Shown: positions 1-64,000 of the stretch, in pieces
Layout of the letters: every line of letters starts with the position of its first letter
Position numbering within the stretch: the first letter of the stretch is position 1
NCBI RefSeq assembly: GCF_000003815.2
Contig: NC_049991.1
Coordinates: 1,213,422-1,277,421, forward strand
Reading direction: 5' to 3'
DNA length: 64,000 nt
From: Branchiostoma floridae
Lineage: Eukaryota; Chordata; Leptocardii; Amphioxiformes; Branchiostomatidae
Program-made: the position numbers and the translations under genes
Notes under the pieces: model-generated
Databases searched by the model: none
Told to the model about the DNA's origin: nothing
The model's input: only the letters and a program-made list of their open reading frames with translations

Positions 1-31
1 AATTACCCCAACATTGTTCACTAATACATGC

Positions 32-350
32 CAGGGCTCGAGATAGCACCTGTATGTGCAGGTAATATTGGAGCTGTGCAAGTATTTCAAGTGTCTACCT
101 CCATGTACTGAGTTTTATTCATTTATGTCATATCATGTAGATGTATGGGTATTGTTATAACCTGCATTGAATGTTACTACCTATAAAGTATAAAAGAAAA
201 AGATAGCAATGGTTCCTAAACAATTTTAGTATAATTCATACTTCCTAAATTGAGAAAGTGCAGGTAAAGTTTGTCTGGTGCAGGTAATTTTCAATGTTAC
301 AATGTACCTGCACCAGTGCAGGTATGCAGAAAAATGTATTTCGAGCCCTG
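32..350. mobile_element. Non-autonomous DNA transposon, CAGGG-ended (hAT-like), copy 1
   Basis: The element opens with CAGGGCTCGAGATA and closes with TATTTCGAGCCCTG, so the ends are inverted repeats. A diverged copy lies at 32666-32957 and shares most of the interior (GCAGGT motifs, CATACTTCCTAAATT). Ends of the form CAGGG...CCCTG are typical of hAT elements, but I could not see a matching 8-bp target duplication, so the superfamily is tentative. It has no coding capacity and ends 37 bases upstream of an ELAC2 exon. Confidence 0.6.
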
Positions 351-387
351 TATGTACTTGATTACTGAGTGTGATGTTCACCTGTAG

Positions 388-3300
388 GGGTGTGTGGGTT
401 AGTGAGTTGAAGAAAGGTAACCAGGCCACCTTACCAGATGGGAGAATCATCAACCCAGAAGACTACATTGAACCTGACACACCTGGGCCTGTCTTCATTG
501 GTCAGTACAACTTTGCTAAATAGTATTGCAGTATAAGATCATGGTTAGACCTTAGATCTACAGGGGTATTTTTACCTCCATGTTTCACTAGTGTTTCTGT
601 GTCTGTCAGTCTGTCTGTCTGTCTGTCTGCCTGCATGTCTGTCTGTGAACAAGATAACTCTAAAATGGCTGGATAGGCTGGTTTCATACTTGGTGTGTTG
701 GTTGGGTGTTGCAAAAGCTGGAAATGATTATATTTTGGGCCCCCTGCTGGCTTTCCTTGGTACTGCAGTATTAAGTTTGTCTACGATGAATATCATTGCA
801 TAAATTATGTAAATTATATGTTATTTACATGTTTTTGGTTACATTTTGCATCTGTTTGTTTTCAATTCACAGTGGTGGAATGCCCCATGGAAAACTTTAT
901 TGATCCTGTGACAACCAACAGCCAGATTGCAAAGTAAGAATAATAAGAATACCAAAGGAAGCTTACTATGATAATAGATTCATTATATATGCATATGTCA
1001 GAATTCTACTGTGTAGAAAATGTGTGTTGTTCATCGTTCAAATCTGGTTCTTAATTCGAGCATGGGGACTACAAAGAAGTTGTAGCTGATGGGTAAGACA
1101 TTTGGTTGGCAGAGGGGCATTACTAATTATATCATATAAAAAGTTTCCAAGTTTTAATGATTGAGTATAATGTGTTTTAGGTCTGGAGAAGCTTGAAAAT
1201 GACACCTCATTTGTTTGCAATTCAAGTTTGCAATTCTTTTTGTATCTTAAGGGTATATTATATTGGACAAGACTGTTTTGATGTAACAGTTTGTTTATAA
1301 CTGAACGAGGTTGGCCAGCCAGGTTTGACAGTATCCCAAACTTTGTGGACATTTTGTTTTTAGGAGGAGTGTTGTTTGGTCCCCATGAAGATGTGTTCTC
1401 TAACTTGTTGATCTCAGGTATCAGGAAGATGGTGATGAGGAAAGACCAGCCATCGTGGTGCACTTTACTCCTGCAGGAGTAGTGAAGAACACACAGTATC
1501 AGGAGTGGATCAGGAGGTACATGTGGACAGTAGTCTGGGAACAAGCACCAGTTCAGCCATGCTTAGTTGCATTATGTCATACTTGGGCCTTGATAACGTT
1601 TGTGAGATTGCATGGCGCAGTGGCAGCGTGTTTGGCTCAGGACTGAGAGGTCTCGAGTTCAAATCCTGTCATGTCACCAATCTTGTGCCCTTGGGAAAGG
1701 TACTTTACACGACTTTCCTCACTTTATTCAGGTGCAACTGAGTACCTAGCATGGGATTCTATCTCAGAATGCCTGTTTTATCTCATTTTAACAATGGGTG
1801 GCACCTGCAAAAATCTGAAGACCGTGAAATTGAATTGGCTTAATAGCTTTAACTATGATCGAAGTATTTTCATTAGTCATTCTACTGATTGGCATGAGTT
1901 TGGGTCCTTTAGCAACTGTCTTTGGTACTGTAGGGGCATTTTAATTCAGACTTTGAAACAGGATACTAAAAATTTAAGAACTTAAATGAAGATGTAATGG
2001 TATGTATATCATGAAAATATAAGGACTTGATAACAGGAACTTCATATTTGCTATATACATGTACATGTAGTTAACCTGGTTCAAGAGGAGCATTTTGTTT
2101 TAGTAATGATTATTAATAATGTAAAAAAAAGCAAATTATGACCTAATTTGCATAATCACAATACCTTAGAGGTAAATGATAGAAGTCATACTGGTGACAG
2201 ACTGGTTAAGGTGATTATCATAAGATATGAATTAAGTAAATGTGCATCAAAATTCCTTGCTTCATTGTAAAACTTTCAATATTCTTATCCTGTGTCATTA
2301 ATTGTTTTATGATTCTTCTAAATTAGTTTTACATTTAAGATTGGACTGATAGGATTAATCCACTCAGATTGGGGTTAACCTTGTCTTTTTGAGAACATGA
2401 CTGTATGTATCATTGGGATGTCCCTGTAGCTCAACAGGTAGCAGCTTTACAGTTGAGCTCTTGGATTGATTTATTCAGAATGTTGTGGCTGCTCTTGTTT
2501 TTTGGGAGGGACGTAAAAATTGGGGTCCGGTTTTTGACTGGTTGCCTCAAGCACATTAAAGGTGAATGGCTAGCAACCCCTCCCTGATAAATATACCCTG
2601 CTACTGAAACAGCCAAGAAACTTGCTGCTCTGTGTACCTGAATGTACAAATAATGGTTCCATCAATGTTTGGCAGGTTTGGGCCTGACACAGAACACCTG
2701 TTTCTGAATGAAGACACCCAGACGACATCTCACAAAGGCACAGCCTCTCTCCAGGCCTGTCTGCACACCATACAGCCCACTGTGTTTCCTCTGCTGGCAG
2801 ATAATGCCATCAAGGTACCAATGATGCTTTCAAAAATATGCAGCAAAAGTCCTTGCTTGTAAAAGCTTGAATTATTCTTGATATCCTGTTTCATTAATTG
2901 TTTTATGATTCTTTAGTTTTACATGTACATGATTGGTCTTCTTGTGTTAGGCCCACTTCAAACAGAGAACACTTATAAAGTCGTGCGACTGTTATTGTCT
3001 ATCGTTATGGGCAACAGTTGTCTTTAGACATGCGCCCAGAGTATTGCGGGACACTCGCAGTGCAGGATTCCATTGCGGTGCGTGCGTGACCCACAGTGAC
3101 CTCTTGCTCGCAAATTTAAAAAAGCGGGACAATTCTTTATTTTCGTCATGCAGCAGATTAGTATTTTTTTATTGCAAACAAACATTGTCTTATAGATAGG
3201 ATGCAGAGTACATCCTCAACAAAGAATGACATCCGGAGGCCCGTATAGAGACGAGAAATCATGGTCGCTGGTGGTATTACAGGCCTTACAGATTATCACC

Positions 3301-4830
3301 AAGGAATAGGGACATGCAAAGGATATAGCCACTGGTAGCAGGGCATTGCGTTGGAACAGGCAGTTTCTGATCACAAAAATACGTTTCCATTACTGACTAC
3401 ATGTATATTTACGGATTAAAAGCCTTTTCGAACAGAAACAAACACGCAGCATATGATCCACTTCCGTCACTGGCGACGATTCTTTTTTAGACATGTGAGG
3501 AATAGTCGCGGGCCCCCGCTGAAGGGTCGCGCAACTGGGTCCGAGGTGGACGCACGATGATTCGAGGAAAAACCTTGTACGACTATTTTGATCCTCTTTA
3601 GACAGCCTAAAAATACCGTTGCCGGCGACGTTGTTGACAACAACAGTCGCAGGACTATGAAAGTGTTGTCTGTTTGAAGTGGGCCTTAGTTTGCATCATC
3701 CAGTCATTCACTAACCTGAAACTATTCACAGATACTATCATGTTGTTTTCCTCTGATTGTGTGTCTAATTGCTTTTTTTCTTGTGCCCAGCCTGATAGCC
3801 TGCCACCTCTCCCTCATAAGCATGTCCGAGGGGAGTGTCTGTTGACATACTGGCTTTTCCACAGGGACCACTCACTACAATGGGACAGGTATGTGTCCGG
3901 GCAGTACTAGTTTTACTGTCATTTAAGTCTTTTTTTGTCTAAATATCAAGTACTGTTATCATGGAAGCTCGTCTGTGTTTGAAGTAATCATAGAAGCTTA
4001 ACTTCTTCTAACACAAAAGTACACATGGATCAAATTTTTTATGCCCACTGTCGCCTTTAGAATCAATACTGATGACCAATCACTTCAGAACATAAACTCA
4101 CGAGAGTAACAGACACGTGATCTTCCGATGAACCGTTAGAATAACTTTACTGTGCTAGAAGAACTTCTCAGTCATGGCTTTCCAATAGAAGTAGAATGTT
4201 TTACACTTACAGTCATTTTTTGAACAGAGTTTGAATTATTCTAGATAAGTCGGGTCACATGGGGAGATAAGTCAGGTCACATGGGTCATTTCTGACTGAA
4301 CATGCAGGGGGACACTGACAAACTGACACAGAACATTACATAAATGATTTTGCACAGTTGAGTTTCACTAATATTACCTTTAATCATATTGCATTAATTA
4401 TGTAAAAGAAATTACAATTTTTTGTACAGTCTTGTTTTCAGTTATCAAAATCACTAGATGATAATTCACCCAAGTTTGAAGAGGGAGAGCATATCATTAT
4501 CCAGTTATATTTTACAGCAAGAGCTTGCAGGTTTCTATAGTGGTGTGTGTGCTTTCCAGTGCAGCTCATGGCATGCATTCCATGTAGTGTAAGATGGCAG
4601 CATTGCTACATGGCTAATATCCCTAAAGAGATTCTTGGTGGTTTTTCCTTAACTATGTTGAACAGCAGTGTTTTTTATGTAAATCTGCACCTTTTGCCCC
4701 AATAGATCCTCCATCCCATTGCTGGACAATGAGGAGGCTGTGAAGGGGGCCTTCGCACTGCCTGGTTTTGAGGATAGTCTTCGAGAGATGAAGGAAACAA
4801 TTTCAGCAACAGTTGCCGATGATACCACAG
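388..4830 (+). CDS. ELAC2: tRNase Z long form (ELAC2), exons of the middle region; 5' end outside window
   Basis: Six exons with GT-AG borders and matching phases: 388-500, 873-933, 1418-1516, 2676-2814, 3791-3888 and 4706-4830. They encode the region between the N-terminal (inactive) and C-terminal (catalytic) metallo-beta-lactamase halves of long-form tRNase Z. Recognisable stretches are LKKGNQATLPDGRIINPEDY, GPVFIVVECP, PAIVVHFTPAGVV, FGPDTEHLFLNED and LLDNEEAV. ELAC2 removes 3' trailers from nuclear and mitochondrial pre-tRNAs by endonucleolytic cleavage. Reading starts mid-codon at 388, so roughly the first 300 residues, the start codon and the promoter lie upstream of this window. The exon ending at 4830 joins in phase to the one at 19076, across a 14.2 kb intron that contains a CACTA transposon. 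Identity is from family recognition; expression is not shown here. Confidence 0.9.
1605..1760 (+). mobile_element. tRNA-derived SINE
   Basis: A tRNA-like head has a box A-like TGGCGCAGTGGCAGCG and a box B-like GAGTTCAAATCC about 45 bases apart. It is followed by a conserved-looking body (CTTGGGAAAGGTACTTTACA, CCTCACTTTATTCAGGTGC). This is the architecture of a tRNA-derived SINE. It lies in the ELAC2 intron after the exon at 1418-1516. I cannot name the family with certainty. Confidence 0.6.
2412..2650 (+). repeat. Dispersed SINE-like repeat, copy 1
   Basis: GGGATGTCCCTGTAGCTCAA opens with a tRNA box A-like segment. The downstream body (GGGACGTAAAAATTGGGGTC, GCTAGCAACCCCTCCCTG, ATATACCCTGCTACTG, AAACAGC) recurs at 19640-19775, and the head recurs at 19226-19345. 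The copy stops about 25 bases before the ELAC2 exon at 2676. Confidence 0.55.
2950..3685. mobile_element. 736-bp Harbinger-like MITE, copy A
   Basis: Terminal inverted repeats of about 45-50 bp begin GGCCCACTTCAAACAGA and end with its complement. The element is flanked on both sides by TTA (2947-2949 and 3686-3688), the 3-bp target duplication typical of PIF/Harbinger elements. There is no transposase, so it is non-autonomous. A second copy of nearly equal length in the opposite internal orientation is at 39983-40719. It lies in an ELAC2 intron. Confidence 0.8.
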
Positions 4831-5184
4831 GTAACAAGAGTTCGTAGACCTCAGGCCTGCATGAAATGTATTGGGTGTCTGTAGACTTATTGTGTATTTT
4901 TTTCCCTTTTTGTCCGTGGTTGCGTGGTTGGAAAAGTGAGATTTTTACCGTGTTGGTTGTGCACCATGCAAAAGTCTGAAATTCCATTTTTGGAATGTGT
5001 AAGTTTGGTCATGGATGAACATTACTTATTTTGGATTTCTTAAGCATGTAACCAACCACAGTACCTTGAATTTGTTGAGACGACTTTTCCTACCTTTTTT
5101 TGTCTCAGATGGCCCTTGTAGATATTCTGTCACATATGATAAATTCAGTACTGATATCTTCCTATTTCAATGTACTGACCTAAT

Positions 5185-5580
5185 CACTGCACCAAATCGG
5201 ATATTTAAGCATACTTAATGTGATTCGTAAATGAAGCTTAAACATTTGAATATAATTAAGTTATCTTTAAGCTACATTTACGAAGTCGGAAATGCCACAA
5301 CTAAAAGTCAGTCTTTACGACACATTTAAGAAAATCGTTAAGTTCACTTAAAGATATAAGTAACTTTACTTGTTCCTTAAGGTCACTTAACTATGCATTA
5401 AAGATATAACAGTAATTTGTGCAGTTTTGCCAACACATTATAGATATATACTGACTAAAATAACCATCAATTTACTCTGCATTTTAATTCGTTTATGTAC
5501 GATACCATTAAGCGTCCTTAAATATAGTTTAAAGCTATTTATTTAAGCTTCGTTTAAGCTACTTAAAGTGTGGGGTAGAC
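5185..5580. repeat. CACTA left terminal inverted repeat and subterminal TTAAG-rich array
   Basis: The 38-bp terminal repeat starts at 5185. It is followed by nearly 400 bp dense in short motifs of the type TTTAAGC, GCTTAAAC, CTTAAG and TTTACG in both orientations. In plant CACTA elements, subterminal repeats of this kind are the binding sites for element-encoded proteins. That role is inferred here. Confidence 0.7.
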
Positions 5581-8500
5581 TCTCATTAGTCTTACTGGCA
5601 ATTGTACTCTTCAATCAATGAATTTTGAAAACTACACTCCTTGACTTCTGGTCACATCATAGTTTATTCAAAAGCTTCTGCGGACACGCCTGAGCAGGCA
5701 ATAGGAGGAGCGGACTTTGTGCTCTTACAACGACTTTTAGTTTTAAAAACTACACATAAATAGAGACACCTATTACTAGTATGCATTGTCTGTATGTTCA
5801 AGCAAAAATGTAGTTTGATCTATTGATATATACAAAGCAATTTTGAAACGTAACAGGACATCGATTATATAGCCAATTCAAAGGCGACACGTAGGAGTCC
5901 CGGCCTACCAGTCTAAGCAAAACAAAACAAACCATAATACAACTACTGGTACTTGGTTTAACGATGTGGTAACTAATTCTCTAGAATAGGGCACGTTTTC
6001 AGCCTTGTAAATACCTGCACAATACCAAAAGATCGGCCAATCCAATGCAGATAATAATAGCTCACAAATTGTGATTAGCAGGGTTTAAAGAGAGTAAGCG
6101 TCACTAGTCCATAAAAACAAACAACATGTAGTTCCGAGTGGGCCTTTTCTTTTGTTTATAAGTCCACCGGCTAACCCACGCCATCTTTGTTTGAATTCAT
6201 TCCTAAACTTGAAAACACTATCAAATACCGTAGACGCAACAAAAAACGTTGATACTGGATACCATAAGACGCTGCACAGTGCGTGGATTTGACATTTTCC
6301 AGTTTGACCCTAGCAAGAAGCTCCAAAATGCATACATTTTTGTTTCTTTTTCGTAGTTTGAATGTCGCGGATAATCGCGCTTGGACGCTTGGGGCGCTCC
6401 GCGAATGCAAAATGGCCGCTTCCGCTGAATTTGTAACAAGAAGCTTTTAAAGTTTGTTTGAGCTTTTATCAAAGCACTTGATTTTGGTCAAGCGGTGTGT
6501 TGTTCATTGCCACCTTCACTTAACTCTGAAAAATGTCAACATTACAAGAAAACTGTACATTTCATGTTTCGAGTTATATCTGGAGATAAACAAGGCAGAA
6601 TTTGACCAAGTACCTTGATTTGACAAAACAAACAACCGCCGGGAGGCGGAATATCGCCGCCATTTTGGATCTGGTTTGAGGCGTCTAGACGTTCTAGGGG
6701 AAACGTAACACTCTACGTAATTTGTAAAATAAGTTTAAATTGCCTAGGCATGCGGCCTATATACATTGTGACTGGCGTTCTAGCCGCTGGTGACCGAACT
6801 GAGCGTGTTGAATTTGGAAAAGAGAGCAAGCAAGTTCATAAAAACAAACTAGTTCCGAGCAGGATTTTTCTTTGTTTACAATCTATAATTGGCTCAACGT
6901 TAACCCACGCCGTCTTTGTTTGGATTAATTCTTTAACTTTAAAGGAAGTTAAATGCCAAATTATATGGTAGATACAACAGAAAGTCGTTGGTACAGGATC
7001 CCATAACGTTCATGCTTTCTGCAAACTCTTTATCATTACATTAGATAAAAGCGCTGCAGAGTGCAAGGAGTTGACAATTTCCTGTCGGACGCCAACTTTG
7101 TTTCGATTCATTCCTAAACTTTACAACAATATATAAAATTAGAAACAACAGAAAATTGTTGCTATTGGTTCTTCATAACGCTCATGTCAACAATTTGACA
7201 TTTTCCAGTTTGACCCTAGCAAGAAGGTTCAAAATCCATAAATAGTTTGAATGTCGCGGGAAATCACGCTTGGGGCGCTCCGCGAATGCAAAATGGCCGC
7301 TTCCGCTGAATTTGTAACAAGAACCTTTTAAAGTTTGTTTGCCCTTTTATCAAAGCACTTTGTTTTGGTCAAGCGGTGTGGTGTTCATAGCCACCTTCAC
7401 TTGATTCTGAAAAATTTCAACTGTACGAGGAAACGTTGAATAAACTGTACATTTCGTGTTCCGAGCTATATCTAGAGACAAACAAGGCAGAAATTGACCA
7501 AGTACCTTGATTTGACAAAACAAACAACACCGCAAGGCTCACAAGGTAGCCGCCATTTTGAATCTGGTCCAAACGTTTCAGGAGAAAACATAACACTGTA
7601 CGTACTAGTAAATTGCAAAATACGTTTAAATTGCCTACTAGTAGACATATACACATTGAGACTGACGTTCTAGCAATTGGCGACCGAACTACTGCGCATG
7701 TTGAAAGAATAAAATGTAAGCTTTTCGGAAACATTTTTTGTTTGAGAAAAAAAATGTGTATTCGTGGCATTGAAAGGTATTAGTATGATCGGTCACGAAA
7801 TTTGGAAGAACAAGTGTGATGCAACTTATGTAAGACGTCTAGAATAGAAAGTTTTCAAAAACAGCAGTTTAATTATCCAATGAATTTGCAGGCGTAGTCA
7901 TTAGAAAAACCAAGGTGGCGCAGGGCAAGCGCTTAAATTTTGTTCTGATCATAAAGGTCGCCGTTCTTGTGGAATGGCCCCGGGGTGTTAGATATGGTAC
8001 CAGTGGGGTTTCAAGTTCTACCATGAAATAATCTGCACTTTCTTAACGCACGAATATCAGACAGGACGATGTCACAGTTGATTTGCTTTTGATTTTATTA
8101 AAATTGCAACAACACAAAATATATGTCAGACCCAACCATGTTGACAGCTTTATAGTGTCGTTCAATAGTACAAATTCAAACAGTCAAAAGGTACATTCAC
8201 AATAATTACAATGCGTTGCTTTCTTTCCGTGTTGGATCAGGTAATAAACACGTTCAGTAAATACCAATATGGCGATTCGTATATTACAAAGCCTCGATCG
8301 GCCTCACTTGTATGTTTGTATGACCCAAGTATCTATACATAGAAGAAGAACATGTGCGTATCAGTAAAATACAGTATGTACAATAGTTTATACATCCCTA
8401 TATACTAGTATCGTCAATAACCCAGCAGTGTGTATTTTCTAATGCTTATCAAGGAATGTGCTCATGTCCTTACTGCCTAACAAGTCAACTTCTAATGTTG

Positions 8501-8581
8501 GCAATTCTAGATACATCATATTCACAAGTTTAAGATCTATATACACAATCTATATACAACAGTAGATGTCATTCACCCATT
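5581..8581. repeat. CACTA left non-coding region with internally repeated blocks
   Basis: No gene is seen. A block with GACCCTAGCAAGAAG, GCGCTCCGCGAATGCAAAAT, CAAAGCACTTG and GACCAAGTACCTTGATTTG occurs at about 6180-6790 and again, diverged, at about 7085-7690. A third partial copy of the start (GCCGTCTTTGTTTGGATTAA) is at about 6840-7080. A TTTATT at 8094-8099 is a candidate poly(A) signal for the minus-strand transposase. Confidence 0.6.
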
Positions 8582-11500
8582 CTATAGCAAAGTTTTTCTA
8601 GCAATTGGGCAGACAACGACAACTTTTTTCCCGTCCATTACAGTCTCTGCCCATGCAGATTTTCGATACAGTCTCTGCACGGGTATGAACGAAGCCGGGC
8701 CGCCAACTTCGGTTGACTTCTCCCATACAGTAAACGGCTTCCCGTTTCCAATGTCAGACTTACAGGGAGATGTCCTATACCAGCGAACTACTGCAAACAC
8801 ATGACATTTCACCTCCCCACCGATTTCCACAGAGTGTGCATAAAAGTTCTGAATTACACCAGGCCTGTGTTCAGAGCTTGAATCAATGTTTCCGTTTTCA
8901 CCCAACCACGCAGCCATGACATACGCTGCTCTACTTGACCTAGCTGCTATCCTAGAGCCAAACAGTTCCTGCCCAACTTGACAAGTTCCGTACTTTCTAA
9001 CAACTGTTGCCAGGTTTGAAGCATTTATTTCCTTGTTAGGGTACATCTCATTATACGTATTATGCAGGAACTCTTTGTCATCTGGCGACAGTGCATTTCT
9101 AGTAAACACGGGCGGGAGTTTGATTGTCTGTTCGTCAGCTGACCAATCAAAGTTTGAGATATAGCGGGAGGCACACATTTTCAACAACATTCTTTCTTTT
9201 TCACTTGGCACATCAGCTACTTTGTCTTTTGGACTAAATCTTTCAAATATTGGACCAAAGACGTCACTTAGGTAGCTAGGTAAAGGGAGATTATGTGCAA
9301 AATCACTAATGAGGAATTTCCTCATTATTTGGAGTTCAACTTCCCTGTTGTTTGTGGTCTCTGAACCCAACAGGCCATTGTACCTCTCAAAGCTGAACAG
9401 CCAAAAACCATGCATAGGGCCATAATCAAGAATACAGTCTTTCAAATGGCAATGTAGATGCATATTGGGTGTGATGGACAGTTCGCCAAACAGCCTTTCC
9501 ACCTTTTTCCCAAACATTACAAAAGCCGAATCTGCCCAGTCTATGTCGGCGCGACTAACCGCGGGTTTGCACAGACGCTGACAAGTCAAGACAAACATTT
9601 GCCAACATTGGTAATGTTCTTGTGGCAACAAGTCGTGCAAACAATACATACTATAATACAGTGTCCAATTCTTCCACTCGTCAGCAGTGAAAGACCCATA
9701 ATTTGAGGTAATTCTGGTTGGAAGACGCCCAATTCCGCTTGGAAGATTTATTGTTCCTATGCGTTTCTCTAATTTGTTGAGCTTAGTTTTAGTCAGAATT
9801 TCACGGTCTATCCAAAGCTTGAACATTCTCTTAGCCGTTCCAAGAAAAAGGTTGTGCATAGGATCCAAGAAACAGAATCGAACACTTTGGTAGTACTCAA
9901 GATCCATTAATGGTGTGTAGCGTGTACCGAAAGACTTTTCAAGCTCTTTCCTCCTAGTCACATTACAGCAGCTCTGTACTTGTAATCCTTCTCTCCTGTG
10001 CTGCGCGTCGCTTCGCAAATGCCAACTGGCTTTGTCGAATCCAGAATAGTTTGTTTTCTTACCAACCTTCTCAAATTTCTTCTTACATTTAGAACAACCA
10101 ATTTTTGCTGCGTGCCCTAGAAAACCGCACAGTTTTCTAGCAGCCGGAATATCAGCAGCGCAGCAAAGGAGAGCAGCTCGAAACTTCAGAGGAAACTTGG
10201 GGGACATATACGACGTGAAATGAACTCCCTGCCACAGAAACTGTAGTTCTGTTACAATAGGTTGAAGGAAATGTGTCAGACATTTTGGTTCGCTTTTTAG
10301 CGCTGGCATTATCCCAACCAATATGACGTTTTCAACTTTAAACCTTTCTTTCCGTGGCAGATTCATAACCGTCATATATATCGCCCCAACAGAATAGTCG
10401 TTCCTGCGCTTGAATGGTTGGAACCAGTCTAGATTTAGCATCAAGCCGTAATTCCTCGGCGCTGACAGAAAGTCTTTCCCATTCCATTCTTGGAAATCAC
10501 GCCAAACCTGTCCATCAAACACATCTCCTAGTAATTCCTGATCTGACATGTCTCTATCCCTCCATAGCTCACATTTCTCCTCAAATCCTTTCCTTTTTAC
10601 AAATGACTCAAGTGTTTCTATCACACTCTTCATACAGTATACCTTGAAAGGATAGTACTTCCTTACACCAGAAACAGAAGTTATGACTTGCCTAGATAAC
10701 AATGTATTGCATCTAACACTTCGGTTTCGTACCATTCTTACATTATCACACCGTCTTGGTTTCTCTGTCCCATTGACGGTTTCACTTAACTTGTCGATAT
10801 CAAACAGTTTGCAACATTTCGGGTCAGGACACACACAGTACTTTGTAAAGTTATCCCTGTTCAGTCCCAAGACTTTCCATGTCATGTAGAGGGAGGACAG
10901 CCCGCCTAGATAGTTAGGATTTATTCCTAGCTTGTCAAGCCAGGGGCACAGAAAAGTGATAAGATGCTGTAAACCATTATCACTGACATGGTTGTGAGCT
11001 TGCCATAACAACAGAAAAGTAAGCAGCCATGTTACCAAGGTAACGATAGGATCATCCCTGGAGGTCTTTGTCGGGCGTTCACAGCTGTCAGCAAGGGCGG
11101 ATGCGTGGAGGTTCTTCAGAAGCTGGTCTTCCAACTCCTGACCCTCCCAAATCTCCTCCCCGTGCTTATCACCGCTGTCCAAGCTTTCTTCCCACGAGCT
11201 CTCATCGGTTGAGTTGTCTTCAGATGAGCTAGCTTCCTAAAAGGCGACATCGCAAATGTTTAAGAACACTTTTCTAACTTTTCTTTCTACGGAAAGCGCT
11301 ATGTACTTTTTACTCATAAATACTAAATCTGCTTTAATATAATAGAACATGATTCTGTTATACCGTCTGTATCTATATAGCCCGTCTAACCGCCCGTGGC
11401 GTACACGCCCGTTGGCGTAAAACAGCATCTTTTACCGGTACAAGTACTGTCGCAAAAATCATAATCATCATTGATTTCAAAGGTACGATATAGTTGATAT

Positions 11501-12215
11501 TAGTTCGTGGTATTTATAAGGCTGTATAGTCAAAAACATTCTATGGGTTGTGGTCAATATAGGTCATTTTGATAAATCTCAGATAAACAAGAAACAAATG
11601 TTTTCAACGCATACATACGAAATACTACAAACTTGTAGCAAATCCACAGCATGAATATAATACTTACGGACTCATCGCTGGACGACACCGACTGTTGCGA
11701 ACTGTTGCAAGGGCTCGCACCGACGACAGAACTTGACTGGTCACCTGGTAAAAGAGTGTTACGGCATGTATTAAATTTGCCAATCATCATAAATTGACTG
11801 AATGTTTACAGCCTTTAACAAAGTGAAAAGTACGATTGTTCAGATATTCGGTAACGTTCGACTATATTCAGTCACCGACTAATGTATATATCATTACTGG
11901 GACCTGAAAAAATAGATTTTGACTTTGTAAACTTAATATTAAATTCCCCTTACCATTTGCGGTCGTTTCTGCGTCTGAATCACTCTCAGCGCTACTACTG
12001 CTCGAGTTCAGCAGCGGATCAGGCACGTTTACAGGGCTCCGGAACAGGGGCCGCGCGGGCCGTGTTTCGTCAGCCTTGGCCTGCTTCCACTGCCCCGTAG
12101 CCGCGTTGAAGTAGTCGTTCTTGTGTCGGAAATAGGTACGTGCAGGCTTATAAGCTTTGCAGTGGCCACAATACCTATTCCGCTTGGAGCTAACCGGTGT
12201 AGCAGTGCCGTCCAT
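8582..12215 (-). CDS. CACTA/EnSpm transposase (Transposase_21, tnp2-like), three exons
   Basis: Predicted exons on the minus strand are 12215-11954, 11744-11668 and 11236-8582, joined in phase by GT-AG introns, for 997 residues. The first exon encodes CGHCKAYKPARTYFRHK, a probable zinc-binding motif, then a Ser/Asp/Glu-rich linker. The long third exon contains CPDPKCCKLFD and then the RNase H-like transposase core of the plant tnp2 family. LNLDWFQPF carries the first candidate catalytic Asp (residue about 383) and ADIPAARKLCGF the second (about 475). A CSKCKKKF cysteine motif follows, then DPMHNLFLGT. The reading frame is uninterrupted, so the protein may be functional. A splice acceptor (TTTACAG) lies 5 bases before the ATG, implying a further 5' UTR exon. 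It should cut and join the CACTGCA ends. The third acidic residue of the triad was not assigned. Confidence 0.85.
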
Positions 12216-13095
12216 ATTACCTGTAAAAGTGAAATAGGGACAGGTGTATAAGTTTTATGTATCAGTCACACAGTAGGAAAAAATGAAGCAAGTGGCGTCA
12301 TTCAAAAGCCTTGGTTTACTAAAAGTAACAGGGCAAGGCATTCTAGGCAAAATCGATATATTTCTTGATATTCGCCCATCCTACTAATATAAAGATTCTC
12401 GTTTCAGTATTTTATACAGTGATGCCTATATGTTAAAGGCATATACGCGTACGGGCGCCGCGGATAATGTACCTTGTTAAAATCTGACAATGTAACTAAG
12501 ATATACAATTTGGAAATGTCTTACCTGGAGTACATGTCCAGCCCGTGCAACTTCTGTGGAAAACTTCTACCGAATGCCACCAAAATGTTCACTGGCTGTG
12601 TGACTCGTTTTCGTACAATAGGAAACTGTTTAAAGACAACATTTCAAGTCTTTCTAAAAGAAGCAGGTGATGACTGCTGCGGGGCAATTTTGATGGAAAT
12701 CGGTGCATTATATTTCAACGAAATGTCCGCCAGGCAATCAGTATGTCTATACTTTGCAAAAAAACGTCTGACATTTCATGAATATCTTGAGTGAACTGTT
12801 GTGTTTGTTATTGTTTTGTGGTGGCATGGCAGGACGATCCCACGCCAGGTAACAATGACTGGTCTTGGCACCCACGCCGATTTACAAAAGGTGTGCCCGA
12901 CAATTCACATATCATTGTGTCTATCGGACATGTAAATTTTGATAAGAAATAAGCCAATCACATGCAGTTTCCTTATGACGATGGCCAATCATCGTTGATG
13001 ATGCAAGTTTTGAATTTTTGAACTGAACACCTAGCGTCATTCTAAGTCTGACGATTCTAGAGTGTGCAACGTTAACATTTTCACCGTTTTACAAA
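12216..13095. promoter_or_regulatory. Divergent intergenic region between the two CACTA genes
   Basis: This 880-bp stretch separates the start codons of the minus-strand transposase and the plus-strand accessory gene, so promoters for both probably lie here. No TATA box stands out. An open frame at 12474-12794 (106 codons, with PCNFCGKLL) is not recognised and has no other support. Confidence 0.4.
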
Positions 13096-15807
13096 ATGTC
13101 CGCGATTTCTCGTACTGACAACCCCATGGAACGAGGAGACAGCGAGAACCTTGCCATCATCCTTCAGGATATGGTTAGGAAGTTTGAGTCTCAAACCACA
13201 GAACTGCAGGCACTGAAGGCACAGCTCCAGGAGCAGGAACGCCGGCAGGCTAATCAAGAACCGCCGCGGGACATCCGAGAGGACAGCCCGTCGCCAGGGC
13301 ACGCTCGCCAACGCCGCAGGGTTCGGAGGAATCCTCTATTCCATCCACTTGCAGGGTAGGTGATTTATTTTGAGTTTTGTCATTTTGGTCATATTTGCAT
13401 CATTGCCCGTACCNNNNNNNNNNNNNNNNNNNNNNNNNNNNNNNNNNNNNNNNNNNNNNNNNNNNNNNNNNNNNNNNNNNNNNNNNNNNNNNNNNNNNNN
13501 NNNNNNNNNNNNNGATACCGGGGTCGTTTCCCGTATGGGGTGTAACCCCACCCCCAAATGCCCGTTAGCCACGGGGCGTCACACGGGGCCATGTATGGCT
13601 CACACCCGAACGACTGAAAAAAGGGGTTCCCCAAAAGTGCCCGTAAAGTGCCGTTGAGTCTTTTTTTTTCAATAATGTGACCGTAGCATTATTCAGGTAG
13701 TTGGTCAAACACATTTTAGCGCTTGTATCTGTATAATGCTGGCCACTTATGTAGATACCTAGCACGCATACTAGCAGGTTTTTAACAAGAAACGGACCGA
13801 TGAACACAGCTCCCCAGGCTAGCGTGCGAGCTTATTAGACCGCCATCCATACACTTGTAGTAATTGACATATCAATGTCCCTTCTATCTTTCTAACTCAA
13901 TTTCTCGATCACTAAAACAAAAGCAACAGCCAAATTAGACGTATTCCCCAATGACTGTTTGAAGGAATTTTCCCATGCGAGTGTTACAAACTTGCGCGCA
14001 AAGACAGCTAGTACATTTGTTTAAAATGTTTTGCAGGATGCCGTGCGCAAGGTGTACCGGGCGATGGAAGAAGGCGAAGGAGACTTTCAGGGCTTTCGGC
14101 TTACTGAACGGTATAGCAACTCCTATTTAATAAGACGTTTCTCTTGCCATGGCATTGTCAAGACATAATAATAGTACCAGATGTACCGTTTAACATGTTC
14201 ACTATGTTTATATGACTCCCTTCCGTCAGTAATGACCATGAAAGAAACCCTATGATAACATCCTGTTTGATAATTTGATAATCCTGAAACGAATGCCTCT
14301 AGTACTTGTAGATTGATAACATAATTTATTCATTTTTTGGCATAGTATGGACTCAGCAGCCAACCAGCACATTGTGAAGATCTTGAGAGACGAGGTGATG
14401 AAAGAGCATGGAGGGCCTGAGAAGTGTCCTTTTTCATCAGCCGAACTGAAGGGTAAGTAAATTACACACCAAGTATGTAAGATTAATCGTTTGAAGAAGC
14501 AAGCTCTGATTTCTCCCTAAATATCTTTTTTTCAAACTGTAAATTCAGTGCAAGATGCAACTACGGTTATACTGCAGCAGGGTTGGAGCACTAAATCGCA
14601 TGTATTGTGCAAATAGCACTGACTTTTAAATCTCTACGGCCAGTGAGCAGAAACTTCACGGTGTCAACGATACTTTTACAAATCTTAGTTTCTATGGCGT
14701 TACCTTAGAACCTATATTAACTATTCAAACACATTTGCATATGTGACGACTAAGTCTTGTTGACTCAGGTAAAACCGGTTTTCCCAGTGACATCTCATGT
14801 ATAGCAGTATTAGCCCTCAATGTAAATTCATGTCCGGAATTAATCTCCATATCTTATCCAGTTGTAGAAACCGATTTGCCTGCAAGTTTTAAGTTCATTT
14901 TCCTTCATTCTAGATGCTGCCAAGAGGTACTATAGATCCAAGAGGGATGACCAGGTGCGGGCCCAGAAGGGGACGTATGCGGAGCACCGACACTCGGTCA
15001 AAAGAAACGGGAGGCAGCAACAGGTTAGTCTTATACACATGTAATGTCAAAGCGCAATACCTGTAGGATTAAAAGTTAACATATGAAGTCGTGATTCTGA
15101 AGTTTTGTGACTCGTTCTCCTCAACTTTTCAATCCAGGAAAATAACGCCACAATGTTACTGAGAGCCGGTATTTCTTTATATCAAGGAAAAAAATACTTA
15201 TAATATATGGGAGATTGTCTCTTGAAGCACGGCTCTTATCTATTGCATTGTTTAATAGTATTTCACTCCATACCACAGGAATATATACCAATTTGTATGC
15301 ATAACATTTTTATCATTCTTACACCAAAAAGCACATTTTAGCCATCGTATTGCAACCAAGTGACAATTGATAGTTAGCTGTATAGTATATACTTCACCAT
15401 GGAGAAATGTTTGACATCAGGCTCATATCTCATTTCAGAAACTGGCGAGACGACGAAAGGCGTACAACCTGGCACGGGACAGCTGGTCAGAGAAGTCTAG
15501 GAGACGGGCGGAGGAGACTCTCCACAAAGACTTCATGTCATCGGAGTCTTCCGACAGTGAAGTGGAGGGGCCGAAAACCTTCAAGGTCAGAAAGCTGGCC
15601 TGGGAGTCAGGAAAGATGACCAAAATCAAGGAGTCGCTGGACGCTGTCGTGCCACTTCGGGGCTCTCCTCGAATCCCTTCTCGTGAGCTTTCGGACAGAA
15701 AAGTACCAGAGGGGACCCCGGAGTGGGCGATCAGCAAAAGGTATCAGAACGGCAGAGCACCAGCAACTGACGTCAGCGAGCTGAGACTGGAGTTGGATAG
15801 CGAGTAG
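13096..15807 (+). CDS. CACTA-encoded accessory protein, basic with coiled coil, function unknown
   Basis: Exons seen: 13096-13355, 14037-14110, 14346-14452, 14914-15023 and 15439-15807 (stop TAG). The last four join in phase. The first ends in phase 2 while the next reads from phase 0, so a further exon is probably hidden in or near the 100-N gap at 13414-13513. The N-terminus has a heptad-like stretch (MVRKFESQTTELQALKAQL, then QLQEQERRQ) predicting a coiled coil, followed by an Arg-rich segment (RQRRRVRRN). The middle holds VRKVYRAMEEGEGDF and a Lys/Arg-rich helix (KRYYRSKRDDQVRAQKG). The C-terminal exon starts KLARRRKAYNLARDSW and continues through an acidic Ser-rich patch (SSESSDSEVEG). 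I do not recognise the family. Being basic and inside a CACTA element, it may be a DNA-binding partner of the transposase, like the second protein of plant En/Spm. That is inference. Confidence 0.65.
13414..13513. other. Assembly gap (100 N)
   Basis: A run of 100 N lies in the CACTA accessory gene, probably hiding a small exon. Confidence 1.
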
Positions 15808-16234
15808 GACGACAGACAATTAGGAGCAGATTTTGTTTGATTAGTTTAGTGTAGCTGTTTTTTTCTCAAAGAGTTTTCAAAGTCAAGTTTGTAGCCACAG
15901 AATAGTCGTTTGCAACAACCAATTTGAGTAATTAATGTCAACATTTGTTTGTCCTTTATACTATGTAAACACAATTTACTACTAGTAATTACAGCCCCTG
16001 TGAGTTAGTGTTTTTTACATGTTTACTTGTTTATTCTACCAGTTAATCAACCCTTGTAAAACTGAAGAAGAGTGATTAATGTCACCCGAACCGCCTGTAA
16101 GTCGGAAATATCTCATTGTTATCGAATTCAATATCGTTTTTTTGACATTCATAAATGAGCTATGTTTTTAATCGGTTTAAGATAATCTGATACAACAACA
16201 TGCTGGTTTTCAATGTGATTGCCTGTGTATATGG
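15808..16234. other. 3' flank of the CACTA accessory gene
   Basis: AT-rich sequence follows the stop codon. No gene or clear structured repeat is seen. It runs into an N gap. Confidence 0.5.
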
Positions 16235-16393
16235 NNNNNNNNNNNNNNNNNNNNNNNNNNNNNNNNNNNNNNNNNNNNNNNNNNNNNNNNNNNNNNNNNN
16301 NNNNNNNNNNNNNNNNNNNNNNNNNNNNNNNNNNNNNNNNNNNNNNNNNNNNNNNNNNNNNNNNNNNNNNNNNNNNNNNNNNNNNNNNNNNNN
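16235..16393. other. Assembly gap (159 N)
   Basis: A run of 159 N lies just inside the right subterminal region of the CACTA element. Confidence 1.
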
Positions 16394-16865
16394 CATTACG
16401 ATTCTTAAAAGCAGCTTAAATAAAATATTTAAGACTATATTAAAATACTTAAAACCTACTTAAACCAGACGTAAGGCAAAAAATTATACGATTTAAGATA
16501 CATTTACGGTGCTTAAACAATGTTTAAACATTTGGATTTAAGCTTAGTTTAAAGCACTTAAAAGTTGCTTAAATGTGTGCCACTACGTGCTCTTTACGGA
16601 CTATTTAAGTCGACGTATGACACTCAATTTAAGCAGCATTTACGGTGCTTAAACGCTGTGTAAACGTACGAATTTAACCATAGTTTACGATACTTAAAAG
16701 TTGCTTAAATGTGTGCCACAACGTGTCCTTTACGGACGCACGTAATCATAGCTTAAATATAATCTTTCCGAATGCGTAAACATGACGTAATGTAACTTAA
16801 AGAATGCCAATACGGTACCCTTAAGCACACTTTAAGAGTGCTTAAAGAGCAGTTTTCATGCAGTG
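16394..16865. repeat. CACTA right subterminal array and terminal inverted repeat
   Basis: The stretch is dense in GCTTAAA, TTTAAG and TTTACG motifs. It contains a larger tandem duplication of about 130 bp: TTACGGTGCTTAAAC at about 16504 and 16630, and ACTTAAAAGTTGCTTAAATG at about 16557 and 16691. The terminal 38 bp mirror the left end at 5185. Confidence 0.7.
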
Positions 16866-16868
16866 AAT

Positions 16869-17640
16869 GCAGCTGCTAAATCTCCTTAGTGTGGCAATGA
16901 TATTCATTAAAGATTTATTTCTGGAGTGCTATAACACTTGACACTGGAAGGTTATTTGCATAATTTGACCAATTAAGTTTTTACAGTAGTTCCATAGACA
17001 ACATGAATAGTGGTAGCCCCCATCCAGCAGCAACAGTTAGTCCCCAGGGTGGTATGATATTTTTATTCAATCCATCCAACTAAAACCTAAACCTAAGTGA
17101 CAAAATGCAACAAACAATACCAGATTTAAAATAGAACAAAGCTTCTACCACTTAACCCTGTATGTACTATAGATTAAGCAGACCCAAAAATCAAGCGACC
17201 ATGACTAGCCCCAAACTACAAAATACCTGCATACAATACGGAAATGGCATCCCCAAAGAAACAACAAGAAACACAGGAAGATAATATACATACCTTTCTC
17301 TTACACTCAAGCTCTATACATTTCTCCTCCATTTTAGAAAGTTGTATCTTCTTCTGATTGCCAAACAGGGTACAGGAACTTGTACCAGAACTTTAAACTC
17401 AGTACTACACAGCTCTCAAAAGTCGCCACAAAGACTAAGAAGCAAACTCAAATTGTACCTAACAGCAACAGATACTAGTACAAACTGAACTGAACTAGTA
17501 CATCATCTGGCTGGAAATGCTGTTGATACAAAGTAACCTGGTACATTGAAGGTGGCAGAAGCCAGTGCAAAAACAGATGACGATTCTACACATAAGCTTA
17601 AAGACCTATCAATCAACCCAAACCTGTTTTCACAACCAAG
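16869..17640. other. ELAC2 intron 6 sequence downstream of the CACTA element
   Basis: AT-rich intronic sequence. I see no gene, and no repeat other than the start of the degenerate array that follows. Confidence 0.4.
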
Positions 17641-17679
17641 CAGATATTGGGGGGATGCCCCAACCACACAAAAACTGGG

Positions 17680-18260
17680 TCAACCTACAGTATCAAGTTC
17701 AAGCACTAGGAGGCCCAAAATCAAACCTGACCACCAGGACACAAGCAACAATCCACGTACCAAATAGCAACACGATGGCACCTTGCGTTTCGGAGATAAA
17801 GCGCAGGCGCCGTTCCCGCACTAAAGGTAATCTGGAATGTCAAGTTCAAGCACCAAGGGCGCCAAAATCAAAACTGAGAATTATTCAGCCACCGCCAACA
17901 CATGTGCCAAATATCATCGCACCCGCACCATCCGTTCAGAAGATATAACTCCGGAAATACCCCTCCCGGACACAAAATTCGACCTACCGCGTCAAGTTCA
18001 AACGCGACAAGGCCCAAAGTCAATCCTAGGCAACAGGCAACAACTTCCCACCCATGCACCAAAAATCGTCGCAATGGCGCGTATCGTTCCGGACACACAA
18101 AAGCACCAAAAATGCCACCTTCAATGTCAAGTTCAAGCGCCAGGAGGCCCAAAATCAAACCCGAGTGTCAAGCCACCACCCCCAACCCGCGTACCAAAAA
18201 TCGTCGTGCTTGCACCATCCGTTCTCGAGATACAGCGCCCTAAATCCCCAGCTTCCAAAT
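17680..18260. repeat. Degenerate tandem repeat, about 145-bp period
   Basis: The block TCAAGTTCAAGCAC followed by an AGGCCCAAAATCAAA-like stretch and a CCACGTACCAAAT-like stretch recurs at about 17693, 17840, 17990 and 18126, diverging between copies. Open frames across it are a by-product of the repeat and show no family resemblance. Confidence 0.6.
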
Positions 18261-18547
18261 TTTCCCACGCCCGTGAAAACCATACCTGCATATACATGCA
18301 GGCAATAATGTCCTGAAATCACTAGTAAGTTTTGAGGATGAATTAATCCCAGTGTACTGATTAACGATGATAATGGTACTGGTGAGTCTGTTAGTCCTTC
18401 CCGCATAGGCCCATAATTTCAATAGCCTTTAAGCCATACAACTTAATGCAATCAATACAGCAGGGGGCTAGTCCATTGGTTGTGGTGTGTATTCAACAAA
18501 TACTGAGTGCTAAGCAGAGAAAGCAGCATGTACCATTTTAAAAGTCT

Positions 18548-18640
18548 ATTATAACTCGGCCCAGGATCAAACTCATGACCTGCCGACTGCAAGGTGAATA
18601 CTACTTGGCCATTGCACTGGTTTATGAGTCTGTTATGTCC
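18548..18640 (-). mobile_element. tRNA-like SINE relic
   Basis: On the minus strand the sequence reads AATGGCCAAGTAGTATTCAC (box A-like), then CATGAGTTTGATCCTGGG (box B-like). The spacing suits a tRNA-derived SINE head. The body was not delimited. Confidence 0.4.
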
Positions 18641-18977
18641 CCAGGTTTACCCAGAGCACACTGGGGTGAGCCTCTAGCCTACTTTTATTTAAATCTAATG
18701 GGAATCTACCCAACTTTGATCTGATCTAGATGCTAAATAGCTAGTTTCTCAAAACTTTCAAGTATACAGGTATGTTTACAAAAGCTGGGATGCAAAATTT
18801 CAAGCTGTCATATATGGACTTGGACTGAGATACATGTAGTTTAGTCATTCCTGGACTCCGATATAGTATCAGGCCTAGGTAGCAATAGGAATGAACCTTT
18901 GACTATATAATCATATAGTCAGTAGCTGAAGGTGTTTGTGCCTGTGTACAGTCAGTGTAGAGGACTATAGTATTACA

Positions 18978-19006
18978 GTGGACTACTACTACTACTACTA
19001 CTACAG
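18978..19006. repeat. (CTA)n microsatellite
   Basis: About eight tandem CTA triplets lie some 70 bases before the ELAC2 exon at 19076. Confidence 0.8.
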
Positions 19007-19075
19007 TAACTGTTGGTGTGTGTAATTGTACATAGTCAGTAATAGTTGGTATATGATTGTCTGTATCCCCTACAG

Positions 19076-22000
19076 TCTCCCAGTCATACCCAGAAGTGGT
19101 GTTCTTTGGTACAGGGTCGTCCATCCCCAGTAAGAGGAGGAACGTCACGGGAATCCTGGTCCATCTCAGGTCAGTACTCATGTTTTTGCATCAGTATGAT
19201 GTTTGAATATGATGCTACGATGTTTGCATATGACACTAGGGATGTCCCTGGTAGTAGCCTCACAGTTGAACCCTTGATTCTAATGAGTTGGTTACTGGGA
19301 AACCCCTGTTCAATCCTGGGTCAGGACATCTAGACTGAGACTGTCTTTAAGACAATGACAATGAAGTTTATTGCATATTCATGTCCCCTTGGCTAAATGC
19401 AGTAAGTCACATACAAAGAGATTGATTGGTAAGCTGTTCTATGTTCTACTTATGCCTATATTTCTCTATATGCGTCTTCCCTCTTCTTAAAACATGTGAA
19501 GACAAACTTACAGAGTTCTTCTATTAAATCGTAGTTAGCTGATGACATTAGTGATTTGAAAAGTCTTCCTTTGTTAGTTGTGCATATTTCTGTTTTGCAA
19601 GTGTAGTATTACATATATCTTTGTACAGAGTGAACATGTAAGAAGGGACGTAAATTGGGGGTCCCGTTTTTCGGCGCTCAAAAGGGAAGGGGCTAGCAAC
19701 CCCTTCCTGTAAATATATTATATACCCTACTGTTAGGCTACAGTTGAAACAGCAAGGCAACCTGCTGACCTATGGGATTAGGTACTACAAAGGACCAAAA
19801 AGAGTTAAAAATCATCTTTATTCCAAACAAGATGAATACATACATAGTACACATTAAAACATAGGACAGCCCTTTGTTTACCAGGAGGGCGCAAGGTATC
19901 AAAAAGAAATACAATGTGTTTGGACAGATTAAAAGCACTTAAAACATTAACGTTTTTCATAAAATGTAGACCCTGATAATCACAACTAGTTTCTGTAGAT
20001 GAACAGTCCTGAAGTACAGTCCCATGTACATTGTAGGTGTGTTTTAGGCACAGTAGATAGCATAAGATGCACAAAGTGCGCACTTTCCCAGTCTACTTTT
20101 AAAATGTCTCACTTAATGGTCTTTGTAGCTGACCGGACAGAGTGACTTCAGTTTTGCAGTGTTCTCGCCATTAATCCAACCTCTGCTCCCTACTTCAACT
20201 GTAACAAGGCTAGCCCTGTAACTTAACTGTGCAAGTTTATGTCATTAATCAGACATTCGTACAATCAGACATTAGTTCTCCTATTGTTTTGTACAGTGAG
20301 ACTGAGTCCCTGTTGTTGGATGGTGGGGAAGGCACATTCGGACAGATGTACCGTCACTATGGTGACAAGGTGGACAGAGTGTTGGCTAACATCAAGTGTG
20401 TGTTCATATCACACATCCATGCTGACCATCACTTGGTAAGTCATATACAAAATGTGTTTCAAATTTATTATTTTTTAGTGACTCCTGCTTAAGTAACATC
20501 TTTTTTATTTATGTTCCACTGCTAAGTCGTATGTAGAAGTTGCAGAAAGGCTGAAAGATACATGTTTACAAATGTTCACAGAGCTTTAGAAAGTCTGGCA
20601 GAAAATTGAATTATTGAGAGAGGGCAGAACAATAATTTACCACTGGGGGAAAGAATTTGTTACTACATTATGTCCAAAACCATGGAAGACGGAATATGTG
20701 ACTGTACATTNNNNNNNNNNNNNNNNNNNNNNNNNNNNNNNNNNNNNNNNNNNNNNNNNNNNNNNNNNNNNNNNNNNNNNNNNNNNNNNNNNNNNNNNNN
20801 NNNNNNNNNNGGGACAAGTTGGGATGAAGTTTGTTCCTGTCATGTTGTGTATACATGATACATGTACATAAAGAAAATATTAAGGATAAACATGTTATGT
20901 CAGCTATCAGATTTTGTAGTCCAGTGAAAATCATTGGAGTGCTCAGTTGAAAGTAATGTTATAATGATATGAAAGATTATAATATTGTTTATCTTGAATA
21001 TGATTTTTGCAGGGACTGATGAGAATATTCCAGGAGAGAAGAAGAGCACTGGTAAGGGGTTATCATGTCAACATCATGTACAATTACCAAGAAGTGAGAG
21101 GAAGTCAAAAATACTCTAAAGAGCAGAGTATCTAGTATATGATTGTTAATATGTGACCTGTGCTTATCTTGTTGGCATCCATTGGTAAAATAAAGGTCTT
21201 AATTCATTCCTTAATACCCCCTTTATTATATTTCCAGACTGACTATATTGAGTATTTAGCATGATATGCCAATATTACCAGTAATATTTTTTTGCCACTT
21301 GAACACACAGATAGAATTAATGTCCTAATGTTAGAGAAAATACATTCTTCCTTTGGTTAACAATTTGCAATGTCATTATATTAGACACTAGACACAATGT
21401 ACTGTACAGCTTAAGTTGAGATTGGGCGCTTACTTCAGACATTTTCTGAGGTTTTACTAATCTTTTTGCATCATTTTAAAGTTCAGGGTTACCAACCTGA
21501 GATGTGTAAACGGTTTGGATGTTGTGTATCCTAGCAAACCCTTGGAGAGCCCCAGCAACCTGTGTTCCTGATAGCCCCCCTGCCATTTATGTCATGGATC
21601 AACCACTACAGACTCAACTGTGAGAACATTGGTATAGACAACAAGGACTTCATGTAAGTGCAGTACCTACTTAAACAGACAGGTGGTACTATATAATACT
21701 AGTTTACGTTAAACAGAAAGGACCAGAGCAAGCTGCTAGCTAAGGGGGCCCCAACTTCCATTACTTCTTCCTACATGTCACACATGTCTACATGTAGGAC
21801 AAAGTACTAAAGATAGTTTGCTGCAGTATCTAGGTCGTCTACCAGGAGGCCCAAAGTTGTACAGGACTGTCAGGAGCTTAACACACCTACATGCAGTTCC
21901 TACATGTATGCACTTAGCACATATCATTGCAATCCATCCTGCATGTTTGTCAAATAATCCACCGGACCTGCACAATCCATGCAAGCTATAAAGTATACTT

Positions 22001-23645
22001 CCATGTTTCATTGAGGTTAAGAATCTGATACACTTTGTATTAACATTAAGTTATTTTCCCTGCAGCGTTCTTCTCTGTAAAGACCTGTCAGTGTTTTCAA
22101 GTGAAGAGCAAAGCCAAGAGTTGAACAGCCTGAAGAAGAGGCTGGGTTTCACTCAGGTTAGATAATCATACTTCATTATTGAAGTAGTTAAACTGTGATA
22201 TCCAACACAAAAATTGGACTCACCCGAATTTGTGACTGAACAGCACCAGTCTTTGTCAAGGAATGAACAATCCAGTGCTGTCGTGATGTCACGTTATGCA
22301 GATAAAACATGACTCAGTAAGCAGTGGATCATAGGCTAGGTTTCAGGCAGTCTATGGCGCCCACCCTGATCCACTGATCCACCTATGATCTACTGTTTAC
22401 TGAGTCACATGTTTTGGGTAAGTCCATTTTTTGTGTGTTGGATATTACAGTTTAACTAGTTTAATAATGACTTCTACCAACACAGATGAAAATCATACTG
22501 CATGTTGTGATAATGTTAATCTCCAGTGTTGATGACTTTATACAGGTGGACCTGTCCTGATTTGCCCTGTGCCAGAATATGGTCACAATCTAGTTGGTTG
22601 CCGTGAGGTGCAGGCAGCTAGTATAGAACAGGTTCAGAATTTAGAATTTTACCATCACAGTGTGTCACTGGACAATGTAATGTCATGCTGTCACCACATG
22701 GGTGTGGACAGGGAGAGACTGGGGTGTGGAGTTGTGGCAGTGTGAAGGATATATTCCATCCGGCTTAGTGTTGGAATTGTTGGACATTGTAAGTTGGTAG
22801 AAATGCTAGATTTGTAACTACAAAAGTTACATGTAGGTGTTAAAAAATTTCTTTGTCGTGTAAATGTTAAGATAAGTAGTAAGTCTACTAACTGTCAAAG
22901 TGTGTGTGTGTGTGTGTGTGTATGTGTTCACCCTAAAATGCAGTTCCGATGGCTGCCGGGGGTTCTAAAACGATTTATTTTTAGAAACCCAACACTTTTT
23001 TCTTGCCTAAAAGACCCTTATTAAAGTCTTACAACTGTAACAACAAATATGCTACACTTTAAACCAGTTCACCATCAGTCCACAAAACTTGTGTCATAGG
23101 TGAAGCTCATGTCTTGACCGAACGGACTAACGCAAATGTAACAGACTAATACAAAATGAGCACTGAATGTCCTGGCAAGTCACACTGCACTGCTGTAATG
23201 TTTATGTTGCAATAAGTGGCTAGCTTCTATCTAAGCCCTTCTATCCTCACTAGCTCCAGGTAGTGCCTGTCCTCCATGTGTCCCGTTCCTATGGCCTGGT
23301 TGTGACCCACAAGGATGACTGGAAGCTGGTGTACTCTGGAGACTCCATGCCTTGTGATGCCCTCATCTTGGCAGGTAAAGTTACATGTATAGTTCAGAGA
23401 TCCCATAACTCCTTGAGATATTTAGAACTTTGCAAATTTGTAGCTGTATTATGTCCCATTCAGTTACTACCTGCCTAAGTGCTTAGGCCAGGGACTAGTC
23501 CCTTGCTCCTCTCAGTTAAGTCCCTCTCTATCACATGATCCAGTGCTCTAATACCTTTAGCTTCCACTGTTATGCTGACCACAAATATGCTGAAATGCAA
23601 CACACACACAGAGACACACACAAAACAAGCACAGGCACCCACACA

Positions 23646-23695
<50 letters not shown>

Positions 23696-26600
23696 AAAAA
23701 GAATACCTCCATTTTTCATGAAGGTAACAATACCTCCATTATCTTGGACTTAAAAGCACTCTATGTCAATTCTGCCACAGGGAAAGATGCCACGCTGCTG
23801 ATACATGAGGCTACATTTGATGATGAACTCCACCAAGAGGCAAAACGCAAAAGACACAGGTATTCGCCTAAATCAGTGTAAACTTTTAGTTTCAGAAATG
23901 ATAACAGTTTGAAAATTTTTATTGAAGTTTCAAAGCTTACTGAAAATATTTGCATGATGCATGCATCAATTGAGACAAATGTAGAGTGTCCCTTCCTTGT
24001 ATTTAGAAATGTACTTACTTAGAAATGTAATGGATATCAATCGTACACTTTTCACTACCTATACAAGCATTGTGCTGTGAGTTATTTGTTGGTGGGACAA
24101 CTCTGCCATAATCACTTTGTTCTACCATGTTGATTTGATTATATGGATGACATCCTCACAGCAAGTTTTGTCCGTTTCCGAGAAAGCTTTCTACCATACT
24201 GTAAATTGTACAAAGCAGCTGCAAAACGAGGAAATACACTCAGCACAAAAAGTTTGGAATATCAACTTCGGTTGATCATATTTTTGTTGTTTCTGCATCA
24301 ATTTCAATATATTATATATCAATAGAAAGCTTGCATGATTTTCTTCCCAATGGTATGAAACTCATTATCATTGTTAACTCATGGAACATACACTAGGCCT
24401 GCTAACTTGAGTGGGTCACGAAAAAAAAGTGCCCAAATTCCCCCGTTTTTGTTCAAAACTGTACCGCCGCGTCCGGTTGCTATGACCGCGGGTGACAATG
24501 ATTCAATCAATCCCTTTTTCTCCTAACGTTTGGTATACAGAACATCCAAGTTTCTTTTTGGCATATCTGAGTAGAGTATTTTATGAGTGTAAATCCATGG
24601 AACGAGCACCAGGCCTGCTTACGTACAGGGGGTCCTAAAGATAAAGTGCCAAAATTACCCTTCTAAAGAGTAAAGTCAATCACTCCATTCTGCTCATTTT
24701 CTTCCGTCGGTATTGACTTGTGAATGAAGGCAAGTTGAATAAACAGGACATGTCAATCAAAGCTACTGTTACTCTTTATTCAAGCAAAAAATCTGAACCA
24801 TGGCAAAAGGTGATCAATCGAGTGCTAGCCATAAGCCATAGGAAGGCTATTCCCTAAGACTGTACTCCAGCATCCAATGGTCCTTTCTCTGTGTGGACTG
24901 CAGCTGGTGTTGTAATCTTGCAGAATGGCAATTGGTCCAATATTGAAGAGGTAGGATATTGCTACTGGATGGAGGATGGTGTCCCTATATCTCACCACAT
25001 TGAAGTTGCCTGGAATGATGACGAGTCTTGTTTTTCCTATGGCGGTTATACCGCCCTTCACCATGACGCTGCCTCCACCACCAAATGCCGAAAGTTACTC
25101 TTGTCGTGTCAGCGTGCGGTTCTCCTTGCCGCATCCGCGCTTTGATTTGTCCATCCGACTATCGAAAGGGCAGATATGCTCTACTCTAAGCGTGCTAAAA
25201 CCTTGTATGTTCCGTATACCAAGTGTGAGGTGAAAAAAGGATTGATTGAACCAGTGACACACGCGCCAATATCAACAGTACGGTACAATGTTGAACAGAA
25301 GCAGGGGAATTTGGGCACTTTTTTTTCGTGACCCAGTCATGTAAGCAGGCCTTGTGCTCGTTTCATGTGTTTACCATCATGATAATTTTGATACCATAGG
25401 AAAGAAAATCACACAAGTTTTCTATTGATATATAATACATTGAAATTGATGCATAAATAACGGAAATATGATATACCAAAGTTGATATTCCAAACTTTTT
25501 GTGCCGAGTGTATATATCAAACATTTGAGAAAACCTTGGAAAATTTATACTGATTCCAAAGTGTAAGGAACATCTACATGTGAAAGAACACAGATGAAAA
25601 ATATTGTTCTGTAAACCATACTCTTTGTGCCAAGTCAACGTTCCTGACCACTTAGATTTAATCTCGAAGAAATCATGTCATCCGTATAGTAAATCAATAT
25701 GGACTAATGCTCCCAACCATTCCACATACACAGGGCATTCAATAAGATCTTACACAGAAACATGGATTAAGTCAGATTTCAGGGCATGAATACCAAGTAA
25801 GAAGCCTTTATGGTTATTGGGTGATGCTATTTTGGAACTTCGGTAGGTAAAAAGGTGAGAAAAGCATGAGTGAGAAAGATGCTTAAGAACTGTGATGAGA
25901 GCTGTGTGGGTTGATATATGTATTGTTTCCCCAGCACTATTTCCCAGGCTGTTGATGTAGGGTTGTGGTTGATACATGTACTGTTTCCCCAGCACCATTT
26001 CCCAAGCTGTTGATGTAGGGTTGTGGTTGATACATGTACTGTTTCCCCAGCACCATTTCCCAAGCTGTTGATGTGGGGTTGTGGTTGATACATGTATTGT
26101 TTCCCCAGCACCATTTCCCAGGCTGTTGATGTAGGGCTGCAGATGAACGCCAGCTTCAACCTGCTGACACACTTCAGCCAGCGCTATCCCAAGATACCCC
26201 TCATGGACCATGGAGGAGAGAAAGTGGGCATCGCATTTGACCACATGAAAGTGAGTAATTTTTCTAATGACAATTTCCAAGAGGCTGCAAATTTATAGTT
26301 AAAGAAATCTAGACTAAATTGTCATCACTGAATAGTCTTTCTTAAGTACTGAAACATGTAGAATATATCATTTGTATCTTTAACCAATGTTTTCGATGAT
26401 TTCCTCTTTACAATGTTGGGCTGCCTGCTCCAGTTTATTCCTACAAAATCCGAGAAGCAAGAAATTAGATTGGTGGGACCTTTTAAGAAAATGTAGGATC
26501 TTTAATTTCAAACTGCTACATGTACATGTATTACATTGTTACAGACTCACTTAGACTGCTTTGTGACCCTTTCAGTCCCCCAGACAAAAAAAGTACATCG

Positions 26601-28222
26601 TGTATTACAGAGTGAGGATGTATGGCAGTGACACAGAGACTTTCAAGATCTTTTTTCCACCTTTCTGTGGTGATATCAGTACCAGAGACACTAAGAGATA
26701 CTAAGACACTATAGACACTTAACATTTTCTCACTGCCATCATGAACAAGAACAAACAAATGTAAGAATAATCAGTCAAACCAGGCTGAGCAACCAACCAA
26801 CCAACGAGCCAACCGACCAAACAAACAAACAAACAAACATACAAACATGTCACAGGAAACCACCTGTCCTTAGCAACCATTTTTGCTCGTTCCCTTGAGT
26901 GGTTGTTTAGGACAGGTTTGACTGTTCAACCCCCTACATGACTATTCTTTAAATGGACACTAAGTAACAAAACATCCAACATGTTAGCTGTTGTGAGCAT
27001 TTTCTTACCTTATATATATACTGTGATCAAAAACTTACAATGTATCTACTGCTATATTCCTATCTGTTGTAAGATAGTATCCATAGTAATTTGAGAATAC
27101 AAGTATGGTCAACCAGGTGAATTAGACCTTGACTGCTATGTTGTATGAGGTCTCCCTACTCTTCACTGTTAGTTGCCCTACACAAGATCTCCTCTCATTT
27201 GACTGGCCAGTGGCAGGTCACTGCACCCTTCACTGCTACATTGCAGGTGTATGATATATCCTTGCATTTCACTGCTGTGCAGTACAAGGTCCTGCTATGT
27301 TACAAAAGGTCTCCTCACTCTTGGTTGCTACAGTTTAAGTTATAGGAGGTCTCCTTGCATTTCGCTGCTATGCTATGTAAGATCCTGTTATACTTCAATG
27401 AATGAATGAATGATCTTTATTTGCATGTTCCTGCCCATGTGGGCTAAATGCAGCAAATCCCATGATGGGATACTAATTATAAAGACTAAGTACTATAACA
27501 TGTAGTATTACAATTGAATAAACAATACATCTGCAACTAAGCTATCACTATATCTAACGTTTACATGACTCTTCCCTTTTCTTAAAACATGTGTATACGA
27601 GCTCACAGAGTTTGTGTTGTACAAAGTTGTCTGTGGTTGTCATTATATGTACAAACAGGTTGTCGTTGGTTAACTCTTTACATCGTGTATCTACTACATT
27701 CAGAGCACTGATAAAAGAGTTGCGCATGTCATTGTATGTAGTCATGTGTAGTCAATGCTATGTTGCACAATGTCTCCTCTTACTGTGCTGCCATGTGATG
27801 CACATTTTGCTGAGGCTGTAGTTATGGAAACTAAATGTTCACAACTGTCCAGGCCTGTGGGCAGTTGTTCCACCAAGGCCGCCACAGTCTTTCCATCTAC
27901 AACAGCCTCTTGTCACATGACCTTGTGACACCTTGCAGATCACGTGATGATCAGAGTTGACAAAGTATGGCGGATGCCACTCAACAGCTACTCAAGCTTC
28001 CATAGCTTTAGTCGTATCAGTTTAATTCCTTACTTAAAATATATTTGTGTGCATGATTGTAAAGACCTGTCTTGTCCTGTAACACAGGTGCGTCTGGGTG
28101 ACCTGAAGCTCCTGCCTCACCTCAGCTCACCTTTGCAGGCCCTGTTCCAGGAGGACCTGGAGGAAATGAAGGAGAAACAGAAGCGCCACAAACGGAACAG
28201 ACTCGGGGGGCTGATAGAATAG
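19076..28222 (+). CDS. ELAC2: tRNase Z long form (ELAC2), catalytic C-terminal half and stop
   Basis: Nine exons continue the ELAC2 frame: 19076-19169, 20297-20435, 21013-21051, 21556-21653, 22066-22156, 23260-23374, 23781-23859, 26109-26250 and 28088-28222 (stop TAG 28220-28222). Together with the upstream exons they give 521 residues plus stop. Catalytic landmarks are visible. [19 protein letters not shown] opens the second beta-lactamase fold, [12 protein letters not shown] follows, and SHIHADHH in exon 20297-20435 is the zinc-binding HxHxDH motif. Next come YSGDSMPC (metal-bridging Asp), [17 protein letters not shown] (the HST loop) and VAFDHM-like GIAFDHMK. The last exon encodes a lysine/arginine-rich tail ([14 protein letters not shown]). 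All motifs expected for activity are intact. A 100-N gap (20711-20810) lies in an intron. The exon at 26109 has repeated copies of its own acceptor upstream. Confidence 0.95.
19226..19345 (+). mobile_element. SINE-like repeat head, copy 2
   Basis: GGGATGTCCCTGGTAGTAGC is followed by a box B-like TGTTCAATCCTGGGTC. It resembles the start of the repeat at 2412. Confidence 0.45.
19640..19775 (+). repeat. SINE-like repeat body, copy 2
   Basis: GGGACGTAAATTGGGGGTCC, GCTAGCAACCCCTTCCTG and AAACAGCAAGGCAACCTGCT match the downstream half of the repeat at 2412-2650. Confidence 0.55.
20711..20810. other. Assembly gap (100 N)
   Basis: A run of 100 N lies inside the ELAC2 intron between the exons ending at 20435 and starting at 21013. 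The coding phase is continuous across it. Confidence 1.
22192..22451. mobile_element. 260-bp fold-back MITE with TTAA flanks
   Basis: The ends are ACTGTGATATCCAACACA and the complement of ACTGTAATATCCAACACA. TTAA occurs on both sides (22188-22191 and 22452-22455), as in piggyBac-type insertions. The inner arms also pair (CAGTAAGCAGTGGATCATAG with the complement of CAGTAAACAGTAGATCATAG), so most of the element could fold into one hairpin. It lies in an ELAC2 intron. Confidence 0.7.
23601..23693. repeat. (CA)n microsatellite
   Basis: A long CA run with a few interruptions lies in an ELAC2 intron. Cysteine/valine and threonine/histidine open frames over it are artefacts. Confidence 0.95.
24237..25510 (-). 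mobile_element. Tc1/mariner-like element with about 210-bp inverted repeats
   Basis: The ends are CACTCAGCACAAAAAGTTTG and the complement of CACTCGGCACAAAAAGTTTG, with inverted similarity extending about 210 bp. TA flanks both sides (24235-24236 and 25511-25512), the expected Tc1/mariner target duplication. The interior holds the decayed minus-strand transposase at 24825-25064. It lies in the ELAC2 intron between the exons ending at 23859 and starting at 26109. Confidence 0.8.
24825..25064 (-). pseudogene. Tc1-like transposase fragment
   Basis: The frame reads [20 protein letters not shown], then [11 protein letters not shown] and [16 protein letters not shown]. These resemble the Tc1 family WGGI...LNA.RYRD.IL...GP....QDNA.PH block, which includes the second catalytic Asp (here in QDYN). 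Only about 80 residues are open. The N-terminal DNA-binding domains and the final acidic residue are not seen, so the gene is dead. Confidence 0.7.
25925..26140 (+). repeat. 58-bp tandem repeat duplicating an ELAC2 splice acceptor
   Basis: The segment TTTCCCCAG, then CACCATTTCCCA, then GCTGTTGATGTAGGG occurs four times. The AG dinucleotides end at 25934, 25992, 26050 and 26108, exactly 58 bases apart. The last copy is the true acceptor and first 30 or so bases of the ELAC2 exon at 26109. The three earlier copies are intronic. Using them would shift the frame (58 is not a multiple of 3) and reach a stop. Confidence 0.85.
26816..26845. repeat. (AAAC)n microsatellite
   Basis: About five tandem CAAA units lie in the last ELAC2 intron, after a CCAACCAACC-rich run. 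Confidence 0.7.
27397..27560. repeat. Dispersed repeat end with (TGAA)n
   Basis: A TGAATGAATGAATGA run followed by TCTTTATTTGCATGTTCCTG and GGGCTAAATGCAGC resembles 19355-19410 (TTTATTGCATATTCATG, GGCTAAATGCAG) and 51553-51600 (TTTATTTGCAAGTTCGTGCC). It is probably the 3' end of one retroelement family in reverse orientation. The family is not identified. Confidence 0.45.
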
Positions 28223-28289
28223 AACTCTTCAAATAATACAGCAGATAAAGAATATCTTATGAAGATATGTCAAAAAATGTAATATACTA

Positions 28290-28505
28290 ATAATGCCTAC
28301 CACCATTAACTTAAAAACAGTGTACAAAAGATGGTATGCTTATTATGGAAGCTACCGTTTCACTGGACACTGGCCATACCGTTTCACTGGACACGGAACA
28401 GGACTACATTTGTACTTTGTAAGAGGTTGGAAGGAGGCCATATACATCAGGGCACTCCAGCCATCACTAAACAGAGACAGCGGCATTATGAACTTCAATG
28501 CATGA
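28290..28505 (+). pseudogene. Retroelement relic (possible Penelope/GIY-YIG tail)
   Basis: A short frame contains GWKEAIYIRALQPSLNRDSG. It resembles the EA.YI....PSLNRD.G stretch found downstream of GIY-YIG endonuclease domains in Penelope-like elements. A 20-bp duplication (CCGTTTCACTGGACAC) lies just before it. It falls in the ELAC2 3' UTR region. The assignment is weak. Confidence 0.35.
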
Positions 28506-28789
28506 TGACCAATTGCTGATGTCGCTTATCCGTAACTTGCGAGATTCTGTTCTTAGATGGTTGGTCATTATTGATCCTGAAGAAGGTGACAGTATCCATG
28601 GAAAATTTGACCCTTGTACACCTTTAGTGTTGGAAGAAAAACAGAAGGTATCCTTTAAACGTGTACATGTAGCAATGATTTTTTCACTTTTTCTACCTTA
28701 TCAAGAAACTCTTGAACAATTACTATGGAGAATCTGTCAGTCATAAAAAAACTTCCTTAAGTTTGTTTTGCTTAGCTTGTAATCTTGTA

Positions 28790-28795
28790 AATAAA
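28790..28795 (+). terminator. Candidate ELAC2 poly(A) signal
   Basis: AATAAA lies about 570 bases after the ELAC2 stop codon, in an AT-rich context. Confidence 0.5.
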
Positions 28796-29158
28796 ACAAT
28801 TATTTACTTCTGATCACTCATACAATGGAGTTTTCATCTGCCTGACACATAAAACTAAGTAGTAAAGTTGTCATTGGCTAGACCAACCCTGACTGCCAGT
28901 CACAATTAGAAGTTTAACTAACGATAAAATGCCAATTAGCATTTTATGAGTGGTTACATGTCCATCAAATTATTTTACATTTTTATGTTTTTCTTTTGCA
29001 TTTATACGTTTTTACGGAGATGGGAGGGCTATGGTTTTCTTATATTCATAGTAAGATATAATGTTGCTTTGCCCAGCATACTATTGGTATGAATTGTAAA
29101 TTTCACATACCTGCAAGATGATTAAAAGAAACAATGACCACAGTTTAAGTAAAACATC

Positions 29159-29164
29159 TTTATT
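29159..29164 (-). terminator. Candidate PIDD1-like poly(A) signal
   Basis: TTTATT on the plus strand is AATAAA on the minus strand. It is downstream of the PIDD1-like stop at 31135 and would give a 3' UTR of about 2 kb. ELAC2 and this gene would then end tail to tail about 365 bp apart. Confidence 0.4.
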
Positions 29165-29299
29165 TGATTTGTCAAAAGCAAGCAATATAATAATAAATTT
29201 TGTCAGAACTTTTGTATGGCCCTGCCATAATGTCAATCTATTCCAATCTTTCACAATCTTACTTACAATATGATCATAATTTCATGCTTTCAAGGATGA

Positions 29300-29583
29300 G
29301 GCCAATCATGTTGATTGATGCAGTTGTATGGGTGACATCCTCTTGGAACCCAAAAGCCAACGCAAAGAGAAAAGTTTGGCAAAAAGGAAAAGTTGTATTC
29401 ATTAGTGGTCAGAATGGTTGAACTATTGATTAACAAGTGAGTATTGTATACCAACAATCTTCATTTTTGTTCTTTCACTTTGTAATCAATAGTATCCGTT
29501 TTTTGCAATTTACATCTGTGTGGTAAACAGAGGAAAATTGTTGTGCATGCAGATGTCATCCATATAATCAAATCAACATGGCC
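29300..29583. mobile_element. Short GGCC-ended MITE-like element
   Basis: It starts GGCCAATCATGTTGATTGAT and ends with the complement of GGCCATGTTGATTTGATTAT. The inner GACATCC blocks and AACCCAAAAGCCAACGCAAA match the element at 58739-59357. Flanking triplets (TGA, TTA) do not match exactly. Confidence 0.45.
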
Positions 29584-29589
29584 TTATGG

Positions 29590-31134
29590 TAACAACTTGT
29601 ATCATGATCAGATTCTCTACACAATATTACTGACAATGCAGTATTTCATTTCACACTTTACCCTTGGCTTGCAAGGGATCAGGAAACACAATAGAAATCT
29701 AGCCATCTACACAATACAAACAGCAATCTTTACCATGTCCTAAACTAACTTTGATTGTAACACGCATTGACTGTACTTGGAATGCAACCTAACCCATGTA
29801 TCCACTATGAATACACTATTGACCAAACCTTACATTTCCAGACCTATCTGGTCATTGGTCCTGTTGGAAACACTCTAGCAGATCTACATGTAATATACAG
29901 CAGACATCACTGTGCTAACTGTATTCTACACAAACTTTCAAAGTATGTATTTCCTGGTATTTTCACTGCTCAACACCTTTTTCAGTAAGGGTAAAATACA
30001 AACTCTTATCTCCCACCTTAAAGAGAGACTCAACAACAGAAGAATGGTTTCTGGTTCTGCGGACAATATTTTGTCTGAATCCCTAAAAATCATTGTGTTA
30101 ACAACTGGACATTGACTGTGTAGTAGGCTGTAGTTGTATTATACAGACAGTATTAACCCCTGGAGTACCATTCAGATGAATTACAGTACATAGACATTGG
30201 ACAAACTTCAACTGGGGCGATGTTAAGAAATGTTTGGTAGATCTTAAAATTACTTTTGCAACATGTTTCTCGATACTTTTTTGTCAACTTATAGTCTTAG
30301 CAACTTCATTTCCAACTTGTTATAGGGTCAAAAATTGACTTACAGTAGATCTCTCAATCATCCCATTGAAACCCATACTTTGAATATCTTGTAATATAAT
30401 TTAATTTTGGAGGGCTGTTTTTCTTCAAAATTTAAGCTTTGCCACCAAAATCCTACAGTGTTCCTACATTCAAATGCAAACACTGAAGGACAATTGTATG
30501 TATTGGTCAGGCACTTGTAATTTGTAATACTATGTAGTTATCAATTTAACAATTCATTTTCTAGTTGCTGATTGTCACATCTCTTATATACCATCATCAT
30601 CACTCTTCTGCCAAACATATAATTTTCCACCAATATCCATGTCAAATCTGTTAAGGTTTGAAATCCAAAAATGCAGAGTCTGACATACATGTACATATAA
30701 AAAAAATCTAGTCACAATCAAAACAACATTGTAACACCCATTAAACACACCTGACCTTTATACAGATTTCCACATTGTACTTACATGAGGTACGTTATTA
30801 CTATAACTTCAAGTACAAGAGTTAAAAGTAGATAATCAGTAATGACACTGTCAGAAACCGTACCGGACAACCTAAAATCTCAACACTTATCCAGAAAGCA
30901 AGACTAGCAGACAGGAGAGTTTGGAGGACAATAACGGCCAGCCTCAGCGAAGGCTGACATGCGGTGAGGCGGATGATGATGATGATGAATCATCTTATAG
31001 GCTGACTAATGAGAGAGTGTGTAACACAGACTAGTCTTTTTTTTGAAGAAACAACGGTTCCACAGGTACTGGCATGGCTAATGCTTCAGAGTCCCCTCCT
31101 CATTCTTGTCTTGACCTCACTATCTGTTGACCTT
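29590..31134. other. Probable 3' UTR and downstream region of the PIDD1-like gene
   Basis: AT-rich sequence with no open frame of interest. The stretch at about 30890-30990 (AGCAAGACTAGCAGACAGGA, then GATGATGATGATGATGA) looks like the 3' end of a LINE with a GAT-repeat tail. A second GAT run is at about 31498-31512. Confidence 0.4.
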
Positions 31135-34100
31135 TCAGTCTTCTGAAAAAAGAAATTAAAAAAAAAAATTATGCAACATTCTTGGATTTGAAATACATTT
31201 AACAAGTGTAAGGGTAGTATATGATACACCATGGTGGAAACATATTACCAATAGCTATATGGGTCATTACCAAATGTTACATCTGTTGTTAAACAATGCT
31301 GACTACTCCTTGCCGGCCATGTGGCTCATAGTATAGAGCCAGCCGGAAAACTCTTGTTCTGGACACCTGTTTTCTATAAGAAACGTGTTAGTCTTGAAGA
31401 AACCTTGAAGAAACTGGTCTAGAGGGCCTGGAACTTCTCCCAGCGATGAAAGACAGACTATTCTGGAAGTCAAACTTTACCTCAAACCTCATAGAGGATG
31501 ATGATGATGATAATGAGGAGGAACAGACTCATTTGAAAATGGCATCGTTTGACTCAACTCAACTGATATCAGGGAATCAATGCTTAATGTAAAGGAAATA
31601 TAAAGTCACCAAATTTTAAAGTCAAAATACCTGCTTCTGAACCAACACTTACTGTCATGTTTACTATGGCATTACTGACAGGATTTCAAACTATTCACCG
31701 GTTGTGACAGGAAAATTGGATGATGTGTACATTATAAAAATATACAGGCAGGTGCAAATGTAGGTTTATTGTACCAGGAAATTCCACTAGCTTTTTGACA
31801 AGTTTACATTGAACAGTGGTCTGCAATGTGATGTCCTATCCTGAAGACTACTATCCTTGCCAGGAGTGTGCATGTCAGATGGGCAACAATAACTTTCAAG
31901 GCCAAAGGTAAGACCCCTTAACCACTGAAGTACAGACAAAATATGCCCAATTTGCAAGATGGAAAACGCCTAAACCTTTGGTGACAAACTACTGTACATG
32001 TACCTACCCTGACTGGTCCTGGCATGGCCGTTCTGTCTGGGGGATGACCCGGCTTGTCTGCGTCGTTTGTTAACATTGGTGTCACATGATGAACAGGCAG
32101 AACGCTTCCTAGAGGAGCTCGAACCACTGGGACCAGCTGGAAATAAGAGTCAGAACAATCTCACTGCAAGCAAAATCTATCCGCCTGGTTTCTATAGATA
32201 CACCCTAAAAATGAACAACTTTGAACAGGTTGCCGTTACATATTACATATGTATACAGGAGTTATGTGGCATGTAATGTCAAAGCTATCATGCTGGTTGG
32301 CTAAACCTTTAAGAGCCAAACCTAGGAACTTGCATGAGTAAAAAGGACCTGTTGACAGCTTGACTGTTTATTCCAAGTTTCAAATAGAACAGAACCAGCC
32401 TGTGGCCTGTGCCATAAGTCTTGCAAGAGGATCTCCTACATGCATCAAAGATGTGCTGTATGTGTCTCTGACCTTTCCTTACAGCCTCAGTAAAGTATAC
32501 ATAAAACCTGAATAATTAATGATATTCTCTGTAAACATCATCTGCTTCTTTCACTAGCCATCTGCTAAATGATAACCCCCCCATACACACCAGTGTGAGG
32601 GACCCCAGCAGCAGTATAATAAAAACTACCAACACTACTGCTACACTAGAAAAGCAATGCAATAACAGGGCTCGAAATACCACCTGCATATGCAGGTTAG
32701 TGCAGGTAAAATTGGAGCTGTGCGGGTATTTCTGGTGTCTACCTGCACCTAACCTGCACTGGTCCATGCACTGGGTTTTATACATAAATGTCCGATGGTG
32801 AAGATGTAACGGTTCTATGGATTGTTATTAGCTGCATTGACTGTTACCACCTATAGAGCATAAAAAATAACAATAGCTCCTGAACAATTATAGTATGATT
32901 CATACTTCCTAAATTCAGAGTGGTGCAGGTATGCAGAAAAAAGTATTTCGAGCCTTGAATAATGTGGGTACCAAAAGCACAACTCACCCCTTTCCACATC
33001 CTCTACTCTGTGCCCGCTGGCCACGCCCATGCGTATCTTCCTGCTGACCTCGTACAGACTGTGGATAAACTCGTCCGGGGTCCCGCCCCGCCCCTGATAT
33101 AGGGTCAACAATAGTGTGAACGGATCGTCCGCCAGCGCGAACTTGGTGACCTCTCGTCTGGTGAAGCCGAGCTCTGTAGCGAACAACCTCCAGTTCTCTT
33201 CTGAAGTGATGCTGAGCATAGCTGGAACCACAAACCACATGTCATGTATTATACATTATATCACCATGATACCAAGTGCAACAACAAAACTACCAGCAAA
33301 CAGTAAACAAAGCAAACAAGATGGCTTAACATAATACAATTAAGATAAGACAAAACATTTTGGTTGATGATTAGAGACAATGATAGTCGAAACCAGTGTT
33401 TCCGTTACTGTACTACATATGACTATATGGCTGTCATGAACTTAAAACCGCCTCAAACACTCCATTTAAGTGAACAAAATGAAATCACTGCCAACTTAAG
33501 ATACAAATGTGAGTATAGGCATTTACAGCATTCTGAACTAGAAACCCAATCCCAGAATCCACATCTTACCAGCAAGTTCCCTGAGTGCGACCACCTGCCA
33601 TTCCTCTTCCATCTGGGGTGAGGGGTCCACCTCCTTCCCACTCTGAAACAAAACAGAAATGGTTTGAAGGTAGTCTGTGTAACACAACCTCCGCTGTCCT
33701 GGGCTGTATCTGGCCCCTCCCCGCGGATGTTGGGCAGGCTGCTATTAGTGAGATTTAATCAGGCTAGTTTGAAGAAAATCGGACATCGTTTCGCGATACC
33801 TTCTTATTCTGCGGAAAAATGCTGTTTTGGCCTCAGAAGAGCAAATTGAGCCTTTTTGACCCAAAAGTTGCATATTTGATGTCCAAAAATTATTCCGCAC
33901 CCAATAAAGTTGGTTTGAAGAAAATCGGACATCGTTTCGCGATACCTTCTTATTCTGCGGAAAAATGCTGTTTTGGCCTCAGAAGAGCAAATTGAGCCTT
34001 TTTGACCCAAAAGTTGCATATTTGATGTCCAAAATTTATTCCGCACCCAATAAAGTTGGTTTGAAGAAAATCGGACATCGTTTTGTGAAATCGCTTTTTT

Positions 34101-36069
34101 ATGCGAAAAAATGCTGTTTTGGCCTCAGAAGAGCAAATTGAGCCTTTTTGACCCAAAATTTGCATATTTGATGACAAAAAACTATTCCGCACCCAATAAA
34201 GTTGGTTTGAAGAAAATCGGACATCATTTCGTGAAATGGCTTTTTTATGAAAAAAAAATGCTGTTTTGGCCTCAGAAGAGGAAATTGAGCCTTTTGGACC
34301 CAAAATTGGCATATTTGATGTCCAAAAATTATTCAGCACCCAATAAAGTTGGTTTGAAGGAAATTGGACATCATTTCGTGAAATGGCTTTTTTATGAAAA
34401 AAAATGCTGTTTTGGCCTCAGAAGAGCAAATTGAGCCTTTTTGACCCAAAAGTTGCATATTTGATGTCCAAAAGTTATTCCGCACCCAATAAAGTTGGTT
34501 TGAAGAAAAGCAGACATTGTTTCGCGATACCTTCTTATTTTGCGGAAAAATTCTGTTTGCACCCAACAATTTATTTGTTGTTTCTCAGATTTACCGACCC
34601 TATTTCTCAGATTTAATAAAAAACTTTTCAAATTGATGGCCCAGCAAAGCTACGAATTTAGGTAATTATAAATCCAGAAAAAAAAAACTAAATTTGGGAA
34701 GCATTTCAATTCAAGTACATGTAGAAAATCTGAACACTATTACTTGTTAATCCTGTTATTTCTGTTGTGTGAGCCCCACAATCTTTCCTACCTGCAACTT
34801 TTTGCAAAAGTTTTTTTTTTGACCGACCAACCCAATTTTTTCTGAGAAACAAGAAATAAAATTGGTGTGGCCTTATTATCAGAAATCATGAGCTGAACAA
34901 TTCTACAGAAAGTCTGCATTTTTTCAGCACTTGTAGCATTTGGGACCTATTTTTTGTTTAAGTGTTAATGGATAGCTTGCTTTAAACTGACAGGTGAGAT
35001 CAAAAGCAAACATGCAAATTAGGCACCAGGGGGCCCAAACTTACCTAAATCTATCTACCACTCAAAAACCATACCACTTCCAAATCTCAGACCCAGAAGT
35101 ACTGTTGCAGTACTGTAGGAAGGCACTAGGTCTAGTGACCAACTTGACCCTTGTCCTATACTCACCTACCAAATATCATGAAGATTCATATACGGCTTCT
35201 TAAGATATGCTATTTTGCAAATAAAAACACATATATAACAGCTACAGACCCTGATGTAGTGCTGAACTTGGCCTTTGTCTCCATGACACCTACCCCCATA
35301 CCAAATATCCATCAACAGCTTCCTAAGTTATGCACACATGTCCACAATCTCTCCACCATATATATGGCCTCCTTCGGTCAATATGGACCATGGTAAAATC
35401 CTAATTGATATCCGCCCTAATTGATATCCGCCCTCCACCATAGCACAACCATTAACATAGCCTTCTTGGCAAAGGGAATGACATATACAAGTTCACATCA
35501 ACATGTTCTGGTTAACAAAAGGTTACATCAAACTAGTACAAGAAAACAGATCTTAGTACCAGTAACATGGACAGTTGTTCTGTTACAAAATGCAGCGACT
35601 ATCGCATGCAAAAAGGCAGCTTTAAATTCACATGTCCTAAGCAATCATGCTAAATGAGTATACCCTTGTCCCAATTTTTTTCTTGATCAGATCAACATTG
35701 TAGTCAAGAGAAAATTTGATAAAATAAGAAATTAATGTAATATGTAAGTCTCTATCAATAGCTGTTTCAAACATATGAAGCTTCAGAAATGATGTTACTC
35801 TTGGTGGAAAATATACTACTTATACACAAGACTTACTTTTGTCAAGTTGAAGTGGAAAACCTGTTCAGAAACCCCCTTCTGGACCCTCCTCTCCACAAAC
35901 ACCTTTCCAAAAACCCCTCTCTCTATTGGTTGGCCCTTGAATCGACAAGCGAAGGACTTGTCAAACTCCTGTCCGCGGAAATCTGCCTCGGTCTGGGCCA
36001 GAGAGTCTTCTTCACCTGCGTCTGTGTCAGCTTCAAACACCTGGGACACCAGCCGGACAGTGATGTCAC
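31135..36069 (-). CDS. PIDD1: PIDD1-like gene, C-terminal exons with UPA-like region and death domain
   Basis: Exons on the minus strand: 36069-35837, 33642-33570, 33221-32988, 32136-32008 and 31142-31135. They continue in phase from the donor at 37182. The first exon (DITVRLVSQVFEADTDAGEE onward) completes the UPA-like region. The exon 33221-32988 encodes a death domain (ITSEENWRLFATELGFTRRE, then FTLLLTLYQGRGGTPDEFIH), about residues 797-870. The next encodes a Ser/Arg-rich tail (SGSSSSRKRS). The last reads only two residues to a TGA at 31137-31135, so the exact C-terminus is the least certain part. In known PIDD1 the death domain recruits RAIDD and caspase-2 into the PIDDosome. Introns hold a CAGGG-ended element (32666) and a 146-bp tandem array (33756). 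Confidence 0.85.
32666..32957. mobile_element. Non-autonomous CAGGG-ended element, copy 2
   Basis: It starts CAGGGCTCGAAATACCACC and ends GTATTTCGAGCCTTG (one change from the perfect inverted end). The interior matches 32-350, including AATTATAGTATGATTCATAC and GCAGGTATGCAGAAAAA. It ends 31 bases from the death-domain exon of the PIDD1-like gene. Confidence 0.6.
33756..34570. repeat. 146-bp tandem repeat array, about 5.5 copies
   Basis: The marker GAAGAAAATCGGACATC recurs at 33771, 33917, 34063, 34209, 34356 and 34502 (the last two diverged), a steady 146-147 bp period. Each unit contains CTGTTTTGGCCTCAGAAGAG, TTTTTGACCCAAAA and CGCACCCAATAAAGTTGG. It lies in the PIDD1-like intron between the exons ending at 35837 and starting at 33642. 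Open frames through it show only the repeat. Confidence 0.9.
34571..34865. repeat. Dispersed repeat with GACCGACC and AAATTGGTGTGGCC motifs
   Basis: TGAGAAACAAGAAATAAA and ATTGGTGTGGCC recur at 42490-42530 (CCGAGAAACAACAAATAAAA, ATTGGTGTGGCC), with a GGGTCGGCCGAAAAAA motif at 42182. Not assigned to a family. Confidence 0.4.
34990..35830. other. PIDD1-like intron sequence
   Basis: No gene. It has short internal repetition (CTAATTGATATCCGCCC twice at about 35400-35433) and weakly repeated phrases such as CCTACCAAATATCATGA. Confidence 0.35.
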
Positions 36070-37179
36070 CTGGAACCAGAGGTGCCAGACTCAGGCATTT
36101 ATATAACTCACAACAAAGAGTTTGGATACCTAGATTTCAATACTCTTTCAGCTGTATGGAATTATGTATGACTGGAAAGCATGCTTATTACTCTACACAA
36201 TGATATCAAAGTTTACTCTCCAAGCAGAGTTTAGGCTCTGGCTGTTTTTTTTTTTGTCCTTTTTATTGGGCTTTCTGTTTTGTATTGTATCTTGTATTGT
36301 CAAAACCAAACCTAACTGCAACCTTCAAAAAACAATACAAAATAAAGCCAGATAAAAACGACTAAAAAAACGTAAAAAAACATAACCAGGGCCTAACCTC
36401 TACTTGGAGAGTAACCAAAGTTGACTACACAAATGAGACACAAGACAAGCCAGCCCAAATCCCCCTGAAGTGTAAGAACTTTTGAGACTTGTTGGGGCGA
36501 TCCACCTAAAAACTCAGTTATGATGCTCGATGCATTAAAGCATGCCAGTGGTCATAACAAATAAGGCATCAATTTTTAAAAGGAAAACGAACTTTTCAAT
36601 GAAATAACACATTGTGCTAACCATTAAAAACAATGGACACTTTTTTTCGTGATCTGTCCTAGTGTTCCACCCATGATCATAACAAATAGGACATCATTGT
36701 AAAGGGCAATAAACAAGCTTTCTAATGATACATAATGGAATGTACAGTAAACTCAAAGGGACTTGATTGAACAACATTAAGTTTCCAAATTTCTCTTCCA
36801 AGTTTATTGATAAGACAATAAAATAAGAGGAATAGCCAAGACTGAGGTAGCCATGGAGTTTGTGCCCAGAATTTCTGCTCTCCCTTGAATGTTGTTAAGC
36901 CAAACATCTTATTCTTGTAGTACTACATTTTACATGTGTATTCTAGCCCAAGGAAAATACCAAAACAATTGTACTTTTGAAGCTAAATCTATACAGACAT
37001 GTGCAATGTCTTTTTTTCTAAGGTTAAACATTTCTTAAACAAACTACTAGGAACAGATCTGCCAAAACAATTCTGATAACTGAATACTATGTACAAGGAC
37101 TGTACCAAAAGGAACAAAATTCTAGCAAATAAAAAAAAAATCTGGAGGTTACATGTACTCCAGTCAACAGTAAGAACTT
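36070..37179. other. PIDD1-like intron sequence
   Basis: AT-rich intron. A loose duplication (CATAACAAATAAGGCATCA at about 36553 and CATAACAAATAGGACATCA at about 36677) is the only structure seen. Confidence 0.35.
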
Positions 37180-37181
37180 AC

Positions 37182-39252
37182 CTAGTTTCAGGAGGCGGGG
37201 TTTGATGCTGCCCCCTACCCTGTGTTGGTAGTTGCCGATCTCAGGTAAGGGCTTCCCACTCCTATAACAGATGACCTCTAACCCAAAGGTGTGTGTCTGA
37301 AACTCTTGCATCAGTGCCTGACACATCATACTAAACTGTGTATAGGGATAGAAGTATGTCACTCCCATCTTTGCCGCATGCATCTTCGTCGCAAGTACAT
37401 CCCACAGCACACGATACCACGAGAAGTGAGTCACAGGGAAACAGATCACATGGTTTTCACCTTCCTCTTCGATACGGTGGTCAACCTCTAACTTCTCCCA
37501 AGCGAGGGGTTCCTCTTCATTGGTGGGACTGTGCCAGACAGTAAGCGTTGTGTCCTGACCAAACCTGTCCAAAATCTGCAGGTAATCTGGGATGGGGAGT
37601 TTTACTACTACGGGGTCTGTTACTGTAGAAAACTTGTAGCCATGAGGTCCCAGTGTTACCACAGGGGTAGCGATGGCATAGGGGGGACTGTTTACTTCAT
37701 CTAGTCCATAGGGGGGGTCAGCATACAGGACCTTCATACTGGCTTCCATGGAAGTATGAACAGAACCTTCGGGAAAATGGATCTCCACTCCAGGTAACTC
37801 CTTCAGATTCAAGGTACCCCCTCCTGTGGATATGACCATTTTAGTCTCTGGATACACCCTCCGTAGGACGACTGTGAATAAACTGAAGTGTGAGGTTTTT
37901 ATGATGACTTTTCCATCGCTGAATTGCCACTGAGATTCTGGAATCCTCTCCCATGCTGGTGTCTGTCCCTCTGATGTCTGGCTGCACAGGCACACAACCT
38001 TGTCACACTGGCTGGGTTCTGCATGTAGCGGTATGGTGATCACTGCTGGTTCGTCTGGGTAGAACTCTGCGCCATGTGGCTCCATACAAACAACACTGCT
38101 GGCATGGACAGACACACGGCTCCAGTCTCTCACCTCAGCTGGGAGGTACCTGCCATCTTCCAGGATGTCGAGGGAGAATTCCGCCAGTATGTGTCCACTT
38201 CTGTTGTGCTCAGGGACCACAACAGAGACTTGCTTGTACGTCAGAAGAAGGGTTCTGTCAGGAAGTCGCTTTCTCCTAGCCAGAAACGACTCATCCTCAG
38301 GGTCAGACTCCATTTCATCTCCATGGTAACAACTGCACTTTTCATCAGTTTCGTCAAAGTTACTGTCTCTGTCGGTTTCACCCTCGCTGTCGTAGTCACC
38401 ATGGCAACTAAGCTGGTCTCCATTGGTCAGATCGATGGCGCCAAAGTCATAGGAGAGAGAGTTGATGTCAAAATTCGATGAAGAGTAGTAGCCTCGATCA
38501 CTTGATGACCAGCATCTGTCCCGACCATTTCTACCACAGATCCATCCTACGGAGCTACACTTGCAGTGTGTTGACAGTGTTTCGCTGGCATGATCTTTTT
38601 CTGACACTTCTACTATACTGGATGTTTCTAGCTCATTCTCCCTGATGTAACATGATCTTAGAGTTACAGAATTTAGCTGTTCCACAAGTGAGAGTCTCCT
38701 AGGCTCTGACTTCTGTTGGTTGCAATTCTTTGGTACATCTACATCGAAAAACTTTTGCATTGCGTCCAAGCCAGCTCGGATAATGTCCTTCGGAACATTC
38801 TGGATGGGATTCCTGATCAAGTGAAGCTGCAACAATGTTGGAATGTACAGAAGTTTTGGAATGAGCAAGGTGATGAGATTTCCTGACAAGTTCACCACTT
38901 CCAGACTCTTGGCCTGAGCTAGGGCAGTTGGAGTCTCAACAATACAATTTCTCGAGAAGTCCACCACCCTGAGGTGCGACAAACTGGCAATTTCCACGGG
39001 GAAAGAGTGAAGCACATTGTCATGCGCATACAAATACTGGAGGTTGTGTAAATCTCCAACTTTTGATGGCAAAGTGGACAGCTGGTTATAGCTGACATCT
39101 AGGTAAGTGATGGCGGTGCACAGCGGCGGCTGAAAGACCTTCCAAGGGAGAGATGTGAGTCCGAGGCCACGGAGTTCCACGTGAGACTGATCGCCCAGAC
39201 AGGCCCGCCACAGGATCTTGTCTGCTGGGGGGAATGCTTGTGCTGCTTGCAT
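37182..39252 (-). CDS. PIDD1: PIDD1-like gene, first coding exon: LRRs and two self-cleaving ZU5 domains
   Basis: A single 2071-bp exon encodes 690 residues; with the downstream exons the protein is 915 aa (human PIDD1 is 910). The start is fixed by an in-frame TAA directly before the ATG. Leucine-rich repeats run from about residue 20 to 170 (ITYLDVSYNQLSTLP, LQYLYAHDNVLHSFP, LEVVNLSGNLI). An acidic Ser/Asp/Glu linker follows (about 190-330). Two ZU5 domains come next, each ending in an HFS motif (SHFSLF with Ser457, THFSWY with Ser611), the sites where PIDD proteins cut themselves between Phe and Ser. A UPA-like region starts at about 620. A splice acceptor sits 9 bases before the ATG, so the 5' UTR is spliced. 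The donor at 37181-37180 is GTAAGT. PIDD1 senses DNA damage or extra centrosomes and activates caspase-2 or NF-kappaB signalling. Confidence 0.9.
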
Positions 39253-39982
39253 TTACATCACCTGTAATACAATATACTGAATTAGGACTTCGTAATTGTT
39301 CCTTTATTTAGACCCTTGCAGTGCCTAGTGGCATATTGGTCAGCAAGATAGATAGATAGATGCACAACAATTGTATCAGGGACAATGTATGGCAATGTAT
39401 AGACAACAAAAGTTACAGTTACAGCTAAATATTACACACATTCATTATATTACAACAATTTCAGTTACTACAATACTTGTGGACTATATCGAGTGGAATC
39501 TATGGTAGGTAACAAACATTAGATTGCGTATTTCTATAATATTGGTCAAAAATCAGTTGGAGATAGATATGGAATCATGTCATGATAAAAGTACATTGAT
39601 GGTGTAACCACTTCATGTTGACCTACTTTCAATCTTTTATACTGAGTGTCCAAATCTCAGTATCCCAAGATTGGATAGTCTTTTTTTGTATCTCCTTAAA
39701 ATATGTGATAGTCACTTAACTGCTTCATAAAGCTTATCCCAACTACCGTTAGCAAGAAACTGGGACAAAGGTCAGCTATGCAAGCAAAATCATATACTAG
39801 TACTTGCAGTACATTAGAATTGGGACCGTATAGGTATAGAGGCGATCTAAAAAAATGTTTATTGCCAAAAAGATCGATGAGGTAAGTTAGCCAAAAGTTG
39901 GGTAAATTGGTATCACAAAAAAATATTATCTATCAGAAAAAAACACTCGCTTCTAGAGTGGAATGCCCCTTTAACCTCCTTA

Positions 39983-40719
39983 GGCCGACTTTATACAGAC
40001 AACACTTTCATAGTCGTGCGACTGTTGTTGTCGACAACGTTGCCGGCGACGACATTTTTAGACTGTCTAAAGAGGATCAAAATAGTCGTGCGATGGTCTT
40101 TATGGAATCATCGTGCGACCACCTCGGACCCAGTCACGCGACCCTTCAGCGAGGGGTCCGCGACTATTCCTCACATGTCTAAAGAAAAATCGTCGCCGGC
40201 GACGGGACTGGATCATATGCTAATAAGCCTGCAACATGTTTTTTTTTTCTATTTGAAAGGGCATTTTTCTCCCTAAATGTACATGCAGTCAGTAATGGAA
40301 ACGTATTTTTGTCATCAGAAACTGCCTGTTCCAGCGCAATGCCCCGCCAACAGTGGCTACATCCTTCATGATACTAGTAGTAATATGTAATACCACCGGC
40401 GGCCACGAACGCCGGGTTTACTTCCAGATTTTACCGTCTCTGTGTCATTCTTTGTTGGGGACAATATTTGTTTGCAAGCAAAAGAATTAGTATAAAAGAA
40501 TAGTAATCTGCTGCATGACGAAAATGAAGAATTCTCCCGCCATTTTTAATTTGCAAGCAAGAGGTCACTGTGGGTCACGCACGCACGCACCGCAGTGGAA
40601 TCCTTCGCCGCGGGTGTCCCGCAATACTCTGAACGCATGTCTAAAGACAACCGTTGCCTACAACGAATAGTCAATAACAGTCGCACGACTATATAAGTGT
40701 TGTCTGTTTGAAGTGGGCC
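39983..40719. mobile_element. 737-bp Harbinger-like MITE, copy B
   Basis: It has inverted ends (GGCCGACTTTATACAGACAA; GTCTGTTTGAAGTGGGCC) and TTA on both sides (39980-39982 and 40720-40722). The interior matches 2950-3685 in reverse orientation, including GGTCACTGTGGGTCACGCAC and GTCCCGCAATACTCTG. It lies in the presumed 5' UTR intron of the PIDD1-like gene. Confidence 0.8.
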
Positions 40720-43160
40720 TTACTTTTACCAGGGTGGCACTCCCAGTGACTGAGCACTGCTTTTCTGAGAGGCATTCACAAACAATTCAAGTCAGCAATA
40801 TTTACATGACAAAAACAAAGACTATTTGTTCCTCGTAGTTGATATAACCTCCTTGCCCTGACCAAGTCAAACAGCCAATCTGAAAGCCAACCTCGTTAAC
40901 CATTGATGGAGTGTACAAAACACAACACTTTCATTTTCACACCTTTGTGCCATTGACAATCAATGAAAAGTGGGATTAAATATCAGTATTTGTTTCAAGT
41001 AGCCTAGGGTGAAAACTTACACCTTTTCAGAGCTCTCAAGTTCTAGGCAGGTTTGGAAAAGAGAAAGAAAATGAAAACATGCCCAGACACATTCCAGTTG
41101 CACCTGTTACAGTTTCATTATTACCAAATATAGATTCCAGGTATGAGAAATGAACAATACACACAGGTGTGTGTAATGAACAATAGTCTACACAAATTAT
41201 CAAATTGTACTCCACTGACAAAAAATACTAGTATACCTGTGAAGTCTGGGACAAAAGGGAAAGTTTAAGATATTTTATTTTGCTACACTGTTGAAGTAAA
41301 GCCTGCCTAGAGCTTGCTTAAACTTCTTAAAGAATGTATTGTAGATCTGTGCAATAAAAAATATAAAGACATTTTTGGCACGCACCCTAAAAATTGTCTT
41401 ATTTCCCTGAATATGCATGTGCAAATCTTTTGCGCAATACAACGAACAGCCACATGAGGGCTACGGGTGCCTGGGACAGTCCTGGGACAGAGAACGTATT
41501 TTCTGTGCTAAGCATGCTGGGAGAAGCCATGCATCCTGGAGACATGCTGTGTGCCACAGAGAAGGCCAAACTCGCTCCCGTGCCAAACTCCCTTCTGTGA
41601 CATACTCCCCTCGCATCAGGTCTGCCTAAACACCACAAATCACCTCAAACGACCATGTGTGGCACTCTGGATACATTGTTATGCATTTGTGAATTAAAAA
41701 TACGCAGCAAGTCCTAACTATTTATACCGAGTTAATCCGCCAGTTTCAAGATCAAAGCAATTTCTGGCCGCCATATTGGATTATCTGTGTTAGGACGGTC
41801 TGCATGGAGAAGTTTTTGATACCTTCTTTAGTCCACAGACAACAAAGTAACTGAGTAAGATAAAACTGTGGATGTTGTAATTAATTATAAGTGGCTCATA
41901 GATTATAGTATAGCACAGTTCTATCATTGTCAAATTATGATACTTGTATACTAAGTATTTTTTAGCCTGCAATTACTTTGATCTCGAAACCAGCTGTATC
42001 CAGAGCGCCACACAAGGTCGTTGCCCCATGTACACTGCATATCAGAGTCGTTTGAGGTGGTTTGATGTCCTTTGAGGTGTTTAGGCAGACCCCCTCTCGG
42101 CAATGCCTACTACTACTCTCTGCAATATAGAGGGCTAATCTTAACACTCACACAGCGCCACACATTTTTTCAGAACAAAATTGGGTCGGCCGAAAAAAAT
42201 TTTAAAAAGTCGGGGGTATGAGAGAATTGAGGAGCTTGCTCAAGTTACACAACAAAAATAACAACATAATGAAATTTTCATCATTTAGGGGGTCCCTAGT
42301 ACTAGTAGTAGCACAGTTCATAGTATGAAGAAAAATGATAAATGTACCGTCCAAAATAGGCACGTACAGCTACTGGAATTTGAGGCCCATAGTTAATTTG
42401 AGAAAGGGGAGGCAGTGAAATTTTGTCCACACAAGATGTGGCCATCAATTTGTTTTTTTCAAATCGGAAAAAATAGGGTCGGGAAATCCGAGAAACAACA
42501 AATAAAATTGGTGTGGCCTTTTCATAATATATCACCATGGCGGCAACACTTTATCCCCTACAATAGTAAATGGAAATGCATATAGTGGCTGTGTTAACAG
42601 ATGGTTTGCAGGTATGCAGGTACGATATAAGTTTTCCTCTTAGCCCTCTTTACATCTTGTTCGCTTGCAGAATTTTTGCCAAGAGTTATCAGAGAACCAA
42701 GAATTCAAAATTTGTTTCGTTCACTGCGATTTGATAATTTTTAGTTCACTACGAAGTTCAACATAAACCATCGCGAGCATAATTTTCTGCAGTAACGTTA
42801 CTGTAACTGAGCTTACTCAATTACTCGCTTAATCCACAGCGCCACAAATTATGCTTCGCGCTAGTGCTAGTGCCATCATCTCGGCGAGCATATTACTTAA
42901 ATAATAACAACAAACCAATCAAGGACTAAGTGAGAACTGAATCACACATGTACATCAAACTGTAGTCAAGAAAAATCAAGCGGAGAAGACGTGTAAGTAA
43001 ACTTTTAGCCATTTAGTGGGGCCATGTTTACCGCTAGGGTCGCCACAGTGCACCTTTTGTTAGGAGCACTCAAAATGTTCCTTGGTTCTATAACGTTAGG
43101 GCAACCATAACGGTTTCAAAACACACGGGAAACACGCCTCCTCTCAAATAAAGGAACTAA
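40720..43160. other. Presumed 5' UTR intron of the PIDD1-like gene
   Basis: No convincing coding exon. It contains the dispersed repeat at 42165-42530 noted under 34571. Short open frames near 41400-41640 show no recognisable domain. Confidence 0.35.
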
Positions 43161-43167
43161 AACATAC

Positions 43168-43330
43168 CTGAGTGTGCCTGCGGTAAGCCACAAATACCGG
43201 AGTCTTGCCCACGCACGGCCCTGCACAGTCCCGCCTGCCTCGCCCCACGCTACGGTCACGCTGGGGGTTTCCCTCGGTCACGTAACCCGATACACTCTCC
43301 CTGCAGGTTCATTTACTTCGGCTCGGAAAA
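43168..43330 (-). promoter_or_regulatory. Possible 5' UTR exon and promoter region of the PIDD1-like gene
   Basis: On the minus strand a good donor (CACTCAG then GTATGTTT, exon end 43168) follows CpG-rich sequence. It could pair with the acceptor directly before the PIDD1-like start codon at 39261. No other 5' exon candidate was seen. This is inference only. Confidence 0.35.
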
Positions 43331-43585
43331 TAAACAGCGAGTCTGCTCATTCTAAAACTCCTGCCCAACTCAAACAGATATACGCAGTTGGTGTTTGTGG
43401 AAATTCTTGGTTTTGTAGTGCTAACATCGATCTGAATTGTGAAATCTAAACCACATGTAACGTTACATGGTGCTCATCATGGTAAGTTCCTTTGTTGACA
43501 TGTTTTTGTTGCCGAAATCAACGCTGCGCGGGAAGTCGTGTACGGTGCATGACGGGATACTGGGTGATACATCAGGTTAACATTA

Positions 43586-43791
43586 AGGGACCGTACAGTA
43601 TTTAATAGCGAGGAGAGGGCGATCGTCAGGGGGAGGTCCTAGGGATAAAAAAAACTTGAGACGGGAAGAGGGCCTAAGAAAAAGCATTTGACCTGGGGGG
43701 GAGGGCCTAGGTAATTTGTCTGACCCGACCCTCTGACGACCGGCCCTCTCACGACGGACCCTCCCCCTTGCTAAATACCGTACAGTCCCTA
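43586..43791. mobile_element. 206-bp inverted-repeat element
   Basis: It starts AGGGACCGTACAGTATTTA and ends with the complement of AGGGACTGTACGGTATTTA. GTCAGGGGGAGG and AGAGGGC motifs also mirror across the element. It has no coding capacity. The target duplication is unclear. Confidence 0.6.
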
Positions 43792-43814
43792 ACGCGAGCT
43801 CCCACCTGCCTAGT

Positions 43815-44262
43815 CTCTACCAGACTCCGGGTCGCTGGAAACGCGTAAATGGAGAAGTAGAGGAGTAAGCCGGCCAGAGGAGTGTAGCCGGCTAGGGAAC
43901 AGCGCGATCTACGGAGTGTCGTAAGCATTCTGTTACTGTGTATATTGTATGGAGAAACTTTGAAAGTGTAGTGTAAAATAGTATTGATGAATAAAATTGT
44001 GTAAACACGCAGCAAACTTCAGCTCGTAACGAATTTGTTTGCGCATGTTATAAACGACTAACGCCATGCTTTGATACCTATGCCTTTCACTTGCGTTTGT
44101 AAAAAAATTAATGACAACTTTCCGTATAACTAAATGTTTATTTCTTGAAGAACGACACACTTTTCATTCCTGTGTGAATCATTAGTGTTATGTGTGCATG
44201 TTTGGTTAAGAAATGGAGCGACCCGGAGCGACCCGGAGTCTGGCAGAGACTACCACCAGCCC
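43815..44262. mobile_element. Inverted-repeat element with AGACTCCGGGTCGCT ends
   Basis: TAGTCTCTACCAGACTCCGG at the left is mirrored by CCGGAGTCTGGCAGAGACTA at the right, where GAGCGACCCG is also duplicated in tandem. The interior has no recognised gene. Confidence 0.5.
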
Positions 44263-45150
44263 ACTCCTCCTGCCAACTTGACACATTCAAAACATTGAAA
44301 ACTTTTTAAAGGCATACGAAACGTACCAGACATCGGCAGCCAGATACAAATACTATATCGATGTTGTTTGGATAGAGTGAGAACATTTATAACGTTAAAT
44401 ATCAAAAGGATGAACTAGCTTTTGTTAGGTAGATACTTTTAAAACTATCAAGACTGTTACGTTGAGAGATTTCTAACGTCACATAGCTGATAGGTGAGAA
44501 CACGATTATGTATGTTTATCAATATGGAGGACATTCTATAACTGATATACTATATCTTTGTTTTTGTTCCAATAAAATCCTCAAATTTTCCTTTGAGATC
44601 CCCTCAAAATGCGGCTGGTTTGATATCCGGAGCTCACATGTGCACAGTCGGGCCAACTTGAACAGTAGTGAGTATAGAATAGAGCAGTTCGCACAATACT
44701 AGGAAAACGCTTCGCAGCTATGAACAAGGCAGGAAAGACTTGCACCTGCCGTTGCTCTCAGTCCGTAGACGGGAACTGTCTAAAGTTTGAAACTCATTCA
44801 TGCATCGTCAATTCTACCTCCAAAGGGATCGGCCTTTCACCAAAGAACCACCAGAAACAGAAACAAGTATCAACCGGTCAAATGTACGGAACTGACCGAC
44901 TAAAGAACTCTCTCAAAACTATCGCATGTGTTCTGGTTTTAATAATGTCAAAACATTTTAAGCGTTATCACATTATTTTAATAATTCCGTTATAATTGAT
45001 AAAAAGATAATGATGTTTAGTACAAAAAAATGTATTTCGGGAACTAGTTATGTCTTGACAATAATCATTGTAATGAATCCGCTATTCAGTCAACAGCCAG
45101 CATAATAATAATAAACCAGTCATCATCATCAAGTAACGTTATGTTGTAAG
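44263..45150. other. Unassigned intergenic sequence
   Basis: A 91-codon open frame at 44720-44995 (start MNKAGKTCTCRCSQSV) is not recognised and has no splice or neighbour support. Confidence 0.3.
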
Positions 45151-45167
45151 AAGCGAGTAGAAACAGT

Positions 45168-45248
45168 CTCCTGGCTCCCGGGATTCGAACCGGGCCACCA
45201 GATCACAAACCCAGCGTGCTAAAAACCGTTACACAATAAGGGTCAGTT
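45168..45248 (-). tRNA. tRNA-like relic or SINE head
   Basis: On the minus strand the sequence has GTGTAACGGTTTTTAGCAC (box A-like) and GGTTCGAATCCCGGG (perfect box B). A possible TTTGTGA anticodon-like loop lies between them. The acceptor arm does not pair and the anticodon stem is weak, so it is more likely a pseudogene or SINE head than a working tRNA. Confidence 0.4.
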
Positions 45249-45837
45249 TGGCGGCACATCATCTAAGTTCTAACTACGATGTAATGTCAGAACTCTGTAA
45301 GTTCGTCAGACTTCGGCGACACATGTTTTAGGAAGAGAGAAGAAGTTTGTTAACTCTAGAACACGTAGAACAAAGTACATGTAGTTCGCTCCGGCGTTCA
45401 TTATATATACAGTCGCTTCTAACGCTGACATTCATTATACATTGTATATATCGCTTCTCTGCTGTTCCGTCTGGGATAGCAGAAGCGAACATAGGAGAGA
45501 ACTACTATCCGGATGGTACCCAGGCTACCTGATATTCCCTTTGTATTGAACTTACTGCATTTATTACTTATCGTCAACGGCGTGAACATGCAATAAACGT
45601 TATTGTCATTGTCATAAGTATCGTCATGTCCATCATTTCATGTCCTATCAAAGGAATTGTAGTTCAGGAATCAGATACTCCAGAGGAAATAAAGTTTTCT
45701 GTGTCATATAATCTGGACATGCCAGACTGCAAGTGGCAAAGCGTAGTGAACCTCAAGGGCCCTCAAGAGGGTCATTTTGATCAAGGACCTTCTTGTTTTG
45801 ACCCCTTGCTCTAACTGAACACCATGTGCAAGACGTT

Positions 45838-46556
45838 ATGTGAGTGAGTGAGTGAGTGGGTGAGTGGGTGAGTGAGTGAGTGAGTGAGTGAGTGAGTGAG
45901 AGTGAGCGAGTGAGTGAGTGAGTGAGTGTGAGTGAATGGATGAAAGGGTGAGTGAATGGGTGAGTGGACAAGAGAGTGGACGAGTGAATGAAATACTAGT
46001 AATGAGAGAATGTGTGAGAGGGTGGGTGAGTGAATGAATGAATGGAAAAATTAAAGACAATGTGTGAGGGTGCGTGAGTGAATGAGAGCGAGTCACGCGA
46101 AGGAGGCACATCAGTGAATGAGTGGTAAGTGAATGAGCAAATGACTGAGTCAATGAGTTAGTAGTGAATGAGTGAGAGTGAGTGAATGAGTGAGTGAGTG
46201 AGCGAGTTGTGAATGAGCGAGTGAATGCATGAGAGAGCGAGTGAGAGAGCGTGTGAGAAAGCGAGTCACGCGAGTGAGGCACGTCAGTGAATGAGTGGTG
46301 AGCTAATGAGTAGATGTGAGAGTGAGTGAGTGAGAGTGGGGAATGAGTGAGTGAATGAGTGAGTGAGTGAGTGAATGGGTGAGTGGGTGAGTGGTTGAGT
46401 GAGTTTGGGGTGGGTGAGTGAGTGAGTGTGAGAGAGTGAGTGTGAGTGAATGGATGAAAGGGTGAGTGAATGGGTGAGTGAACAAGAGAGTGGACGAATG
46501 AATGAAATAATGAGAGAATAAGTGACAGGGTGGGTGAGTGAATGAATGAATGAATG
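45838..46556. repeat. (TGAG)n-derived array, 0.7 kb
   Basis: Long runs of GTGAGTGAGTGA are interspersed with degenerate variants (GTGAATGAATGA, GAGTCACGCGAAGGAGGCAC). The Ser/His/Leu/Thr frames across it are artefacts. A block of it recurs at 47455-47710. Confidence 0.9.
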
Positions 46557-47400
46557 TCTGCATGTCTGTCACAAGGAACAGGAACCCACTTGAGTCTTCC
46601 TACTGTCTACATGGCCATAAGCTGGACAATGTCATCACTGTCAAGTACTTAGGTGTAACAATGAGTAACAACATGAGTTGGGACACACATGTGGACATCA
46701 TTGTGAACAAAGCGAGCAAAACACTAGGTTTCTTAAGACGTAATCTGAAAATCAGCTCTAAATCCATCAAAGAGAGGGCATACAAAGCCCTAGTGCGACC
46801 ACTGCTTGAATATGCCTCGACGGTGTGGGGTCCGCACACCAAAAAAGCATGGACAAACTCGAAGGAGTCCAAAGAAGGGCAGCCAGATTTGTCCTGGGTA
46901 GATACCACAACACTTCTAGCGTAAGCCAAATGTTATCAGTACTCGGTTGGCACTCCCTCGATCAACGCAGGAAGACTGCAAGGGTAGGCGCTCTGTATAA
47001 AATCTACCATGGCCTCATGCATTGTCCCGTCATTAGAAACAAACTTGTCCATCCCCCCACACGTCTCCGACGTTCTCACTCACAGCAGTTCCGTCTTGTG
47101 GCTACTAGAACAAAGTACAGAGAGGGCGCGTTCCTTCCTAGAGCAGTTAAAGAATGGAACAGTCTGCCAGTCAGTGTTGCAGAGGCACCCACACTAGACA
47201 CCTTCGTGTCTCGTGCCTCCTGCTTACACTAACACTGTATGTCACTATTCGGCGGGTCCCACGGACTTTGACCTGGAACGGACTTTGGACTACGATTACG
47301 GATTAATAGAGTATTGTACAGGATTTTCTCAGCGTCAGCCTGCACCGGCTTATGCGCCCATCCAAAGTGCCGTAATAATCTACGACAAAGATTGAGGGCA
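46557..47400 (+). pseudogene. Non-LTR retrotransposon fragment (C-terminal reverse transcriptase region)
   Basis: The first frame reads VITVKYLGVTMSNNMSWDTH, then IKERAYKALVRPLLEYAS. It breaks at about 46840-46860 and continues in another frame as MDKLEGVQRRAARFVLGRYH and FLPRAVKEWNSLPVSVAEAP. These are hallmarks of the region after the RT domain in L2/CR1-type LINEs. It is 5' truncated and ends in a GAA/GATGAA-rich tail at about 47405-47440. It sits inside the (TGAG)n array. Confidence 0.75.
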
Positions 47401-47454
47401 CTCAAGATGAAGAAGAAGATGAAGAAGAAGAAGATGAATGAAAAAGGGAAAGAC

Positions 47455-47710
47455 TGAATGTGTGAGGGTGCGTGAGTGAATGAGAGAGCGAGTCACGCGA
47501 AGGAGGCATGTCAGTGAATGAGTAGTACGTGAATGAGCAAATGAGTGAGTCAATGAGTTAGTAGCGAATGAGTGAGAGTTAGTGAGAGAGTGAGTGAGCG
47601 AGTTGTGAATGACCGAATGAATGCGTGAGAGAGAGCGAGTGAGAGAGCGAGTCACACGAGGGAGGCACGTCAGTGAGGCGAGTGAGTGAGCGAGTGATTG
47701 AGTGAGTGAT
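47455..47710. repeat. (TGAG)n-derived array, second block
   Basis: GTGTGAGGGTGCGTGAGTGA and GAGTCACGCGAAGGAGGCA repeat the block at about 46056-46110 almost unchanged, so the array was duplicated or split by the LINE fragment between. Confidence 0.85.
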
Positions 47711-48678
47711 ATGGATGCCTTGGATGCCAGGTTGTCAAGGTTCATTGTTCCTGTCAGATATGCAGACGATCTGACAACCTCTGAAATGCTAAAGGCGTCA
47801 CTTCCTGGTCAAACGCAGAAGGCACTTGACTCCATTGTTGAATGGTGGGGAGGACTACTCTCTCAAGGTAAACGGGAAAAAGACAATGGACATGGTTATC
47901 AGCGCAAGGAAGGAGGCAAACATTCCTGTTCCTTTTCATCCGACAATATCTAGTCATGTGATTCAGACGACTAAGCCTTTCAAACTACTTGGAGTACACA
48001 TCACTGCCAACCTTACCTGGGATGAACACGTTCATTTCATGTTGGCGAAGTCCCGCCCACGTGTATATTACCTTGCAGCTGCAAAGAAGGCTGGTCTCCC
48101 TACTGATTTCTTGCTCCCAGATTTATCCAACATTCATTCGCCCCTTACTGGAGTATGCCAGTCCTGTGTGCGGAGGACTCCCGAAACACCTGTCAGACAA
48201 GCTAGAAGCCGTGCAGAGACGCTGTCTTAGAATCACAAGCATTTCATCTGACTATCTGCCCTCACTATCTGACAGACGGGACGCAGCGACGCTGAAGACT
48301 CTACAAGACATACTGCGGGACAGTAGCTCTCCGCTGAGGGAGTTCTTTACTTCACCTCAGGACAGTTCGTACAGTTTACGTCGGGAAGCCCGATACAGGG
48401 CGTCTAGAAGTACAACCAAGTGACATGAACTGTCATTTGCGCCCCGTTCTCTAAGAGTATTGTAGCACAATGCTACTTAATCAGTGAAGATTTAATTCTG
48501 TTATGTCTAGATCTTAATACGATCGCTGTCGAATTTTAAAAGTTGTATTTATGCATCAATGTTTAACGTCAATTGTATCACTGTCAATCGATTCTGTGAC
48601 TGATGGTACATTTCATGTGTATTTTGTATCTCATATTGAATATCACATGCCGAGTCAATCAGAAATAAAGCTGAATTT
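47711..48678 (+). pseudogene. Non-LTR retrotransposon fragment with YADD motif
   Basis: The frame opens PVRYADDLTTSEMLKASLPG (the YADD polymerase motif). It shifts to LKVNGKKTMDMVISARKEAN and PFKLLGVHITANLTWDEHV, then to FIRPLLEYASPVCGGLPKHL and LEAVQRRCLRITSISSDYLP, ending at a TGA at 48421. At least two frameshifts make it dead. The 3' end (AGAAATAAAGCTGAATT) runs directly into a (TGAG)n tail at 48679. Confidence 0.8.
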
Positions 48679-48760
48679 GAGTGAGTGAGTGAGTGAGTGA
48701 GTGAGTGAGTGAGTGAGTGAGTGAGTGAGTGAGTGAGTGAGTGAGTGAGTGAGTGAGTGA
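48679..48760. repeat. (TGAG)n tail, about 20 units
   Basis: Perfect GAGT repeats directly follow the LINE 3' end, as a retroelement tail would. Confidence 0.9.
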
Positions 48761-49268
48761 TAGTAATAGTAATATGCCAATAAGCTGGCCACGGCTCAGC
48801 GGAGTGAACACCTGTCACAATTGCATATACTAGAAACTGACGAATCGTAGCACATGATCAAATCGAATTACATGTAGTTGATTTAGGTCATAATAATTCA
48901 TATAGGTCATAAGTGGCTGAACGTCCATACAATATTTTCAGAGTCGATTTGGCGTACACCCCACCGTATCAGTCCGATTAAGCGAGGACTCCGTAAATAG
49001 AACGTTAGGGTAGAGAAGTACCCTTCTCCCGGCACCTAGTGCCTGTTAGCATTTGGGGCAGCTTGTTATGTTAATCCTGATTCAAAGCGAAGTAATACTG
49101 CGGTCGTCACACTACCAGTGCAGCTGGGTACAAATCACCTCGCGGAAACAGATCGTTCTTGACTCGGACTCCGGAGGAGTGTACTCGTGGCCGACTCGAT
49201 GACGCGTCTGTAAACCCAGCCATGTTGGTTGTTGCTGTCCTTGCTTACCGTCGACTCTTCCGCTAGAC

Positions 49269-49793
49269 ATGAGTTCAAAGAAGGAGAAGGTAAGATGTCG
49301 GTTCACACAGGTGCTGTTTATTGCAATGTGCTAACTCTACATTCCTAATGATACAGCTACAAATGCCAACCAATCAAAACCATGAGTTGATAACCTAATT
49401 AAGTGATTACAATAACTCATATGCAAAGCATGAGGCACCCAGTAGAAAACTGGGTCATAAGAGATCTACCAAACCACACATACTTATAATAGGCACACTT
49501 TACACGCAAGTTTTCGGAGCGGACTCTGGCCTGTTTCCGCGAGGCGACTTGAAACTCCTCCAGCGACTAAAATCGCAGCTAGAGAGTCAAGTCGCGTATT
49601 TTCTGTGTAGTAAAGCAGCGGAGTCGAGAGTTTTGTCAATGTGCACGTTTGTCTGCTAACTGATGCGTACATTGATACATGACAGAAGGCCAGATCCTGG
49701 GCTACTTTAAGACTGTGCCTGATCAACATCTTGAAGAGTCAACGTGAGTCGGCGCGGAACAAGAAAGACGTCGTGTATCTTATGCAATTAACT
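49269..49793 (+). CDS. First coding exons of an unrecognised gene
   Basis: ATG at 49269 starts MSSKKEK and is followed by a strong donor (GTAAGA at 49290). An acceptor (TGACAG) opens a second exon at 49686 that joins in phase 0: KARSWATLRLCLINILKSQR, then ESARNKKDVVYLMQLT, with a donor GTAAGA after 49793. An alternative donor (GTGAGT) is at 49744. CpG-rich sequence precedes the ATG, as at a promoter. I do not recognise the protein. The segment is basic with one hydrophobic run. No further exon could be traced before the repeats and rDNA that fill the rest of the window, so the gene is partial here. Confidence 0.5.
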
Positions 49794-49799
49794 GTAAGA

Positions 49800-52600
49800 G
49801 CTTCAAACAGCTAAGACACCGTATACTGGGGTTCCAGACCACATACTAGTAGTGACAAAATATGCATGGATACATGGTTACACATTGTGTTTTTGCCGAA
49901 GTATTGAAAACCAAAAGTTTCGTTACAATATAGCATGATACAGGAGTTCTGCAGTTGGGCGTTCAAAGTCATTTACTCGCCCCGTGTGTAAAGCTAGGCC
50001 CGCCTACACACGACTTGGATTCGGCTCAGAAATCGCGTATGTACATCAGCTCATACATCCGAACCCCTGTCTAATCAACAACATGTTGAAATGCATATCA
50101 GTTTTCAAGCTTAAACACAAAACTGATGTCACTTTTGTACACCTGTATATCTGCAGTTTGCTGCCCAAGCTGGATGGTAAACAATACCTTGGAGGTATAA
50201 GCTTTCACTGATACACTTAGATTTCCAGTCCGGGGCCCGGCCGGGCTATTTGCGGAAGCGAAAAATAGAAATGTACATGTAAAAATGTACACAAATAGTG
50301 CCCACTATCCTTAGACTACATTGAACATCAAAATGGTTCACTGATAAAAACAAGGAACTTGTACTACAAAGACTGAATTGTGTATTGTTGTACGTGCTTG
50401 AAAGTCTTAATCACAGGGTGTTTGTACACAGACTTAAGTTCGTCACTCCAGACGTGTCGGCTAACCCCCTGCATGTTCGACGGGTAAACCACTGCCTTAA
50501 AAGCTCCATCCCTGCTCGACTTCGGACACTAGATTGGCTACCGCTACACAAGGGTGATACACATAGGAGGGCGCTCAGGAAATCACTCAACTTTAGTCAC
50601 TTCAGATGTCGTATATCACACTTCAGGAACGCGCCTACATATAACTATTGTCAGTCAGACATATACGTTTACGCAGAAGATACTCTTTTTCTGTTATGCA
50701 TAAAAATCTCCCAGTTTCGTCACCTTCCATTGTTAGCATTTACAAGCCTACAAACATGGATTCCGATGGTCAGCTGTCCCCTTACTAGATTCGGGTTGGC
50801 GCCAATGTGAATATGGTGCAAGCCGTTCATACCTTAATAAGATTTCTTAATTTATGACATAGCATCGTTGGTTTCAATGAATAAAAGTTTTATTCGTCGT
50901 TGCAAGGCACAACACACAGATTCAGGCTTTATTCTTTTACAATGCAGTATGTTTTACCATAAAAGTAATCTAAAAAACAATATTAGATGAAAAAATCACT
51001 TCTGAGATATATGTGTTTTCGTCTAAATGCTTATTATTGCGACGCCAACTCTATATCATTAAGTAGGTTAACCAGTTAAGGCCCAGGACAAGATCCTTCT
51101 GTTTCCGGTTATTACCCAACGGACACTTGCAAAGCCTGCTGCCGACCCTAGCCATTTTCCGAATGCTGGAAACGGACACAATTTTCGTTCTGACATCTGA
51201 AGTGGTAAAACTCAAAACAGACTTCCTGTATTTACGACGTCGTTAACAGATTGGGACTGTCAATATTTGATGGAGGACATGTAGAAAACAACGTACGTCC
51301 CTGTTCAGTAAATCAATATGCTTGTGCATGCCCATCTGTAAAAGTATCATATCAGAAATAGTAATACATCATGCATTATATTTCAATGCATTTGTTGGGG
51401 CACTACGGCCGAAATCTAGGTAAAACGAATTTCTACCATCCGAGACTACTTTTTCAGGACGAACCGTTAACATATCATGATTATTTCTATGTCTGGGGCA
51501 GTTTACTCGACTGACTCGGATATCTAGAATTTGATTGCATTATAAGTCAATAGAAGTTTATTTGCAAGTTCGTGCCCGAGGGCTAATTGCAAGTACATGG
51601 TATAAACATAGTAGATATGCAAGTGACAATTGACAGTTATGAACAATATTCTACTGTAATACTAGAGTTGGCTATTTCTAAACAGGTTGGGTTTGACTTC
51701 TTTTTTGGAAGCAGAGGGAGACGAAATGCCCCACCTTTTCTAAAATTTGTGGGTTCTGCGATTTCAAGAGAAAAGTGCCTTTCTGTTCGTCTGTCAATGT
51801 GGGGAAGTTCGGCTAAGTCTTTGTGGCTTCTGTAAACAGAGTGATTCTTTCGGTTTCGTTGAATGAACATTTGGAAATAAAATTATATGCTATTTAGACC
51901 TGAATAGGTGAATAGTTCTTGCCATCTGTTACAGAGAGATATAAGTGACACTAATTGATTATTCGAAGGCATGTATGCCGTGCTGTACGTAGCTAATAAA
52001 GTCCGGATCAAGAATTATACGACTAGATTACGTTAATATTGCACTCCTTTGATCAATCATTTCTTCTACATTAAGTTGATATAGCTGAGGCTCGGAGAGC
52101 ACAATACAAAAATCGTCGATTTTGTTTGCCAGTGAATGAGTTTTTGTCAACAAGATATTTCGATACTTAGATTACCTCTCGGCATGGAGGTAATGACGTA
52201 ATTATGCCTGATGGCACACAGGTGCCGTTGACTATTGTTGATTGGTGGGACAGGATACCATTAACTAATTTCCATATGAGAGGGTCATGTAGAGATTTGG
52301 GAGAGCGATGTCTAACAATGGCGGAAATACTTCACACGGTTTTCTACATGCGTTCTTTCCCCGTGGCCGGCTTTGTCGCAGGAATACGTCAGCAAGCAGG
52401 GATGTCTTGTCGTCTGCGTCGACTGGAGTGATCGTACGTCGGAGGTCCAGAAGAAATACAGCGCAGTATCGATGAACTCTCGTGGATGCCAAATTATCAA
52501 AGATGGATACACAAGGCCTACATAGCTAATGGTAATGCGCCTCAAATGATACTTGAGTTACAGTGAGGCAATTAGCTTTAAACCTAGGATGTGTGACAAG
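49800..52600. other. Intergenic or intronic sequence
   Basis: No convincing gene. A frame at 50385-50810 (RLRTLDWLPLHKGDTHRRAL) faintly resembles the C-terminal part of LINE proteins. The dispersed repeat TTTATTTGCAAGTTCGTGCC lies at about 51553. Other short frames near 52204-52540 show no known domain. Confidence 0.3.
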
Positions 52601-52604
52601 GGAA

Positions 52605-53565
52605 AAGGTAAGATGGAAAGAAACCAAGGACGGTACCTTACGTACTCCAAAAAAAGGAGTACATTACAGATAAGGTAGGTGTGTTTCCTTTGGTCCGACC
52701 CGAAGTAAGATACCTTACAGTAAGTGTGTTCCAGAAGAAGAGGAACCATGTAAGGTACATTACAAATAAGGTAGGTGTGTTTCCTTTGGTCCGACCCGAA
52801 GTAAGATACCTTACAGTAAGTGTGTTCCAGAAGAAGAGGAACCATGTAAGGTACATTACAATTAAGGTAGGTGTGTTTCCTTTGGCCCGACCCGAAGTAA
52901 GGTACCTTACAGTAAGTGTGTTCCAGAAGAAGAGGAACCATGTAAGGTACATTACAATTAAGGTAGGTGTGTTTCCTTTGGCCCGACCCGAAGTAAGGTA
53001 CCTTACAGTAAGTGTGTTCCAGAAGAAGAGGAACCATGTAAGGTACATTACAGATAAGGTAGGTGTGTTTCCTTTGGTCCGACCCGAAGTAAGGTACCTT
53101 ACAGTAAGTGTGTTCCAGAAGAAGAGGAGCCATGTAAGGTACATTACAGATAAGGTAAGTGTGTTTCCTTTGGTCCGGCCCAAAGTAAGGTACCTTACAG
53201 TAAGTGTGTTCCAGAAGAAGAGGAACCATGTAAGGTACATTACAGATAAGGTAGGTGTGTTTCCTTTGTGCGACCCGAAGTAAGGTACCTTACAGTAAGT
53301 GTGTTCCAGAAGAAGAGGAACCATGTAAGGTACATTACAGATAAGGTAAGTGTGTTTCCTTTGGTCCGGCCCAAAGTAAGGTACCTTACAGTAAGTGTGT
53401 TCCAGAAGAAGAGGAACCATGTAAGGTACATTACAGATAAGGTAGGTTTGTTTCCTTTGGTCCGACCCAAAGTAAGGTACCTTACATTAAATATGTTCCC
53501 TTCGACTAGGAACTATGTAAGGTACCTTGCAGACCAGGTAGGTGTGTTTTTGTAAGGTAAGGTAC
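52605..53565. repeat. 96-bp minisatellite, about 9-10 copies
   Basis: GTGTTTCCTTTGG recurs at 52681, 52777, 52873, 52969, 53065, 53161, 53257 and 53352, then in altered form near 53447. Each unit holds the palindrome GTAAGGTACCTTAC, the phrase CAGTAAGTGTGTTCCAGAAG and GTAAGGTACATTACA. Because 96 is 3 x 32, several frames stay open on both strands (up to 260 codons), but these are only a 32-residue repeat. Confidence 0.95.
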
Positions 53566-53655
53566 CTTAAAAGGTATAGTTGATTTGACAAGATACCTCA
53601 TAAGTTGCCTCGATAGTATAGATATAAGGAGTTACAAAGGATTTAATTCCGGGAC

Positions 53656-55663
53656 TTGATCAGTGACATTTTTGTTTGTTTGTTTGTTTTATTTGGATCA
53701 CCATTAGTGATACTAAATGAAGCATCACTATACATTGCAAACCTTCCATGGGATCTTGTTGAACTGTTTGATGATGTGGACGACGCTTTAGATGTATCCA
53801 TGCTTCTCTTCAACACAGTGGCTGACTTCCATNNNNNNNNNNNNNNNNNNNNNNNNNNNNNNNNNNNNNNNNNNNNNNNNNNNNNNNNNNNNNNNNNNNN
53901 NNNNNNNNNNNNNNNNNNNNNNNNNNNNNNNNNNNNNNNNNNNNNNNNNNNNNNNNNNNNNNNNNNNNNNNNNNNNNNNNNNNNNNNNNNNNNNNNNNNN
54001 AGAAAAGGACACTACTTCAAATCTAAGATGTCTGAGAACTCAAATGATCCAAAACATGTATGGAAGTTAACTAATTCGTTATTAGGTAGATCCAAGTGTC
54101 CATATCCATCATGTGTGGAAGTAAACGGTCAGAACATAGTTAAACCATGTCAATTTCACGACTAAAACCAAGACTCACAGGAAAAACCTGGAGTCTCAAA
54201 ACGGACCTGTCACTGTCCCCATTGATCAACAAATTATGTCGGATAAGTCATGTTGTTTTCAGTTCCACCCAGTCAGGATTCAGTCAGTGATGATGAGATA
54301 CTCAGGTTACTGTTAGACATACGATGTCATCTACATGTGGTATTGATCAACTCGAAAACAAATTAGTTTGATTACAAATATGCCTTACAGGCGATGCAAT
54401 ACTAGTATACACAGTTTATAATCTGTCACTTATGAGCTGCCCTGTTTGGCTAGCCAATGGAAGAGAGCTAAGGTGTGCCCCTTACCTAAGAACACCAGAA
54501 AACCACTGACCGGTAACAACACCAGGCCTATCAGCCTACTGCCTACTTTGAGTAAGGTATTGGGAAAAGTTGTACACAATCAAATCTGGCAGTATGTAGC
54601 ACTGAATGATATTGTGACACCCTTCCAACATGCCTACCGACCAAATCACTCCACGACTACTGCTTTATTACGAATGACGGACGATTGGCTCTCCGCTATG
54701 GTTAAAGGGGAAATGGTAGGGGTTGTTTATATCGACTTCAGTGCCGCATTCAATGTAGTCGACCATGAGCTTTTGTTGGCAAAATTAAAATCCTATGGTT
54801 TCAGCTCAGGCCCTTTAGCTTGGATGAGAACTTATCTTCACGCTAGAACGCAGGTAGTGTATATTAACGGGGACTTTTCGGAACCATCTGTACTTGAATG
54901 TGGCGTTCCCCAAGGAAGTTGTTTAGGCCCTCTTAACGTTACACTATTCACTAATGATTTACTTTTGTCAAATAGCATAACTTTTCAAATAGCATAACTG
55001 AAGTGTATGCAGATGATACAAGTATGTACAAAGCCGCTAAGTCCATAGCTGAGATTGCTGCTGTCTTGCAGCCTGACCTCAGTAAGATTTTAGAATGGGT
55101 AAAAAACAACAAACTTGTGATGAACGTCCTTAAGACTAAGTGCATGCTTTTTGGATCTCCTAGAAAACTGGCTTTTCTACCTTCCACCTCACTGAATTTG
55201 GTTATTGGAACTAGAAGTATTTAACAGATGAAAGAAACAGTTTTGTTGGGGCTGCAAATGGATCAGTCACTTACATGGGATTTGCATATCAATCATGTTG
55301 TTGCCAAAGAATCAAGGAATATCGCCCTTGTGAGAAGGCACGCATGTGCCATGTCTTATGAAGTCTGTAATTACGGTTGTTTTATGCGCACTTGTATTAT
55401 CAGTAGCACAGTACTGTCTACCAGTTCTAGCAAACATGTCCGAGTCAAATACTCGAAAGTTCCAGGTAGTACGTATACAGAACAGAGCCTGTAGATTGTT
55501 ACTTAAATGCCAACTAGAAACACCAACTTTTCTCTACCGTACCATCAGTCTATGGAATGACCTACCACCACACATCAAATCCCTGCCCAACATCTCACGC
55601 TTTAAAAAGCTATATCATATCCACGCACTGCACAGTCAGCGTTTTTCCTTAGCTACCTCGTAG
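53656..55663 (+). pseudogene. Broken L2/CR1-like LINE (reverse transcriptase)
   Basis: After an N gap (53833-54000) comes RKGHYFKSKMSENSNDPKHV, typical of the linker before RT. RT motifs follow in order: KVCPLPKN, RPISLLPTLSKVL, FQHAYRPNHSTTTALL, VVYIDFSAAFNVVDHELLL (palm motif with the first catalytic Asp), and ECGVPQGSCLGPL. A stop interrupts at 54997, and the YADD motif resumes in another frame at about 55008. LLGLQMDQSLTWDLHINHV and later frames complete the C-terminal region, ending near 55663. Several frameshifts make it inactive. Confidence 0.8.
53833..54000. other. Assembly gap (168 N)
   Basis: A run of 168 N lies within the LINE relic. Confidence 1.
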
Positions 55664-56225
55664 ACCTTAGGCTAAGCCGTTTACAAGAAACGTTACTTTA
55701 CCTTTGTGTAGGTATTCACAACTAATGCTATACCTAGTGTACTTTTGATTACAAACACGGCTTACTAAACAAACAGAAACTTACCGATGCATTGAATTTC
55801 GCCTATTTGGTCTCTGTGGTCTGCCGCTGGACATTTGTCGGTTTGCCTCTCTTTGGGGAAAGTTCCTGTCCGATCTTTTTGAGATCTCACCCTTGTATAA
55901 TGACTCATGACGTTACGACACAATGGATATCTTGTCTACTCCATATAGTACTATGATGCCAGGCCTAGGTGCATGTATGACATGGAGAAATGAGTTCTTC
56001 ATTCAGCACTGATTATAATGATTTCACCATAAGACAGCCCCTCAAAGTGCAGGATATGTGACATGTATCAATCAAGGAGTATGATAACGAATTTACGGGA
56101 GCGCATTTGCCGTGCGTCCGCCTCTCACGGCGTCCCGGGCACAACTGAGCGGACCCGGAAGCGGCGCGCTCTTTTACGTTGTACTATGATCGATAGACCA
56201 GGGTATGGAGTATTTACTGGTATAT
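55664..56225. other. Intergenic sequence
   Basis: No gene or clear repeat. A CG-rich patch at about 56095-56170 has no recognised content. Confidence 0.3.
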
Positions 56226-57284
56226 GTCACAGTAGAGATCGCGATCTCTCCTAGGAGAAACTCTGATCCAAACTCAAATAATGCTAAGATATAGGAAACA
56301 GACTGCAATTGGGATCTGTCCTAGGACAATCAGCGATTCTACTAGTATAGATTGCGATCGGGTTCTCTCCTAGGAGAAACTCTGATTCAAACTCAAATGG
56401 TGCTAAGATGTAGGAAACAGCAATAATTTTTTTCATAAACAATGATTTTATCTAGTATTAATGCAAATCTACTAACTCATTAGCAACTACACTCAAGCCT
56501 ACTTGTGTCACTTCTACAATGTTAACTTCAGCAAAGACTGCCACACTAGAGTAACTTCTGAAACTGTATTTTGACACCTGTTGATCACTTAACAATGCTT
56601 ATTGTTCTTCTGTGAAATTACTAGTATTCAGTACAAGTCTGACTAGTGAAATGTACTCAATAGGTGTAAAATTGTGAGTAATATCTTGAAACTCTGCTTC
56701 ATCTTTTGACACCTGTTTTACGACTTTACAATTGTTATTATTCTTCTAAAGCTGTGAAATTTGCACACTGACACATTGTTTGATCACCTGTTCGTGTCTT
56801 CCACAAATTACTAGTATAAGATTTTTGCCACTACCTAATCAGAAATTGCTTTACTGTATCATAAATTACTTTATCAGAAAACATACTTACATGAAATTTA
56901 CCATGAATGATGGTGATGCTATATACTATATAGTGTACCTTGAGTTAAGTTGCAGAAGTGACTCAAGTGTGGTAATCTTCGGTGAAGTTAACATTGTAGA
57001 AGTGACACGAGTAGGCTTGAGTGTAGTTAGTAATGAGTTAGTTTGCATTAATACTAAATAAAATCATTGTTTATGAAAAAATTATTGCTGTTTCCTACAT
57101 CTTAGCATCTTTTGAGATTGGATCGGAGTTTCTCCTAGGAGAGATCCCGATCGCAATCTGCACTAGTAGAATCGGCAATTGTACTAGTACAGATTGCAAT
57201 CGAGATCTCTCCTAGGAAAAACTCCGATCGCCATCTCTCCTAGGTGAATCGGCGATTCTACTGGATAGCGATCTCTACTGTGAC
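56226..57284. mobile_element. 1.06-kb fold-back DNA element with about 350-bp arms
   Basis: It starts GTCACAGTAGAGATCGCGAT and ends with the complement of GTCACAGTAGAGATCGCTAT. The inverted similarity runs deep: AAACAGCAATAATTTTTTTC at 56415 mirrors GAAAAAATTATTGCTGTTT at 57076, and GTGTCACTTCTACAATGTTA mirrors TAACATTGTAGAAGTGACAC. The palindrome TCTCCTAGGAGA and variants recur in both arms. ATAT flanks both ends. It has no transposase. Confidence 0.75.
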
Positions 57285-57799
57285 ATATGTCATATATAGA
57301 ACAGTTTTACGTTTAAGGACCACCAACAGGTGTATACAGGTCTAACACATGTTGGGTTAAGATCATAGAGCAGGTGTAATTGGTCATGGGTTTTGCTCAG
57401 TATACGTTTGTGTGTGTCATTTCATTTTTATCTATTTAACCGGGAAAAACACTGTCTGCTTTTCATGTGCCCCTGGGCACATATGCATACATACACATAG
57501 TACATACAACATGATTTCGAAATACACTGAAATTAGCATAGGAAAAGGTAGCAATATACAGCTGCATGTCCTGTCGGCTGCTAAGTGTACGGTTTCAGTC
57601 CGTTTTTAAAAGCTGTTCCAGTAGTCCTTTGTCGCTGTTCAGTAGAATTCATTCCAAACCGTAGGGCCCTGGAACTGCAGACTATGTATCCTGGACCTGT
57701 GCCTTAGGTAATTTCAACATGAGCGGATCCCACTCAGACAGCTGCTTCACAACAGTTCGTGAATTTAAAAACCTGTTTGACACCAAGGATAAGATGCTT

Positions 57800-57895
57800 G
57801 CTTGTGTGTGAGCGTGTGTGTGTGTGTGTTTGTGTATGTGTGCGTATGTGTGTTTTTGTGTATGTATGCGTTTGTGTGTGCGTGTTGACTTTATG
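57800..57895. repeat. (TG)n-rich microsatellite
   Basis: An interrupted TG run (GTGTGTGTGTGTGTTTGTGT and variants). Confidence 0.85.
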
Positions 57896-57899
57896 TGTG

Positions 57900-58738
57900 A
57901 CAACTCTCCCGATTGATTCCTTGGTGTTCCGCACGGTTTGCTTTTGTTTGGAAACTCAGAAGTAACGACAGACTGAATTTTGAAGAAAATGTTTTCGGCC
58001 GAACGTGCAATTTATTATTTCGTTATGAAAGTTAATAAAGTCGCCTATTGTTGCTAACGTTATTACTACAATTATTCACAGTCGTATAAGTTTCGAAGTT
58101 TCGTTCTCATGGTTCAAAAGCGTCACCTAGCAGTCAAGAATAGTGCTGCAATTTTCTACAAGCATAAACGCTTTGCACTGATGGATCAAAGGTGCAGCCT
58201 AGGAATATCTTTTACAACTGCAGTGACCTTACAATTCACATACATTTTACATCTTACGCATTTGTAGTATATGTACACCATACCGGCGACAGACTAACTA
58301 CAATGTACGTATCATGGGGAGCGATATTACAAATTCCCGCCGTCTCGCCGGAGTCGGTGCGTGGTGACATCGTTGTTGGTGCTGATGGCACCACAGGTTA
58401 TCTCCATCTCTTTCCTCAATGGTCTTAGATGTCCTAAAAGATCTCGGTCACAGAAGTAAAAAAATCTTCAGACACTCACTTCAGAACAGGTGCATTTGTA
58501 TGTCTTACAAGGGATTTATATTTTAATACACAGAGAGATAAAAGTAAATTCACTGGCGTTTCAATACTTGAATGCATTACGTTGCGGATGGTATTCAGAA
58601 GTTCCCTGATATGGATATCCTACGTATATTGATCAGTAACTGGGGCTGGAATTGGGAACATGTTTAGTCGCGATATATTTGGATTCCAATATGCTACAAC
58701 ATCGTTTCTGTATATCGAAGATTTCGTCTTTGCGGTAA
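57900..58738. other. Intergenic sequence
   Basis: No gene is recognised. A 78-codon frame at 58192-58428 lacks any known domain. Confidence 0.3.
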
Positions 58739-59357
58739 GGCCATGATGATTTGATCATATGGATGACATCCTCCGGGAACCCGAAAACTGATGCGAGCGA
58801 GCGAATAGAAAAAGAAAACGTTTGGCCAAAAAAAGTTTACTTCAGTGGTCCTGGAGGTTAAACATCTGACTAAATGCACATAGTAAAGCATCCCATCAAT
58901 CCGAGGTAGGGGCCGGTACTCAGTTACACTTTTGTTTTCTTGGACCGGTCTGAAAAAACGGGGTTTCGCCGATTAGAAAATCGCTATGTCGACAGGCGTT
59001 TTGAGGATTTCCGGGCCAAAAATATAACAAGAGCGAAGTCGAGTAGAGTTTATATTCATTTGTACCAAGTTTTCAAAAAGCAGAGGCAGTTAACCTCCGC
59101 CAAACAGATTCCTTTGTAGCAAAATTAACCATTGTTTTGAGTATCGCCAACTTTTTCACAATAAGATTCTGGTTCATTTACTTTGTCATTCTATGACATT
59201 AGTTATATGTTTCCCGGTCGCTTTTTGTCAATCTGCTGCATATATGTGCTCATTTTACAGCTGCTTTGTACGATTTACAGTATGGTCGAAAACATCTTTT
59301 TTTTTGGAAACGGTGCGCGCGTGGATGCCATCCACACATGATGAAATCAACGTGGCC
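58739..59357. mobile_element. 619-bp Harbinger-like MITE
   Basis: It starts GGCCATGATGATTTGATCAT and ends with the complement of GGCCACGTTGATTTCATCAT. TAA flanks both sides (58736-58738 and 59358-59360), a PIF/Harbinger-type target duplication. Related elements are at 24125-25703 and 29300-29583. It has no coding capacity. Confidence 0.7.
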
Positions 59358-59360
59358 TAA

Positions 59361-60160
59361 TGTATGTAACTTTATAAGTATATCAATGATACATGGACAA
59401 ATACGGAGATAGTGTTTGCGACCAAGAACAATCGATTAGTAGACAACTGTATATTTCTTGTGTGGTTAATCCTCCCTTATCTGGAACGTTGGTCCCGGCA
59501 TCTTGTCACCAAATGGTACCAGGAGTGGGTTAGTCACATGATGGGTTTGTCTTTCATATCATTAAAGACGAATGAATAAAAAGAAAGATGCCATCTAAAG
59601 TCACACCGACTTAATTTCATTGATGACAGACCTCAGAACTAATGCACACAAAAAAAAATCCAGTAAAAAATAATGCTGCTAAACCACAGGAATAAACATT
59701 CAGACCACTTTTTCCAAGGCTTGGTTTGTCTTATGTTCACCTCCAGTAACACTGTAAGAGACAAGCGTCGCCAGTTCAATCATGTTTATATTGCTATTCT
59801 TGTTTAAAAAAAGTTAAAGGGTGCTGCGGTCCCGTGCCCTGGCCACGTGCCCCCTTACCCTGGCAAGCATGTAACATTTGATTACATTTTTAGAACAGCC
59901 GAAAATCAATGCGCGCGCTGATGCCATGCATAGGCACAGTATCAAGGGCAGCTACTTTAATGTGCGGATAGTGTTCAGCACCAAGGACAGGTAGATTTGT
60001 GTGTCCGGCAGGTGCAATGTGTCGTATCAAGGGTATGCAGATGCATTTCCGTGTGTGCGTGTTTGCAGTGTGTGCTAGCGGAACACTTGCTAGTACATTG
60101 TATGTGGACTATTGAAAGTGGGACGCTAACAAGTAAAGAAAGCCTTTTTATCATTAGCGC
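59361..60160. other. Transition from ordinary intergenic DNA to rDNA spacer
   Basis: AT-rich sequence becomes GC-rich from about 59820 onward. No gene is seen. This is the edge of the rDNA or an assembly junction. Confidence 0.4.
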
Positions 60161-61162
60161 CGGCCGCCTCCAATGTAATCTCGTGCCCGCACCCGCCGCG
60201 GGCACGTGCCGGTCAGCCCCTGGACCGTTCCGATGTAAAACTGGGCTCTTCCAATGTGAATAGCAACATGATGATCCCATGCAATCTTTTCGTGCCCGAG
60301 ACAGGCTGATCCGATGTCCGGGCCCCCGTGCCCGAGACAGGCGGAGGCTTAGCGGCTAGAGGCTGGCGGTGGGCGCCTGGCCATCGGGCTCCGAAGAGCC
60401 TGCAATAACGGCCCGCTCGGGCGTGGACCCCCGTCTTTTTTCTGGGCTCTTCCAATGTGAATAGCAACATCCCATGCAATCTTTTCGCAGGCTGATCCGA
60501 TGTTGGAGCCCATGCATTAAGTATGGGGAGCAGCCTTTCGCCGTCCCCGCCGGCGCGAGGAAGGGGCCTAGCGGCTAGCGGACGGCGGCTCGCAGGTCCC
60601 GGGCCCGCCAGCTCCACGGCCATATGCGGCTTTGCCCCGTCCCGGGACTTTCGGATTTCTCTAGGGTGTCTGACCAAGGTGTAACTCGCTGATCCTACCA
60701 TGAGAGAGAGTGGTCGTTTTTTGACCAGCTCGGCCTTCCGCGGTCCCTGGCGGGCGTTTGCTGGGGGCTGGCGAGTCCGGGAGGGGTCGGCAGGGACCGT
60801 GGCGGTGCCGGCAAGATGCCCGCACGGAGAAAAGACGGGGTGACCCGGTGACTTTTGGCGGCAGCGCGGGCTCAACGGGCTTGGCACCGTGCGTCGCTCG
60901 TGGCGCCGGCGGGCGGTGTGAGCCCCTGGTCCCGCCCGACTGCGGTGGCGGTGGAGGGGTCCCCGGGCCGGGCAGGCGCGGGAGAGCGATGCCGCGGTGT
61001 CGAACAGGTCCCCGGGACCGCGCAGGCGGGCGTGGGGTTCGGCGGTCGGGACCGATCGGGGTCGACCGATCGGCCCCTGCCTGGCCGTCGGGGGCTTTGT
61101 CACCCGGCGCCCGATGCCCACCCCGTGGCCGTCTCTCGGTGGTTTTTCAAAAAAGTGCTCTA
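60161..61162 (+). other. Ribosomal DNA intergenic spacer with short repeats
   Basis: GC-rich spacer. Two blocks (60242-60317 and 60443-60504) share GGGCTCTTCCAATGTGAATA, CCCATGCAATCTTTTCG and GGCTGATCCGATGT. The octamer TCCRATGT occurs at 60169, 60229, 60250, 60310, 60451 and 60496. Long open frames on both strands result from high GC and are not genes. Confidence 0.7.
60663..60733 (+). repeat. rDNA spacer 70-bp repeat, copy 1
   Basis: AGGGTGTCTGACCA, then CCTACCATGAGAGAGAGTGG, then TCGTTTTTTGACCAGCTCGG. It is repeated at 61163 exactly 500 bp downstream. It could be a Pol I promoter or terminator element (inference). Confidence 0.65.
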
Positions 61163-61232
61163 CAGGGTGTCTGACCATGTCGTGGGTCGCTCAGCCTACC
61201 TTGAGAGAGTGGTCGTTTTTTGACTAGCTCGG
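61163..61232 (+). promoter_or_regulatory. rDNA spacer 70-bp repeat, copy 2 (candidate Pol I control element)
   Basis: AGGGTGTCTGACCA, CCTACCTTGAGAGAGTGG and TCGTTTTTTGACTAGCTCGG match copy 1. It is about 580 bp upstream of the 18S start, a reasonable place for the pre-rRNA promoter. The function is not shown by sequence alone. Confidence 0.4.
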
Positions 61233-61808
61233 GAACGGCGGCGAGCAATCGCACACTCTCTCGCCAGTCGTTTTGCTACCCCGCCGACCAGGCTGCCACT
61301 CCCCGCGAGGGCAGCCGGAGGTCGACAACCGGCTTGGAAGGCGGCCGTTCCTTCGCTCCTGCGGGCGAGGACGGCCGTGCCGAGGGCGTCCGGAAGCAGC
61401 GCCGGGGCCAAAGCCTCCGCGGAGGCAGGGCCCGGGTACCCGCCAGTCGGGCCCCAACGGCGACGGCTCGCCCCTTCCGTCTGCGTGCGAGTACGCCTTG
61501 CGGACTCGGCGGTTCGAGACCCGGCCGTCCGCCTTCCCGGCGGACGCGTCGGTCGTGAGAGTGCGGGACCGTTCCCTCGCGGGGACGGCTCGGGCGTTGA
61601 AGGGAAGCAACGGTCAGGTGTGGCCGGGAGTTCTGCGCTCAGGCTCCCGAGGGTTTGCGGCACCGCTGCGCATTCCCATCTCACGGCAGCGACGGACTTT
61701 GGCGGCGGCGGTGCTGGGCGCGCGGCCGGCCGGTCGAGGCAGCACCTCGGTGCGCGTCTCCCGGCGGCCCGCGACTGCCCGCCCGCCCTGCCGCCAGGGC
61801 TTCCTCGC
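61233..61808 (+). other. Probable 5' external transcribed spacer
   Basis: GC-rich sequence directly upstream of the 18S gene, with no internal repeat. The transcription start is not determined. Confidence 0.55.
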
Positions 61809-62950
61809 TACCTGGTTGATCCTGCCAGTAGTCATATGCTTGTCTCAAAGATTAAGCCATGCACGTGCAAGTTTAAACTGTCTCAGTGAAACTGCGAATG
61901 GCTCATTAAATCAGTTATGGTTCCTTTGATCGTCACATCCTACATGGATAACTGTGGTAATTCTAGAGCTAATACATGCGGAAGAAGCGCCGACCTCACG
62001 GTCTGGCGTGCATTTATCAGACCAAGACCAACCCGGGGTTCGCCCCGGTCCCTTTGGTGACTCTGGATAACCCAGCCGATCGCACGGTCTTCGCACCGGC
62101 GACAGATCATTCGAATGTCTGCCCTATCAACTTTCGATGGTAGGTTCTGTGCCTACCATGGTGGCAACGGGTGACGGGGAATCAGGGTTCGGTTCCGGAG
62201 AGGGAGCCTGAGAAACGGCTACCACATCCAAGGAAGGCAGCAGGCGCGCAAATTACCCACTCCCGACTCGGGGAGGTAGTGACGAAAAATAACAATACGG
62301 GACTCTTTCGAGGCCCCGTAATTGGAATGGGTACACTTTAAATCCTTTAACGAGGATCTATTGGAGGGCAAGTCTGGTGCCAGCAGCCGCGGTAATTCCA
62401 GCTCCAATAGCGTATATTAAAGTTGTTGCGGTTAAAAAGCTCGTAGTTGGATCTTGGGACCGGGCTTGCGGTCCGCCGCGAGGCGTGTCACTGCTCGTCC
62501 CGGCCCTCCCCGCCGGATTCTCCTTGGTGCTCTTAACTGAGTGCCTCGGGGTGCCGGAGCGTTTACTTTGAAAAAATTAGAGTGTTCAAAGCAGGCCTGG
62601 CGCCTGAATAGTGGTGCATGGAATAATGGAATAGGACCTCGGTTCTATTTCGTTGGTTTTCGGAACGTGAGGTAATGATCAAGAGGGACGGACGGGGGCA
62701 TTCGTATTGCGGCGGGAGAGGTGAAATTCTTGGATCGCCGCAAGACGAACCACTGCGAAAGCATTTGCCAAGAATGTTTTCATTGATCAAGAACGAAAGT
62801 TGTGGGCGCGAAGGCGATCAGATACCGCCCTAGTCACAACCATAAACGATGCCAACCAGCGATCCGCCGGCGTTACTTCGATGACCCGATGGGCAGCTCC
62901 CGGGAAACCTGAGTTTTCGGGTTCCGGGGGAAGTATGGTTGCAAAGCTGG

Positions 62951-62994
<44 letters not shown>

Positions 62995-63433
62995 GCGGCT
63001 TAATTTGACTCAACACGGGGAAACTCACCCGGCCCGGACACAGTAAGGATTGACAGATTGAGAGCTCTTTCTTGATTCTGTGGGTGGTGGTGCATGGCCG
63101 TTCTTAGTTGGTGGAGCGATTTGTCTGGCTAATCCCGATAACGAACGAGACTCTGGCATGCTAACTAGTTCGGCGATCCCGCGCGATCGGCCGCAACTTC
63201 TTAGAGGGACAGCCGGCAGTAAGCCGGACGAGATGGAGCAATAACAGGTCTGTGATGCCCTTAGATGTCCGGGGCCGCACGCGCGCTACAATGAAGGCAT
63301 CAGCGAGTCTTTCGCCTTCGCCGAAAGGTGCGGGTAACCTGCTGAACCGCCTTCGTGCTAGGGATCGGGGATTGCAATTATCTCCCATGAACGAGGAATT
63401 CCCAGTAGATGCGTGTCATCAGCGCGCGTTGAT

Positions 63434-63479
<46 letters not shown>

Positions 63480-63544
63480 AATGGTTTAGTGAGGTCAGTC
63501 GATCGGCCCCTCTCGGGCCGGCAACGGTCTGGAGGAGCGCCGAG

Positions 63545-63583
<39 letters not shown>
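61809..63583 (+). rRNA. 18S small-subunit ribosomal RNA, complete
   Basis: The gene starts at TACCTGGTTGATCCTGCCAG and ends at GGTGAACCTGCGGAAGGATC followed by ATTA, 1775 bases, the normal size for an animal 18S. Universal landmarks are intact: GTGCCAGCAGCCGCGGTAAT (530 loop) at about 62377, GGAATTGACGGAAGGGCACC at about 62958, and TTGTACACACCGCCCGTCGC (decoding region) at about 63448. No truncation or internal break is seen, so it could belong to a working rDNA unit. Confidence 0.97.
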
Positions 63584-64000
63584 CCGAAACGAAGCAGACA
63601 CTACTCGCGTGTCTACTTGCAAACACTTCGTGGCAAGGAGCGGGCGGTGCCCCCCGGGGCCTCCCTCCCGCTCCGACCCTCTCTCTTCCTTACCGCCTCG
63701 ACAAGGTGGCGCTCCGACGGTGCTCTCGCGTCAATCGCTCGTCGTCGTCGTCCGTCTCTTAAGGGGCGAGACGTCGTCGAGCGCGGGCGGAGAGCCAGGA
63801 GCGCCCAGGCCGACCCGCTTGGCGGCGGGACCCGGCAGCTCCCTTGGAACGTTGGTCGGGCGCCTTGAGTGCGCGCCCGTCGTTCCCCAGACTCAACCAG
63901 CGAGCCGCCCCGAGTAGCCCGGTCGAGGACGGAGTCAGGTCCTCCCGGCGCGAAAAGTCTTGGGCGGGCGAGCGAAAGTGGGAGCACCTATATCCTGGCG
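63584..64000 (+). other. ITS1 (start of internal transcribed spacer 1)
   Basis: GC-rich, pyrimidine-rich sequence directly follows the 18S 3' end. The 5.8S gene is not reached within the window. Confidence 0.85.

Follow-up and report, generated by a model that had tools for sequence, protein, structure and literature searches.

We report that the DNA analyzed here contains a cut-and-paste transposon of the CACTA/EnSpm type, inserted in a repeat within an intron of ELAC2, and that it most probably combines a DDE transposase with an accessory second protein; we place the probability of this explanation as a whole at about 0.88. The element occupies positions 5185..16865 of the window, by which we mean the whole stretch of 64,000 nucleotides, and measures 11,681 bp inclusive of two runs of N. 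Members of its family have inserted fairly recently and in many places, each time with precise ends and into a 3-bp target.

The left end of the window copy lies at exactly 5185 (CACTGCACC...) and its right end at 16865 (...CATGCAGTG), and the same boundaries recur in seven other close copies. A prior reading of this DNA from sequence only had pointed to CACTGCA ends in inverted orientation, an imperfect terminal inverted repeat of about 38 bp and AAT on both sides, all of which we recover. CACTGCA on the left and TGCAGTG on the right are found in all eight close copies, and in the window copy the left repeat (5185..5222, plus strand) and the right repeat (16828..16865, minus strand) agree at 29 of 38 positions, as against a mean of 12 and a maximum of 21 in 2000 pairs of dinucleotide shuffles. 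The two AAT target duplications lie at 5182..5184 and 16866..16868. The left subterminal region (5185..5580) bears five TTTAAGC/GCTTAAA motifs, with 0.22 expected from shuffles, and the right one (16394..16865) bears nine, with 0.38 expected, versus a single motif in the interior. Thus, subterminal short repeats in both orientations, a feature of CACTA/EnSpm elements, are present at both ends. Internally the element contains tandem units of about 890 bp (6178..7690); Tandem Repeats Finder returned nothing at score 40 between 4500 and 17500. When set against the copy designated C19, the run of 100 N in the window copy conceals no missing sequence and the run of 159 N corresponds to approximately 160 bp.

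Genome searches with each end recovered at least eight close copies in which both ends are paired, namely C13 (the window copy), C19, C5a, C1, C14, C13b, C12 and C5b, with identities of 99-100% at the left end and 96-100% at the right; these copy counts are lower bounds, the best 40 candidates having been scored out of 486 and 488, respectively. The remaining matches listed are 75-85% identical at the left end and 76-92% at the right, along with one 34-base piece at 97%. The 3-bp duplications are perfect in all eight close copies and differ in each (AAT, TAT, AAG, ATT, GAA, CTA, TTG and TTC). A diverged subfamily of short elements, with ends 2.5-2.9 kb apart, displays a perfect duplication in 10 of the 11 paired copies examined and a match at two of the three bases in the remaining one. 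Ten of these pairs were picked by hand, with both ends reached and with the pair giving the best duplication taken among nearby candidate end motifs, and all ten start with CACTGCA and finish with TGCAGTG. Taken together, 18 of 19 paired copies show a perfect 3-bp duplication, a count that excludes six fetched loci devoid of a clean end pair (L026-L028 and L037-L039). The other copies sharing these ends, which the sequence-only reading had offered as a check on its proposal, are hence present in both the close and the diverged sets.

The host gene was identified as ELAC2, the long form of the tRNA-processing RNase Z, on the plus strand: an ORF at 2608-2859 aligns with residues 357-403 of human ELAC2 and another at 20214-20489 with residues 498-553, and the element is situated within the intervening intron. 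The earlier placement in the "sense intron" of a tRNA-processing gene is accordingly correct for the location but not for the transposase, which runs antisense to ELAC2; the second gene of the element is in the sense orientation. The insertion sits in a dispersed repeat, whose alignment covers about 352 bp of the left flank and 1440 bp of the right flank. For each insertion, we joined the two flanks across one duplication and searched the genome with the product, scoring the best 40 of 1647 candidates. The window flanks, joined with a single AAT, match at least 21 other genomic places, unbroken over 200 bp, at 98-99% identity. Unbroken places at the same level of identity number at least 14 for C1 and at least three for C5a, and the joined flanks of C12 match, at 100%, at least three units of a tandem array adjoining the insertion; for the other four of the eight insertions, no unbroken related site was found among the matches listed. 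As the joined flanks with one AAT match uninterrupted sites, the junction is fixed at 5182-5184. The anticipated empty site is thereby recovered in the form of 21 related unbroken places elsewhere in the genome, rather than as the other allele of the ELAC2 locus.

The transposase gene lies on the minus strand and comprises exon 1, with the start codon at 12215 (11954..12215), exon 2 (11668..11744) and exon 3 (8582..11236), the last of which supplies 884 codons and the stop. Counting the two additional 5' exons, which are joined through GT/AG splice sites, the protein totals 997 aa. The 884-codon frame recovered the Pfam family Transposase_21 (PF02992) with an E-value of 8.6e-19 and 68 bits, the cut-off being 28.6. 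In exon 3 numbering, the residues expected of such a transposase are D270, D362, C381xxC384, H593xxxH597 and E617. The two aspartates, the CxxC, the HxxxH and the glutamate are conserved in the window protein and in four relatives spanning the whole core; the alignment comprises seven pieces, all from this genome, one of which lacks the first two positions and another of which ends before the CxxC. The same pattern has been described for EnSpm, Mirage, Chapaev, Transib and RAG1 (PMC12730594). All three full-length copies are open across exon 1 and the 884-codon frame, with at most three amino-acid differences per 884 residues, which upholds the earlier claim of an uninterrupted transposase frame. 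A search of the genome with the PF02992 profile gave 28 matches, on which our transposase copy number rests; relatives of the transposase were found neither in viral contigs and phages nor, at an E-value of 1, among solved structures. A further relative with an 884-aa frame, C17, was set aside: its 20 kb contains no DNA match to the element and no match to the second gene, and the five end pairs listed for it were judged to be chance.

Transcribed divergently from the transposase, with start codons 0.9 kb apart, is a second gene of five exons coding for 306 aa on the plus strand (13096..13355, 14037..14110, 14346..14452, 14914..15023 and 15439..15807, the last including the stop). As assembled, exon 1 of the window copy lacks one base relative to intact copies and that of C14 has one base too many, and in each case the frame is broken; the other six of the eight close copies have an intact gene whose splice sites are conserved. 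Hence, the earlier description of the window element as apparently complete applies to its ends and transposase but, given the broken frame, not to its second gene. Two other accounts of this region were discarded: a nested retroelement does not explain the plus-strand ORFs, as they constitute one five-exon gene common to another family, and no exon was lost in the 100-N gap, since comparison with the C19 copy shows this gap to be empty.

The second protein gave no match above the cut-off in Pfam (best E 1.9) and, when used alone, none at E 1 among solved structures, against which a two-row profile reached E 0.18 for its best match and 0.51 for the next. In the family designated C6, for which no end pair with a matching duplication was found, protein identity is 62% for the transposase exon and 50% overall for the second-gene homologue, and the exon order and divergent arrangement of both genes are retained. 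Between the two families synonymous sites are saturated, and dN is 0.31 for exon 3 of the transposase and 0.56 for the second gene. A comparison of the six intact copies (the frame-broken C13 and C14 being excluded from the codon counts) gives 5 nonsynonymous versus 11 synonymous differences (p = 1.6e-4), and variable sites number 14 of 911 coding versus 94 of 2247 non-coding (p = 1.3e-4). By these comparisons, the second gene is judged to be under purifying selection both within and between families. More relatives of it, some with stops, occur in C19 (at 12.37 and 12.46 Mb), C9, C11, C16, C140 and C158.

In five of the eight close copies, namely C12, C13b, C5b, C1 and C14, nothing matches the transposase portion of C19, and none of the PF02992 matches falls at their places; C14 additionally has 3.3 kb of N to the left of its deletion junction. 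Three deletion junctions are distinguishable, one common to C1, C13b and C14 and one each particular to C5b and C12, and in coordinates of the C19 copy the end points of the deletions are 7464, 7517 and 7558, i.e. between the start of the transposase (6979) and that of the second gene (7860). The variant shared by C1, C13b and C14 must itself have moved, since it is found at three sites with different duplications. The second gene is kept in all five transposase-less copies and is intact in four, among which variable sites number 12 of 911 coding versus 77 of 2340 non-coding (p = 0.002). The diverged short subfamily is, for its part, too small to accommodate both genes, which counts against a need for the second gene in cis.

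The three full-length copies (C13, C5a and C19) differ from each other by 0.82-1.06% in non-coding sequence, 0.27-0.37% in the transposase exons and 0.11-0.22% in the second-gene exons, with 6000-7800, 13380-13540 and columns near gaps excluded; without these exclusions, 141 of 7337 non-coding columns are variable, versus 15 of 2996 and 2 of 920 in the respective exons. A SNP rate of 4.39% has been given for the Chinese lancelet (PMC4284660), which, being another species, serves as a rough guide. As a divergence of about 1% is well below this rate, the full-length copies look young when measured against allelic variation. A fairly recent jump of the window element, and recent mobility of the family, are thus well supported. 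The sequence-only reading had called the element a candidate for recent activity; the recency is borne out by these sister copies, and the family may still be moving at the present day.

The identity of the element and the standing of its second gene each admit of another explanation. The C2C...H3H pattern is common to several CMC lineages (PMC12730594), such that the element might represent Chapaev, Mirage or Transib instead of CACTA/EnSpm; however, CACT ends, 3-bp duplications and a Transposase_21 match jointly fit EnSpm, and we consider any of the other lineages very improbable. The second gene could also be a passenger, i.e. a host gene, whole or in part, that was captured and has no role in transposition, as might be expected of a protein without a Pfam family or known transposition domain in elements of a class for which frequent capture of host sequences has been reported (PMC8195511), and the short derivatives did move with no room for it. 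Against this stand the recurrence of this five-exon gene, in an identical divergent position, in a diverged family, the purifying selection at both evolutionary depths, and the relatives listed, which look element-like, with no single-copy host gene recognized among them. We hence regard mere cargo as improbable, and favor an accessory protein. It is likewise conceivable that this genome contains the family as a dead relic that has ceased to move, its intact frames reflecting no more than young age: both the window copy and C14 have a frame-broken second gene, and just three of the eight close copies have a transposase. Given that both genes are intact in two copies, and that divergence is far under the SNP rate cited above for another lancelet (PMC4284660), extinction seems to us unlikely, if considerably less so than cargo.

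The retention of the second gene in transposase-less copies probably reflects chance or recency rather than selection, as the deletion events number only three, some of the constraint that we measure may be older than these events, and the diverged short subfamily does without space for the two genes. On the other hand, all three deletions stop between the two start codons, and the excess of non-coding over coding variation persists among the four transposase-less copies with an intact second gene. An unlikely alternative is a family of two tiers, in which a few transposase-bearing copies coexist with still-mobile deletion variants selected to keep the accessory gene only. Were this so, the second protein would favor its own copy, for instance by binding its subterminal repeats or keeping its chromatin open, and accessory-only copies would outdo empty ones because the protein works preferentially for the copy encoding it. 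The divergent, conserved second gene would then define a class of CACTA accessory factors unrelated to plant TNPA.

Returning to the favored explanation of a CACTA/EnSpm transposon with an accessory protein, its family affinities suggest that the 997-aa DDE transposase would cut at the element ends and join them to a 3-bp staggered target. The second protein is probably an accessory factor, as suggested by its conservation and its linkage to the transposase, and it might assist at the element ends by binding the subterminal TTTAAGC repeats and helping to assemble or derepress those ends. The model here is TNPA of maize, a protein that binds subterminal repeats and without which, as without TNPD, transposition does not occur (PMC2613891, PMC1636069); we draw this role by analogy because, for the second protein, Pfam gave nothing above the cut-off and solved structures nothing better than E 0.18. 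By this scheme, the window copy would supply transposase without the second protein, whereas among its close sisters two could supply both proteins and four only the second.

CACTA elements have been studied mostly in plants. One paper even calls them exclusive to plants (PMC8195511). Animal representatives are known (PMC1636069). The class is therefore not new, and this family may already be listed somewhere, but its two-gene anatomy is unusual: in the literature searched, which lies outside Repbase and most subscription journals, we recognized no description of a separate, divergent and conserved second gene with derivatives keeping only that gene. In this family an animal system becomes available in which the full-length copies are nearly identical, the ends are exact, unoccupied sites are known and short derivatives carry matching ends, so that excision could be tested in cells. 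Moreover, the second gene, being conserved, is a candidate for an accessory factor of the kind that was proposed for animal elements in a paper that found none shared between animals (PMC1636069). As transposase-less copies retain it, one can test whether such a factor favors the copy that encodes it.

The closest parallel is En/Spm of maize, which shares with the lancelet element the CACT ends, 3-bp duplication, Transposase_21, subterminal repeats, a second protein and internally deleted derivatives. It differs in that TNPA and TNPD are derived from one alternatively spliced transcription unit (PMC1636069), whereas the lancelet second protein has a separate gene on the opposite strand; the likeness to TNPA is drawn at the level of a second element-encoded protein, independently of sequence comparison. 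Tgmt* of soybean is likewise a large intronic CACTA element with a three-base duplication and with subterminal repeats that are more numerous at its right end than at its left, but is a 20.5-kb plant element with an imperfect 13-bp terminal inverted repeat (PMC2613891). Plant CACTA elements with a transposase and an ORF2 are, by their description, similar in possessing two genes, one of which has no recognized function (PMC4158355). Among animals, SmTRC1 of Schistosoma mansoni and other TRC elements share the Transposase_21 protein and the presence of additional proteins, but have CCC core ends and 2-bp duplications (PMC1636069), in contrast to the CACTG ends and 3-bp duplications of the lancelet element. 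The additional TRC proteins arise by alternative splicing, and the same report searched other animals and fungi and found no relatives there (PMC1636069); the lancelet second gene, in contrast, is common to diverged families of one genome.

We observed one and the same deletion junction in a transposase-less variant of the CACTA element at three places in the genome searched (C1:30390748, C13:7679172 and C14:19751960), with target duplications that differ among these sites. The left breakpoints of the deletion derivatives fall within an array of tandem units of ~890 bp each, located inside the element at window positions 6178-7690; at this array the full-length copy C5a is longer by ~890 bp than the other two full-length copies, C19 and C13 (the window copy).

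Comparison of the flanks with the genome places the insertion within a dispersed repeat of ~1.8 kb, which occupies window 4833-5184 on the left of the element and 16869-18308 on the right, the latter part being internally repetitive. Searching the genome with the joined flanks recovered at least 21 unoccupied relatives of this repeat, whose matches run through the insertion point at 98-99%.

The second gene, the five-exon gene divergent from the transposase, has two additional relatives ~93 kb apart, at C19:12367671-12375082 and C19:12460457-12464949, and each has an open frame of 336 codons where it matches exon 1; among the matches listed in the genome search with PF02992 (Transposase_21), none lies near either of them.

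Elsewhere in the window, ~45 kb away from the element, 61809-63583 (forward strand) matches the eukaryotic 18S rRNA model over its full length (positions 1-1831 of 1831), and 54422-54997 (forward strand) holds a reverse transcriptase fragment (PF00078, E 3.8e-19). A long open frame at 37087-39252 on the reverse strand combines leucine-rich repeats, a ZU5 domain and, under the cut-off, a match to Peptidase_S68, an arrangement that we take to resemble PIDD1.
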